DNA of 48,911 nt, taken from contig NZ_JADEXQ010000042.1 of NCBI RefSeq assembly GCF_015207035.1, forward strand, positions 1 to 48,911, written 5' to 3'. The position numbers were made by a program, and so were the translations under genes. This document shows, one piece after another, positions 1 through 48,911 of the stretch; the first letter of the stretch is position 1; each line of letters opens with the position of its first letter. The stretch comes from Romeriopsis navalis LEGE 11480. Its GTDB lineage: Bacteria; Cyanobacteriota; Cyanobacteriia; Leptolyngbyales; Leptolyngbyaceae. The notes beneath the pieces were generated by a model. The model was given only the letters and a program-made list of their open reading frames with translations, was not told the origin of the DNA and did no database searches.

Positions 1-503
1 GCTAATAAGCTACCCACCACCGACTCACTCCCATTCCCCAGTTGTCCTAACGATGATGCGGCACAATAACGCACATCGGAATCATCATCTTTGAGTAAGG
101 CTAATAAGCTACCCACCACCGACTCACTCCCATTCCCCAGTTGGACTAACGATGATGCGGCACGAGAACGCACATTCCAATTATCATCTTTGAGTAAGGC
201 TAATAAGCCACCCACCACCGACTCACTCCCATTCCCCAGTTGTCCTAACGATTCTGCGGCACGAGAACGCACATTCCAATCATCATCTTTGAGTAAGGCT
301 AATAAGCCACCCACCACCAACTCACTCCCATTCCCCAGTTGTCCTAACGATGATGCGGCACAATAACGCACATCGGAATCATCATCTTTGAGTAAGGCTA
401 ATAAGCCACCCACCACCGACTCACTCCCATTCCCCAGTTGGACTAACGATGATGCGGCACGAGAACGCACATCGGAATCATCATCTTTGAGTAAGGCTAA
501 TAA
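1..503 (-). repeat. 99-bp tandem repeats encoding 33-aa HEAT-like units
   Basis: The same octamer gctaataa recurs at 1, 100, 199, 298, 397 and 496, so at least five complete 99-bp units lie head to tail and the array continues past the window start. On the minus strand each unit encodes the pattern LALLKDD(D/N)(S/W)(D/N)VR, then (SR/YC)AA(S/E)SL(G/V)QLG, then NGSE(S/L)VVG(G/S)L. Apart from these positions the DNA is essentially identical between units. The array forms the C-terminal part of the NACHT protein. Confidence 0.93.
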
Positions 504-2870
504 AATGGTGATCGCTTCCTCTTCCTGTCCTAATGACGCTTGAAACGAAAGTAGGCGAGAACGATCAATATCATTCGCTCGGTCAGATAAGCGCTGCCAT
601 GTATCCGCTTCTACTTCCGTTTCTCCCAAGCGATGCAGAATCTTCGCGGCTTCTCCGCAAACCTTATACCCCAAGCGATCAGAGTCTCCTACTTCCAACC
701 TAACTAAGCCATCCAGAATACCATCCACTAATTCTGCATCGGCCCCTTTCAATCCCTGCGGATCTTCCGTCAAGCACCACCCAGCAAATAATAAATCCCG
801 TCGCAAATATGTCTCATGCTCACTGGCCACCCGATAAACTTGCCGCACAGCCTTCGCCGCCCGCTTCTTCTTCAGCTTCGAGACAAGCAGCAGCAGCACT
901 TCCCGCCAATGCTGATCATGCAGATGCGCCGCAATATGCTCCAGAATGACCTCATCTTCCCCCTCTTCAAACCGGTCGTAGATCTCCTCCGCCGTCAGAT
1001 ATTCCTGAAACGTCTTATGCACAAACGCATAGCGTTCATACCCCTGCTCATTCAGCAGCCCCGTCCGCTTCTGAATAAAATCTACAAAGCGTTTTGCTTC
1101 TTCCTTAGCTTCATGGAACTCGCATGGTTTCAGTGTATGTATCTCCTGCGATAACTTTCGTAATAGCTCATCTTTATCGATTAGCGTTCCACCTTCTTGA
1201 TCTCGAGTACTGCCCTGAGTATGAATCCAGTAAGCCAGCTTCTTCAGCACATACAGCAGATTATCTCGTTTTAAATATTCCAGTACCTCATACAGCCGAA
1301 TATCTTTATTGCTATCCCAGCTCGTCAACAATGTCTCCACTGCCCACTCATACAGTTGGTAGCGCTGACGTGGCAACTCCGCACGATACCGATGGATCAA
1401 CGTAATAATCGTCAGCAACAGCGGATTCTTCGCCAGCAGTTTCACCCGATCATTTGCCGCCAGTGCTTTTCGCAGATCTGACTTCTTACGCGTGGCCTTA
1501 CTCGCATCTGGCTCTCGACTGTCATACCAGTGGTCAATAAATGTCTCCACCTGCTGATCGTCAAACGGCTCCAACGTATAGTGTGGAAACTCATCTTGGT
1601 CAAAGAAGTCCCAGCGATACCCCGCAGGCCGCGAAGTGACAATCGCCGGATTCGCCCCATACTGTGCCAGAAATGTCTCAATCCGCTCCACCACATCGCG
1701 CCGCTGCTTATCATTCACTGCCTCATCCAGCCCATCCAGCAAAATCAGCGCCTTACCCCGATCCAGCCAATGCTCAAAGAAATCTGGGGGCAGCTTCTTT
1801 ACGCTGAGATTCTGCTCCACATACCAGCGCAGATATTCCAGCACACCCTTCGCCGAATTTTTCTCCCAATCCTGCACCCAATCCCGAATCCGAATCACCA
1901 CCGGCAACCAGTCGTCATCCGGCTTCAAGCCAATTTCGTTGGGCTGATACTGGTCTCCCGTACCACACAACATCAACGCAAAATAACTCGCCAACGTCGT
2001 CTTCCCCGAACCTGGCGCACCCAGCAAAACGGCTTTATTCTTTGTTCCACTCAATACCTTTTGGGCAGAAAGGACTTTATCTGAGCGATCGCGCATTGCC
2101 CACGATCGTTGATTTTCTAGGAGCTGAGCTTGCCGACTTTCCCCAAGTTCAAACTGTAGCGAATTCAAGTCAGTTGGTTTTGTTATCGCCTCAAGAATTT
2201 CTCCCGTCTTACGATCTCGCAACCGCATTTCTAGCGAACTTGAATCAAGACCGCGCGATAAACTCGCTTTTTCCTCACGTACGTTCGGCATCACAAAGAT
2301 CTGCGCCAACTGCTCCTGCTTCTCCACCTCCTCCCCCGGCACTGCAATCCCGATAAACTTCACATCATCCACCCGACTCGCCAACGCATCCAAATACCGC
2401 TGCTTCGTCACCTGAAACTCGATCGCGGCGGAGGTCTGCGAGAAATACGTCTCCGCAAAACAAGTCAACCAGCGCTCAAAGCTAGCTTCAACCAAATCCA
2501 ATCCCGAAGACGCCCTCTCCTGCTTCAAGACCTCCACCAAGCAAGCCACATCGAGCTTACCCACCCCTTCCAACGGCTTCTTCAACTCCTTCAGCAACGC
2601 AGGAGCCTGCATCACGCGCCCCAAGCAGTCACGCTGCTGCTTATCATCACAGTTCAAAAAGACATGCTCTTCACGGGGCAAACGTTCATCTTCCGCATAC
2701 GCCGCCTGCAAACCCGCCGCGATCGCTTTTTCCAACTCGCCTGGAAATAATTTCGTCTTTGCTGGCCCAATCAAAGCCCCAGCACCTTTCCCAACCACAG
2801 TCCCCAAAAGTGCTTTACCAGCCACCGCCGCGATCGCCATCCAATCCAACATGCCCTTTTCCCCGAACAT
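1..2870 (-). CDS. NACHT-family STAND NTPase with C-terminal HEAT-like repeats (3' end beyond window)
   Basis: The minus strand is open without a stop from an ATG at 2870 to the window edge, giving at least 956 residues. A Walker A motif GAPGSGKT lies at about residues 284-291 and a Walker B-like LILLDGLDEA near 375-385. This spacing, followed by TSRPAGYRW, is typical of NACHT NTPases. The first 280 residues are a mostly helical region with no enzyme motif that I recognise. From about residue 790 on the protein is a 33-residue HEAT-like repeat array. An alternative ATG at 2852 has a better purine-rich stretch (GGGGAAAAGGGC) just upstream. Cyanobacterial NACHT proteins of this shape act as NLR-like sensors: the repeats are expected to bind a trigger and the NTPase to oligomerise. 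The trigger and effector are unknown here. The family call is firm, the immune role is inference. Confidence 0.88.
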   Translation of the reverse strand, partial: MFGEKGMLDWMAIAAVAGKALLGTVVGKGAGALIGPAKTKLFPGELEKAIAAGLQAAYAEDERLPREEHVFLNCDDKQQRDCLGRVMQAPALLKELKKPLEGVGKLDVACLVEVLKQERASSGLDLVEASFERWLTCFAETYFSQTSAAIEFQVTKQRYLDALASRVDDVKFIGIAVPGEEVEKQEQLAQIFVMPNVREEKASLSRGLDSSSLEMRLRDRKTGEILEAITKPTDLNSLQFELGESRQAQLLENQRSWAMRDRSDKVLSAQKVLSGTKNKAVLLGAPGSGKTTLASYFALMLCGTGDQYQPNEIGLKPDDDWLPVVIRIRDWVQDWEKNSAKGVLEYLRWYVEQNLSVKKLPPDFFEHWLDRGKALILLDGLDEAVNDKQRRDVVERIETFLAQYGANPAIVTSRPAGYRWDFFDQDEFPHYTLEPFDDQQVETFIDHWYDSREPDASKATRKKSDLRKALAANDRVKLLAKNPLLLTIITLIHRYRAELPRQRYQLYEWAVETLLTSWDSNKDIRLYEVLEYLKRDNLLYVLKKLAYWIHTQGSTRDQEGGTLIDKDELLRKLSQEIHTLKPCEFHEAKEEAKRFVDFIQKRTGLLNEQGYERYAFVHKTFQEYLTAEEIYDRFEEGEDEVILEHIAAHLHDQHWREVLLLLVSKLKKKRAAKAVRQVYRVASEHETYLRRDLLFAGWCLTEDPQGLKGADAELVDGILDGLVRLEVGDSDRLGYKVCGEAAKILHRLGETEVEADTWQRLSDRANDIDRSRLLSFQASLGQEEEAITILLALLKDDDSDVRSRAASSLVQLGNGSESVVGGLLALLKDDDSDVRYCAASSLGQLGNGSELVVGGLLALLKDDDWNVRSRAAESLGQLGNGSESVVGGLLALLKDDNWNVRSRAASSLVQLGNGSESVVGSLLALLKDDDSDVRYCAASSLGQLGNGSESVVGSLL

Positions 2871-3227
2871 CCACTGATCCTAATCTAGCGCATCCAACCC
2901 AAGACATACTTCGCAAGTAAGACCCACCAAAAACATCCGCAATCTCACCCGAACGGCAAAACACCTACAATACAGCCCCCACAGGCAATGTATCCGCACA
3001 AACACGGGCAAAATTGCTAGTTTTAACCAACCTAAAAACTTCACTAAGAACCGGTTAAATTTAACGATTTTATTAGTGCGTTAAAGCACCTCCGGCTTTC
3101 CTGCGTATCTCCTCGTAATTTGGAACATACCGCTGCACCGGGCACCAACCATGCTCAAATCAACCAAGCGGTATCGGGGCGCCATCACAATTCAACCTGA
3201 AATCCTAACGTTGCATAGCTATAACCT
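2871..3227. other. Intergenic region between divergent genes
   Basis: This 357-bp gap separates the minus-strand NACHT gene from a plus-strand membrane protein, so it must hold both promoters. I see no convincing gene. It contains a perfect 12-bp palindrome, GTTAAATTTAAC, at 3054-3065 inside an AT-rich stretch, which could be an operator or a chance AT-rich palindrome. No tRNA-like fold or clear sigma-70 box pair stands out. Confidence 0.5.
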
Positions 3228-4082
3228 ATGACTCCATTTACCTCCACCCTGAGCGCCCAGCGCATCACCCGTTTTCTGTTCAGCGTCATTGCCATGCTCG
3301 GCATCGCCCACCTGATCGGCCTCACCCTCAGTTGCCTCACCCTCAACCCCGCCGTCATCAACGCCGTCAAACTGATTAACCTCGATCGTGAGCGCAATAT
3401 CCCCACCCTGTTCAGCGTCTGCCTCTTCATCCTCAACGCCGGACTGTTCTTCATCGTCCATCGCAACACCAAAACCTTCCGCGAACGGACGATCGCTTGG
3501 CCGCTCCTCGGCAGCACCTTTGCCTTCCTCGCCCTGGACGAATTCGGCTCCATCCACGAACAACTCAGTGAACCACTGCGTAACATGTTCAACCTCACGG
3601 GCGGAGCATTTCACTTCGCCTGGGTGATTCCCTATGGGATTGCCGCAATTATCCTCGCCATCGCGGTCATTCCCACCGTATTAAAGTTACGGCCGAGAAT
3701 TCGCAAATGGCTCATCGCCGCTGCCGTCATCTATATTACTGGCGCGATCGGCTGTGAAATACTCGTCGCCATCACAGGCATCACCGTCAGCGACACCAAC
3801 TTTATCTACGGTCTCCTCAGCGGCATCGAAGAACTACTCGAAATGGCCGGTCTCACCACCCTGACCTACAGCTTACTGCGTCTGATCGAAGTGCAATACG
3901 GCGGCATCACCCTAATCATCCCGAACCAAAACAGCGTCTACCAAAACTACAGCTACGCCAGCTACACCAATGAACGCATCCCCCAAGGTCGCCAAATCGA
4001 CTTCACCCCCGACAGCTATTTCGACTATCCCGAACAAATCCCCACGCCCCCCGAAAGCCTCTATGCCCCCAAATATCGCTAA
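3228..4082 (+). CDS. Polytopic membrane protein of unknown function
   Basis: The 284-residue product has about six or seven hydrophobic segments (roughly residues 15-40, 60-80, 88-106, 128-152, 163-185 and 195-215) and a polar, Tyr/Pro-rich C-terminal tail of about 55 residues that looks disordered. Charged residues sit inside or next to membrane segments: LDEFGSIHEQ near residues 103-112 and GIEELLEMAG near 205-214. Conserved acidic and His residues in such places often line a metal or cofactor site. I do not recognise a named family. Its stop codon overlaps the U-tract of the terminator of the convergent DUF2330 gene. Confidence 0.75.
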   Translation: MTPFTSTLSAQRITRFLFSVIAMLGIAHLIGLTLSCLTLNPAVINAVKLINLDRERNIPTLFSVCLFILNAGLFFIVHRNTKTFRERTIAWPLLGSTFAFLALDEFGSIHEQLSEPLRNMFNLTGGAFHFAWVIPYGIAAIILAIAVIPTVLKLRPRIRKWLIAAAVIYITGAIGCEILVAITGITVSDTNFIYGLLSGIEELLEMAGLTTLTYSLLRLIEVQYGGITLIIPNQNSVYQNYSYASYTNERIPQGRQIDFTPDSYFDYPEQIPTPPESLYAPKYR

Positions 4083-4121
4083 AAAAAGTGGTGTCGATCC
4101 TAAGAATTCGATCGACACCAC
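4081..4121 (-). terminator. Intrinsic terminator for the DUF2330 gene
   Basis: A perfect 12-bp inverted repeat (4088-4099 with 4110-4121, GTGGTGTCGATC and its complement) with a 10-nt loop is followed, read on the minus strand, by seven T residues (4087-4081). It lies 39 bp after the minus-strand stop and its T-tract overlaps the stop of the convergent plus-strand gene. Confidence 0.85.
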
Positions 4122-4160
4122 CGGCAGCCAATATTCAAACTTGCGGGGGAGGTTCAGCCC

Positions 4161-5525
4161 TTACGCATCATCGCGGACCAGATTCCAAAACCGCTCCCAC
4201 CAAGGTAAACCCGATAGATCAAGCTTTGGCTGCTTGCGCCGAATCGATTGAATATCCCAACCCGTCAGCTTCGCCAGATTCCGCGCTTCCTGATCAAACC
4301 GCTTCACCAGATTGCGCTTATAGGTCTTCGCCTGTGCACATTGCATCTTGCCCTTAAACGGATGATTCATCACATAGCGGCCCTGGAAAAACGCCTGGTT
4401 ATTCGTCGATTGGAACATCAAATCTTCCGGGAACTTATTCCGCGCATAACGCACATGCAATCGGGTTAAAAAGACCCGCGATCGAGCCGGACGACGACTC
4501 AAACCATCCTGATCCTGCGGTTGATCGAGCCAGAACACCCCCGCTTGCTTCATCTCATCCCGCGACAAAGGGTCAGCCGCACAAGGGTCACAGCCCGCCA
4601 TATCCCAGGCGTATTCCATAAACGCCACATTGCGATTTTCCTTATCGTAGGCCGTGCTAAACATCGCCTGATAGAAGTCGTTAAACTCCGATTTGACAAA
4701 CGTTGGCACCTGGGTATTCGACGGAATTTTCACCGTCCGATAATTCGTAATCTCCGCTTGACCTTCCGGCGAGAGGATATACACAATCAAATCCTGAGCC
4801 TGTTCCGCATTCATCATGCCCAACCGAATCGGCAACATAAATCGAGGCGACTCATAGGCAATCTGCAACGGACGTAAGCGCGCCACCCCCTGCTGCTCAA
4901 ACTTCGCCAGATTCACCTTCGCCACAAAGAACTTCATCTTCTGTCGAATATAGGGCTTCAGCAGCTTATTCGCGCCCCGTGGCAATTTATAGCCGTTTTG
5001 CTTCAGCCAAGTCTGCAAGCCATTCGATTCCTTCGCACTGAGAATCAAAATGTCATATTCCCCGGCCGAGAACTGTTCCTCGATCGTCACTCCCAAAGAC
5101 TTCGCCTGATCGCGCTTCACGGCCGACTGTGTCGGTGCGGCCATTGGCAACGGTGCTCCATCTTCAGCTTCAAACATTCGATCGTAGGTCGCACAGGGGT
5201 CCGAATCAAAATACTCCACCAAACGCGGCGCACTAAAGGCATCGAGGCGTTCCAGCACCTTCGGCTCCGCCACATGCACCTGCTCTTTTTTGATCGCCGT
5301 TGGCACCGGCACCACCATCGCGAAATCCTTCACCTCACCCTGGAAGTCATTCGCCATCGTCAAAATCGTCCGATCACCAGCCCGGGCGATCGCCACCTGC
5401 GACGCCTTGTTATATAACTTCGTATCGGCCTTCGCCACGTAAAACCCACAAAAAGCCCAAGCGGGCGAAACCCCCGTAAAAAACAACAATCCTGCCAAAA
5501 AGACAGACATGATATATCGCATCAT
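4161..5525 (-). CDS. DUF2330 family exported protein
   Basis: The product (about 454 residues from the tandem ATG codons at 5525/5522) begins with a signal peptide whose hydrophobic core precedes AWA, with likely cleavage before FCGFYVAKAD. That motif, with the following ASQVAIAR and FAMVVPVPTAI, is characteristic of DUF2330. The mature protein is expected outside the cytoplasmic membrane. Conserved cysteines (FCGFY, DPCATYD, AGCDPCAAD, MQCAQA) suggest disulfides or a metal site. A longer GTG start at 5543 exists but weakens the signal peptide. The gene follows the NqrB/RnfD-like gene on the same strand, 73 bp after that gene's stop, so the two are probably cotranscribed. The biochemical role is unknown; a link to membrane electron transport is suggested only by the neighbour. 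Confidence 0.85.
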   Translation of the reverse strand: MMRYIMSVFLAGLLFFTGVSPAWAFCGFYVAKADTKLYNKASQVAIARAGDRTILTMANDFQGEVKDFAMVVPVPTAIKKEQVHVAEPKVLERLDAFSAPRLVEYFDSDPCATYDRMFEAEDGAPLPMAAPTQSAVKRDQAKSLGVTIEEQFSAGEYDILILSAKESNGLQTWLKQNGYKLPRGANKLLKPYIRQKMKFFVAKVNLAKFEQQGVARLRPLQIAYESPRFMLPIRLGMMNAEQAQDLIVYILSPEGQAEITNYRTVKIPSNTQVPTFVKSEFNDFYQAMFSTAYDKENRNVAFMEYAWDMAGCDPCAADPLSRDEMKQAGVFWLDQPQDQDGLSRRPARSRVFLTRLHVRYARNKFPEDLMFQSTNNQAFFQGRYVMNHPFKGKMQCAQAKTYKRNLVKRFDQEARNLAKLTGWDIQSIRRKQPKLDLSGLPWWERFWNLVRDDA

Positions 5526-5563
5526 ACAAACTTGCCAAAACACAACAAAGACGAACTCAAAGT

Positions 5564-5582
5564 TCCCCGTCTGAAGGGGAAT
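5564..5582 (-). other. Short stem-loop between NqrB/RnfD-like and DUF2330 genes
   Basis: TTCCCC (5564-5569) and GGGGAA (5577-5582) form a 6-bp stem with a 7-nt loop in the gap between the two minus-strand genes. No strong T-run follows, so it could be a weak attenuator or an mRNA-stability element rather than a full terminator. Confidence 0.35.
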
Positions 5583-5598
5583 TTAGGAGAAGCATCAA

Positions 5599-6483
5599 CT
5601 ATGCAACCGAGCGTTCAATTGATTTCAACTCGCTCACCAACTCAGCACCCACGGCCGAAGCATCATCACCCTGATTCCAATTAAACCGATCCGCTACAAA
5701 CACCCGATCAAACAACGGTGTTAACGGTGCCATCACAAACAAGGCCCAAAACACTGCCGTATTCACAAAAAACACATTCCGCAACACAAACGTCAACACA
5801 GCAATTAACAGTGCCCAAGTCAGACGCCCCACACGGGAATTCGGAATCGTACATGGATCAGTAATCATGAACAACGCAAATAAAATTAGCGAACCATTCA
5901 TCATCCGATGTGCCCACACATCCCAAGTCCAGCCAAGATAGAAATTCCGCCAGGCTTCTAAGCCCAGATAAAAGCCCAAAAACGCCGCCGTCGTATCCCA
6001 GCGCCCAACCTTACGCAACACCAATCCCCCGGCAGCCAGAAACACCGCCACAAGCCAAAGCGACGCCCCCCATTGGCCCGGCGACACCCAGGCATCCGGA
6101 GTCAGGCATAACGCAAAAATAATCCCCGCATTCGCCGGATTAAACACGTGCTTTTCACGCACTCGAATCACGAATTTCGAACCAATCGCCACCATGCCGG
6201 CGATCGCCATCGTCCACGGACTCTCCACCCGCAACAATAAACACAGGCCCAACGCCGTAATCATTGGGCTATAGAGCATCGAAATATCCCAGGACTGCGC
6301 CGGTTGCACCAGGTTTAACGCCATAAGTTGCGTGCCAAGACACATACCAATCACAGTCAGCAGATGCGTCCACTGCAACGTCCAATCCCGTGCCAGTAAA
6401 CCCAGCATCAAGAAACAACTCAAAAATCCAATCTGATACAGCCGGGCATCCAGCTGTATATCCACCTGTGTATTAACCGTCAT
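5599..6483 (-). CDS. NqrB/RnfD/RnfE-family membrane protein
   Basis: This roughly 294-residue polytopic protein carries two hallmarks of the NQR2/RnfD/RnfE family (PF03116-type): HVFNPANAGI after a membrane pair, and MITDPCTIPNSR later in the chain. In ion-pumping NQR and RNF complexes these subunits hold flavins in the membrane. I do not see the canonical SGAT-like flavinylation motif, and no other nqr or rnf subunit lies nearby, so this is probably a stand-alone redox membrane protein. A GTG 12 bp upstream (6495) is an alternative start; ATG 6483 has GGTGA 8 nt before it. It is the first gene of a likely two-gene unit with the DUF2330 protein. Confidence 0.82.
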   Translation of the reverse strand: MTVNTQVDIQLDARLYQIGFLSCFLMLGLLARDWTLQWTHLLTVIGMCLGTQLMALNLVQPAQSWDISMLYSPMITALGLCLLLRVESPWTMAIAGMVAIGSKFVIRVREKHVFNPANAGIIFALCLTPDAWVSPGQWGASLWLVAVFLAAGGLVLRKVGRWDTTAAFLGFYLGLEAWRNFYLGWTWDVWAHRMMNGSLILFALFMITDPCTIPNSRVGRLTWALLIAVLTFVLRNVFFVNTAVFWALFVMAPLTPLFDRVFVADRFNWNQGDDASAVGAELVSELKSIERSVA

Positions 6484-6581
6484 AGAACAATTCACCGAGC
6501 GAACGCAGCATCGATTGCTCTTGAATTATGGCAATCCCGTTCGGTAAACCGACCCCGGTTTCAAATTTTGCAACCGCCCAT

Positions 6582-7511
6582 TTAGCAACGCTGTTTATTG
6601 CGCGGCGGGGTCGCATCGGGATACATCGTCACGATGCCCTCCGCCGTTTTGACAAACACAATTTCAAAGGAATCAGCCGTATCATCATCCCGCACCGTAT
6701 ACAAGCAAGACTGCGTCCCCGCCGATCGTCCCACCGGGAAATGCTTAAAGGCCCATGTCCCATCACGCAGCAGCTCTTCCGCATTGCTGACGTAGGCATA
6801 GCCCTTTTTCGTATCGCGAATTAGCTGATTGCCCACCCGCACTTCAACGCCGATCGTATACACCTCGCCTTCTTGGACTTCCTCTCGCTTTTGGTTATCG
6901 GCTAAGCGGCCAGCCAGTCCCTGCTCTTGCAATTGGGCATAGCGGCCCACGTAATGCAAACCCCCAATTTCACCCCCTTTTATATCCCCACAAAAAATAT
7001 GCTCAAAGCCATAATTCACCGTCCAAATCTGCACTAAATCATCGAGGAATTCGCGTTGACGCCCCGGAAAAATCTCGCCATCCACCGCCTGCCGAATCCG
7101 CTTGACAACCGCTGGGTTTTTCTCAAACAAGCGCCGCAGATCGCGGCGATCGACCCGCGACCCAAAGTCCCCACAAACAACTAAGGCCTGCCGATCAAAT
7201 TTATTCAGCGAGGGCATGGGGGGCGTCGCATCCACCGATCGGTTACGCGGGAAATGCAGGACTTCGCGTTGGGATTGCTGATCGAAAAATGGCTGAAATT
7301 TCCTGTCGGCTTGAGCTGCCGTGGGACGCACCGGTTTCGATTTAAGCTTCGGTTTAGCATGTCCCGATCGGAGCGTTTCCGTATTGGTATCCATGGGCTG
7401 ATTCGATCCTGATTTGAACCCAACTTGAGGATCAGCATTGCAGGCGACTGGAGTCAGAGCCAACATCACACCCAATAACCAGCTCAATACGCGGCTTACC
7501 TGCCTCAACAT
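6582..7511 (-). CDS. Exported EndoU-family nuclease
   Basis: The 309-residue product starts with a signal peptide (hydrophobic residues 8-22, ending in PVAC/NADPQ). The VAC is near a lipobox, but Pro at -3 is unfavourable. After a Lys/Pro-rich linker, residues 75-290 match the EndoU fold. Gly-Phe-Glu-His-Ile-Phe places the first catalytic His at 171, GGLHYVGRY the second at 186, and Lys 235/236 (DTKKGYAY) fits the third catalytic residue at the expected distance. EndoU enzymes cleave RNA, usually next to uridine. Here the enzyme would act in the periplasm or outside, as a toxin, scavenger or RNA-processing factor. The start at 7511 is chosen because GAGGA lies 7 nt upstream; a longer frame from 7547 has a poorer signal sequence. 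No immunity gene is evident next to it. Confidence 0.8.
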   Translation of the reverse strand: MLRQVSRVLSWLLGVMLALTPVACNADPQVGFKSGSNQPMDTNTETLRSGHAKPKLKSKPVRPTAAQADRKFQPFFDQQSQREVLHFPRNRSVDATPPMPSLNKFDRQALVVCGDFGSRVDRRDLRRLFEKNPAVVKRIRQAVDGEIFPGRQREFLDDLVQIWTVNYGFEHIFCGDIKGGEIGGLHYVGRYAQLQEQGLAGRLADNQKREEVQEGEVYTIGVEVRVGNQLIRDTKKGYAYVSNAEELLRDGTWAFKHFPVGRSAGTQSCLYTVRDDDTADSFEIVFVKTAEGIVTMYPDATPPRNKQRC

Positions 7512-7633
7512 CTGTCCATCCTCATCACCGCAACATGCCGCACCCAAGCAAACTTGACTCCGACAATTGATCCTAGCGGATTTTCTCCCCTTACCGTGAT
7601 CGAGTCCGATTTAGGGGTGGGGATGCGCAAACT

Positions 7634-9418
7634 CTATGGCTGCTGATTTAGCGCCGAGCGCCGCACAAAGCCCGCCCCAATGCCCCGCGCCGGATCACGG
7701 AGTTGTACATCATCCGGAATATTGTAAGCACAGGGAATCGCCACCGCCCAACAGCGATCGAGATCATCGGATTGGTAAACCCCAGCATTTTCGATCGAGA
7801 TCGCTAAATCCCCACTTTGCGGCGACGCGTAGGCGATCGTATTGGTCACTTTTTGAGTCATCGCACTCTGCATCATCGGCGGCGGCACAATCGCATTTGC
7901 CCCCTGATACAGGATCAAGCTCATGGCCAAGACGATCGTCGATAATCCGGTGATCGACAAATAGATGCCCCGTGGGGTGCAACTGGGCCATCGACCGACC
8001 AGGATCTTAAGATAACGTTGCAGCACGCGTTGCTCATGCCCCAACCAAGTCACCGACAAAGCAAACAGGATCAGCATGTAGGGAAATAAGAATCGCGTAA
8101 AAATTGACGTCAGAAACAGGAAGCCCAGGCCCACCAGCCCCAACAACACGACCCAAAACTCCCCCGGTAGCTGCCGCCGCGCCACCGTCCGCAACGCTTG
8201 CAACAGCAACGCCAAACCGGCCAATACCGCCAGCCCAACCAGGAAAAACGTGACAAAATCCCGGGGCGTTTTGACCAATTGGGTTACGGCCCAGAGCCAA
8301 GGATTTGCCCCGGCCGGTGGGGTGCCCAACCAACTCGTCCAATCGTGTGTACTGGCGGCGATCGCGTGGGCCTGTTGCCGGGTTGGGGCCCAGGGCCGAT
8401 CAACGCACAATACCGCCGAAGGATATAACGGACAACCCGAAGTCCGGATACTCGCGAGCACATTCGGCCCCATCAGCACACCGCTTAAACCAGCTCCCAA
8501 CAGCAACCGCGACCAAGCCAGACGATGACTCAACAGCAAAAACAATCCCCCGACTAGCACCGTCGGAATCGCGGTCAGCTTAATCGACACAGCCCCTAAC
8601 GCCAACGCGAAGGGTAAGACGCTCATCCGGTCTGCCCGCGCACTATAGGGCGGTTCAAATTGGCAAATCACCAACATCAGCCAAGCGATCGTGCCCACTA
8701 GCAGCAGCACCGGAAAATCCGGCGAGGGCGACACCATAATTTGCGAAAACGGCGAGACAAACAAACTCGTGAGCAGCGCCACAGTCGCAAAGATCAACAT
8801 AAACCAATCACTCATCTGCGCCTGTCGGCGCACCACACGATGGCCCACAATCAACCCATGCAAGACCATAATCAATGCCGCAAATCCATTCCCCACGGCA
8901 CTGGTATAGCCCGCATATGCGGGTCGACTCAAGGGCGACACAAACGCAAACCAACTCGAAGTGAAGCCCAAATTACTGAAGATCAGCGCCAAGCCATGGA
9001 CGCTGCCATACTGGGACAGCCAGCGAATCACACTCGCATGATAGTAACCCGCATCATGCCAGGTCACGGCCCGACTCATCACCGCCGCGACCAATACCAC
9101 TGCACTAATCCCTAGCCCCACTTGCCGGCGGCTCAACTGCTGCCAAAGCTGCCGCCAAGCCTGACGGTTCGCGGGGAAGCGCCAAGCCAAATCCATTAGC
9201 ACCAACATGACAATGACGCCTAACCAAGGCGTTAACGGCCACTGCAAAGACAAACCTAAAGCCGTCACAGCGAACAGGATTATGCCCAACCACAGCGCCA
9301 AAATAAATCGATCGCCCAGCCGCCACAAATTGATGTCTGATAAACCGTTGAGCAGGCCAATCCCGACGATCGGGCACACCAGCAACAACACCAACCAAAC
9401 ACCGATAAAGTAAATCAT
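7634..9418 (-). CDS. LIC_10190-like polytopic membrane protein (possible GT-C glycosyltransferase)
   Basis: The 594-residue protein has about twelve transmembrane segments, beginning immediately at the N-terminus (MIYFIGVWLVLLLVC). The motif HDAGYYHASVIRWLSQYG in the first large loop resembles the substrate-site loop of LIC_10190-type membrane proteins and GT-C fold enzymes, where an acidic residue serves the polyprenyl-linked sugar donor. The C-terminal 70 residues form a small soluble domain with several Cys. It lies at the edge of the polysaccharide island on the same strand as the flavoprotein and GT2 genes, which supports a role in sugar transfer to a lipid or exported glycan. The precise reaction cannot be read from the sequence. 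Confidence 0.72.
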   Translation of the reverse strand: MIYFIGVWLVLLLVCPIVGIGLLNGLSDINLWRLGDRFILALWLGIILFAVTALGLSLQWPLTPWLGVIVMLVLMDLAWRFPANRQAWRQLWQQLSRRQVGLGISAVVLVAAVMSRAVTWHDAGYYHASVIRWLSQYGSVHGLALIFSNLGFTSSWFAFVSPLSRPAYAGYTSAVGNGFAALIMVLHGLIVGHRVVRRQAQMSDWFMLIFATVALLTSLFVSPFSQIMVSPSPDFPVLLLVGTIAWLMLVICQFEPPYSARADRMSVLPFALALGAVSIKLTAIPTVLVGGLFLLLSHRLAWSRLLLGAGLSGVLMGPNVLASIRTSGCPLYPSAVLCVDRPWAPTRQQAHAIAASTHDWTSWLGTPPAGANPWLWAVTQLVKTPRDFVTFFLVGLAVLAGLALLLQALRTVARRQLPGEFWVVLLGLVGLGFLFLTSIFTRFLFPYMLILFALSVTWLGHEQRVLQRYLKILVGRWPSCTPRGIYLSITGLSTIVLAMSLILYQGANAIVPPPMMQSAMTQKVTNTIAYASPQSGDLAISIENAGVYQSDDLDRCWAVAIPCAYNIPDDVQLRDPARGIGAGFVRRSALNQQP

Positions 9419-9559
9419 AAAAGCTGCTTCAGCCGTTCACACAAGTCACCAAGTGACCACCACGTTCAACAAAACGCATCCGAAGATGGTGGTAATCCAA
9501 TGGTTGATTCGCCAACCCTGCGACTTAAATTTATCCCATTTCAGTGATTTATCCTGCTT

Positions 9560-11023
9560 CTAGCTAGCTTTCGCCGCCAGTTGCGGCTGACGTGATTGCG
9601 GACGTTGCCATTCTTCTTTAGTGAACTGCTCATGGTACGAACGCTCCACATTGACTGACCAGAGATCTTGATGCTGATCACCAAGCAGATTGCGGGCCGC
9701 GAGCACACCGGTCAACATTGAATGATCCTGGTTGTTATAGCGGTGCATACCATTACGCCCGGTGGTTTGCAGATTTTCAAAGGTTTCGAGGAAATCCTGA
9801 ATCACCTTGAGATGGATCTGATAATCACGATCGTAAACCGGATAGGCTTTCGGTTGGCGAATCACACAGCCATCTTCGACTAACTCTGTCGGCGCAAGGC
9901 CCAAGATCCCGATCTCCTTCGCAGCGAGATCCAACAGCTCCGTATCGGTTAAATTCCAAAGCGCATCATCTTCATCACAGAAATACTCCATCCCCAGACA
10001 AGTCTTGCTCGGATCCGGAACCATCTCGGGACTCCAGTTCTTGAAATTCTGAATCCGCCCCACCGTCACATCGGCACTATGGACATAAATCCAGTTATCG
10101 GGGAACAGTTCGGCTTGGTCGATGATGATCGGCACAATGATAAAAGCCCGATAGCTCAGCGCATTCACGGCCGCCATCACCGATTCCGGGGGCGGGGGAT
10201 CCATCGACTTCAACAACGCCGTCACCGGCATACTTGAAATCACCTGTTCCACCGGCATTTCCTGCACTGCACCGGCATGTCGCGTCAGCACATGGGTCAC
10301 CCGCTTGCCGTCACGTCGAATTTTCACCACGGGCGAATTCATCTGGACCGGACAATCCTGCGCGTTCAGCTTGTCCTGAAACCGCTCCCACATCATGCCG
10401 GGACCTAAACGGGGATAGTCGAATTCTTTAATCAGCGTCTTGGTGTTATTCACCTTAAACAACGCATTCAAAACCGCAGTGCGCAGGGACAATCCCTTAA
10501 TCCGCTGAGCGGCCCAATCCGCCCCAATCTTGTCGCACTCAATCCCCCAAACCTTCTCCGTATAGGTTTTGAAGAACGTCCGAAACAGACGCCGCCCAAA
10601 CCGATTCGTCACCCATTCTTCGAGGGTTTCTTCATGCTTATAGGGAAAGAATTTAATCTTGGTATAGCTGAGCATAATCTTGATGCTCTCCGCCATGCCA
10701 AGCTGCTTCAGCGCGTTCTTCGGCTCCAGGGGATAGCTAAAAAATCGGCCATCGTAGTAGATCCGTGAGAGGCGAGGCACCTTGATAAAATCATCCCCCA
10801 AGACTTCCTGCCAAAGTTGCTGCACGACTTTGACCTTGGTGAAAAATCGGTGCCCCCCAATGTCAAAGCGATAGCCTTTATAGACTTCAGTGCGAGCGAT
10901 CCCACCGACTTGATTACCCGCTTCGAGGGTAATGGAAGGATGACCGTGCTTCGCCAATTCATAGGCCGCAGTCAGTCCGGCTGGGCCAGCGCCAATCACG
11001 ACGGTTGAGGGATAGATGCTCAT
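9560..11023 (-). CDS. FAD-dependent oxidoreductase, UDP-galactopyranose mutase/protoporphyrinogen-oxidase-like
   Basis: The N-terminus carries a dinucleotide-binding Rossmann motif (VVIGAGPAGLTAAYELA, near residues 7-23), then an acidic residue (TLEAGNQVGG) and GGHRFFTK, which is common to the UDP-galactopyranose-mutase-like and amine-oxidase-like flavoproteins found in polysaccharide clusters. It has about 487 residues from ATG 11023. A longer start at 11059 adds a tail without clear function. Enzymes of this kind isomerise sugar nucleotides or oxidise glycan-lipid intermediates. A GT2 gene lies just upstream on the same strand. The fold assignment is strong; the substrate is unknown. Confidence 0.82.
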   Translation of the reverse strand: MSIYPSTVVIGAGPAGLTAAYELAKHGHPSITLEAGNQVGGIARTEVYKGYRFDIGGHRFFTKVKVVQQLWQEVLGDDFIKVPRLSRIYYDGRFFSYPLEPKNALKQLGMAESIKIMLSYTKIKFFPYKHEETLEEWVTNRFGRRLFRTFFKTYTEKVWGIECDKIGADWAAQRIKGLSLRTAVLNALFKVNNTKTLIKEFDYPRLGPGMMWERFQDKLNAQDCPVQMNSPVVKIRRDGKRVTHVLTRHAGAVQEMPVEQVISSMPVTALLKSMDPPPPESVMAAVNALSYRAFIIVPIIIDQAELFPDNWIYVHSADVTVGRIQNFKNWSPEMVPDPSKTCLGMEYFCDEDDALWNLTDTELLDLAAKEIGILGLAPTELVEDGCVIRQPKAYPVYDRDYQIHLKVIQDFLETFENLQTTGRNGMHRYNNQDHSMLTGVLAARNLLGDQHQDLWSVNVERSYHEQFTKEEWQRPQSRQPQLAAKAS

Positions 11024-11145
11024 GAAATCTCGGGTTAGGGTTAAGCGCGCTACAGGCAAAATGCACTGTAATCAGGACATAGACGGAATGAAAATTTGCG
11101 GATCAATCACACAAGGCAAAATGCACCGCCGTCAGGGACAGCAGA

Positions 11146-12249
11146 TTAACGTTTAGCCGCCGTTGCCACTAAACGGGAGCGCGCCAGGGGTGGGGTGGCG
11201 GCCAGCGGCGGATCGACCGGCGGAATCCGGTGACGATTCAGCCAATAGGATGCCGTCCCCAAGACAAAAGCCAGCCCACTGTAGGCATAGTACAACCAAT
11301 GCCAGGCGACCGTTTGAGCTGCAAATCGCAGCCCTCGCTTCTGATGAAAAAACTGATACACCGCACTATTGAGCACCAACAAAGTCGCGGCACAGAACAC
11401 CGCCACCAAGCTCATGGGCTGCCAAACTAGCACCAGTCCTAAGCTCAGCATCAGACCATAAACTGACACCACACTCAAGCGACTACTCGCATCTAAATTC
11501 AAGTCATTCACAAAGGTCCGATCGCGCCACAGCAGCTCGGTCCAAGGAATCGCGCGATAAAAGAAATCGGCTTTCAACAGGGAGCGAACCGTCCAGCGCT
11601 TCAAATGCTTGACTTGAATATGCTTGCAGAGGGCGATCCGATGACCATACCGACGCAGCCGATAACCCAGTTCAATATCCTCAATGCAGGGATAACGATA
11701 GGCCACATTAAACCCACCCACGGCCAAGAACACATCGCGCCGGATCACACCACAAGCGCCCCAGAAGGTTGAAGCCTCAATCCGGCCCTGCTGATGCGTG
11801 TAGTGATGCAACAGGTTGCGATACTGGGACAAAAAGTTGATGGAACCCGGCGCATCATCGTAGGAACCAATCAACGCCACTAGACCGTCATCCTCCGGCT
11901 GATCAAAGACCGCAGCGATCGCGCCGATTGTTTCCGGGTGAATCGCCACATCCGCATCGACAAAAAATAATAACTCTCCCCGCGCCGCAGCCGCCCCAAC
12001 GTTGCGGGCATGGGCCGGACCATAATTTCGCGGCAATTGAATCACCGTCGCCCCAAAATCCGTGGCGGCAGCTACCGAAGCGGGATCATGGCCATCGACC
12101 ACCACCACCACTTCCACCGCCGCCGGCGCATACTGAGCTAAGGACTTCAAGCAGACTTGAAAGGCACGGCCACCGTTAAAAACTGGAATAATCACCGATA
12201 ACGATCGATGCAATGAATTCGAATGAGATCGCGAACTTGTTCGACGCAT
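11146..12249 (-). CDS. Family 2 glycosyltransferase with C-terminal membrane helices
   Basis: A GT-A fold GT2 domain begins near residue 16 (LSVIIPVFNGG). It has the nucleotide-sugar metal motif LFFVDADVAI and the later catalytic-type acidic pair CIEDIELGYRL. About 100 C-terminal residues are hydrophobic (two or three membrane segments), so the enzyme is probably anchored to the inner face of the plasma membrane. The product is about 367 residues from ATG 12249; a GTG three codons upstream is possible. It shares strand and direction with the flavoprotein gene downstream and is divergent from the next GT2 gene. Confidence 0.88.
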   Translation of the reverse strand: MRRTSSRSHSNSLHRSLSVIIPVFNGGRAFQVCLKSLAQYAPAAVEVVVVVDGHDPASVAAATDFGATVIQLPRNYGPAHARNVGAAAARGELLFFVDADVAIHPETIGAIAAVFDQPEDDGLVALIGSYDDAPGSINFLSQYRNLLHHYTHQQGRIEASTFWGACGVIRRDVFLAVGGFNVAYRYPCIEDIELGYRLRRYGHRIALCKHIQVKHLKRWTVRSLLKADFFYRAIPWTELLWRDRTFVNDLNLDASSRLSVVSVYGLMLSLGLVLVWQPMSLVAVFCAATLLVLNSAVYQFFHQKRGLRFAAQTVAWHWLYYAYSGLAFVLGTASYWLNRHRIPPVDPPLAATPPLARSRLVATAAKR

Positions 12250-12844
12250 TACAGTCACACAAGAATAAAAATTTTAGGCATTTCCCCATTAATTCAGGAA
12301 AATTACGGCGGCGGGCATTGCTCCACCTATCCCCAACTCAGCCAACTGATGAACATGGCACGGTCAGGAACTGCACCGTGTTTTCACATAAGTGACGATC
12401 AAGCAAGTTTGTCAAAATCAACAAGCAACCATATCGCCAAATCACCCATAAGACGCTGCCAACATCAAACTTTTGAATCGTTCAAAGCGAGCTAAACGCC
12501 AATGTCTGATTGGGCTTCCTGCTATGGTATGAGAGGTTTCAGTGAATGCCTAGTGATCCAGAATCGACTTCATCGAGTCTTCATTCCATGGTTCCGGAAC
12601 ACCGGCTTACTACAGCGAAAGTGTAAAGTTAAGTTTAACAATTCAGCCGATATCGTCCATTTTGGGCCAGTCACCGTCATTCCCGTGACCGTATTATCCC
12701 TGGCAAGCAAAATAATTGGGCGATGAATTGTAAGTGGCCACTCGACTTGGCTGTATAAACTTTTGACGAAGCCGTCAACGGAATCTTGTTAGTCAGAAGC
12801 CGGAATTTTGAGTATGTTGAAAACGCGCATCAGTATATTTTTAA
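12250..12844. other. Divergent intergenic region in the glycan island
   Basis: Nearly 600 bp separate two divergent glycosyltransferase genes. The small open frames here (for example 12502-12726) lack a ribosome site and recognisable residues, so I do not call them. A short inverted repeat (GTCAC...GTGAC near 12670-12688) and the AT-rich stretch TATATTTTTAAATG just before 12845 are the only notable signals. The region presumably holds the promoters of both arms of the island. Confidence 0.45.
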
Positions 12845-13909
12845 ATGTCCTTTAAGTCTGCCGCAGCGCTCTCCCTTGTCGATCGATTGCCCCAAGTCTC
12901 CGTCATTGTACCGGTGTACAACGCGGAGTCGTTTTTAGCGGCCACGATTCACAGTATTTTGCAGCAGACCTACAAGGACTTCGAAATCATTGCCGTGGAT
13001 GATGGCTCTACCGATCGTTCCGCCGCCATCTTGACGGACTTGGCTCAAACGGATTCACGTCTACGTGTGATTCAGCAACCCCACCAAGGGGTGGCGATCG
13101 CCCGCAACACCGCGATCGCGGCCGCCCGTGGCACCTTGGTTGCCCCAATTGATGCCGATGACCTATGGCATCCCGAATTTTTAGCGGCACATATTCACCG
13201 CCACAATCAAACCCCACGGATTACCGTCAGCTACTGCTGGTCCCTGGATATCGATCATCAGAACCAATGGTCCGGAGGGTTTCAGGCCGCTCCGATCCAG
13301 GGGTGGGTGCATAACACGATGCTCTGCCACTACTTTCTCGGCAATGGCAGCTGTAGTCTGATCAAGCGCTCGGCGCTGCTGGCAATCGATGGCTATCGCA
13401 GTCAGTTTGCCCCCTACAGCCTTGCCCCACCGGGGATGGGCCAAGCCGTTTGCGAGGATTGGGATTTATATCTCCGCTTAGCTGAACAGTATCAATTTGG
13501 CGTGGTATCTCAGTTTTTAGTGGGCTATCGCAAACATCCCCTCAGTGCCTCCCAACAAGTTCAACGGATGGCGTACTGGCATGAACAACTGCTCACCGAT
13601 CGACAGCAGCGATTACCGGCCATTCGGCCTTGGGTATTCCATCTTTCAGACCGGAGCTTTCGCAGCTATCTAAAGCAACAAGCGCAGCCGAGTCTCCCTG
13701 GCAAAGGCCCACCCCAAAAATTCCCCACCGCTTTACCCGCAACGGCTTGGGGTCGCATCCAGTGCAAACTGCTGATCAGTCAGATCCTGCATCAGCTGAT
13801 TCAAACATTTGGTCAAAATCGCAGTCACTGCCCACCCATGCCACCACCCTCATCCACAGCGCAATCGCGCCAGTCGGATGCCCCCCCATCGACACTCACC
13901 CGCCACTAA
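12845..13909 (+). CDS. Family 2 glycosyltransferase
   Basis: The 354-residue product is a soluble GT2 enzyme. VSVIVPVYNAESFL opens the GT-A domain, IIAVDDGSTDRS is the nucleotide-binding segment, and PIDADDLWHPEFL holds the metal-binding DAD. A downstream CEDWDLYLRLAE supplies the catalytic acidic residue. The final 45 residues are Pro/Ser/Thr-rich and probably disordered. It opens a plus-strand run of seven glycan genes; the next gene starts 34 bp after its stop. Confidence 0.9.
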   Translation: MSFKSAAALSLVDRLPQVSVIVPVYNAESFLAATIHSILQQTYKDFEIIAVDDGSTDRSAAILTDLAQTDSRLRVIQQPHQGVAIARNTAIAAARGTLVAPIDADDLWHPEFLAAHIHRHNQTPRITVSYCWSLDIDHQNQWSGGFQAAPIQGWVHNTMLCHYFLGNGSCSLIKRSALLAIDGYRSQFAPYSLAPPGMGQAVCEDWDLYLRLAEQYQFGVVSQFLVGYRKHPLSASQQVQRMAYWHEQLLTDRQQRLPAIRPWVFHLSDRSFRSYLKQQAQPSLPGKGPPQKFPTALPATAWGRIQCKLLISQILHQLIQTFGQNRSHCPPMPPPSSTAQSRQSDAPPSTLTRH

Positions 13910-13943
13910 AACTTGCCACGGATACCTTCAGGAGCGCTCCACC

Positions 13944-14999
13944 ATGCCACGGCCCATCAAAATTCGTGACATCGCGGCCCTCCGGCAGACAATCCCGGCG
14001 GATCTCACCCCGAAATATCCCCCGCTCCCCCAGCAGATTGCCGTCTCGATCATTGTGCCGACCTTCGATCGGCCAGAAACCCTGCGCCGTTGTCTGATCG
14101 CCCTCACCCGGCAACAGTCCGCGCGGGCGCGCCAACTGCTCGTTATCGACAACCATCCCCAGTCCGAACTGACCCCACCGATCGTTGCGGCATTTCCCGG
14201 CGTTGAACTCGTCTGCGAACCCCAAGCGGGCAGCGCCCGCGCCCGCAATACCGGCATTCGGGCCTGCCACCACGACATCGTGGTGATGGTCGATGATGAT
14301 GTCGTCGTGCCCGAAACTTGGCTCGAGCAACTCTTATCCCCACTTAGCCAACCGCATGTCAGTGCCGTTACCGGCCAGGTGATGCCCTTGGCAGTCAACA
14401 CCTACGCCCAGCAGCTCTTTGAAGTCTTTGGCGGCTTAGGCCGAGGCTGGCAACGGCGCGAAGTCGATCGCGCCTGGGCTGATACCCATCGGTTCACGGC
14501 GGTCCCCAGCTGGGAGTTCGGGGCCACGGTCAATGCCGCATTTCGGCGGGAAATTTTCGACAACCGGGCGATTGGTTGGTTTCACGAAGCCTTAGGCGGG
14601 GGGGTTCCAGCAAAAGGCGGTGAAGACACATATTTTTTATATAAAGTCCTACAAGGTGGGGGTACGATCGTTTACGAACCAACGGCTTGGCTCTGGCATG
14701 AGCATCGGGCGGAATTCGCGGCCTTTGCCCGCCAGGTCACGGGATATCGTCAGGGGCACATTGCACACCATTTAACTGCACTGGTGGAAGAAGGTGACTG
14801 GCGCACCATACCCCAGCTGCTATTGTGGTTGAATTTGTACGATGGCTGGCGGATTCAGGCCCGCCTCCGACGCCAAATCGACTACCCATTAGGTTTGATT
14901 TTGCGCGAGATCTGGGGCAACTTCACCGGCGTCTGGTGTTGGTGGAAATCGCGGCGCATTTGGCACAAACGCCAACAACGCGCGGCGGCTGGCCTTTAG
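13944..14999 (+). CDS. Family 2 glycosyltransferase (GT2 paralogue)
   Basis: Starting at ATG 13944, which has AGGAG nine bases upstream, the product is 351 residues. It contains a GT2 core (VSIIVPTFDRPETLRR, then IVVMVDDDVVVPETWLEQ with a D-D-D metal site) and GGGVPAKGGEDTYFLYKVLQ, the acceptor-side GGED motif. This domain closely matches the C-terminal half of the next gene's double-domain protein, so the two arose by duplication. A longer frame from 13809 overlaps the previous gene and lacks a ribosome site. Confidence 0.9.
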   Translation: MPRPIKIRDIAALRQTIPADLTPKYPPLPQQIAVSIIVPTFDRPETLRRCLIALTRQQSARARQLLVIDNHPQSELTPPIVAAFPGVELVCEPQAGSARARNTGIRACHHDIVVMVDDDVVVPETWLEQLLSPLSQPHVSAVTGQVMPLAVNTYAQQLFEVFGGLGRGWQRREVDRAWADTHRFTAVPSWEFGATVNAAFRREIFDNRAIGWFHEALGGGVPAKGGEDTYFLYKVLQGGGTIVYEPTAWLWHEHRAEFAAFARQVTGYRQGHIAHHLTALVEEGDWRTIPQLLLWLNLYDGWRIQARLRRQIDYPLGLILREIWGNFTGVWCWWKSRRIWHKRQQRAAAGL

Positions 15000-15118
15000 C
15001 AACAGATCAAACACCGACTTCAAATCGCCTCACGGGGTGCTGATATTGCTGAATTTTTATAGTTGCTTTGACCGGCAGTTGACTTAAACCAATTTTCTAC
15101 CCTTAACGTCCTATCCCC

Positions 15119-17731
15119 ATGAACGGTCTGATTAAACTCATTGAGATTGAACTAAGCCAGCCACTGCCGGAAGTCACGGCGCTGGAGGGATATGGTCAAC
15201 TCAAAGCCCTAGTCAAGTTCCGCCAACGGCCCCTCGGCTGGGTTGAGCTACCCATTAGTGGGGGAGGCTGTCAGCGGGCGACGATCGCCCAACGGGTTTT
15301 GCCTTACTACACTCGCCTATTTGAGCAGGAATTGGTGCAGGACTATCTGCTGCAATCCGGGGAGAAAACCTGGGCCTTAGCGGATTTACTCGCCACCGCA
15401 CCGGAGCCAATCGCCCCCAACCACCCATTAACCGTGGCCTATTGCCTCTGCGATCGCCACGATGTCGATTACACCCAACAGCTCCAAGCGATCGCCAAGC
15501 TGGACTATCCCAACCTCGAAGTCTTCGTCGTCGAAGCATTGCCCAGCGATGCCCAAGTCCAACAACTGGTAGAACAGCAGTTCCCCGAGTTCCGCTATTT
15601 CAGCACGCCGGAATGGGGCCTGAATGCCGCCCGCAATTTGGCGATCGACCAAGCCCAAGGTGAATTTATTGCGTTCTTGGATCACCAGGCCAGTCCGGCC
15701 CCGGAATGGGCCAGCATGATCGTCAAGACCCTGAGCCAACAGCCTCACGTCGCCGCCGTCACTGGACTTGTAATTCCGCAGGCGATTAACGATCGACAGC
15801 AATCCTATATCGCCTCGCACCATGCCTTAGAGCGGGGCTTTGAGCCACGTTACTACCACTGGCATGACATGCCGCACTGGAGCGATCTCGGCACGAGTCA
15901 AATTGGCAGCGGGGCGAATCTCGCCTGTCGTCGGACTTTATTTGAGCAAATTGGTCAGTTTGACCCAGCGCTGGATATTCCGGGGAAAACTGCTGGTGGA
16001 GGCGATTTTGAACTGTTTATTCGCGCGTTGATGCAGGACCAAACCTTACTTTACGAACCCAGCATCATCGCTTACTGGCATCTGCCCACGACCGAGGCCG
16101 GCATCCTCAAACAGTGTCAGCAACGCCTGCAGGGGTTTTATAGTGCAACCCAAAGCAGCCGCCATCGCTATCCCCATTTAGGCAGACAATTTCTATACCT
16201 CAATATTTGGCGCGGGGTGCTCGTCTTGATGCGCTTGGTCCGCACCTATGGCATCCCCCGATCGTGGTCATGGACCGAGCTGAAAGCCACACTGACTAGC
16301 AGCGGCAATTATGCCGCTGGCTTAACCCAAGTAGCGGCCCTTGCCCCCAATCCACAAGCCAGTCAACTCCGGCCGATCACCAAACATATGGCGGTCCGGA
16401 CAATCGATTTGGCCGCGCCGATCCCTGACATCACAGACATTACCGACTACAGAAGCCTCCGGGTATTCATCCAACAAAACGGTCATATGCGGGGCAAAGT
16501 CGATCTGCACCACCAGGGTGAGCCGGTGAACCGTCAGCGGCTGGCCCGGGCGATCGCCGAGCAAAAATTATGGCAATTGCTCGCCCAACCCTTCGCGGGC
16601 AATGAAGCCCGCGCCCAGGCCGAAGTTGAACGCGAATTGCAACAGTTCTGGCTACCGCCAATCAGCCAGCCGACGACGACGGCAACACCAACCACCATCC
16701 CCATTCCACATCACATCAGCATTATCATTCCGACCTGTGATCGACCGGACGACTTAATCAGCTGCTTGACCCATTTACGCCAACAGCAAAGCGATCGACA
16801 CATTGAGATTATCGTGGCGGATAATCGACCCCAATCCGGCATCTCAGCCAACATCGTCGCCCAGTTTCCTGGGGTCCGCTATATTGCCGAACCGCGGGCG
16901 GGCAGTTCTTACGCCCGCAATACTGCGATTACGGCCAGCACCGGCGAAATCATTGTCATGGTTGATGATGATGTCGTAGTCCCTCCGGATTGGCTCGAAA
17001 AACTCCTCGCCCCACTGGCCCGTCCCGATGTCGCAGTGGTCATGGGCAACCTCTTACCCTTTGAACTCGAAACCCCCGCACAATGGGTTTTTGAAGATCT
17101 CAAAGGTGGGCTAACCCAAGGCTGGAAACCGATCGAAGCCAACCGCGCTTGGCTCGATTCCTATGAACATTCACCGCCCACTTGGAACCTAGGCGTTTCC
17201 GCCAACGCCGCATTTCGAGCCAGCTTGTTTGCGGCCGACGCAGTCGGCTTGATGGAAGAAGTACTCGGGGCCGGGACACCCTGCCGGGGGGGTGAAGAAA
17301 ATCACCTGGTGTATAAGGTATTGCGGGCCGGACACACCTTGATTTACGATCCCCAAGCCTACGCTTGGCACCGTCACCGCAAAACCATGCAAGCCCTATG
17401 CAAACAATGGCACGGCTATATGCGCAGTGCCACCTGCTATCACTTAATTTTGTGGCGGCAGGAACAGGATATGCGGGCCAAACGCCAACTCTTTTCGGTG
17501 CTCCCCCAAGGAATATGGGGTTATGTTTGCGATCGGATCAAAGGCAAACACCACGTCCCCTGGATGATCGTCGGCAACGAGATATCCGGGTATTTCGCCG
17601 GATTCTGGGGCTATTATCAAAGTGTGCAACGGGTCAAACGACTGGGTCGCAGTGCGCCCTACATCCCGGTTCAGCAACGCTCAACCCAGATTGAACCGAC
17701 CCCAACGGTAGCCGCTTTGCCCCCACGCTAG
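15119..17731 (+). CDS. Two-domain family 2 glycosyltransferase
   Basis: The 870-residue protein carries two GT2 modules. The first spans about residues 100-390: a weaker N-terminal strand (LTVAYCLCDRHDVDY), then EFIAFLDHQASPAPEW in the DxD position and a later GGGDFELFIRAL. The second spans about 530-800 (ISIIIPTCDRPDDLIS, IIVMVDDDVVVPPDWLEK, CRGGEENHLVYKVL). In the first module the usual DxD is LDHQ, so its metal site is altered and it may be structural or specialised. The second module is the closer match to the upstream gene product. Such tandem enzymes often build disaccharide repeats or add two sugars in succession. No ribosome site is evident before ATG 15119. Confidence 0.88.
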   Translation: MNGLIKLIEIELSQPLPEVTALEGYGQLKALVKFRQRPLGWVELPISGGGCQRATIAQRVLPYYTRLFEQELVQDYLLQSGEKTWALADLLATAPEPIAPNHPLTVAYCLCDRHDVDYTQQLQAIAKLDYPNLEVFVVEALPSDAQVQQLVEQQFPEFRYFSTPEWGLNAARNLAIDQAQGEFIAFLDHQASPAPEWASMIVKTLSQQPHVAAVTGLVIPQAINDRQQSYIASHHALERGFEPRYYHWHDMPHWSDLGTSQIGSGANLACRRTLFEQIGQFDPALDIPGKTAGGGDFELFIRALMQDQTLLYEPSIIAYWHLPTTEAGILKQCQQRLQGFYSATQSSRHRYPHLGRQFLYLNIWRGVLVLMRLVRTYGIPRSWSWTELKATLTSSGNYAAGLTQVAALAPNPQASQLRPITKHMAVRTIDLAAPIPDITDITDYRSLRVFIQQNGHMRGKVDLHHQGEPVNRQRLARAIAEQKLWQLLAQPFAGNEARAQAEVERELQQFWLPPISQPTTTATPTTIPIPHHISIIIPTCDRPDDLISCLTHLRQQQSDRHIEIIVADNRPQSGISANIVAQFPGVRYIAEPRAGSSYARNTAITASTGEIIVMVDDDVVVPPDWLEKLLAPLARPDVAVVMGNLLPFELETPAQWVFEDLKGGLTQGWKPIEANRAWLDSYEHSPPTWNLGVSANAAFRASLFAADAVGLMEEVLGAGTPCRGGEENHLVYKVLRAGHTLIYDPQAYAWHRHRKTMQALCKQWHGYMRSATCYHLILWRQEQDMRAKRQLFSVLPQGIWGYVCDRIKGKHHVPWMIVGNEISGYFAGFWGYYQSVQRVKRLGRSAPYIPVQQRSTQIEPTPTVAALPPR

Positions 17732-17816
17732 ACGCCCAATTACCCCGCATTTGCATCCCCCGCTCAGTTTTTCATTCCCATTTGATCAACGCTACACTCG
17801 CGAACTGAATCAAGTT

Positions 17817-18650
17817 ATGTACGTTCGGATTAAAAACTCGGCTCAAATTCGTCAAGCGGGACGCCATCGCCGCCAGCTCACCTACTATCGCGATTTAGTC
17901 CGGGAACTCGTCGTGCGCGAACTCAAGGTGCTATATAAGCGATCGGCCTTAGGCGTTGCTTGGACTTTGATCAATCCACTGCTGCAACTGGCGGTCTTCT
18001 CCGTGGTGTTCAAAGTGGTGCTCAAAGCCGGGGACGGCATTGAAAATTATCTGTCCTACGCGTTTAGTGGACTGCTGATTTGGGGCTGGACACAGTCGAG
18101 TTTATTTCAGGCCACGGGGTTAATTACCGGCAATCCGGCATTGATTCGCCAACCCGGTTTCCCCGTCGCGATTTTGCCGATCGTCACAGTCACCACGGGG
18201 CTCGTGCATTTTCTTTTAGCGCTACCGGCCTTGCTCGGAATTATGTTTTACGAACAAGTCAGTTGGAGCAACACTTGTTTCGCATTACCCGTCCTGTTGC
18301 TATTGCAATTTATCTTGACCGTCAGCTTTGCTTATCCCCTGGCCGCCATGAACGTCAAGTTCCGGGATACGCAACATACCTTAGGGGTGATTTTGCAGTT
18401 GATGTTTTATCTATTGCCGATTTTCTATGCCGTCGAAGTCACTGGCAGCAACTTACCAACATGGATTCTGCAAATCTACCGCTGGAATCCGATGGTGGCA
18501 CTGATCGAAGCCTACCGCGACATCTTACTGCGCGGGGTCTTACCCAACTGGGGCAGTTTACTTTTACTCGTAATATCGGGAGCCTTACTATTGCCGATCG
18601 GCTATCAAATTTTCAAACGCGAACGGGCCCGGTTTGTTGAGGAGATTTAG
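17817..18650 (+). CDS. ABC-2 type polysaccharide export permease (Wzm-like)
   Basis: The product has six predicted membrane segments preceded by an amphipathic cytoplasmic stretch (YRDLVRELVVRELKVLYKRS) typical of ABC-2 glycan exporters, then LGVAWTLINPLLQLAVF in the first membrane helix. I take ATG 17817 as the start; an in-frame TTG at 17751 would add 22 residues. It forms the membrane half of an exporter with the ATPase gene that begins 11 bp after its stop. Together they move a lipid-linked glycan or teichoic-like polymer across the plasma membrane. Confidence 0.88.
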   Translation: MYVRIKNSAQIRQAGRHRRQLTYYRDLVRELVVRELKVLYKRSALGVAWTLINPLLQLAVFSVVFKVVLKAGDGIENYLSYAFSGLLIWGWTQSSLFQATGLITGNPALIRQPGFPVAILPIVTVTTGLVHFLLALPALLGIMFYEQVSWSNTCFALPVLLLLQFILTVSFAYPLAAMNVKFRDTQHTLGVILQLMFYLLPIFYAVEVTGSNLPTWILQIYRWNPMVALIEAYRDILLRGVLPNWGSLLLLVISGALLLPIGYQIFKRERARFVEEI

Positions 18651-18661
18651 GAAGTACCGCC

Positions 18662-19933
18662 ATGCCAGAAGCCACCAGTAAAACCACCCTGCCACAGCCC
18701 GCCACAGACCAACCCGCCGTGATTGTGGAAAATCTCGGGAAACGGTATCGCCGCATGCATACCGATCGACCGCGCACAATCATGGAAGCCGCCCTCGCGG
18801 GCTTTCGCAAAATGCGTGCCATCGAGACGTTCTGGGCGTTAGAAGCAGTGAGTTTTTCCGTCATGCCGGGCCAAATGCTAGGTGTCATCGGCCATAACGG
18901 CGCGGGCAAATCCACCTTGCTGCAAATTCTCAGCGGCATTGTCGAGCCCGATCAGGGGCGCGTACAAGTCTTAGGCCGCATGGGTGCACTGTTGGATTTA
19001 GGATCGGGATTCCACGAAGACCTGACGGGGCGGGAAAATGTCTTTATTAACGCGATTATCGGAGGCCTCACCCGCCAAGAAGCGGAACAGCAGTTTGAAC
19101 GCATCCTCGCTTTTGCAGAACTGGAAGACTTTATTGACAATCCATTGCGCACCTACAGCGCCGGCATGCAGATGCGGTTAGGCTTTGCCATCGCAATTCA
19201 CACAAATCCCGATGTGTTGTTTATTGACGAATTTCTCTCGGTGGGCGACTTAGCCTTTCAGTCAAAATGTCTCGATCGAATTCTCGAGCTCAAACGGGCG
19301 GGCTGTGCGATCGTCTTAATCTCCCACAGTGCCTCACAAGTCCAAGAACTTTGCGATCAAGCCATCTGGCTCGAACAGGGACAGATCAAAGCCTACGGCG
19401 AACCGGAAGTCGTTGCCCAAGCCTATGCCGATAAAATGGCCGCCAAGGCCAATCAACCAGTCCGGCAGGGCTATTCCCAAGAAGCAATCATTCGGGCCGT
19501 GCGCCGGCTCGATCATCAAGGCAACCGCCAAGCGGAAATTAGTACGGGCGACGGCCTAATGATTGAACTAGATTATGGGATTCAACAGGCGATCACGAGC
19601 CTGATCGTGAGCATCTCCATCAGTAGTGCCGATGGCCAAATCTTCTTCAATACCAATACGCAAACCGTTGATCTCAACTTGCCCATCAGTCTGGGAGAAC
19701 ATCAAGTCCAACTGGCGATCGAACGACTGGATCTGGCCGGAGGGGAGTATTTTGTCAATGTCGGACTCTACGCTGGGGATTGGCGTTTCACCTACGATAT
19801 GCAATGGCATCAGCACCCACTCAAAATTCGCTGGACGCCCCCCGAGCAGACTTTACTCTATCCACCCCGTCAATGGCGGATTAAGCCGTCTCCGACGTCG
19901 GATACAGCCCTCGTGATCGAGTCATCAACTTGA
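18662..19933 (+). CDS. ABC transporter ATPase with Wzt-type C-terminal domain
   Basis: The 423-residue product has Walker A (GVIGHNGAGKSTLLQ), the signature region TYSAGMQMRLGFAIA and Walker B (VLFIDEFLSVGD) in the order used by O-antigen and teichoic-acid exporter ATPases. After about residue 250 it continues with a beta-rich domain resembling Wzt C-terminal domains, which in studied systems bind the finished glycan and gate export. AGGAA lies 8 nt before the start. It pairs with the permease gene just upstream. Confidence 0.92.
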   Translation: MPEATSKTTLPQPATDQPAVIVENLGKRYRRMHTDRPRTIMEAALAGFRKMRAIETFWALEAVSFSVMPGQMLGVIGHNGAGKSTLLQILSGIVEPDQGRVQVLGRMGALLDLGSGFHEDLTGRENVFINAIIGGLTRQEAEQQFERILAFAELEDFIDNPLRTYSAGMQMRLGFAIAIHTNPDVLFIDEFLSVGDLAFQSKCLDRILELKRAGCAIVLISHSASQVQELCDQAIWLEQGQIKAYGEPEVVAQAYADKMAAKANQPVRQGYSQEAIIRAVRRLDHQGNRQAEISTGDGLMIELDYGIQQAITSLIVSISISSADGQIFFNTNTQTVDLNLPISLGEHQVQLAIERLDLAGGEYFVNVGLYAGDWRFTYDMQWHQHPLKIRWTPPEQTLLYPPRQWRIKPSPTSDTALVIESST

Positions 19934-20011
19934 TGACAAGCGGCAACCTTGAACACCACGACACGCAACGCCGCACCGATCGGTTTATCGCTTCTATCAG
20001 CAATTAATTTT

Positions 20012-20773
20012 ATGAGCTTACTCAGCCGACTACAGCAGCGCTTCTCCCCCCGCCGTGACATCGCTCAAGTGCGAGAATACGTCACCCAGCATGCGAAAAC
20101 GCTTAAACCCAAATACGAATACTTCAACGAAACGTTCAACGATCGCTGGATTGTTGAATATGCCTTTCCGGGCAAGACCGGGGGATATTTCATTGAAGCC
20201 GGCGCCGCCAATGGCAAGGAAGCCAGTAGTTGTTACGTGCTGGAACGCCATCTCGGCTGGCAGGGTCTGTGCATTGAGCCCAATATCGATTTTTACCAAC
20301 AACTCGTCAAACACCGGCCCAACAGTATTTGTGAACAAGTTTGTCTCTCCGATCAGGTCGAAACAGTCAGCTTTATTTTGGCGGATGCGGACCCCGATGT
20401 TGCCCCTTATATCAGCGGCGTCAAAGAAAATCTGGAGGCGTATAAGTGGGAAGGCGATAAGATTGCCGCCAGTGGCCGCGAGATCGAGCTCCCAGCAGTC
20501 CCCCTAGAACAACTGCTCCGAAAGCATAATGCACCCAAGATCATTGACTATGCCGCCTTTGATATTGAGGGCAGCGAGATCAAGGTGATTGAATCCTTTC
20601 CATTCGAGGAATATACCTGCTTAGCCCTCAGCGTTGAAGCTGATCCTTGGATCTGGGAGCGGATGCTGACTCGACTATTGCCCTATGGCTACCAAGAAGT
20701 GCCTAATCCATTCTGTGATAAGCCCTGGGAACATTATTGCTTACATGAAAGTATTTTGAACGATCAGCCATAA
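20012..20773 (+). CDS. FkbM family methyltransferase
   Basis: A SAM-dependent methyltransferase fold is seen from YFIEAGAANGKEASS (SAM site) through WQGLCIEPNIDFYQ and DYAAFDIEGSEIKVI, all diagnostic of the FkbM family, which O-methylates sugars or small acceptors. The product has 253 residues from ATG 20012. An in-frame TTG at 19949 would add 21 residues and no ribosome site favours either. It ends the plus-strand arm of the glycan island and probably caps or decorates the exported polymer. Confidence 0.88.
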   Translation: MSLLSRLQQRFSPRRDIAQVREYVTQHAKTLKPKYEYFNETFNDRWIVEYAFPGKTGGYFIEAGAANGKEASSCYVLERHLGWQGLCIEPNIDFYQQLVKHRPNSICEQVCLSDQVETVSFILADADPDVAPYISGVKENLEAYKWEGDKIAASGREIELPAVPLEQLLRKHNAPKIIDYAAFDIEGSEIKVIESFPFEEYTCLALSVEADPWIWERMLTRLLPYGYQEVPNPFCDKPWEHYCLHESILNDQP

Positions 20774-20801
20774 ACTAGCCGCCATCGTTGGGAATCGGTG
20801 T

Positions 20802-22679
20802 TTATCCCCGCGACTTCACATGTTGTTGATAACGATCGAGCATTAATTGGACGGCAGACTCGAAGATCTGCTCCCAGTCATATTCCTGCTCTACTAAAAG
20901 CCGACCATGATGACGTAACCGATCGCGCCATGTGACATCAGCCAACAAGCCCACAACCGCCGCGGCAAAAGCCGCTGGCTCATCACGCACCAACAAATGC
21001 TGATCATCCACCACCGCTAAGCCTTCACAGCCCAAATGCGTCGTCACCGTCGGCAACCCCATGGCTAAGGCCTGCAAAATTTTGATCCGGGTCCCACTAC
21101 CAATCCGCAGGGGCACCACCGATAAACAACATTGAGCCGCCACGTCAATCATTTCCACTGGATTGGCAATCAGCTTAATCCGCGGATCTTGCTGGGCTAA
21201 GGCCACAACGTCAGGAGTCGGATTCGCCCCCGCAATCCAAAACTCAACTTGGTCATTTAACTGCCAGACGTGGGGCAGAATTTCGTCGACAAAGAACCGC
21301 ACACCATCGACATTCGGTTGATAGTGCAACGTCCCAATAAAGAGCACACGCGGCACAGGATTATCGGTCAATCGCCTTAATGCACGGGGATTGGCACCAT
21401 TGGGCACCACTACGGTTTCCCCCGTTGCACAACGCTGCTGCAACTGCTGTTGATCGGGCCGACTGACCACAAACCGCAGGGGGAAATGGGGCCATAACTG
21501 GTCTTCAAAGGCGGCGAGGCGATCGGCCTCTTGCGCGACGGTTGGGGCAGCGTCCGTGGCGGCCTGCCGCCGCAGAATTTGGGACTCAATATTATGTTCT
21601 GACAAGACGTGAAACGCCTGCGGAAAAAGGTCAATATACTGGCCCATATAGACAAAATCAGTGACCACGATATCAAAATCCACCGCCGCTAACTGCTGCA
21701 ATGTCTGGCGCAACAACTGACTGTTGTGCCGATGCACAATCGCCGCTTGTGTTGGGGGACGTGGGGGACGATCGCTCCAATCCAGCGCGACGGCTAACTG
21801 AGCATAGCGCGCCAGCTGCGACTGCACGGAAACGGTGTTTTTGGCATAGAGTAAACTGGCCACCACCAAATCGGTATGACGATGCAAGGCTTGCATTTCA
21901 TAGAACATCCGCAGTGAAGCCCCAGAGCAAGGCGGACAGGCCGGTCCCGGCGTTAACATCAAGACGCGGGGGCGACGTCGAGGGCGCACGGTATCCGCTG
22001 CCTGGACTTGCTGCAAATAAGCCTGAATCCGCTGGGTTTGATCACCAAGATATTCCACATAGGCGACATTCCCCCGCAAATGGACAATATCCGGCCCCAG
22101 GCGCTGGGCCTGCAAATACGATCGCTTCGCCCGATCAAGTTGCCCCAGTGACCGCTGAGCTTCTGCCAAATAATAGTGGGGCCAAGGCAAAAGCGGGTTG
22201 AGCCGAATCGCCCGTTGCAACGGTTCAACCGCAGCACGCCAATTCCCCTGTTTGACTAAGGCTTCACCCAGCTGAAATTGCGCCAAGCTTGATCGCGGAT
22301 CAAGCCGCACCGCCTGCTGGAGCGCCGCCACCGCCGCCGCCAAATCATCATTCACCAAACAAATTTGACCCAGGGTTTGATATGCTCCATGGGTCGGCGC
22401 CAGGTCGATTGCGGTGCGCGCCGCCTTCATTGCCAGCGGCAATTGCCCCTGGCCCTGATAGGTTTCAGCCAACAATTGATACACCCGAGGCTGGGGCGCT
22501 GGCATTTGCAATACCCGTTGCAATAAATTAATTGCGACTGACCATTTCTGACATTGAATCGCCGCCGCCGCCCGCTGCAACAGCACGGTCTGATTGCGGG
22601 GCTGGAACCATTGCCAGCCTCGATAAAAAATTAGCCAGCATTGATAGTAGGCGCTTCGGAGACGCTCACGCACAGCCAT
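20802..22679 (-). CDS. TPR-containing glycosyltransferase (GT4-like)
   Basis: The 625-residue protein starts with about 5 tetratricopeptide repeats (residues 35-200, for example NWRAAVEPLQRAIRLNP). It continues with a GT-B fold glycosyltransferase: an N-lobe from RVLMLTPGPACPPCSG, then a C-lobe with VLFIGTLHYQPNVDG, and PLRIGSGTRIKILQALAMG, the donor-binding loop of GT4-type enzymes. TPR-GT fusions are common in cyanobacterial cell-surface biosynthesis, the TPRs serving as a scaffold. The gene is convergent with the FkbM gene 28 bp away. Confidence 0.88.
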   Translation of the reverse strand: MAVRERLRSAYYQCWLIFYRGWQWFQPRNQTVLLQRAAAAIQCQKWSVAINLLQRVLQMPAPQPRVYQLLAETYQGQGQLPLAMKAARTAIDLAPTHGAYQTLGQICLVNDDLAAAVAALQQAVRLDPRSSLAQFQLGEALVKQGNWRAAVEPLQRAIRLNPLLPWPHYYLAEAQRSLGQLDRAKRSYLQAQRLGPDIVHLRGNVAYVEYLGDQTQRIQAYLQQVQAADTVRPRRRPRVLMLTPGPACPPCSGASLRMFYEMQALHRHTDLVVASLLYAKNTVSVQSQLARYAQLAVALDWSDRPPRPPTQAAIVHRHNSQLLRQTLQQLAAVDFDIVVTDFVYMGQYIDLFPQAFHVLSEHNIESQILRRQAATDAAPTVAQEADRLAAFEDQLWPHFPLRFVVSRPDQQQLQQRCATGETVVVPNGANPRALRRLTDNPVPRVLFIGTLHYQPNVDGVRFFVDEILPHVWQLNDQVEFWIAGANPTPDVVALAQQDPRIKLIANPVEMIDVAAQCCLSVVPLRIGSGTRIKILQALAMGLPTVTTHLGCEGLAVVDDQHLLVRDEPAAFAAAVVGLLADVTWRDRLRHHGRLLVEQEYDWEQIFESAVQLMLDRYQQHVKSRG

Positions 22680-22784
22680 GATGATGCATTACAAACAGCA
22701 GCGACGAATTAGCTCACCTCATCATAGCTCGCCCAAACTCACTCCAGCCGCGACTCACCCTGACTCGCAAGCGCTGAGCGCCGT

Positions 22785-23954
22785 TTAGAGCATTTCTGCT
22801 GCTGGATCAGCCTGATTAGTCATATCGTCATGATCGCGCGGCAACCGAATCGTAAACACACACCCCTTCGGCTGATTGTCCTCGACCTGAATTTGTCCCT
22901 CGTGCGCTTCGACCACCATCTTGCAGAAGGCCAGCCCCAGGCCCATTTGCTTCACCTGAGGTAAATGTTGCCCAATCTCAAATTTCGAGAAGATCTGCTC
23001 ACGGAGCTCTGGCTGTACCCCCTTCCCCTGATCCCGAACTTGCAATATGACATGCTGGTCATGACTCAGCACCGCTAAGGTCACCTCGCTCTCCGCGGGA
23101 GCAAATTTGAGAGCATTCGATAGCAAGTTATCCAAAACCCGGCGTAACAATGTCGCGTCCCCTTGGACATAGAGAGGCGCGGGCGTTAACTCTTGAACCA
23201 AATTCACCGTCTGTTGCTCCGCGATCGCCCTAAATTCCTGCATCACTTGCGCAATCAATTGATGCAAATTGACCGTATCGGGCTGTAAGGCCAATTTGCC
23301 GGACTCCAGCTTGGCCGTGACAAGCAAACTATCAATCATGCTCTCCAAGCGATGCCCTGAATATTCAATCTGCTGGATTTTCTTCATGTTGCGATCGTCC
23401 ATGCCCCGCATTTGCATGATCTGACAGCTCAGTAAAATATTCGCCAGCGGATTACGCAGATCATGAATCACCATATTGGACAAGTCCACCCGCAGATTCA
23501 GCATCTCGTCGCGCAGATGTACAAGGGTTTGGAGTTCATCGTACTGGCGCTTAATCCGCAGCAATGATTTGACCCGCGCCCGCAGCTCCAGGCCATTCAA
23601 GGGCTTACTAATAAAATCATCAGCGCCCGCATCCAAACAGCGGGCCAGATCTTCACGACTACTGAGTGCCGTCACCATAATGATCGGCACATGCTTCGTG
23701 CGGGCATCCTGCTTCAAACGGCGGCAAAGTTCAATCCCATCAATCCCCGGCATCATCACATCGAGCAGAATCAAATCTGGCAAGTTATGCTGAATTGCCT
23801 CCAACATTGGCATCGCACTATTGAAGTAGGACAACTCATAGTTGGCCTGGGTTAAGAGCAACTCCACCACTGTGAGGTTATTTTCTTCGTCGTCGACCAC
23901 CCACAAATTCGGCATTGTTGGAGTTGTCATTAAATCTGCTTGTAACAGTTCCAT
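22785..23954 (-). CDS. Response-regulator/histidine-kinase hybrid (REC-HisKA-HATPase)
   Basis: An N-terminal receiver domain (about residues 15-130) has the acidic pocket VVDDEEN, the phospho-acceptor Asp 65 in LILLDVMMPG and the Lys in ISKPLNG. It is followed by a HisKA segment with the phospho-His 164 (MVIHDLRNPLAN) and an HATPase_c domain (DNLLSNALKF, RDQGKGVQ, QMGLGLAFCKMVVE). No membrane segment is present, so it is a soluble phosphorelay protein in which a receiver controls its own kinase. It lies 40 bp downstream of the PAS kinase gene on the same strand. Confidence 0.93.
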   Translation of the reverse strand: MELLQADLMTTPTMPNLWVVDDEENNLTVVELLLTQANYELSYFNSAMPMLEAIQHNLPDLILLDVMMPGIDGIELCRRLKQDARTKHVPIIMVTALSSREDLARCLDAGADDFISKPLNGLELRARVKSLLRIKRQYDELQTLVHLRDEMLNLRVDLSNMVIHDLRNPLANILLSCQIMQMRGMDDRNMKKIQQIEYSGHRLESMIDSLLVTAKLESGKLALQPDTVNLHQLIAQVMQEFRAIAEQQTVNLVQELTPAPLYVQGDATLLRRVLDNLLSNALKFAPAESEVTLAVLSHDQHVILQVRDQGKGVQPELREQIFSKFEIGQHLPQVKQMGLGLAFCKMVVEAHEGQIQVEDNQPKGCVFTIRLPRDHDDMTNQADPAAEML

Positions 23955-23994
23955 CGCTCAAATCTCAAAAAGTACTGATCCACTAACTTGCTTC

Positions 23995-25740
23995 TTATCT
24001 TATCGGTACCGCGCTCAACCAATGCTGAATTCGTTGGGCCAAATATTTCAGTTGGACGGGCTTCGGGATATATTCCGAAGCCCCGGCCTTGAGACACCGC
24101 TGTTGATCGCCCGGCATCGCTAGGGCGGTCAACGCGATAATCGGTAAATGTTGAAACTGCGACTGCTGGCGCAACCGCCGAATTGCCGTTAGACCATCCA
24201 TAATCGGCATTTGAATATCCATTACCACTAAATCAAATGAGGTTTGGGCAATGAGTTGGAGCGCTTCTTTGCCATTCTGAGCCAACCCTACTTCATACCC
24301 TTCACCCTGCAAATATTCCGAAAATAGCAGGGTATTAAGATCATTATCTTCCGCTAACAAAATACGTTTTGAGTCCGCCTTGGTCACCGCTGTAGGATCA
24401 GCCGCCGATGATTTACGGTCCACCGGCGACTGATCTGTGGTCCGCGGAATTAACGCATTCTCGGCGATCGGCAGTGCCGCCACAGAAGGGGGAGCAGTCG
24501 GAGCCACCGATATCTGGCCCGGCACCACATGCTTAGCCTGATCCCACGGGACTTCCAGTGTAAATTGACTGCCTTGTTCCACCTCGCTCTCAACACAGAC
24601 AGTACCTTGATGCAATTCAACAATCCGGCGCACCAAGGCTAAGCCTAAACCCGTGCCGGAATATTGACGATTCAGATCACTATCAATTTGCACAAACGGC
24701 TCAAATAAAGTGTCGATTTTATCCGCCGGAATGCCGATGCCAGTATCCTCAACCTGAAAACATAAGCGCTTTTGGTCCGCGGTCGGAAACAGACGCAAGG
24801 TAATCCGTCCCCCGCGCAGCGTGAATTTCACCGCATTACTCAATAAATTAATCAGGACTTGGCGAAACCGCCGCTCATCGAGCCGGATAGCCGTAATCCT
24901 TGGATCAATAATCGTCTCAATCGCAATCTCTTTCTGGAGCGCGGCCGGCCGCACCAGCTCGACACTCAGCTTAAACAGCATGGCGGGCTGCACATCTTGG
25001 TAGTGCAACTCCAACTTGCCCGATTCAATTTTTGCCAGGTCAAGAATGTCGTTGATCAACTCCAGCAGATGTTTGCCGCTCTGGGCGATCGTTTGGACCG
25101 CTTTGCGCTGACGGTCATTCAAATCCCCACAGACTTGATCGAGGAGTGCCTCTGACATCCCTAAAACCGCATTTAACGGCGTCCGGAGTTCGTGACTCAT
25201 ATTGGCCAGGAACTCATCCTTCATGCGCGTGGCCCGGGCCAGCTCGGCATGAATATTCGCCATGTTGACCAACATTTCATCTTTGAGGATCGTCGCCTGT
25301 GCGAGTTCCATATTGGCCTGGCTGAACTGATGATTGGCTTGTTCTAACTGGGCTTCGATCGCCTTCCGCTCACTAATATCCAGCTCAATAAACACGGCCG
25401 CTTGATCGTGGTTATATTTCTGGGCCACCGTCAGAAAGGTATATTTACCCCGCGTAATTTCGGTGCGGGCAGAGCGTTTCGAACCAGCTAAAAACTGCTG
25501 CGCAAAATCCGTAAATTCATTCCCTTCTGGATTGAGAAAGCCGAGCGGGCGGCCCACAAACTCTTCGGGCGACATTGCACAATAACTCGCCAACTGCTGA
25601 TTGACACCAAGATAGGTCAGATCCGCCGCGAGCCAGGAAACAGTTCCGGGCAGTGCATCGAGCACAGTATGTAGTTGTTCTTTCGTTTGCTGATGCTGAT
25701 GGATTTCGGCCGCCAACTCAGAATGAAAATCGAAACTCAT
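23995..25740 (-). CDS. PAS hybrid histidine kinase (PAS-HisKA-HATPase-REC)
   Basis: Domains in order are a PAS sensor (about residues 20-125), a coiled coil, HisKA with phospho-His 183 (NMSHELRTPLNAVLG), HATPase_c (VLINLLSNAVKF, EDTGIGIP, GTGLGLALVRRI) and a C-terminal receiver (about 457-575) with phospho-Asp 508 (LVVMDIQMPIMDG). A partly repeated stretch (ILKDEMLVNMANIHAEL, then RMKDEFLANMSHEL) precedes the H-box, as if the leader of the HisKA domain had been duplicated. It is soluble. It could pass phosphate to the receiver of the adjacent hybrid kinase, which is probably cotranscribed. Confidence 0.93.
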   Translation of the reverse strand: MSFDFHSELAAEIHQHQQTKEQLHTVLDALPGTVSWLAADLTYLGVNQQLASYCAMSPEEFVGRPLGFLNPEGNEFTDFAQQFLAGSKRSARTEITRGKYTFLTVAQKYNHDQAAVFIELDISERKAIEAQLEQANHQFSQANMELAQATILKDEMLVNMANIHAELARATRMKDEFLANMSHELRTPLNAVLGMSEALLDQVCGDLNDRQRKAVQTIAQSGKHLLELINDILDLAKIESGKLELHYQDVQPAMLFKLSVELVRPAALQKEIAIETIIDPRITAIRLDERRFRQVLINLLSNAVKFTLRGGRITLRLFPTADQKRLCFQVEDTGIGIPADKIDTLFEPFVQIDSDLNRQYSGTGLGLALVRRIVELHQGTVCVESEVEQGSQFTLEVPWDQAKHVVPGQISVAPTAPPSVAALPIAENALIPRTTDQSPVDRKSSAADPTAVTKADSKRILLAEDNDLNTLLFSEYLQGEGYEVGLAQNGKEALQLIAQTSFDLVVMDIQMPIMDGLTAIRRLRQQSQFQHLPIIALTALAMPGDQQRCLKAGASEYIPKPVQLKYLAQRIQHWLSAVPIR

Positions 25741-25943
25741 CAGATGTGACTCGTAAATAGAATGACGCCCTAAACCCCAATGACCGCGACCAACCTAAAC
25801 GTTCAAGGATGACAGACGAAACTGCGACTACGCATCAGACACAATCAGCGAATTATGCTAATGGACATACCCGTTTATTTAGGAGAGAAAAGTAAAAGAG
25901 TCGGGAATTGTAATGAATTGCAAGTTGCGGATAGTCTCATCAC

Positions 25944-27038
25944 TTAGAGGGGAAAGCTCAGTCCAATCGCTGTTTCCTGATCAGGAATGCTATTCACGGT
26001 TAATTTTCCACCGTGTAACTCCATCAACCGTTTGGCGATCGTTAAACCTAAGCCGCCACCTTGTTGCTCATAGCGATCACGATCGAATTGCATGTAGCCG
26101 CCCAGGTTGGCAATCTGTTGTGACGTCAGGCCCCGACCCATATCGAGAATGTCGATTTGGTAAGTCTTACCCACCGTCCGACCAAATACCTGAACGGGCT
26201 GCCCCGCTTGCGAAAACTTAAAGGCGTTATCGATCACTTCATCGATGAGCTTAATAAACTTCACCTCGGAAATCGCCAGTTCGATCGGCTCCACCTCAAC
26301 ATGTAGATCCGCTAGACGCTGGCTCTTCTTGGCCTGGATCTGGGCACGCTGGGTAATCGGATTCGCGATCGCAATCCGAGTCCGACGATTTTGCCGAATG
26401 ATTTCATGACGATCGGGCGACGAAGCCATCATTTCGAGTTCGGCGTAGAGCAAGAAATTCCGGGTCAAATGATAGAGCCGCAATGCGGAATGACGAATCT
26501 GCTCTGCGAGTTCTAAGCGCTCATTACAATCCAGATCGTCATTTTCACGAATCAACAAATCAGCGGAGCCAATAATCCCATTCAACGGCGTATACAGCTC
26601 ATGGGGTAAGGCGAGATTAATATTGCTGCGCAGTTGATTTAGCTTCTCTTCCGAATGCCGTTCAGCAATCGAACGTTTCGCCATTTGCGTGTTGATTGCC
26701 TTAATCAATTCATCGGGATTGACGGGCTTCGTTAAGTAATCCGATGCCCCCATTTCCATGCCCGATCGGACATCGGGACGGGCACCATTCGACGTGAGGA
26801 AAATGAATGGAATATTGGCTGTGACTTCATCGGTGCGCAATAAACGCAACACATCATGCCCATCTAACTCCGGCATGTTGACGTCACACAGAATTAGATC
26901 TGGCATGAACGTTTGCACAGCTTCAATCCCGCGTAATCCATTCGGTGCAGTACTGGCATTAAAATCACAAAGGGTGAGAATTTCCTGTAAATTCTCACGA
27001 ATTTGCGGTTCATCTTCAATGACAAGAATATTTTTCAT
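25944..27038 (-). CDS. Response-regulator/histidine-kinase hybrid (REC-HisKA-HATPase)
   Basis: The product has an N-terminal receiver (NILVIEDEPQ, phospho-Asp 52 in LILCDVNMPELDG, Lys in LTKPVNP), a HisKA-like region with phospho-His 146 in LPHELYTPLNGII, and an HATPase_c domain (DEVIDNAFKF, DMGRGLTS, GGGLGLTIAKRL). The domain order matches the kinase at 22.8 kb but the sequences differ. The start at ATG 27038 is preferred because MKNILVIEDEP is the usual receiver beginning; an upstream start at 27095 would add 19 residues. It shares strand with two other hybrid kinases across a 203-bp gap. Confidence 0.9.
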   Translation of the reverse strand: MKNILVIEDEPQIRENLQEILTLCDFNASTAPNGLRGIEAVQTFMPDLILCDVNMPELDGHDVLRLLRTDEVTANIPFIFLTSNGARPDVRSGMEMGASDYLTKPVNPDELIKAINTQMAKRSIAERHSEEKLNQLRSNINLALPHELYTPLNGIIGSADLLIRENDDLDCNERLELAEQIRHSALRLYHLTRNFLLYAELEMMASSPDRHEIIRQNRRTRIAIANPITQRAQIQAKKSQRLADLHVEVEPIELAISEVKFIKLIDEVIDNAFKFSQAGQPVQVFGRTVGKTYQIDILDMGRGLTSQQIANLGGYMQFDRDRYEQQGGGLGLTIAKRLMELHGGKLTVNSIPDQETAIGLSFPL

Positions 27039-27177
27039 AGCGGTAGCGACATCAAGTTCGGCAACTAAGATGGATAAGCAATTCGATAAATTCATCGTGT
27101 CTAAGCAACAGAGAAGAAGCAGGGAAACTGCGTAAAGTTCAGGGAGTTCTCTGATATAGGACGTTGACAGTCATCAC

Positions 27178-29490
27178 CTAGCGCTTTGACTTACCAAACT
27201 TTGCTTTTAGATCCTCTAAGGTGGCGGGTTTCGCTGCTGGTTGACGGGTCGATTGGATGGCGGGTGCAGAATTTTTATGGGGTTTGGCCTGACGCTGCGG
27301 GGCGGTAGTGGCAGTGGCGCGGGAAGGCGACTGGCCCGATGGCGCACGCATTGACAGACTAATCCGCTTCAGTGCTTCATTCACTTCCAGGACGCGAACT
27401 TTCACCACCTGTCCGACTTTGACAATTTCCTTAGGATCACTGACAAATCGATCGGCTAATTGGGAGACATGGACCAAGCCATCTTGATGCACGCCAATAT
27501 CCACGAACGCCCCGAAATTCGCCACGTTCGTGACGACACCTTCGAGCTCAAGGCCCTCGCGCAAGTCACGCATCTCTTTGATGTCTTCACGGAAGGTCGC
27601 ATACTGAAAAGCCGCCCGCGGGTCACGGCCCGGCTTTTCCAGTTCAGCCACAATGTCGCGCAGAGTCGGTTCTCCCACTTGATCGCTGACATAGCGTTGC
27701 AGGTTTTGCTGGAGTTGCTGAGCAATTTTGGCAGTTTCGCTTAAGTCCACACCCAAATCTTTGGCGATCGTTTCCACCAATTTGTAGCGCTCGGGGTGAA
27801 CGGCTGTATTATCCAAGGGATTTTTGCCGCCCCGAATCCGCAGGAAGCCCGCTGCTTGTTCAAACGCCTTAGGGCCAAGTTTTGGCACTTTTAGTAAGGC
27901 TTTGCGATTGGTAAATGCCCCATTTTCGTTGCGGTAATTCACAACGTTATTCGCAACAGTCGCGTTAATCCCCGACACCGAGGTGAGCAATTCCTGGGAG
28001 GCCGTATTGAGATCAACCCCGACAAAGTTGACGCAGCTTTCTATCGTTTCATCAAGTTGCTTTTTCAGCAGCTTTTGATCAACATCATGCTGGTACTGGC
28101 CCACCCCGATCGACTTCGGATCAATCTTCACCAGCTCCGCGAGGGGATCTTGCAGGCGGCGACCGATACTGATCGCCCCGCGCACTGTAATATCGAGATC
28201 CGGGAATTCATTAATCGCCACCTCACTCGCGGAATAAATCGAGGCACCGGATTCATTCACAATTACTTTAATCGGTTTAGGACCGTTGAGTTCATTGAGC
28301 ACTTTACCGACAAACTCATCCGTTTCACGACTCGCAGTACCGTTGCCAATCGCAATCAACTGAATGTTATGTTTAGCAATCAATTGCTTCAGAATTACCA
28401 TTGCCTGATCCTGTTTTCCCGTATGGGGAAAGATCGCTTGATATTCTAAAAATTTACCTGTCTGATCGAGCGCTGTCACTTTACATCCCGTGCGGAAACC
28501 GGGGTCGATCGCTAAGGTCGGCTTCATCCCCGCCGGAGCGGATAGCAGCAGTTCACGCAGATTCGTTTCAAAGGTTTTAATCGAATCAAGATCCGCCGCT
28601 TGCTTTTTCTCGGCGCGGACCTCATTAATCAGCGATGTCTTCATCAAGCGATTAAAGGCATCTTTGAGCATCGATCGATAAAAATCGCGCAGGGCCGGGG
28701 CTTTTGTGCGAAGGGTTTGTTGGGCGAGATAATCCTGCACCCAGTCTTCATCAAAGTCGAGATTAAAGCTAACAATGCCTTCGGCTTCACCCCGATAGAG
28801 GGCCAAGAGGTTGTGGGCCGGGATCGATTTCGTGGGGTTTTGATAACTGCGGTACATCTCGAATTTGGTGCTGCCTTCGGGATGTTTTTTGGCGCTGATG
28901 GAAGCCGTAATCAAGCTCTTGTTGAGCAAGTAATCGCGCAGGTAGGCCCGCAGTGCGGCCCGTTCTGAGACTGCTTCAGCCAGAATATCCGAGGCCCCTT
29001 GCAACACAGCTTCAACGGTTTCTAAGCCTTTTTCATTTTTAACGTGGGGTTTGGCTTGGGCATTGATCGCCGCTTGGTCCACGTTCGTGCCGGCTTGGTT
29101 CTGGGCTTGCAACCATGTGGCTAAGGGGGCAAGGCCACGTTCTTTGGCGATCGTCGCACGGGTGCGACGCTTTGGACGATAGGGCAGATACAGATCTTCC
29201 AGGTCCGTCTTCTGCAAACAGGTTTCGATCTGTTTTTGCAGTTCGGGCGTGAGTTTGCCTTGGGTTGAGATCGATTCGAGGATAGTCTTTTTGCGGTCTT
29301 GGAGTTCGGTCAGGTAGGCATAGCGATCGAACAGGTTACGCAACTGCACTTCGTCCATGGAGTCCGTCCGCTCTTTGCGATAACGCGCGATAAACGGAAC
29401 GGTGGCACCTTCCGCCATTAACGCTAAGGCACTTTCGACTTGATGCGGACGCAGGGAGAGTTCTTGGGCGAGCAGTTGGGGGATGTTCAT
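27178..29490 (-). CDS. tex: Tex family RNA-binding transcription accessory protein
   Basis: The product of about 770 residues matches Tex from end to end. The N-terminal helical region includes VPFIARYRKERT and the basic LYLPYRPKRRTRATIA. A YqgF-like domain holds LAIDPGFRTGCKV. Helix-hairpin-helix units include GVDLNTASQELL and SGINATVANNVV. The C-terminal S1 domain is at about residues 650-720 (VTNVANFGAFVDIGVHQDG). A Ser/Pro/Lys-rich tail follows. Tex binds nucleic acid and associates with RNA polymerase. ATG 29490 is preferred over the GTG two codons upstream. Confidence 0.96.
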   Translation of the reverse strand: MNIPQLLAQELSLRPHQVESALALMAEGATVPFIARYRKERTDSMDEVQLRNLFDRYAYLTELQDRKKTILESISTQGKLTPELQKQIETCLQKTDLEDLYLPYRPKRRTRATIAKERGLAPLATWLQAQNQAGTNVDQAAINAQAKPHVKNEKGLETVEAVLQGASDILAEAVSERAALRAYLRDYLLNKSLITASISAKKHPEGSTKFEMYRSYQNPTKSIPAHNLLALYRGEAEGIVSFNLDFDEDWVQDYLAQQTLRTKAPALRDFYRSMLKDAFNRLMKTSLINEVRAEKKQAADLDSIKTFETNLRELLLSAPAGMKPTLAIDPGFRTGCKVTALDQTGKFLEYQAIFPHTGKQDQAMVILKQLIAKHNIQLIAIGNGTASRETDEFVGKVLNELNGPKPIKVIVNESGASIYSASEVAINEFPDLDITVRGAISIGRRLQDPLAELVKIDPKSIGVGQYQHDVDQKLLKKQLDETIESCVNFVGVDLNTASQELLTSVSGINATVANNVVNYRNENGAFTNRKALLKVPKLGPKAFEQAAGFLRIRGGKNPLDNTAVHPERYKLVETIAKDLGVDLSETAKIAQQLQQNLQRYVSDQVGEPTLRDIVAELEKPGRDPRAAFQYATFREDIKEMRDLREGLELEGVVTNVANFGAFVDIGVHQDGLVHVSQLADRFVSDPKEIVKVGQVVKVRVLEVNEALKRISLSMRAPSGQSPSRATATTAPQRQAKPHKNSAPAIQSTRQPAAKPATLEDLKAKFGKSKR

Positions 29491-29510
29491 GGGCACACAG
29501 CCAAATCCAA

Positions 29511-29732
29511 ATGGGTTCTTATTGTAACGCCTGTGATGACTTGGGCACAGCGGCGATCTACAGCTTGGGGATGGATGAAGCCATCGAGCCGCTCGCCCGA
29601 AATCCTGGGCAGTGGCATCGCCAGGCTGGAAATTATCTGGCTTTAGAGCATGATCAACATTATTTTCAGCGGATTCTCGACAATCGGGGCGAAAATGAAC
29701 TTAGTCGGCTCGGGTATGTGCCCCATGGCTGA
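29511..29732 (+). CDS. Small open reading frame upstream of the TCD1-like gene
   Basis: This 73-residue frame begins with ATG 29511 in the gap after the divergent tex start. Its TGA (29730-29732) overlaps the putative TCD1-like start ATG 29725 by 8 bases, so translation could be coupled. The predicted peptide (ending LSRLGYVPHG) is hydrophilic, not repetitive, and not one I recognise. There is no obvious ribosome site. It may be a real small gene, a leader, or a remnant. Confidence 0.35.
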   Translation: MGSYCNACDDLGTAAIYSLGMDEAIEPLARNPGQWHRQAGNYLALEHDQHYFQRILDNRGENELSRLGYVPHG

Positions 29733-29940
29733 AGAACTGATTATCTTAACTGACGATGATTTTGAGCCGGATGGCGATCGCAAAGGTTGGGATGAGCCTT
29801 TGCGCCGGGTAACTGGGAAGGTACGCGAAGTAACGCTCGGTCCAGCCGAAGTGGAAGCAAAGATGTCGGCGTTTGTCCGATCGGTTGAGCAGATTTTCCA
29901 ACGGACAAATTCGGCGCTGCCACCAGAGTCTGGTTTATAG
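29725..29940 (+). CDS. TCD1-like (trypsin-co-occurring domain) protein, N-terminal part, ends at an in-frame TAG
   Basis: ATG 29725 opens MAEELIILTDDDF, then a region with VREVTLGPAEVEAKMSAF and a helical segment, ending at TAG 29938-29940. The pattern (an N-terminal acidic beta strand, then a helix) fits the first part of TCD1 proteins. The same frame continues without another stop into a segment that reads as the missing C-terminal half (separate entry). TCD1 proteins are small accessory partners in NTPase/protease/caspase conflict modules. Alone, this 71-residue product would be a truncated domain. An alternative ATG lies at 29716. Confidence 0.6.
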   Translation: MAEELIILTDDDFEPDGDRKGWDEPLRRVTGKVREVTLGPAEVEAKMSAFVRSVEQIFQRTNSALPPESGL

Positions 29941-30054
29941 TTAGACGAAATGGAATTGGCAGTCAAAATTAGCGCGAAGGGTCAAGTCAAACTGATTGCG
30001 GGCGGCGAAGCCACGATTAAGCTAAAGTTCAAACGATCGAAGCAGACAGAATAA
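29941..30054 (+). pseudogene. C-terminal half of the TCD1-like domain, separated by one TAG
   Basis: Directly after the TAG the same frame encodes LDEMELAVKISAKGQVK followed by LIAGGEATIKLKFKR, which fits the C-terminal strand pattern of TCD1 (a conserved K(I/L)SAx...A(G)xEA core). It ends in TAA at 30052-30054, which overlaps the ATG of the caspase gene by one base (TAATG). An internal ATG at 29950, 9 nt after the TAG, could permit re-initiation. So the domain is either a recent nonsense mutation, translated in two pieces, or read through. A sequencing error cannot be excluded from sequence alone. Confidence 0.55.
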
Positions 30055-31556
30055 TGGCAAATAATTGGGCGATCGTTGTTGGCGTAAATGAATATGACTT
30101 TTTGCCGGAGGCTTCGTTGAAGTTTGCGGTGAGTGATGCGCTGGCGATGCGATCGTTCTTATGTGAGCAGGTAGGATTCCCAGAAAATCAGGTTTTGCTA
30201 TGTGGTGATGGGCAGGCAGGCACAAAGAAAGCAACACGCCCAGTGCTGCGGGATATTTTGTTGCACCAGCTAGCACGGGCAAGGGAAGCCGATAATCTGT
30301 GGTTTTTCTTCAGTGGGCATGGCTTGGATGAGCATTTGATGCCGATCGATGGCAATCCTAAAGACCTTCACGATACAGCGATTTCGATCCATTTTGTGAC
30401 AGAGCAACTGCGAGCTTGCAAGGCAAAAAATATCGTGCTGATTTTGGATATGTGTCGCAATGAAAGCCGGGATACGGGGCGTAAGAGTCTGGAATCGGTG
30501 GAGGCCTCGCTGCGGCAGTTAGTCAAAGAACGCGAGGGTCAGCAGGGAATTATCACGCTATTTTCCTGTGGTCGGGGGCAGAGTTCCTATGAGCTAGCGA
30601 CACTGCAACAAGGCGCATTTACCTATGCGCTGCTGGAAGGACTAAAGCAGACCAGCATTCTGAAGGATTTGGAAACGTATTTGGCGCGGCGGGTGCCGGA
30701 GCTACACCAGAAAGCCGGAAAGACAACGCGGAAGCAGGTGCCCTTGGTAATTCCCGAGCCGGGATGGAAATACGAGGAGCCGATTTTGAGTGACTATGCG
30801 ACGGTAGTAGATGTGTCGCGACTGAAGGAACTGGCGATCAATGCGGAGTGGAATGGTGACTTCGAGAAAGCAATTCAATACTTGAAGCAGATAAATCTGG
30901 CGGCAAGTGATGTGACTGATAAGGAACAGGCTTTAAATCGAATTCTGAACTTGATGGGGCAATCACCACCAGCCCCAACAGTCGCGCCAGCATCGACTGC
31001 CAAACCCAATCGATCATCGCCACAACCCTCACCGGCAGCTACACCCAGTGAGGGGATTGACTCTATTCCCCTCGAATCACAGCAAGGCGTGGACTATTGC
31101 AAACTTCGAGATTTACTGAAGGCGCGCAAATGGGAAGAGGCAGATCAAGAAACTCTAGCAGTAATGCTCCAAGCGGCAAATCGCAAGTCAGCCGGGTGGC
31201 TTGATTCTGATTCACTCAAGCAGTTTCCATGCAAAGATTTAAGGACGATAGACCAACTCTGGGTCAAAGCTAGCAACGGACACTTTGGCTTCTCAGTGCA
31301 GAAAAAGATTTGGGAAGAATGCGGCAGACCAATGTCTCTTGGCAAAGATTGGGACCGATTCTGCAATAAAATCGGCTGGAAGAGCGGCAGCAGTTACGTG
31401 AACTACTCAGACATGCCGAAAAATGCTCGAGATTTTCTGAAGGGAGAATTACCCGTTTTTTTTGGTTTTGTTTTTTTTGGTGTGTGGGGTAGTGATGAGG
31501 TTTGGTTCTCTTTTCTCGCGCAAAGACTTGTGAACTGTAGCACGCAACAGTCCTAG
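30054..31556 (+). CDS. Caspase-family (C14) peptidase fused to a GUN4-like domain
   Basis: The 500-residue protein begins with a caspase/metacaspase p20-like domain (residues 1-240). Its catalytic His is 89 (FFFSGHGLDEH) and its Cys 134 (LILDMCRNESRD), so both catalytic residues are intact. A helical region (250-305) and a Pro/Ser/Ala-rich linker (305-340) follow. Residues about 345-495 match GUN4 (LRDLLKARKWEEAD, FPCKDLRTIDQLWVK, NGHFGFSVQKKIW). Canonical GUN4 binds porphyrins and stimulates Mg-chelatase. Fused to a protease it may be a sensor or adaptor. The start overlaps the stop of the TCD1-like frame (TAATG), implying translational coupling. Two T8 runs sit in the GUN4 C-terminus. Confidence 0.88.
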   Translation: MANNWAIVVGVNEYDFLPEASLKFAVSDALAMRSFLCEQVGFPENQVLLCGDGQAGTKKATRPVLRDILLHQLARAREADNLWFFFSGHGLDEHLMPIDGNPKDLHDTAISIHFVTEQLRACKAKNIVLILDMCRNESRDTGRKSLESVEASLRQLVKEREGQQGIITLFSCGRGQSSYELATLQQGAFTYALLEGLKQTSILKDLETYLARRVPELHQKAGKTTRKQVPLVIPEPGWKYEEPILSDYATVVDVSRLKELAINAEWNGDFEKAIQYLKQINLAASDVTDKEQALNRILNLMGQSPPAPTVAPASTAKPNRSSPQPSPAATPSEGIDSIPLESQQGVDYCKLRDLLKARKWEEADQETLAVMLQAANRKSAGWLDSDSLKQFPCKDLRTIDQLWVKASNGHFGFSVQKKIWEECGRPMSLGKDWDRFCNKIGWKSGSSYVNYSDMPKNARDFLKGELPVFFGFVFFGVWGSDEVWFSFLAQRLVNCSTQQS

Positions 31557-31649
31557 AGATTTTCAACAGTTTGTAACAGCAGCTATTTCATTGCCAAACC
31601 AGTCCTTTCAGCGATTCCTTACCTGGCACCAGGCTCTAGCCCAATCAAA

Positions 31650-32396
31650 CTAGGGATCCGGCGGTTTCTGCGGATATTGATTGGCCTGTACAAATTTCTC
31701 CGCCACCGCCAATATTTCCGCTGCCGGCAGATCCCAATCGTCCCACAGAGTTTTCTGTCCCGGACTCACTTTCTTTGGCTTCCCCCGCGCCCGAATCTTT
31801 GCCAGTAGCTTGCTACCCCACCGATTTCGATGTGCCGACTTCGGCTGTGGCTGATATCGCCGACAAAACTGGCGATACGCCGCCGCACATAGTTCCAGAC
31901 TCGCCGCCAATGCCAGAAATGCCGGATGCCACTGCGTCAGCCCATCCACCGTCAACCGGTCATAAATCCCGTAATTACTAAAGTCATAAAAGAACCCCGG
32001 CTGCATCGCCGCTGCTTTCGGATTCCCATGAATGTAACGCAACGTATTCAGCGCCCGCCGATAATCACTATTCGGAAACCCCGTGCTGTGATAACGCTTC
32101 TCCCAAAAATGCCCCGTTCGATTCAACATGCGGTTAAAACACATCGCACTGTACCAATTCAACCAATGCATCACCCGTGGCAAATCCTCCGGCACCCGTG
32201 GCTCAATCAGGTAATGCACATGGTTACTCATCACACATAGGCCGTACAGCTTAAACCCAAACTTCGCCCGACACTGCGACAACGCATACAAAAACACCTG
32301 CCGACATTCTCGCCGCGTCAATCGAAATTCGCGATTGTTACAGCGAATAGTAACGTGATAGCAATAATTCCAGTTCACAATTCGCAATGGACGCAT
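31650..32396 (-). CDS. REP-associated tyrosine transposase-like (Y1/RAYT) protein
   Basis: This 248-residue protein has the HUH metal motif in CVMSNHVHYLIEP (His-hydrophobic-His) and a downstream NWYSAMCFN tyrosine region, in the order used by RAYT proteins. Conserved TGHFWEKRYHS and LRYIHGNP motifs match the family. RAYTs nick and join single-stranded DNA at short palindromic REP hairpins; many are domesticated, not freely mobile. The gene is full-length with no frameshift. I see no clear flanking REP pair; a small hairpin CCTGG-CA-CCAGG lies near 31622-31633. It is convergent with the caspase-GUN4 gene. Confidence 0.87.
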   Translation of the reverse strand: MRPLRIVNWNYCYHVTIRCNNREFRLTRRECRQVFLYALSQCRAKFGFKLYGLCVMSNHVHYLIEPRVPEDLPRVMHWLNWYSAMCFNRMLNRTGHFWEKRYHSTGFPNSDYRRALNTLRYIHGNPKAAAMQPGFFYDFSNYGIYDRLTVDGLTQWHPAFLALAASLELCAAAYRQFCRRYQPQPKSAHRNRWGSKLLAKIRARGKPKKVSPGQKTLWDDWDLPAAEILAVAEKFVQANQYPQKPPDP

Positions 32397-32660
32397 ATCC
32401 TCAAACCGATTGGCCGCACACCATCTCCCAACATATAAGGCAACGTGCCATCAACCAGCGTCCACACTCCGCTCATTGCAACAAAGTCGCAATCTTTCAT
32501 CACAAACATTGTGACAATCGCCTACACAGCTTCAAATAGAGAGTCACATCTTCACACCAACGTGAGTCAATCCGAAGAAAAAATAACAACCAGCCCACTC
32601 CATAGAATTTGCCCTAACTATGAAACTTGATTCCATAACAAACCTCTGAGAAATTGCCCT

Positions 32661-33602
32661 ATGGCCACAAAAACTGCTGTCCTCATCGCTGGTGCAACTG
32701 GCACCCTGGGATTTGAAATCGCCAAGCAGCTTTCCCGTCAGGAAGGCGTTCAGGTAAATGCGCTCGTACGTCCCGGTTCCGAATCGAACCCCCACAAGCA
32801 AGAAAAGCTAGAAGCACTCCGTCAGCACAACGTCACACTCGTCGAAGGTGACTTGCTCGACAAAAATAGCTTGACCAACGCTTGCCAAAACATTGAAGTG
32901 GTAATCTCCGCGGTCAACGGCGACGCCAACATCATGGTCGAAGGTCAGACTAATTTGATCAAAGCGGCTGAAGCCGGTGGCGTCCGTCGCTTCATCCCCT
33001 CCGACTACAGCGTGGACTACCGCAAACTTGACTGGGGCGACAACTACCAGCTCAACTTCCGCAAAGCCATCCTCACCACACTTCAAGGCAGCAAGAAGCT
33101 TTCCTATACGTTGATTCTCAGCGGCGTATTTATGGAAACGCTATTCAACCCCTTCGGCATGGTCTTCGACTTCCAAAAAGGCCGCTTCAAGTATTGGGGT
33201 GATGGCGAGACGGCTTTCAACACCACTAGCCTGCATGATGTCGCAGCGTTCACCGCGGCGGCGGCCCTCGACGAAGGTTTGGCCAACCAAGCGCTCGAAA
33301 TCGCCGGTGATACCCTCACCATGAAGGAACTCAAGGCGCTCTACGAAGAGAATACGATTGAAGTGTTGCACACACGCAACCCTGGCAGCGTCGCTGACTT
33401 GCTCAACTGGATTGCCGTTCACCGCGAAAACTCCGCCTCCCCGAACGACTACCTAGCGCAGCAATACCACTACGCCCTCGTCTCCGGCAAAGGTGCCTTA
33501 GATAAGGATTTGAAAGATCGCTATCCCAACCTGCGGGCGATTAGCGTCAAAGAGTACATCCGCAACCACTACAAGACCGAGAATTTGGGTGTGCGCGTCT
33601 AG
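32661..33602 (+). CDS. NmrA-family NAD(P)-binding reductase
   Basis: The 313-residue protein opens with the Rossmann motif VLIAGATGTLGFEIAKQL and ALVRPGSES, whose Arg fits the NADP-binding loop of NmrA/isoflavone-reductase-like proteins. Further conserved elements are VVISAVNG and RRFIPSDYSVDY. Members reduce aromatic or lipid-like substrates or sense the NADP/NADPH ratio; the substrate is not evident. The start MATKTAVLIAG is typical of the family. A bidirectional terminator follows. Confidence 0.88.
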   Translation: MATKTAVLIAGATGTLGFEIAKQLSRQEGVQVNALVRPGSESNPHKQEKLEALRQHNVTLVEGDLLDKNSLTNACQNIEVVISAVNGDANIMVEGQTNLIKAAEAGGVRRFIPSDYSVDYRKLDWGDNYQLNFRKAILTTLQGSKKLSYTLILSGVFMETLFNPFGMVFDFQKGRFKYWGDGETAFNTTSLHDVAAFTAAAALDEGLANQALEIAGDTLTMKELKALYEENTIEVLHTRNPGSVADLLNWIAVHRENSASPNDYLAQQYHYALVSGKGALDKDLKDRYPNLRAISVKEYIRNHYKTENLGVRV

Positions 33603-33651
33603 AACGCAATCCGCGAGTGACGCATTGAACCATTAAACAGTTAGAAAAATC

Positions 33652-33689
33652 GCCCCGACATGTGATCAAACAGTGATCCATCTCGGGGC
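33652..33689. terminator. Probable bidirectional terminator
   Basis: GCCCCGA (33652-33658) and TCGGGGC (33683-33689) form a 7-bp stem with an inner GATCA/TGATC stem in the loop. A short T-run (TTTCTC) follows on the plus strand and GATTTTTCTAA follows on the minus strand, so it can serve the convergent NmrA gene and the secreted Cys-repeat gene. Confidence 0.75.
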
Positions 33690-33784
33690 TTTCTCATGCC
33701 GATGCAGCGGCGGGTCAAGGTCGCAATACCCATCCAGGATGCCATCAACCTAATTTAGTCCAAGCGAGTTCCGCGACCGTTTGT

Positions 33785-34495
33785 TTAGTAAAGCTGCGGG
33801 GTACCGGCCCCCGTTACGGACGATTCACCACCCGTCACTGAGCCCTTTGCCCCTGGCTGCAACACGGATGACTCCGCCGCGCCTGCCGCACCAAACCCAT
33901 TCATCCGGGGCACGTCCTTCAACGGCTTAAACGTCGACAATACATCCGTGGGACGATCGCTCGCATCAATACAGGTCGATAAGCCGATCGGCGTCGCCAT
34001 CGCCAAGGACTGATTCAAACCCACCACACATTTGCCATAACGCTTCGGCAACAGACTCTGGCGACAAGCCTCCATCACATTCGGCAACACCGCTTCCGCA
34101 TCCTGGGCGTGAATATCCAATACACAGGTCGATAGCTCCAAAGGCCGTCGCACCCGCCGACAAGCCGACAACGTTGCTAAGACATCCACCTGCTTCGCAC
34201 TAATGTCGAGGGTACATTGGCTGACGCGATCGGGATGCAACACCTCGGCACAGGCCTTAGCCGCAATTTCCTTGGCTACACCCGCTTGGTCGAGTCGTTC
34301 ACCACACAACTTATAAGCATTCTCCGGATCATCCGGATGTGAAATAAATGCCTGGGCTGGTAACGCCATAAGCGCCAGGGAACCAAGCATTGTCGTCGCG
34401 GCACTCACACCGGCCATCAGGCGCATTTCCCAGCGGCGCGGCGGCGCAATATGGCGTGAATTATTGGTTTGACGAATTTTCACCATAGAAAACAT
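33785..34495 (-). CDS. Exported protein with Cys-containing repeats
   Basis: The 236-residue product carries a signal peptide (hydrophobic core, then ALPAQA, with likely cleavage before FISHPDD). After it come about three repeated blocks of roughly 35-38 residues beginning with A-C, with a Pro 6 residues later, then a Cys a few residues on (for example ACAEVLHPDRVSQC, ACRRVRRPLELSTC, ACRQSLLPKRYGKC). The paired cysteines suggest disulfides in a periplasmic or exported repeat protein. The last 45 residues are Gly/Ser-rich. I do not recognise the family. Confidence 0.75.
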   Translation of the reverse strand: MFSMVKIRQTNNSRHIAPPRRWEMRLMAGVSAATTMLGSLALMALPAQAFISHPDDPENAYKLCGERLDQAGVAKEIAAKACAEVLHPDRVSQCTLDISAKQVDVLATLSACRRVRRPLELSTCVLDIHAQDAEAVLPNVMEACRQSLLPKRYGKCVVGLNQSLAMATPIGLSTCIDASDRPTDVLSTFKPLKDVPRMNGFGAAGAAESSVLQPGAKGSVTGGESSVTGAGTPQLY

Positions 34496-34946
34496 CCAGT
34501 CACAATTGGGGGGGGGTTGAGCGAATCAAAACAGAACTCAGGGAAACCGATCGAACAATCCGATCGTGTCGTCGGTCGATAGAACACCATCACACCGAAC
34601 TTAAGGATAACCAACTTGCGCTAACATATTAAGGAATGTTACGCATTGTTTTACCTCGCGGCATGGGTGATCCGTCACCTTTGGACATCTTTGCACATCT
34701 TCACCAAAACCGCGCGAAGCGTTGCATTTTGCATCGTATGACTCGAAAACAGCCTACACAATGCACTACAGTGTTCAAAGCCACAATCGCCAATCGATTG
34801 ACGCCTACCCTTCATCGACTCCAGTCGGAAACGTCGGAAACGTCGGTCATTGTTGGCGAGCGTCACTGAGTCAGCTTAGAGTGGCCCTAGCGTGAATTAG
34901 CGTTTCACAATCTCCGTTTACTAACCGCTTAGCAAGGTGATATCCC
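34496..34946. other. Intergenic region upstream of dxs
   Basis: The 451-bp gap lies between divergent genes, a secreted Cys-repeat protein on the left and dxs on the right. It holds a run of nine G residues (34508-34516), a direct repeat GTCGGAAAC at 34824-34832 and 34833-34841 followed by a partial GTCGG, and a small inverted repeat GGTGA-TCCG-TCACC near 34666-34679. The frame 34636-34869 has no ribosome site or known motif and is not called. The dxs ribosome site AAGGTGA lies at 34934-34940. Confidence 0.45.
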
Positions 34947-36833
34947 ATGCATCTGAGTGAATTGACCCACCCTAACCAGTTGCACGGACTGTCGATTAAA
35001 GAACTTCAAGAAATCGGTCGGCAGATTCGTGAAAAGCATTTGGAAACCGTGTCGACGAGTGGGGGACACCTCGGCCCTGGGCTCGGTGTCGTTGAACTCA
35101 CCTTGGCTCTATATCAAACCCTTGATTTAGATCACGATAAAGTTGTCTGGGATGTTGGCCACCAAGCCTATCCCCATAAATTAATTACTGGCCGCTACAA
35201 GGATTTCCACACGCTGCGCCAAAAGGATGGTGTGTGTGGTTATTTGAAGATCGATGAAAGTCCGTTTGATCACTTCGGAGCAGGCCATGCATCCACCAGT
35301 ATTTCCTCCGCCTTGGGCATGGCCCTGGCGCGGGATGCCCGGGGCGAAGACCACAAATGTGTGGCGATTATCGGCGATGGTTCCTTAACCGGCGGCATGG
35401 CCCTCGAAGCGATTAATCACGCGGGACATCTACCCACCACCCGGTTGCTCGTCGTGTTGAACGACAACGAAATGTCGATCTCCCCGAACGTCGGCGCCAT
35501 TCCCCGCTACCTGAACAAAATTCGGCTCAGCCCGCCGATGCAGTTCATCAGCGACAACCTGGAAGAGCAAGTCCGCAACCTGCCCTTCTCCCCCGAATTA
35601 AATCGGGTCAAAGAAGGCATGAAACGACTCGCGGTGCCCAAGGTTGGGGCGGTATTTGAAGAACTCGGCTTCACTTACATGGGGCCAGTCGATGGTCACA
35701 ATTTGGAAGAATTACTTGCCACCTTTAAGGAAGCCCACAAGCATCCCGGCCCGGTTTTAGTCCATGTTTCGACCACGAAGGGCAAAGGTTATGCGATCGC
35801 CGAAAACGATCAAGTCGGCTACCACGCCCAAAATCCCTTTGACATCGCTTCTGGCAAGTCGAAGCCCTCGGGCAAACCCAAGCCACCCGGCTACTCCAAA
35901 GTGTTTGGGGCCACCCTCTCGACCCTGGCGGAAAACGATCGCCGCATCATTGGAATTACCGCCGCCATGGCCACGGGTACAGGACTGGATATTTTCCAAA
36001 AGCGGGTGCCAGAACAATACATTGATGTCGGCATTGCGGAACAGCACGCCGTTACCCTAGCCGCCGGTTTAGCCGCCGATGGCATGCGCCCAATTGCCAC
36101 AATCTACTCCACCTTCCTGCAACGTGCCTACGACCAAATCATCCACGACGTTTGCATCCAGAATTTACCGGTCTTTTTCTGCCTCGATCGAGCCGGCATT
36201 GTCGGCGCCGATGGCCCCACCCACCAGGGCATGTATGACATCGCTTACCTGCGCTGCATCCCGAATATGGTGATGATGGCCCCCAAAGACGAAGCCGAAC
36301 TTCAGCGCATGCTCGTCACCGGCATTGAACATGATGGCCCGATCGCCATGCGCTATCCACGGGGCAGTGGCTATGGTGTGCCGCTGATGGACGAAGGCTG
36401 GGAACCCCTGGAAATTGGCAAGGCCGAACTGCTCCGGAGCGGCGATGATGTGTTGATCGTGGCCTACGGCTCGATGGTCTATCCCGCGATGCAAACCGCT
36501 GAGCTGATGCGCGAACATGGGGTGGAAGCCACCGTCGTAAATGCCCGCTTCGCCAAACCCCTCGACACCGATATGATTCTGCCGCTAGCTAAGCAAATTG
36601 GTCGGGTAGTGACCATGGAAGAAGGCTGCATCAAAGGTGGATTTGGCACCGGCTTGCTTGAGGAACTGATGGAAGCCAACATTTTCGTACCGGTCAAGCG
36701 GATTGGCGTCCCTGATCTGCTGGTCGAACATGCCACACCGGATCAGTCCAAAGCCGAACTGCGGCTCACACCCGCGCAAATGTCAGAGGACATTATCCAA
36801 TTGGTCGGCAAACCCGTAGCGATCGGCGTCTAA
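34947..36833 (+). CDS. dxs: 1-deoxy-D-xylulose-5-phosphate synthase
   Basis: The 628-residue protein matches DXS throughout. It has the [18 protein letters not shown] start, the thiamine-diphosphate motif [31 protein letters not shown], and the pyrimidine-domain segment [22 protein letters not shown] condenses pyruvate and glyceraldehyde-3-phosphate in the first step of the non-mevalonate isoprenoid pathway, supplying carotenoids, the chlorophyll phytyl chain and quinones. An AAGGTGA ribosome site lies 6 nt before ATG 34947. A strong hairpin terminator follows. Confidence 0.98.
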
Positions 36834-36875
36834 ACCAACCGGCAGATTGCACGCAAAATCGATCTCGAACCAGTG

Positions 36876-36905
36876 AATGGGTGGCGATCACGTCACCCAT
36901 TTTTC
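36876..36905 (+). terminator. Intrinsic terminator after dxs
   Basis: AATGGGTG (36876-36883) pairs with CACCCATT (36894-36901), giving an 8-bp stem with a 10-nt loop, followed by further T residues (TTTTC). It lies about 45 bp after the dxs stop. Confidence 0.82.
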
Positions 36906-37066
36906 ATGCTGGCGCTTTATCCTGGAAAGTAAGCATCCATTGGCTCGACCATAACCACCGAAACCCAGGATTTCTCTGCGGAAAATTGGCATTTATGGGC
37001 TAGGATTGCTAGCACTTGGGAGTATTCTTGTTCGCCGCCTCATCGTCAATCGCAGCAGTAACAGCC

Positions 37067-38707
37067 ATGTCGATCAATTTTCGCCCGTGGGTTATCGGTG
37101 GATTGGGCCTCGCCGGTTCAATTTGGATACTGGATGGAATCACCGATTTTCTCGGGGATTGGATACCCGCGATCGTCATTGGTAGCGGCATTACTTGGAG
37201 TTATCTCAAATTCAAGGGGATGCCCCAGGTGGTTCAGCCTATTAGTACCCGGCCAATTACCGTGGAAACGGTCAAGGATGCCGTCGCTGAAGCCGAAGGG
37301 ATTGTTAATCAATTAGCCACCGAAGTGACAGATTTGTCCCGTGATGGCAGTGCCCAGCATTTATCCAACCTGCGGCTGCAAATTCATAGTCTTCTGAGTG
37401 GGCTCGATCGCGACGAAATTCGCTTAGCCGTGATGGGGGGCAAAGGCGTCGGCAAAAGTAGCCTGACCGAATTACTGGAGCAGGACTGGATTGCCGACAT
37501 CTCGCAACAGCTTCACTTAGCCGATACGCCCGCTTTATTTTCCGCCTGGGGCGACGCCCAGAAACTCGAAGACCACGCCTGGCAGCAAGGCAAGGCCGCC
37601 GACTTGGTCATGTTTCTCACCGATGGCGATCTGACTGAATCGCAAATGCAAGTGCTCCAACAGTTAACGGCAGCACACCGCCGCACATTGTTAGTCTTTA
37701 ACAAACAAGATCAATACTTGCCCCGCGAGCAAACCGAAATTCTCGCCAAACTCCAAGACCGCGTCAGTGAGATTATCCGGCCAGAAGATGTCGTGACCAT
37801 TGCCACTCAACCGCGCCCGATCAAAGTGCGGCAACACCAAGCCGATGGTTCCGTCAAAGAATGGCTTGAAGAACCGGGAAAACAAATTACCAGTCTCACC
37901 GATCGGCTCACAGAAATCCTGCTCAAGGAAGGCCAAAAATTAGTCCTGGCCAGCTCCCTCGGTAACGCCGAAGCCTTAAAATCCGAAGCCCGCGTCCAAC
38001 TCAATGCGATTCGCCGCGATCGCGCGATGCCGCTGATTGAGCGCACCCAATGGCTCGTCGCGGGGACCGCCTTTGCCAATCCCTTCCCCGCCCTCGACCT
38101 CTTGGCCACCGCCGCCATTAACGGCCAAATGGTCATGGAGCTGAGCCAGCTCTACCAAAAACCGCTCTCCACCGAACAAGCCCAAGTGATTGCCAAGGCC
38201 CTCGCCAGCCTGATGCTGAAGTTAGGGGTGGTTGAAGCAGGCACCCAAGCAATCGCCGCTGTACTCAAGACAAATGCGATTACCTACGCCGCCGGGGGAC
38301 TAGCCCAAGGCGTCAGCGGTGCCTATTTCAGCCGGTTAGCTGGCCTCACATTAATCGAATACTTTGAAACCGCACACAATCCGCAATGGGTGAAGCAAGA
38401 CAAGCTCCAAAGCATCCTCAAATCGGTGTTCCAACGCAATCAACGGACGACCGTGCTGCAATTATTTGTGAAACAAGCGGTCGATCGATTAATTGCCGAA
38501 ACGCCGGTGATCGCAGCTCGTACCGGTACCGCATCAAGTTCCACCGCCGCCACCGTTGAAGTCACCGTCGCCCCCCAATCCACAGTCAACCCGCCTCAAC
38601 CCCTCACAGCCGAACCGAAGCGCCAGCCTTTACGACTGGATACACCAGAAACACCGAACGCCAATGAAGAACGGGAACTGGAGCCAGTTTATGAAGAGCG
38701 CTGCTAA
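37067..38707 (+). CDS. Membrane-associated GTPase-like protein with DUF697-type domain
   Basis: The product (546 residues from ATG 37067) starts with two short hydrophobic segments, then a GTPase domain with P-loop GGKGVGKSS (about residues 124-132) and NKQD (about 212-215). This is followed by a long helical/hydrophobic C-terminal half (FANPFPALDLLATAAINGQMV) of the DUF697 type. DUF697 GTPases are common in cyanobacteria and may act in membrane or stress functions; the role is unknown. A TTG at 37016 would add 17 residues. The Pro/Thr-rich last 40 residues look disordered. Confidence 0.85.
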   Translation: MSINFRPWVIGGLGLAGSIWILDGITDFLGDWIPAIVIGSGITWSYLKFKGMPQVVQPISTRPITVETVKDAVAEAEGIVNQLATEVTDLSRDGSAQHLSNLRLQIHSLLSGLDRDEIRLAVMGGKGVGKSSLTELLEQDWIADISQQLHLADTPALFSAWGDAQKLEDHAWQQGKAADLVMFLTDGDLTESQMQVLQQLTAAHRRTLLVFNKQDQYLPREQTEILAKLQDRVSEIIRPEDVVTIATQPRPIKVRQHQADGSVKEWLEEPGKQITSLTDRLTEILLKEGQKLVLASSLGNAEALKSEARVQLNAIRRDRAMPLIERTQWLVAGTAFANPFPALDLLATAAINGQMVMELSQLYQKPLSTEQAQVIAKALASLMLKLGVVEAGTQAIAAVLKTNAITYAAGGLAQGVSGAYFSRLAGLTLIEYFETAHNPQWVKQDKLQSILKSVFQRNQRTTVLQLFVKQAVDRLIAETPVIAARTGTASSSTAATVEVTVAPQSTVNPPQPLTAEPKRQPLRLDTPETPNANEERELEPVYEERC

Positions 38708-38782
38708 TTCGCCCAGCGCACGACCCGCCGTGATCGCGCCGCACGCCACGCCAAACCGCACGCAGCACGGTCGTCAGCGAAT

Positions 38783-39970
38783 CTACGACTGCAACAACCG
38801 ACGCACACCACTCAAATAATCCAACGCCGTTTGCAGCTGTGCCACCTGTTGCTCCGGTGATATATGCGGCTGCATTCCTTGAGTGATCGCCTGTTGCAGC
38901 TGATCGAGCAGCGCCGGTACGTTCGCCGGATCAGCATCCGCTGCAGCATCGGCCGCGATCGCCGATTGCTTCGCTTGCTCAAACCGACCATAGGCCACCT
39001 GGGCCAAATCCAAGGAAGATGACGTTACCGCACTATCCGGCAGCTTCGTCTGGAGCTCTTGGATCGTCTCCTGCAGATTTTCGATTACCCCGTACATTTC
39101 CATCGGGTCAAAGACCCGCAGTAAACTCGACTGGGTCACAAGGCCCAATCCTTGGCCCCAATTCCAGGACACGACCAAACGTCCCACCCGACGCTGCTGC
39201 ATTTCTTGGTGAGCCACCCAAAGCGAATCTTCCGGATTGAGTAGAAACAGTGGCGTACTCATCACGGCCTCCGCTTGGGTGGTGGCCAAATTAATTTGAA
39301 ACGCTTGAAATTGGACAATATCGCGCTCGGTCACGATACCCACTGGGTAGTCATTCTGTGCGTCATTTAACTGTGTAATGACAATACAACTGACGCGATT
39401 AGTCGCCATCAGTTTCGCCAATTGCAACACCGGCGTATGCAGTGGCGCATGAATCACACTATCCGTCATCACATCCGAAACCCGCCGAAACCGGAGCAAG
39501 TTGGCCGGCCGCAAAATCTGGCGAATACTCTCATGGGAAATCACCCCCACCAATTTGCCGTCATCATCGACGACCGGCAAATGCCGAATCCGATAACGCC
39601 GAAATAAAAATAACGCCGCAAAAATATCTTGGAGCGCCGACTGGGGTAGGGTGACGATCGGATGAATCATCACCGACGCAATCGATACATCATTCAAATC
39701 AACCGCATCCGCCGCCAACCGCACCACATCCCGCTCGGTCAAAATCCCCAGCAATGCATCACCGGACATGACCAACACACAGCTCGATCGTGATCGGGGC
39801 ACAGCCGCTGCCGGCTCCACATCGGCCACCAATCCGCAGGTCCGACCATGGGACTGACTGATCAACGCAATTGTCTCAATCACCGAAAAATCAGGAGCAA
39901 CAATCAATGGATCGCGATCAATGGCATCTTCCAAACTTGGCGCATAGGCCGAGGACGGATCCAAGGACAT
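38783..39970 (-). CDS. Four-CBS-domain protein
   Basis: Two Bateman pairs of CBS domains fill about residues 15-320. The first two (LLGILTERDVVRLAADAV, KLVGVISHESIRQILRP) and the second two (VGIVTERDIVQFQ, GLVTQSSLLRVFDP) each carry the conserved terminal D/S helix. A C-terminal coiled-coil-like helix (about residues 315-395, ENLQETIQELQTKL) suggests oligomerisation. CBS pairs bind adenine nucleotides. Without an enzymatic domain it could be a regulator of unknown partners. I start at ATG 39970, where AGGGG lies 9 nt upstream; a TTG 6 codons earlier exists. Confidence 0.88.
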   Translation of the reverse strand: MSLDPSSAYAPSLEDAIDRDPLIVAPDFSVIETIALISQSHGRTCGLVADVEPAAAVPRSRSSCVLVMSGDALLGILTERDVVRLAADAVDLNDVSIASVMIHPIVTLPQSALQDIFAALFLFRRYRIRHLPVVDDDGKLVGVISHESIRQILRPANLLRFRRVSDVMTDSVIHAPLHTPVLQLAKLMATNRVSCIVITQLNDAQNDYPVGIVTERDIVQFQAFQINLATTQAEAVMSTPLFLLNPEDSLWVAHQEMQQRRVGRLVVSWNWGQGLGLVTQSSLLRVFDPMEMYGVIENLQETIQELQTKLPDSAVTSSSLDLAQVAYGRFEQAKQSAIAADAAADADPANVPALLDQLQQAITQGMQPHISPEQQVAQLQTALDYLSGVRRLLQS

Positions 39971-40073
39971 GGACGAAACCCCTATCAAATGGTTATCTGC
40001 TCACATTCTCATCCATGAACGGCACAGTTTCACCGCAATTACTGAATTAGCGCAGAAATGTCACATCCACTTA

Positions 40074-40157
40074 GAGAGATGTAACATTTTATTGAAAAAA
40101 AACCAGACCTCGTTAGGGTTTGAGTCAGGTTGAGGTGTATGATTGAGAGATGTAACA
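40074..40157. repeat. 13-bp direct repeat GAGAGATGTAACA
   Basis: The 13-mer GAGAGATGTAACA occurs at 40074-40086 and 40145-40157, 71 bp apart, in the gap between the CBS protein and the recombinase-tail protein. An A8 run lies between the copies. It may be a binding site or a target duplication; I see no inserted element between them. Confidence 0.6.
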
Positions 40158-40209
40158 GACAAACAAGATATATGACCCTGTTACCAGTAGTTTGAATCGG
40201 TTAGCGGTG

Positions 40210-40587
40210 CTACCCAAGTTTGGTTGAATCAGCGGTTGAGTGTTGTTGTCTTTTGACACCAGAAACCCGATCTGCTCGACCATACAGCCGGTCTAGAACC
40301 CGCTTCACTGAGACACGCTGCCATGGCTGACCCCGTTTGGTGGTGTAGCCCTGTTCATTCAGCCAATCGGCAATTTTTTGCAGGGATTTCCCCGACTTAT
40401 GATGCCGCCGGATCAAATCGATAATCTCACATTCTTGCGGATGCTCACGCAACTCACCATTCACCGACTGTTGGCCAAATGCCGGCGAACCATAGCCCGC
40501 GTAACCGCCACTCTTGGCCTTGGCTTTGCGACCTTGTTCGAGCCGTTCCCAAACTGTGTATTTGTCGTCCGAATTCTGCGCTGTCAT
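40210..40587 (-). CDS. Small recombinase-tail-like DNA-binding protein
   Basis: The 125-residue protein has a segment resembling the Recombinase (PF07508-type) and helix-turn-helix tail of large serine recombinases: YAGYGSPAFGQQ, then IIDLIRRHHKSGKSL followed by QKIADWLNEQGYTTKRG, then the QPWQRVSVKRVLDR region. The N-terminal catalytic resolvase domain with its Ser is absent. The size and start look complete, so this is a stand-alone version, not a truncated fragment. It probably binds DNA. It is divergent from the ferredoxin gene. Confidence 0.7.
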   Translation of the reverse strand: MTAQNSDDKYTVWERLEQGRKAKAKSGGYAGYGSPAFGQQSVNGELREHPQECEIIDLIRRHHKSGKSLQKIADWLNEQGYTTKRGQPWQRVSVKRVLDRLYGRADRVSGVKRQQHSTADSTKLG

Positions 40588-40592
40588 GACTA

Positions 40593-40621
40593 TTTAAGTC
40601 GAATTGCTATGGGGTTATAGT
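40593..40621 (+). promoter_or_regulatory. Possible promoter of the ferredoxin gene
   Basis: TTTAAG (40593-40598) and TATAGT (40616-40621) are separated by 17 bp and lie 37 bp before the ferredoxin start. The -35-like box is weak; the -10 box is good. Confidence 0.3.
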
Positions 40622-40658
40622 ACCGCACCATCAAACAGAATTCACTTTGAGGAGAGAT

Positions 40659-40955
40659 ATGGCTAGTTACAAAGTCACCCTAACCAACGACGACGGACTC
40701 AATACAACCCTCGACGTTGCCGATGATCAGACGATTTTTGATGCCGCCGAAGAAGCCGATATTGACCTTCCTGTATCTTGCCGCGCCGGTTCTTGCTCGA
40801 GCTGTGCCGGTAAATTGGTCTCCGGCACCGTTGATCAATCGGACCAAGCCTTCCTTGATGATGAGCAAATCGAAGCGGGGTTTGTCCTGACTTGTGTGGC
40901 CTTGCCACTATCGGATTGCACCATCAAAACCCATCAAGAAGACGCATTGTATTAA
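40659..40955 (+). CDS. petF: Plant-type [2Fe-2S] ferredoxin
   Basis: The 98-residue protein has the cluster motif [12 protein letters not shown] and the fourth Cys in VLTCVA, and begins MASYKVTL. This is the standard photosynthetic ferredoxin accepting electrons from photosystem I. GAGGAG (40649-40654) precedes the ATG at 40659. A longer frame adds four residues from an upstream start. It starts a plus-strand run of redox- and nucleotide-sensing genes. Confidence 0.96.
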
Positions 40956-40974
40956 ATCCATGCGCGGCGCGCGG

Positions 40975-40993
40975 GGTTCGCTTGCCGCGAACC
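40975..40993 (+). other. Stem-loop between ferredoxin and thioredoxin genes
   Basis: GGTTCGC (40975-40981) and GCGAACC (40987-40993) form a perfect 7-bp stem with a 5-nt loop. It lies 19 bp after the ferredoxin stop without a T-run, so it is likely an mRNA-stability or processing hairpin that separates ferredoxin from thioredoxin messages. Confidence 0.5.
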
Positions 40994-41038
40994 ACCGTCC
41001 AGATTAACCGAACATCCATCGCACAGGAGATATCCCAA

Positions 41039-41359
41039 ATGCCAGCGGCCTACATCAACGATGAAAGTGAATTTGACACATTACTCGCAACTGGCTCCAC
41101 CATGGTTGTCGATTGCACCGCTAATTGGTGTGGCCCTTGCAAAATTGTTGGTCCGCTAATCGATCGATTAGCAGATGAATATCCGGATCAAGCCAAGGTG
41201 TTGAAACTGGACTTAGACAAGAACAAAGCCATCGCCAAGCGCTTCAAAATCAGCAGTATTCCAGCTGTGATGTATTTCAAAGAAGGAGAACTATCCGCCG
41301 CGCTGATCGGTGTCAAACCCTATGAAGACTTCAGTGAAGCCTTAGAGCGATTGCTTTAG
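41039..41359 (+). CDS. Thioredoxin
   Basis: The 106-residue product has the active site NWCGPCKIVGP and the cis-Pro region SSIPAVMYFKEGE, diagnostic of thioredoxin. It uses NADPH- or ferredoxin-linked electrons to reduce target disulfides. AGGAGA lies about 10 nt before ATG 41039. A longer frame would overlap the ferredoxin gene and is not used. It lies directly downstream of ferredoxin. Confidence 0.96.
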   Translation: MPAAYINDESEFDTLLATGSTMVVDCTANWCGPCKIVGPLIDRLADEYPDQAKVLKLDLDKNKAIAKRFKISSIPAVMYFKEGELSAALIGVKPYEDFSEALERLL

Positions 41360-41437
41360 AAACACTGCAACATGGTCGGCGCCGGACCAACAACCGCAGC
41401 GCCATCTCTTTCCCCGCTAGCCTTTGGAGGTTCTGCT

Positions 41438-41680
41438 ATGAAAACAGTTCAGATTGTTCGGTGTCCGAATTGTGGAGCCCTGGCAGAACGAGTTGTTTGG
41501 CGCGATCGTGAAGCAATCAATGATCAGCATAATGATCAGCATGTGATTCGCACGACCTGCGCCGCCTGCGATTACCTAATGATGATGGGACTTTCCACCG
41601 GCAGCGTGATTGAGGCGTATACGCCCGGTTTTTCGGGTCAGTTACTGGATCGATCGGCCAACCATGCCTGTCAGGTTTAA
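41438..41680 (+). CDS. Small zinc-ribbon protein
   Basis: Starting at ATG 41438 (TTGGAGG immediately upstream), the 80-residue protein has two Cys pairs, RCPNCGALAER and TTCAACDYLM, that should bind one zinc ion. No further domain is present. Its role is unknown; it is retained between thioredoxin and the CBS-CP12 gene. Confidence 0.75.
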   Translation: MKTVQIVRCPNCGALAERVVWRDREAINDQHNDQHVIRTTCAACDYLMMMGLSTGSVIEAYTPGFSGQLLDRSANHACQV

Positions 41681-41734
41681 CACCTGACGCAGCGATCATT
41701 TTTGACAACACTAACCTACAGGAACGCAATCGAT

Positions 41735-42277
41735 ATGATGACCGCTGCAGATATTATGACCAAAGAAGTGGTCACAATTTCCGGTTCTGCGACAGTCGCT
41801 GATGCCGTGAAGTTAATGAAGGATAAGGGGCTGCGGGCACTTGTTGTGGAACCGCGCGATCAGACCGACCCCCACGGCATGGTGACGGAAACTGACATCA
41901 TTTATAAAGTTGCCGCCTTCGGCCACGATCCAAAAGCGCTGCGCGTGTATGAGATCATGACCAAACCTTGCATTGCGATCAATCCGGAACTCGGCGTTGA
42001 GTATATCGCCCGGCTGTTTGCCCAAACCCGTATCCGACGAGCACCGGTTGTTTCCGGGAAGTTGCTCGGAGTGATTTCGATTACGGATATTCTGCGCAAG
42101 AGCGATTTTGTCGAAAAGCCGAAGCGCTTGTTTATTGAAGACGAATTAGAGGTGGCCCGGAGCGAAGCCCGAGAAGTTTGCGCGAAAGAAGGCGCAACGG
42201 CTCCGGCTTGCGCGGCAGCCTGGGATGCGGTTGAAGAACTTCAAGCCGCAGCGGCTGATCAACGGCGTAAAGGCTAA
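41735..42277 (+). CDS. CBS-domain protein with an N-terminal-half CP12 tail
   Basis: A CBS pair (residues 1-130, with VEPRDQTDPHGMVTETDI) is followed by about 47 residues that match the N-terminal half of CP12: ARSEAREVCAKEGATAPA and the hallmark AAAWDAVEELQAAAADQR. CP12 links phosphoribulokinase and GAPDH under oxidising conditions. The paired Cys (CAKEG...APAC) expected for the N-terminal loop is present, but the C-terminal half with the second Cys pair is absent. CBS-CP12 fusions are known in cyanobacteria. Adenine-nucleotide sensing by CBS with carbon-cycle control is a reasonable model. The ATG at 41735 is 11 nt after AGGAA. Confidence 0.85.
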   Translation: MMTAADIMTKEVVTISGSATVADAVKLMKDKGLRALVVEPRDQTDPHGMVTETDIIYKVAAFGHDPKALRVYEIMTKPCIAINPELGVEYIARLFAQTRIRRAPVVSGKLLGVISITDILRKSDFVEKPKRLFIEDELEVARSEAREVCAKEGATAPACAAAWDAVEELQAAAADQRRKG

Positions 42278-42374
42278 ACTAAATCTGGCCAAAACAACAT
42301 GGTGTGATTCCTGGAACAATTTTCACCCCCTAAATTTGACCACCTCCATTATTTATTCAGCGGAGACCAGAACA

Positions 42375-42845
42375 ATGGCAACAAAGATGATGCGCGTCGA
42401 AGAAATTATGACCAAAACGGTCGCCACCATTTCTGGTTCGGCGTCGGTAGCCGGGGCCGTGGCGGTGATGAAGGAGAAGGGGCTACGGGCTTTAATTGTG
42501 GAACCACGGGATGCCAACGACCCCTATGGCATGGTCACAGAAACCGACATTGTCTACAAAGTGGCGGCGTTCGGTCATGACCCAAAAGTGATGCGAGTCT
42601 ACGAAATCATGAGCAAGCCTTGCATCAGCGTTAATCCTGAGTTAGGCGTTGAATACGTCGCACGCTTGTTTTCTCAAACTCGGATTCGCCGGGCACCCGT
42701 AATCAAAGATGGCCTCGTCGGCGTCGTATCGATCACAGATATCCTGCGCAAGAGTGACTTCGTCGAAAAACCCAAGAGCAACTTCGAAGTCTATTACAAC
42801 GAAGCCGATCCCGATGAAGCAGCTGCGAAGTTTTACGACTGCTAA
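42375..42845 (+). CDS. CBS-domain protein, tandem paralogue with a short acidic tail
   Basis: The 156-residue protein has a CBS pair very similar to the upstream gene (VEPRDANDPYGMVTETDI and ILRKSDFVEKPKS). Its tail is different: about 20 residues with NFEVYYNEADPDEAA followed by AKFYDC. This resembles the C-terminal half of CP12 (Y-C-x-E-N-P...E-C-R-x-Y-D-D type) but with the loop cysteines lost, apart from a final Cys. GGAGA lies 8 nt before ATG 42375. The pair arose by tandem duplication. Confidence 0.85.
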   Translation: MATKMMRVEEIMTKTVATISGSASVAGAVAVMKEKGLRALIVEPRDANDPYGMVTETDIVYKVAAFGHDPKVMRVYEIMSKPCISVNPELGVEYVARLFSQTRIRRAPVIKDGLVGVVSITDILRKSDFVEKPKSNFEVYYNEADPDEAAAKFYDC

Positions 42846-42887
42846 AGCCGCAATCGCGTTAAGGATTCAATCAGACTGACACCACCG

Positions 42888-42914
42888 ACAGGGGCCGCTT
42901 GGCCCCTGTTTTTT
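42888..42914 (+). terminator. Intrinsic terminator after the CBS pair
   Basis: ACAGGGGCC (42888-42896) and GGCCCCTGT (42901-42909) form a perfect 9-bp stem with a GCTT loop, followed by a T-run ending at 42914. It closes the redox-sensing run of genes. Confidence 0.95.
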
Positions 42915-42962
42915 CGGCATTTACCCAGTCCACGAGCGTCGTTCAATACTGCATCAATTCGT

Positions 42963-43739
42963 CTACAGCACCGCACTTCCGGACCCTTGGAACATCAACC
43001 AAGAGAGGAAGAAGTTAGAAATAAAAATCGCCATCAGCGCCGTCACCACCGCAGTCGTCGTCGATTGGCCCACACCCTTCGCCCCGCCCGTCGTGGTTAA
43101 ACCCCAGTTGCAGCCAATCACCGCAATCAAAATTCCAAAGGCGACGGCTTTGATCGGCGCACTGAACAAGTCCCAAACCGTAATAAACCGCCGGGCGGAA
43201 TCAATAAACAGCGTATGGGAAATCCCATAGAGACTCTCCGCAATCAACATGCCACCAAACATGCCCGTCAGCAGTGAGAGCACGGTCAATAGTGGCAACA
43301 TAAAACAACAAGCCAGCACACGGGGAATCACCAAATAATCAATTGGATCCGTCCGCAGCATATACAGCGCATCAATCTGCTCCGTTACCCGCATGGTGCC
43401 CAGCTCCGCCGCAAAGGCCGACCCGACCCGACCCGCGATAATCACGGCCGTCAAAACTGGGGCTAATTCCCGGGCCAGGGAAATCATCAGCACACCACCC
43501 ACGGCGGTCCCAGCACCGAGATTCACAAACTCACGGGCCACCTGAATGGTAAACACCATCCCAACAAAACTCGCGGTCAACAGCGCAATCAGTAATGATT
43601 CCGGACCGACAATTGACATCTGTTCAAACGTATTACGGCGATGGATTTTGCCTCGCAGTAGATGCACAACCACTTGGCCCATCAACAAACAACCAGACCA
43701 AGAACGCGCCGTCCAACGAGCAAGGGAAGAAGAAGCCAT
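42963..43739 (-). CDS. MlaE-family ABC transporter permease (Ycf63-like)
   Basis: The 258-residue polytopic protein matches MlaE/Ycf63: VGMVFTIQVAREFVNLGA, LARELAPVLTAVIIAGRVG, and GSAFAAELGTMRVTEQIDA are signature stretches. The permease handles lipid movement between membranes with an ATPase and an MCE-domain protein, neither of which is visible here. It is divergent from corA across a 98-bp gap. Confidence 0.93.
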   Translation of the reverse strand: MASSSLARWTARSWSGCLLMGQVVVHLLRGKIHRRNTFEQMSIVGPESLLIALLTASFVGMVFTIQVAREFVNLGAGTAVGGVLMISLARELAPVLTAVIIAGRVGSAFAAELGTMRVTEQIDALYMLRTDPIDYLVIPRVLACCFMLPLLTVLSLLTGMFGGMLIAESLYGISHTLFIDSARRFITVWDLFSAPIKAVAFGILIAVIGCNWGLTTTGGAKGVGQSTTTAVVTALMAIFISNFFLSWLMFQGSGSAVL

Positions 43740-43837
43740 ACACCGAAAACAAAGAAATGGGCAGGAAAATATCGGTTAGGATGCGATTACAGACAACACG
43801 GCTGAAAACTACTGACAATCATACGAGGTCGAGCGGC

Positions 43838-45100
43838 ATGTCCGACTGCACGCCGGAATCTGGTACACCCAACCACCCCGAACCACGATCGCCCGCAACC
43901 GATCAATCGCATTCGGACTCAGACCTCCATAGTAAAGCCAGTCTGCCCCGTAAAACCAGGAAAGCCCAACGGGTTCGGTCCAGACGCAAATCCCGGCGGC
44001 AGGGGCGCCAATCCCTGGAAGTCGACTATTTTCAGGACATCCCCGGCAGTATGCCGGGAACGCTACGCGTCAAGAGTGATGCACCACCGGAAATCACGCT
44101 GATTGACTACAACGACTTTGGCTGTGTCCGCGCGGAGATGACCAATCCTGTTGATATCATCCCCTATATCGACACCGAATCCGTTTCCTGGATTGATTTG
44201 CAAGGCATCGGCAATGAGGCCATTCTGCAACAGGTAGGACAGGTATTTGAACTCCACCCCCTGATGCTCGAAGATGTTGTCAATGTGCCACAGCGGCCCA
44301 AGGTTGAGGAATACGATGACCAATTGCTGTTGATTGCGCGGATGGTCCGATGTCAGACCCACAGCGACAGCTTCATCACCGAACAAGTGAGCTTTATTCT
44401 GGGTGACAACTATTTGCTCACCGTCCAAGAAATTCCCGCCCACGATTGTTTTTCCCCAGTGCGGGCCCGTATTTTAGCGGCCAAAGGCAGCATTCGCCGC
44501 ATGGGTGCAGACTATTTGCTCTATACGCTGTTCGATGCCATCATCGACGGATTTTTTCCAGTTTTAGAATCCTACGGGGAGCGGCTCGAAATCCTCGAAG
44601 ATGAGGTTGTCACAAATCCCAGTCGTCAAACCCTCGAAAAAATTCATCGGATGAAGCGAGAACTGCTGACGTTACGCCGCTCGATTTGGCCCCAGCGGGA
44701 TGCCCTGAGTTCCCTGATTCGGGACAGCAGTGAGCTAATTAGCGACGATGTGCGGATTTATCTCCGGGATTGCTACGACCATACCGTACAAGTTTTAGAT
44801 ATGGTCGAAACCTATCGTGAAGTTGCCTCCAGCTTAATGGATGTCTACCTTTCATCCGTGGGCAACAAGATGAATGAAATCATGAAGTTCCTCACCATTG
44901 TTTCGAGTATTTTTATCCCGTTGAGCTTTATCGCGGGCGTCTACGGCATGAACTTCGAAAATATGCCCGAGCTCAAACATCGCTTGGCCTATTTCATCTG
45001 TTGGGGTGTCATGATTGGCATTGCCGGGTCACTGATGCTGTTTTTCTGGCGCAAAGGCTGGTTTGAAAATTACTCCACGATCGTCAAGCGACGGGACTAA
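43838..45100 (+). CDS. corA: CorA-type magnesium/cobalt transporter
   Basis: The product of about 420 residues ends in two membrane helices with the GMN signature (FIAGVYGMNFENMPEL) and a basic tail (STIVKRRD), as in CorA. The cytosolic domain includes YDDQLLLIARMV and LHPLMLEDVVNVPQRPKVE. The first about 60 residues are a charged, Arg/Ser-rich extension with SRRKSRRQGRQS. I start at ATG 43838 with GAGG 9 nt upstream; the frame extends back to 43595 but overlaps the divergent permease gene. Confidence 0.95.
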   Translation: MSDCTPESGTPNHPEPRSPATDQSHSDSDLHSKASLPRKTRKAQRVRSRRKSRRQGRQSLEVDYFQDIPGSMPGTLRVKSDAPPEITLIDYNDFGCVRAEMTNPVDIIPYIDTESVSWIDLQGIGNEAILQQVGQVFELHPLMLEDVVNVPQRPKVEEYDDQLLLIARMVRCQTHSDSFITEQVSFILGDNYLLTVQEIPAHDCFSPVRARILAAKGSIRRMGADYLLYTLFDAIIDGFFPVLESYGERLEILEDEVVTNPSRQTLEKIHRMKRELLTLRRSIWPQRDALSSLIRDSSELISDDVRIYLRDCYDHTVQVLDMVETYREVASSLMDVYLSSVGNKMNEIMKFLTIVSSIFIPLSFIAGVYGMNFENMPELKHRLAYFICWGVMIGIAGSLMLFFWRKGWFENYSTIVKRRD

Positions 45101-45143
45101 GCCAAACGCACAGGCCCACCACCAAATAATCCGCGCGGGGAAA

Positions 45144-47150
45144 TTAAGCCGCGGCAGGCCGTGATGACGCTGGTTGGAAAACTTGCAGCCCCCCCGCAAT
45201 TGCGGGCCCCGACCACACATGCTGATAAGTTTGCTGATTGACCGTAATCTGGGGGGGAGACGACAAGCCCATGACCACCACGGCACAGGGATGGAAGTCG
45301 CGAAATTCCAGTTGGTTCGCCCAGCGCGATGATTGATTATCCACATTCACATGCTGCATCTGAAATGGTTGAGGCAACACTTGATCTAACAGCTTCCACA
45401 ACGGATATTCAAAGGAATTCGGCAACATGATCAAGCCAATCTCAAAGCACTGATTTTGAGCCACGAGGTTGGCCGCATCAGCGTAAGATTGCTCAAAAGC
45501 ACTATCCTCTCGACCTTGGAAATACTGACTGAGACGTGGCGTGGAGAAGATATTCGGCACAGCGGCGATCGGGCGCATTTCATTGAGACCTAAATAGGGC
45601 AGCGACGCGGCCCATAGCACCACAATTAGCACATGGCAGAACTGGCGCTGCGTATATCGCGTCAGGCTCAGGGCAATCACGGGACAAGCCAGTAGAAAAA
45701 CTGGCAAATGCAGCCGCCCATGCCAGATTTGCCACTTGACTAAGAAACAAAATAACAAAAATGCACTCGTGGTCATTACGGCATATTGCACCACCAATTT
45801 CTGGGACTTCCAACGACTGGCCATGAACAACAAGCCAAGTGCCGCCAAAAACAACCAGAAATGGAGCGGATTAGTGGTCCGATCCTCCGCCAACGGCAGC
45901 ATATTTAACGCAAATTGCGCGGGTTGGTAAATATCGGCAACGCCATAAAAATTCAACCGTGGATCAAGCGGGCTAATTCCAATCCAATGATGAATTTGCG
46001 TGACTAACTGTAATACCCAGTCGGAATCAAACACCGGCACAGTGCAATGTAAGGCCACATTTTTAACCAGACCAGAGATAAAGCCCGGCAACGTATAGAT
46101 GTCATTGGAGAGCTTATAGGGATCGGTCGAAATGAGCGACCCAAAGGTCATCCAGTTGCGGGCATAATGGCCCAAACTAATTAATCCAAATACCGGCCAC
46201 GTCATCAATACGTACTTAATGATCCTGAAGCCATATCGCTGCCAATAAACGCCCAATAACCACAACACAAAAGGCAATGCATAGATATACGCGGTGCCCT
46301 TACTCAACACCGCTAAACCCAAACTACAAGTCGCGCCAAATAGGGCGGAGCGGTTGGGTCGATCGGTAACAATCCGCAGCGTATAAACCACTAAGCAAAT
46401 CAGCCAAAAAGCAACCACATAGGTATTTCGCGGGGTCGTCGAATGCATAATTCCGACCGGAATTGTCGCGGCGAGTAGCGCCGTTAGCCATTGCCCCGTT
46501 TGGCTGGCGCCGAGCTGTTTAGCAATCAGGGACACCCCGATCAGACTACTGATCATGCAACCCCATTGCAGCAAATTCGCCCATCGATCGCCATGGCTCA
46601 GCACTTGCCACTGCAACAAAACATATTCCGCCCAGGGTTCACTAAATAGTTGCAGCGTATAGTGCACGGGATAATGCATCACCGCACGGTACTGTATCCA
46701 ATGACGAATCCGCGGCAAGGCATAGGTCATGGCATCGCCATTATTCGGCGCCGACTGCCACGCAATCACCAATGTCACAGCCGCAATCGTGATGATCGCA
46801 CAAGCGAGCAACTTCTGAGTGTCATCGATGATCACCCGCCCCGACTGGGAAAATAGCGATCGTCGCACGCGCGCCCAGCGAGTGATCAACCAGCCACCCA
46901 GTCCCAAGTTAATCAATAACCAAACCGTGACCAGGCTGCTGTACTGAATCTGATGCACCAAACTCAGGAGTTCTGTAACCGCAGTGATCAATAGCCCCCA
47001 GGCCACCATGCTAGTTATCCAGGCATAGCGCCAATCGCCCAAGGCGATCGCAGCGGCAGGCCCAATTGATGGCTTAAACAACGATCGTTGTCGCACCCGA
47101 AACAGCATCAGGAGGAGCAGCAGCGCGAGACCAGGAAGCAAAACAGCCAT
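45144..47150 (-). CDS. Polytopic GT39-like membrane glycosyltransferase candidate
   Basis: The 668-residue protein has about twelve membrane segments. The first external loop carries NNGDAMTYALPRIRHWIQY, the acidic substrate-site pattern of GT-C/ArnT-like enzymes, and a following HYTLQLFSEPWAEYVL. A soluble C-terminal domain (about the last 130 residues) follows the membrane part. It may transfer sugars from a lipid carrier to protein or lipid; donor and acceptor are unknown. It resembles in layout the protein at 7.6 kb but is not closely similar in sequence. Confidence 0.72.
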   Translation of the reverse strand: MAVLLPGLALLLLLMLFRVRQRSLFKPSIGPAAAIALGDWRYAWITSMVAWGLLITAVTELLSLVHQIQYSSLVTVWLLINLGLGGWLITRWARVRRSLFSQSGRVIIDDTQKLLACAIITIAAVTLVIAWQSAPNNGDAMTYALPRIRHWIQYRAVMHYPVHYTLQLFSEPWAEYVLLQWQVLSHGDRWANLLQWGCMISSLIGVSLIAKQLGASQTGQWLTALLAATIPVGIMHSTTPRNTYVVAFWLICLVVYTLRIVTDRPNRSALFGATCSLGLAVLSKGTAYIYALPFVLWLLGVYWQRYGFRIIKYVLMTWPVFGLISLGHYARNWMTFGSLISTDPYKLSNDIYTLPGFISGLVKNVALHCTVPVFDSDWVLQLVTQIHHWIGISPLDPRLNFYGVADIYQPAQFALNMLPLAEDRTTNPLHFWLFLAALGLLFMASRWKSQKLVVQYAVMTTSAFLLFCFLVKWQIWHGRLHLPVFLLACPVIALSLTRYTQRQFCHVLIVVLWAASLPYLGLNEMRPIAAVPNIFSTPRLSQYFQGREDSAFEQSYADAANLVAQNQCFEIGLIMLPNSFEYPLWKLLDQVLPQPFQMQHVNVDNQSSRWANQLEFRDFHPCAVVVMGLSSPPQITVNQQTYQHVWSGPAIAGGLQVFQPASSRPAAA

Positions 47151-47194
47151 ACAGGTGGGGCAGAAACATTACCCACTCAATATACCCACAGCAC

Positions 47195-47219
47195 AAAAAA
47201 GCCCCCAAATCTGGAGGCT
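47195..47219 (-). terminator. Intrinsic terminator after the phasin-like gene
   Basis: On the minus strand AGCCTCC and GGGGGCT (47219-47213 and 47206-47200) form a stem with one G-U pair and a 6-nt loop, followed by a T-run (47200-47195). It lies about 60 bp after the phasin-like stop. Confidence 0.85.
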
Positions 47220-47281
47220 GACTTCAATCCAAAGCGACAGCGGCACCGATGCCACACCGACAATCAGGTCAGTTGGACCAA

Positions 47282-47719
47282 CTATTCCTTACGGAGACGG
47301 CGGAGTTCATCTTGCAAGGCCTGAACTTGCTGGCGCATTGTATCGATATCAATATCGTCACTCGCACCCACGGGCTTGGGATCGATTCGCACGGCATTAT
47401 CCGTTGATGGTTTTTCCGGACCAGCCGGGGCGGCAGCGGGTTCATCCGTTTCATCGGTAATTTTGATGGGCCGGGGCGGCGCTTGCTCGTCCGTTGCCGC
47501 AGTTGATGAGTTGCCTGGCTGCTGAGCTTTACGGACAGTATCATCAACAAATTTCTTGGCTTCGTCCGCCGTCATTTCACCGCGCTCCACCATTTCGTCC
47601 GCCATTTTTTGCATCTGATCGCGCAACTCGCCGAGGCGATCGCCCGCTTTTTCTCCGGCATAGGAAGCAACGCCAATACCGAGATAAACCGCTTTTTGCA
47701 CCAGATCGCCGAGACCCAT
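47282..47719 (-). CDS. Phasin-like coiled-coil protein
   Basis: The 145-residue product has a short hydrophobic segment at the N-terminus (VYLGIGVASYAGE) followed by an amphipathic helix (LGELRDQMQKMADEMVERG), a Pro/Ala-rich acidic linker and a C-terminal coiled coil (MRQQVQALQDELRRLRKE). This layout is typical of small cyanobacterial phasin-like proteins that may coat storage granules or membranes. AGGA lies 9 nt before the ATG. Function is inferred from the layout only. Confidence 0.72.
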   Translation of the reverse strand: MGLGDLVQKAVYLGIGVASYAGEKAGDRLGELRDQMQKMADEMVERGEMTADEAKKFVDDTVRKAQQPGNSSTAATDEQAPPRPIKITDETDEPAAAPAGPEKPSTDNAVRIDPKPVGASDDIDIDTMRQQVQALQDELRRLRKE

Positions 47720-47949
47720 AGCCGTTTTTCCTTTACTGCTGATAGTTCCAGGATAAAGACAAATTGAGTGAGCGGGTAGTCCGGGTTAACGAACCCAGCA
47801 AGATCGCCGAGGTTCGGCTACTACGCTGACGCACGATCCGCCATCTTTGCAGGCCACTGTATCCGAGGCATTGCCCCGGAATTTGCCACCACCGGTTTGA
47901 CAACTACCATAAAATAGAAAAAAGCCCCCTAGGATAAAGACAGCCAATT

Positions 47950-48357
47950 GTGACCAGCGCTACTCCCCTCTCCTCCACCGAAACCGTTACGCTCCAACCC
48001 AGCTACAACATTCCGATCGGACTCGTGACGATCGCCATTGGGCTGACCTTTGTGAAATGGTGGATTGGTCTACCAGTCGGTCTATTCGGTTTATTTTTGC
48101 TGATTCAGACAGTGCTGCTAAAGCTGACCTTCACACCAACCGCCCTGGATATTTATCGGGGTGAAACCTTAATTCGCCAATTTCCTTTTGCCGAGTGGCA
48201 AAATTGGGAAATCTTCTGGGGGCCCATCCCCATCCTGTTCTACTTCCGTGAAGTCAAAAGCATTCACTTCCTGCCGATCATTTTTGATCCGACGATGCTC
48301 CGCATCTGTCTCGAACAGCGCGGGACCAAAATGACGCTCCCAGAATCTGACAGTTGA
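47950..48357 (+). CDS. DUF3119 family protein
   Basis: The 135-residue product has a membrane hairpin at about residues 20-58 followed by a soluble beta-rich PH-like segment (LTFTPTALDIYRGETLIRQF). It matches DUF3119, a cyanobacterial/plastid-lineage family. It uses a GTG start at 47950 with no in-frame ATG before the membrane segments. The next gene is a DUF3086 member, a neighbour commonly seen with DUF3119. Biochemical role unknown. Confidence 0.85.
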   Translation: MTSATPLSSTETVTLQPSYNIPIGLVTIAIGLTFVKWWIGLPVGLFGLFLLIQTVLLKLTFTPTALDIYRGETLIRQFPFAEWQNWEIFWGPIPILFYFREVKSIHFLPIIFDPTMLRICLEQRGTKMTLPESDS

Positions 48358-48481
48358 AAAATCCTGGCCGATCGACTGAGATTGGCCATGCCGCCGTTCG
48401 CCAGAACTTGTAAACTGTAGGCTGTCATCGGCTCCGGCCCGGAGCCACTGTTTGATCGAAGTTTGTTGGACGGGAACGACC

Positions 48482-48911
48482 ATGATGCATTCTGACGAAT
48501 TACCCACTGCGGACTCCAGTGATACCCCGAAGTCCGGCGATACGCCGGAGTCCAGTCACCCATCGCCACCCATGACCAATCCGCCTGGCGAAACCGGCAC
48601 GGGTGAGGGTGTTCAGCCCCCCATGCACAATTCCAGCAATCCAGCCACCCCGTCAGACGCGACCCCAGACGCCATGGCCGCATCACAAGCCCAGTTTCTA
48701 CAATGGTCGGAAACCACGCTCCAACACCTTGAACAACGACGCACTGCGTTAGAAGCCGAAGTTGAACAGCTCGAACGGCGCAAGGCGCGGATTCAACATG
48801 AGATGCAGACTACGTTTGCTGGTTCATCCGAAGATATCGCCGTGCGCGTTCAAAGCTTTAAGGAATATCTGCTGGGCAGCTTACAAGACTTAGTGGTGGC
48901 CGCCGATCGCC
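48482..48911 (+). CDS. DUF3086 family protein (3' end beyond window)
   Basis: The frame opens at tandem ATG codons (48482/48485) and runs off the window end, giving at least 143 residues. A Ser/Pro/Thr-rich N-terminal 60 residues precede a coiled coil (LEQRRTALEAEVEQLERRK) and the start of the DUF3086 domain (MQTTFAGSSEDIAVRVQSF, then EYLLGSLQDL). It lies 124 bp after the DUF3119 gene on the same strand. No function is assigned. Confidence 0.85.
   Translation, partial: MMHSDELPTADSSDTPKSGDTPESSHPSPPMTNPPGETGTGEGVQPPMHNSSNPATPSDATPDAMAASQAQFLQWSETTLQHLEQRRTALEAEVEQLERRKARIQHEMQTTFAGSSEDIAVRVQSFKEYLLGSLQDLVVAADR

Follow-up and report, generated by a model that had tools for sequence, protein, structure and literature searches.

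A Pepco gene split by a private in-frame TAG beside an intact caspase-GUN4 gene in a cyanobacterial draft genome: probable recent nonsense mutation in a two-gene module

Here we describe a cyanobacterial Pepco gene that is paired with a caspase gene and interrupted by an in-frame TAG private to this copy, together with a downstream caspase that is intact and retains its His/Cys pair. By linking profile matches, homologue alignments, and substitution patterns, we conclude that the locus is probably an ordinary Pepco-caspase pair whose Pepco gene has recently acquired a nonsense mutation and whose caspase is still intact. A fresh nonsense mutation was among the options offered by the original prediction, and it is the best supported of them, given that the TAG is private among the 114 matches listed in a class-wide scan and that both halves carry signs of past purifying selection.

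The window, that is, the whole 48,911-nt stretch of DNA analysed, is contig C42 of a 6.47-Mb draft genome in 251 contigs, and all features of the locus lie on its forward strand. The first half of the Pepco gene (29725-29940), identified by translation and profile match, starts at ATG 29725, runs for 71 codons before the TAG, and encodes a variable N-terminus and a long helix. The TAG (29938-29940) occupies the position of residue 72, directly 5' of the first beta strand, and is followed by a second half (29941-30054) of 37 codons that encodes a three-stranded beta region and ends in TAA (30052-30054). Within this second half an in-frame ATG (29950-29952), a possible restart site, lies 9 nt 3' of the TAG. 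At the TAATG junction (30052-30056) the Pepco TAA overlaps the ATG of the caspase gene by one base, and the latter, encoding a caspase (Peptidase_C14) with a C-terminal GUN4 domain, is an intact open reading frame of 500 aa (30054-31556). The TAG split and the TAATG overlap with a caspase-GUN4 frame had been claimed earlier, and every coordinate was confirmed. The nine neighbouring genes scanned include those for Tex, histidine kinase/receiver proteins, an IS200-like transposase, NmrA, DUF697, and CBS proteins. The IS200-like (Y1_Tnp) transposase gene is found just 3' of the caspase gene, at 31650-32396 on the opposite strand.

The two halves are one domain, Pepco (PF24393). Taken separately, the first half scores 19.9 bits (profile positions 16-69) and the second 38.5 bits (76-112), the second alone already exceeding the 27-bit cut-off; read through the TAG, the joined frame scores 68.9 bits over positions 16-112 of 112, which bears out the earlier claim that reading through unites two halves of a single domain. 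The split domain is not a chance match, because an intact homologue with 75% DNA identity is present in the same genome. An uninterrupted reading frame, which is expected of a working Pepco gene and is not a property of the profile, is absent here owing to the TAG. In an AlphaFold model of low confidence (mean pLDDT 61), residues 40-64 form a helix and residues 75-82 the first strand; the TAG lies in between, so a 71-residue product would lack the sheet if the model holds. A search for a solved Pepco structure returned none, with one match at chance level, and the term "Pepco domain" was not found in the literature text searched.

The family had originally been named as TCD1-like, which the profiles do not uphold: the match to Trypco1 (TCD1, PF19493) reaches 15.7 bits (E 0.023), under the cut-off of 24.6 bits. 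The locus resembles Trypco1 of the VMAP ternary conflict systems in having a small partner beside a peptidase gene and in this weak profile similarity, but differs in that its Pepco falls below the cut-off and its peptidase is a caspase, not a trypsin. The proposed link to an NTP-dependent conflict system likewise found no backing, as none of the nine neighbouring genes scanned encodes MoxR, vWA, VMAP, or iSTAND.

The caspase frame matches Peptidase_C14 (7.7e-19, 68.7 bits) and GUN4 (2.8e-37). Residues G88-H89-G90, D132, and C134 fall in columns that are invariant among 38 caspase homologues, and the His89/Cys134 pair is intact, so that both the profile match and the His and Cys expected of a member of the family are present. 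It scores 64.5 bits against NF047832 (EACC1-associated caspase), whose cut-off is 140; PADLOC matched its generic caspase model and, from PD-T4-6, the GUN4 portion, and nothing else.

Pepco-caspase pairs occur in many cyanobacterial genomes. Among 45 Pepco loci, sampled from the best matches and not at random, 35 have a caspase frame starting between -11 and +20 nt from the Pepco stop, which supports, as the ancestral state, the earlier suggestion that translation normally reaches the end of the second half. Seven of the 35 pairs overlap, the window locus included, and the one-base TAATG overlap recurs in the sample only at L110. The C-terminal domains in 38 caspases comprise FGE-sulfatase (15), GUN4 (15), STAND NTPase (two), and WD40 (one). 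The window pair shares with the others the same small domain, its 5' position, the spacing or overlap, and the caspase N-terminus; it differs in that its Pepco is split by the TAG and lacks four hairpin residues. Decay of such pairs is ordinary: the caspases of four sampled pairs (L094, L102, L117, and L131) are damaged, and at L071 it is the Pepco that has decayed. A comparable architecture is known from the two-gene systems EACC1/EACC2 (Kaur et al. 2020, eLife 9:e52696; 2021, eLife 10:e70394). As here, one small component stays constant and is encoded beside a caspase whose C-terminal domains vary; the difference is that EACC1, found mainly in actinobacteria, carries a transmembrane helix (same references), and that the window caspase lies under the NF047832 cut-off.

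Three other Pepco genes above the cut-off occur in the same genome, all of them stop-free. The closest paralogue, on contig C119, is the intact homologue mentioned above; it has GAG at the TAG site and lies 7 nt 5' of a 518-residue caspase-GUN4 gene. An intact relative in a Chamaesiphon MAG (L037) shows the same arrangement with CAG at the site. When window positions 29725-31556 are compared with the C119 operon (L011:4670-6578), similarity is uneven: 77% in Pepco, about 18-58% by 40-residue block in the caspase domain, 93% over 40 residues in the centre of GUN4, and again high in the last GUN4 residues. This mosaic pattern suggests exchange, or parts that differ in age.

Across the family (42 genomes), no other match to the C119 Pepco bears a stop. 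When these genomes were scanned with the profile, a decayed Pepco copy (L071, G015:C1:4719877-4720117) was added, which matches in two weak pieces containing a TAA and a TGA. At the level of the class (390 genomes scanned), one of the 114 Pepco matches listed (E up to 1e-8) contains a stop, namely the present copy; the threshold favours intact copies, so 1/114 is not a decay rate. Compared codon by codon, homologues carry Q, K, E, R, T, S, C, N, A, or L at the TAG column, CAG and AAG being common. The homologue alignment that had been proposed as a check thus finds the TAG unique among the class-wide matches listed, in a comparison where the genus is represented by the present genome alone, with no close strain.

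Relative to C119, the first half has a pN of 0.11 and a pS of 0.65, and the second half a pN of 0.10 and a pS of 0.80. Judged from these ratios, both halves were under strong purifying selection in the past; most of the divergence thus arose when the gene was still coding over its full length, and on that scale the TAG is recent. A three-way count with C119 and the Chamaesiphon relative, in which numbers are small, assigns to the window copy 15 silent and 10 replacing private changes in the first half and 7 silent and 2 replacing in the second, and such numbers do not establish that decay sped up once the stop was in place. Other private departures include a deletion of four residues from a Gly-rich hairpin in the second half, which is kept in 44 of 44 others aligned, a change of a near-invariant Gly at residue 55 to Glu, and a V-to-M replacement. 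Over 28 conserved columns the window copy departs at nine, tied second highest among 43 copies, with more departures in L127 and an equal number in L123, and many of these departures are not unique to it. The additional private changes fit weakened constraint without proving it.

Against a recent nonsense mutation stand the intact caspase and TAATG junction, the presence, 9 nt 3' of the TAG, of an ATG at a site that is V/I/A in the homologues checked, just where a restart would need it, and the count of only two private replacing sites in the second half. These features would suit a two-piece Pepco, in which translation stops at the TAG and restarts at ATG 29950 to give associating helix and beta pieces with caspase coupling kept. 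We consider this arrangement unlikely. The ATG is in frame and new to the window copy: the two closest relatives have GTG there, and all homologues checked encode Val, Ile, or Ala; the TAG lies between helix and sheet in the low-confidence model, and replacing sites are not in excess in the second half. However, the ATG needs no more than a GTG to ATG transition, which is not an improbable event, and it lacks a clear Shine-Dalgarno sequence in front of it; the beta half has also lost its four hairpin residues, and no homologue among the 114 class-wide matches listed is split likewise. The further proposal that such a stop and restart sets the amount of the beta piece and the caspase made from the operon is a little more doubtful still.

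An error of base calling or assembly, the real gene lacking a TAG, is about as doubtful. The assembly is a draft in 251 contigs, and the TAG is one substitution away from codons common at its column, but consensus substitution errors are rare and one such error does not explain the other private departures. Least probable of all, and very much so, is programmed or regulated readthrough of the TAG that would yield full-length Pepco at a low level. The frame remains open and conserved after the TAG, and the stopped column tolerates many residues. The signs of a recoded gene are nevertheless absent: no relative among the 114 class-wide matches listed shares the stop, none of the tRNA loci run through ARAGORN yielded a CTA anticodon (71 tRNA matches listed genome-wide), and PylS had no match in the genome at E 0.001. 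TAG is, moreover, a common terminator in the window, ending 13 of 31 long ORFs. The switchable operon envisaged in the original prediction thus has nothing positive in its favour beyond the nearby ATG, with neither a CTA tRNA nor PylS found and with no TAG-bearing relative.

The tRNA survey drew attention to contig C18, where about 30 tRNA genes form a tandem array on one strand (L162:403-4308; G000:C18:23202-27107), single tRNA genes being scattered over other contigs. A tRNA-like sequence at C18:26609-26706 (L162:3810-3907; 43.6 bits) has an extra stretch in its T loop. Considered as a suppressor tRNA, it was rejected: its anticodon loop is CUUGCAA by cmscan, not CUA, and ARAGORN did not call it. 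Neither did ARAGORN call a weak match in the array at C18:25847-25941, which was analysed by folding only. The array further contains an 83-nt piece (L162:3663-3745) resembling positions 1077-1160 of the 23S rRNA model (RF02541, 55.9 bits), with helices largely kept.

In the preferred explanation, a recent nonsense mutation, the locus belongs to a module of two genes that recurs in cyanobacteria. One gene encodes Pepco, a small, non-enzymatic partner composed of a helix and a three-stranded sheet; the other follows it closely, often with an overlap, and encodes a caspase with an exchangeable C-terminus (GUN4, FGE-sulfatase, STAND NTPase, or WD40). We infer that Pepco serves its caspase as an adaptor or regulator. 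GUN4, proposed as a tetrapyrrole sensor by Kaur et al., may report tetrapyrrole or photosynthetic state, and the module may act in immunity or cell death. A recent nonsense substitution would have removed the beta region in its entirety, probably leaving a 71-residue product without function; the caspase would then be an orphan or be served in trans by the intact Pepco of C119. The TAG probably reflects no more than ordinary decay of the gene.

The locus illustrates the close pairing of Pepco, in many cyanobacterial genomes, with caspases of varying C-terminal domains. Should translation of its caspase continue, a constant need for Pepco as the inhibitor of this caspase is excluded, unless C119 supplies Pepco; if the orphan caspase proves to be expressed and harmless, such a role for Pepco becomes unlikely. 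The coexistence in one genome of an intact paralogous pair and a copy that is naturally Pepco-null but keeps its caspase intact would make the role of Pepco testable.
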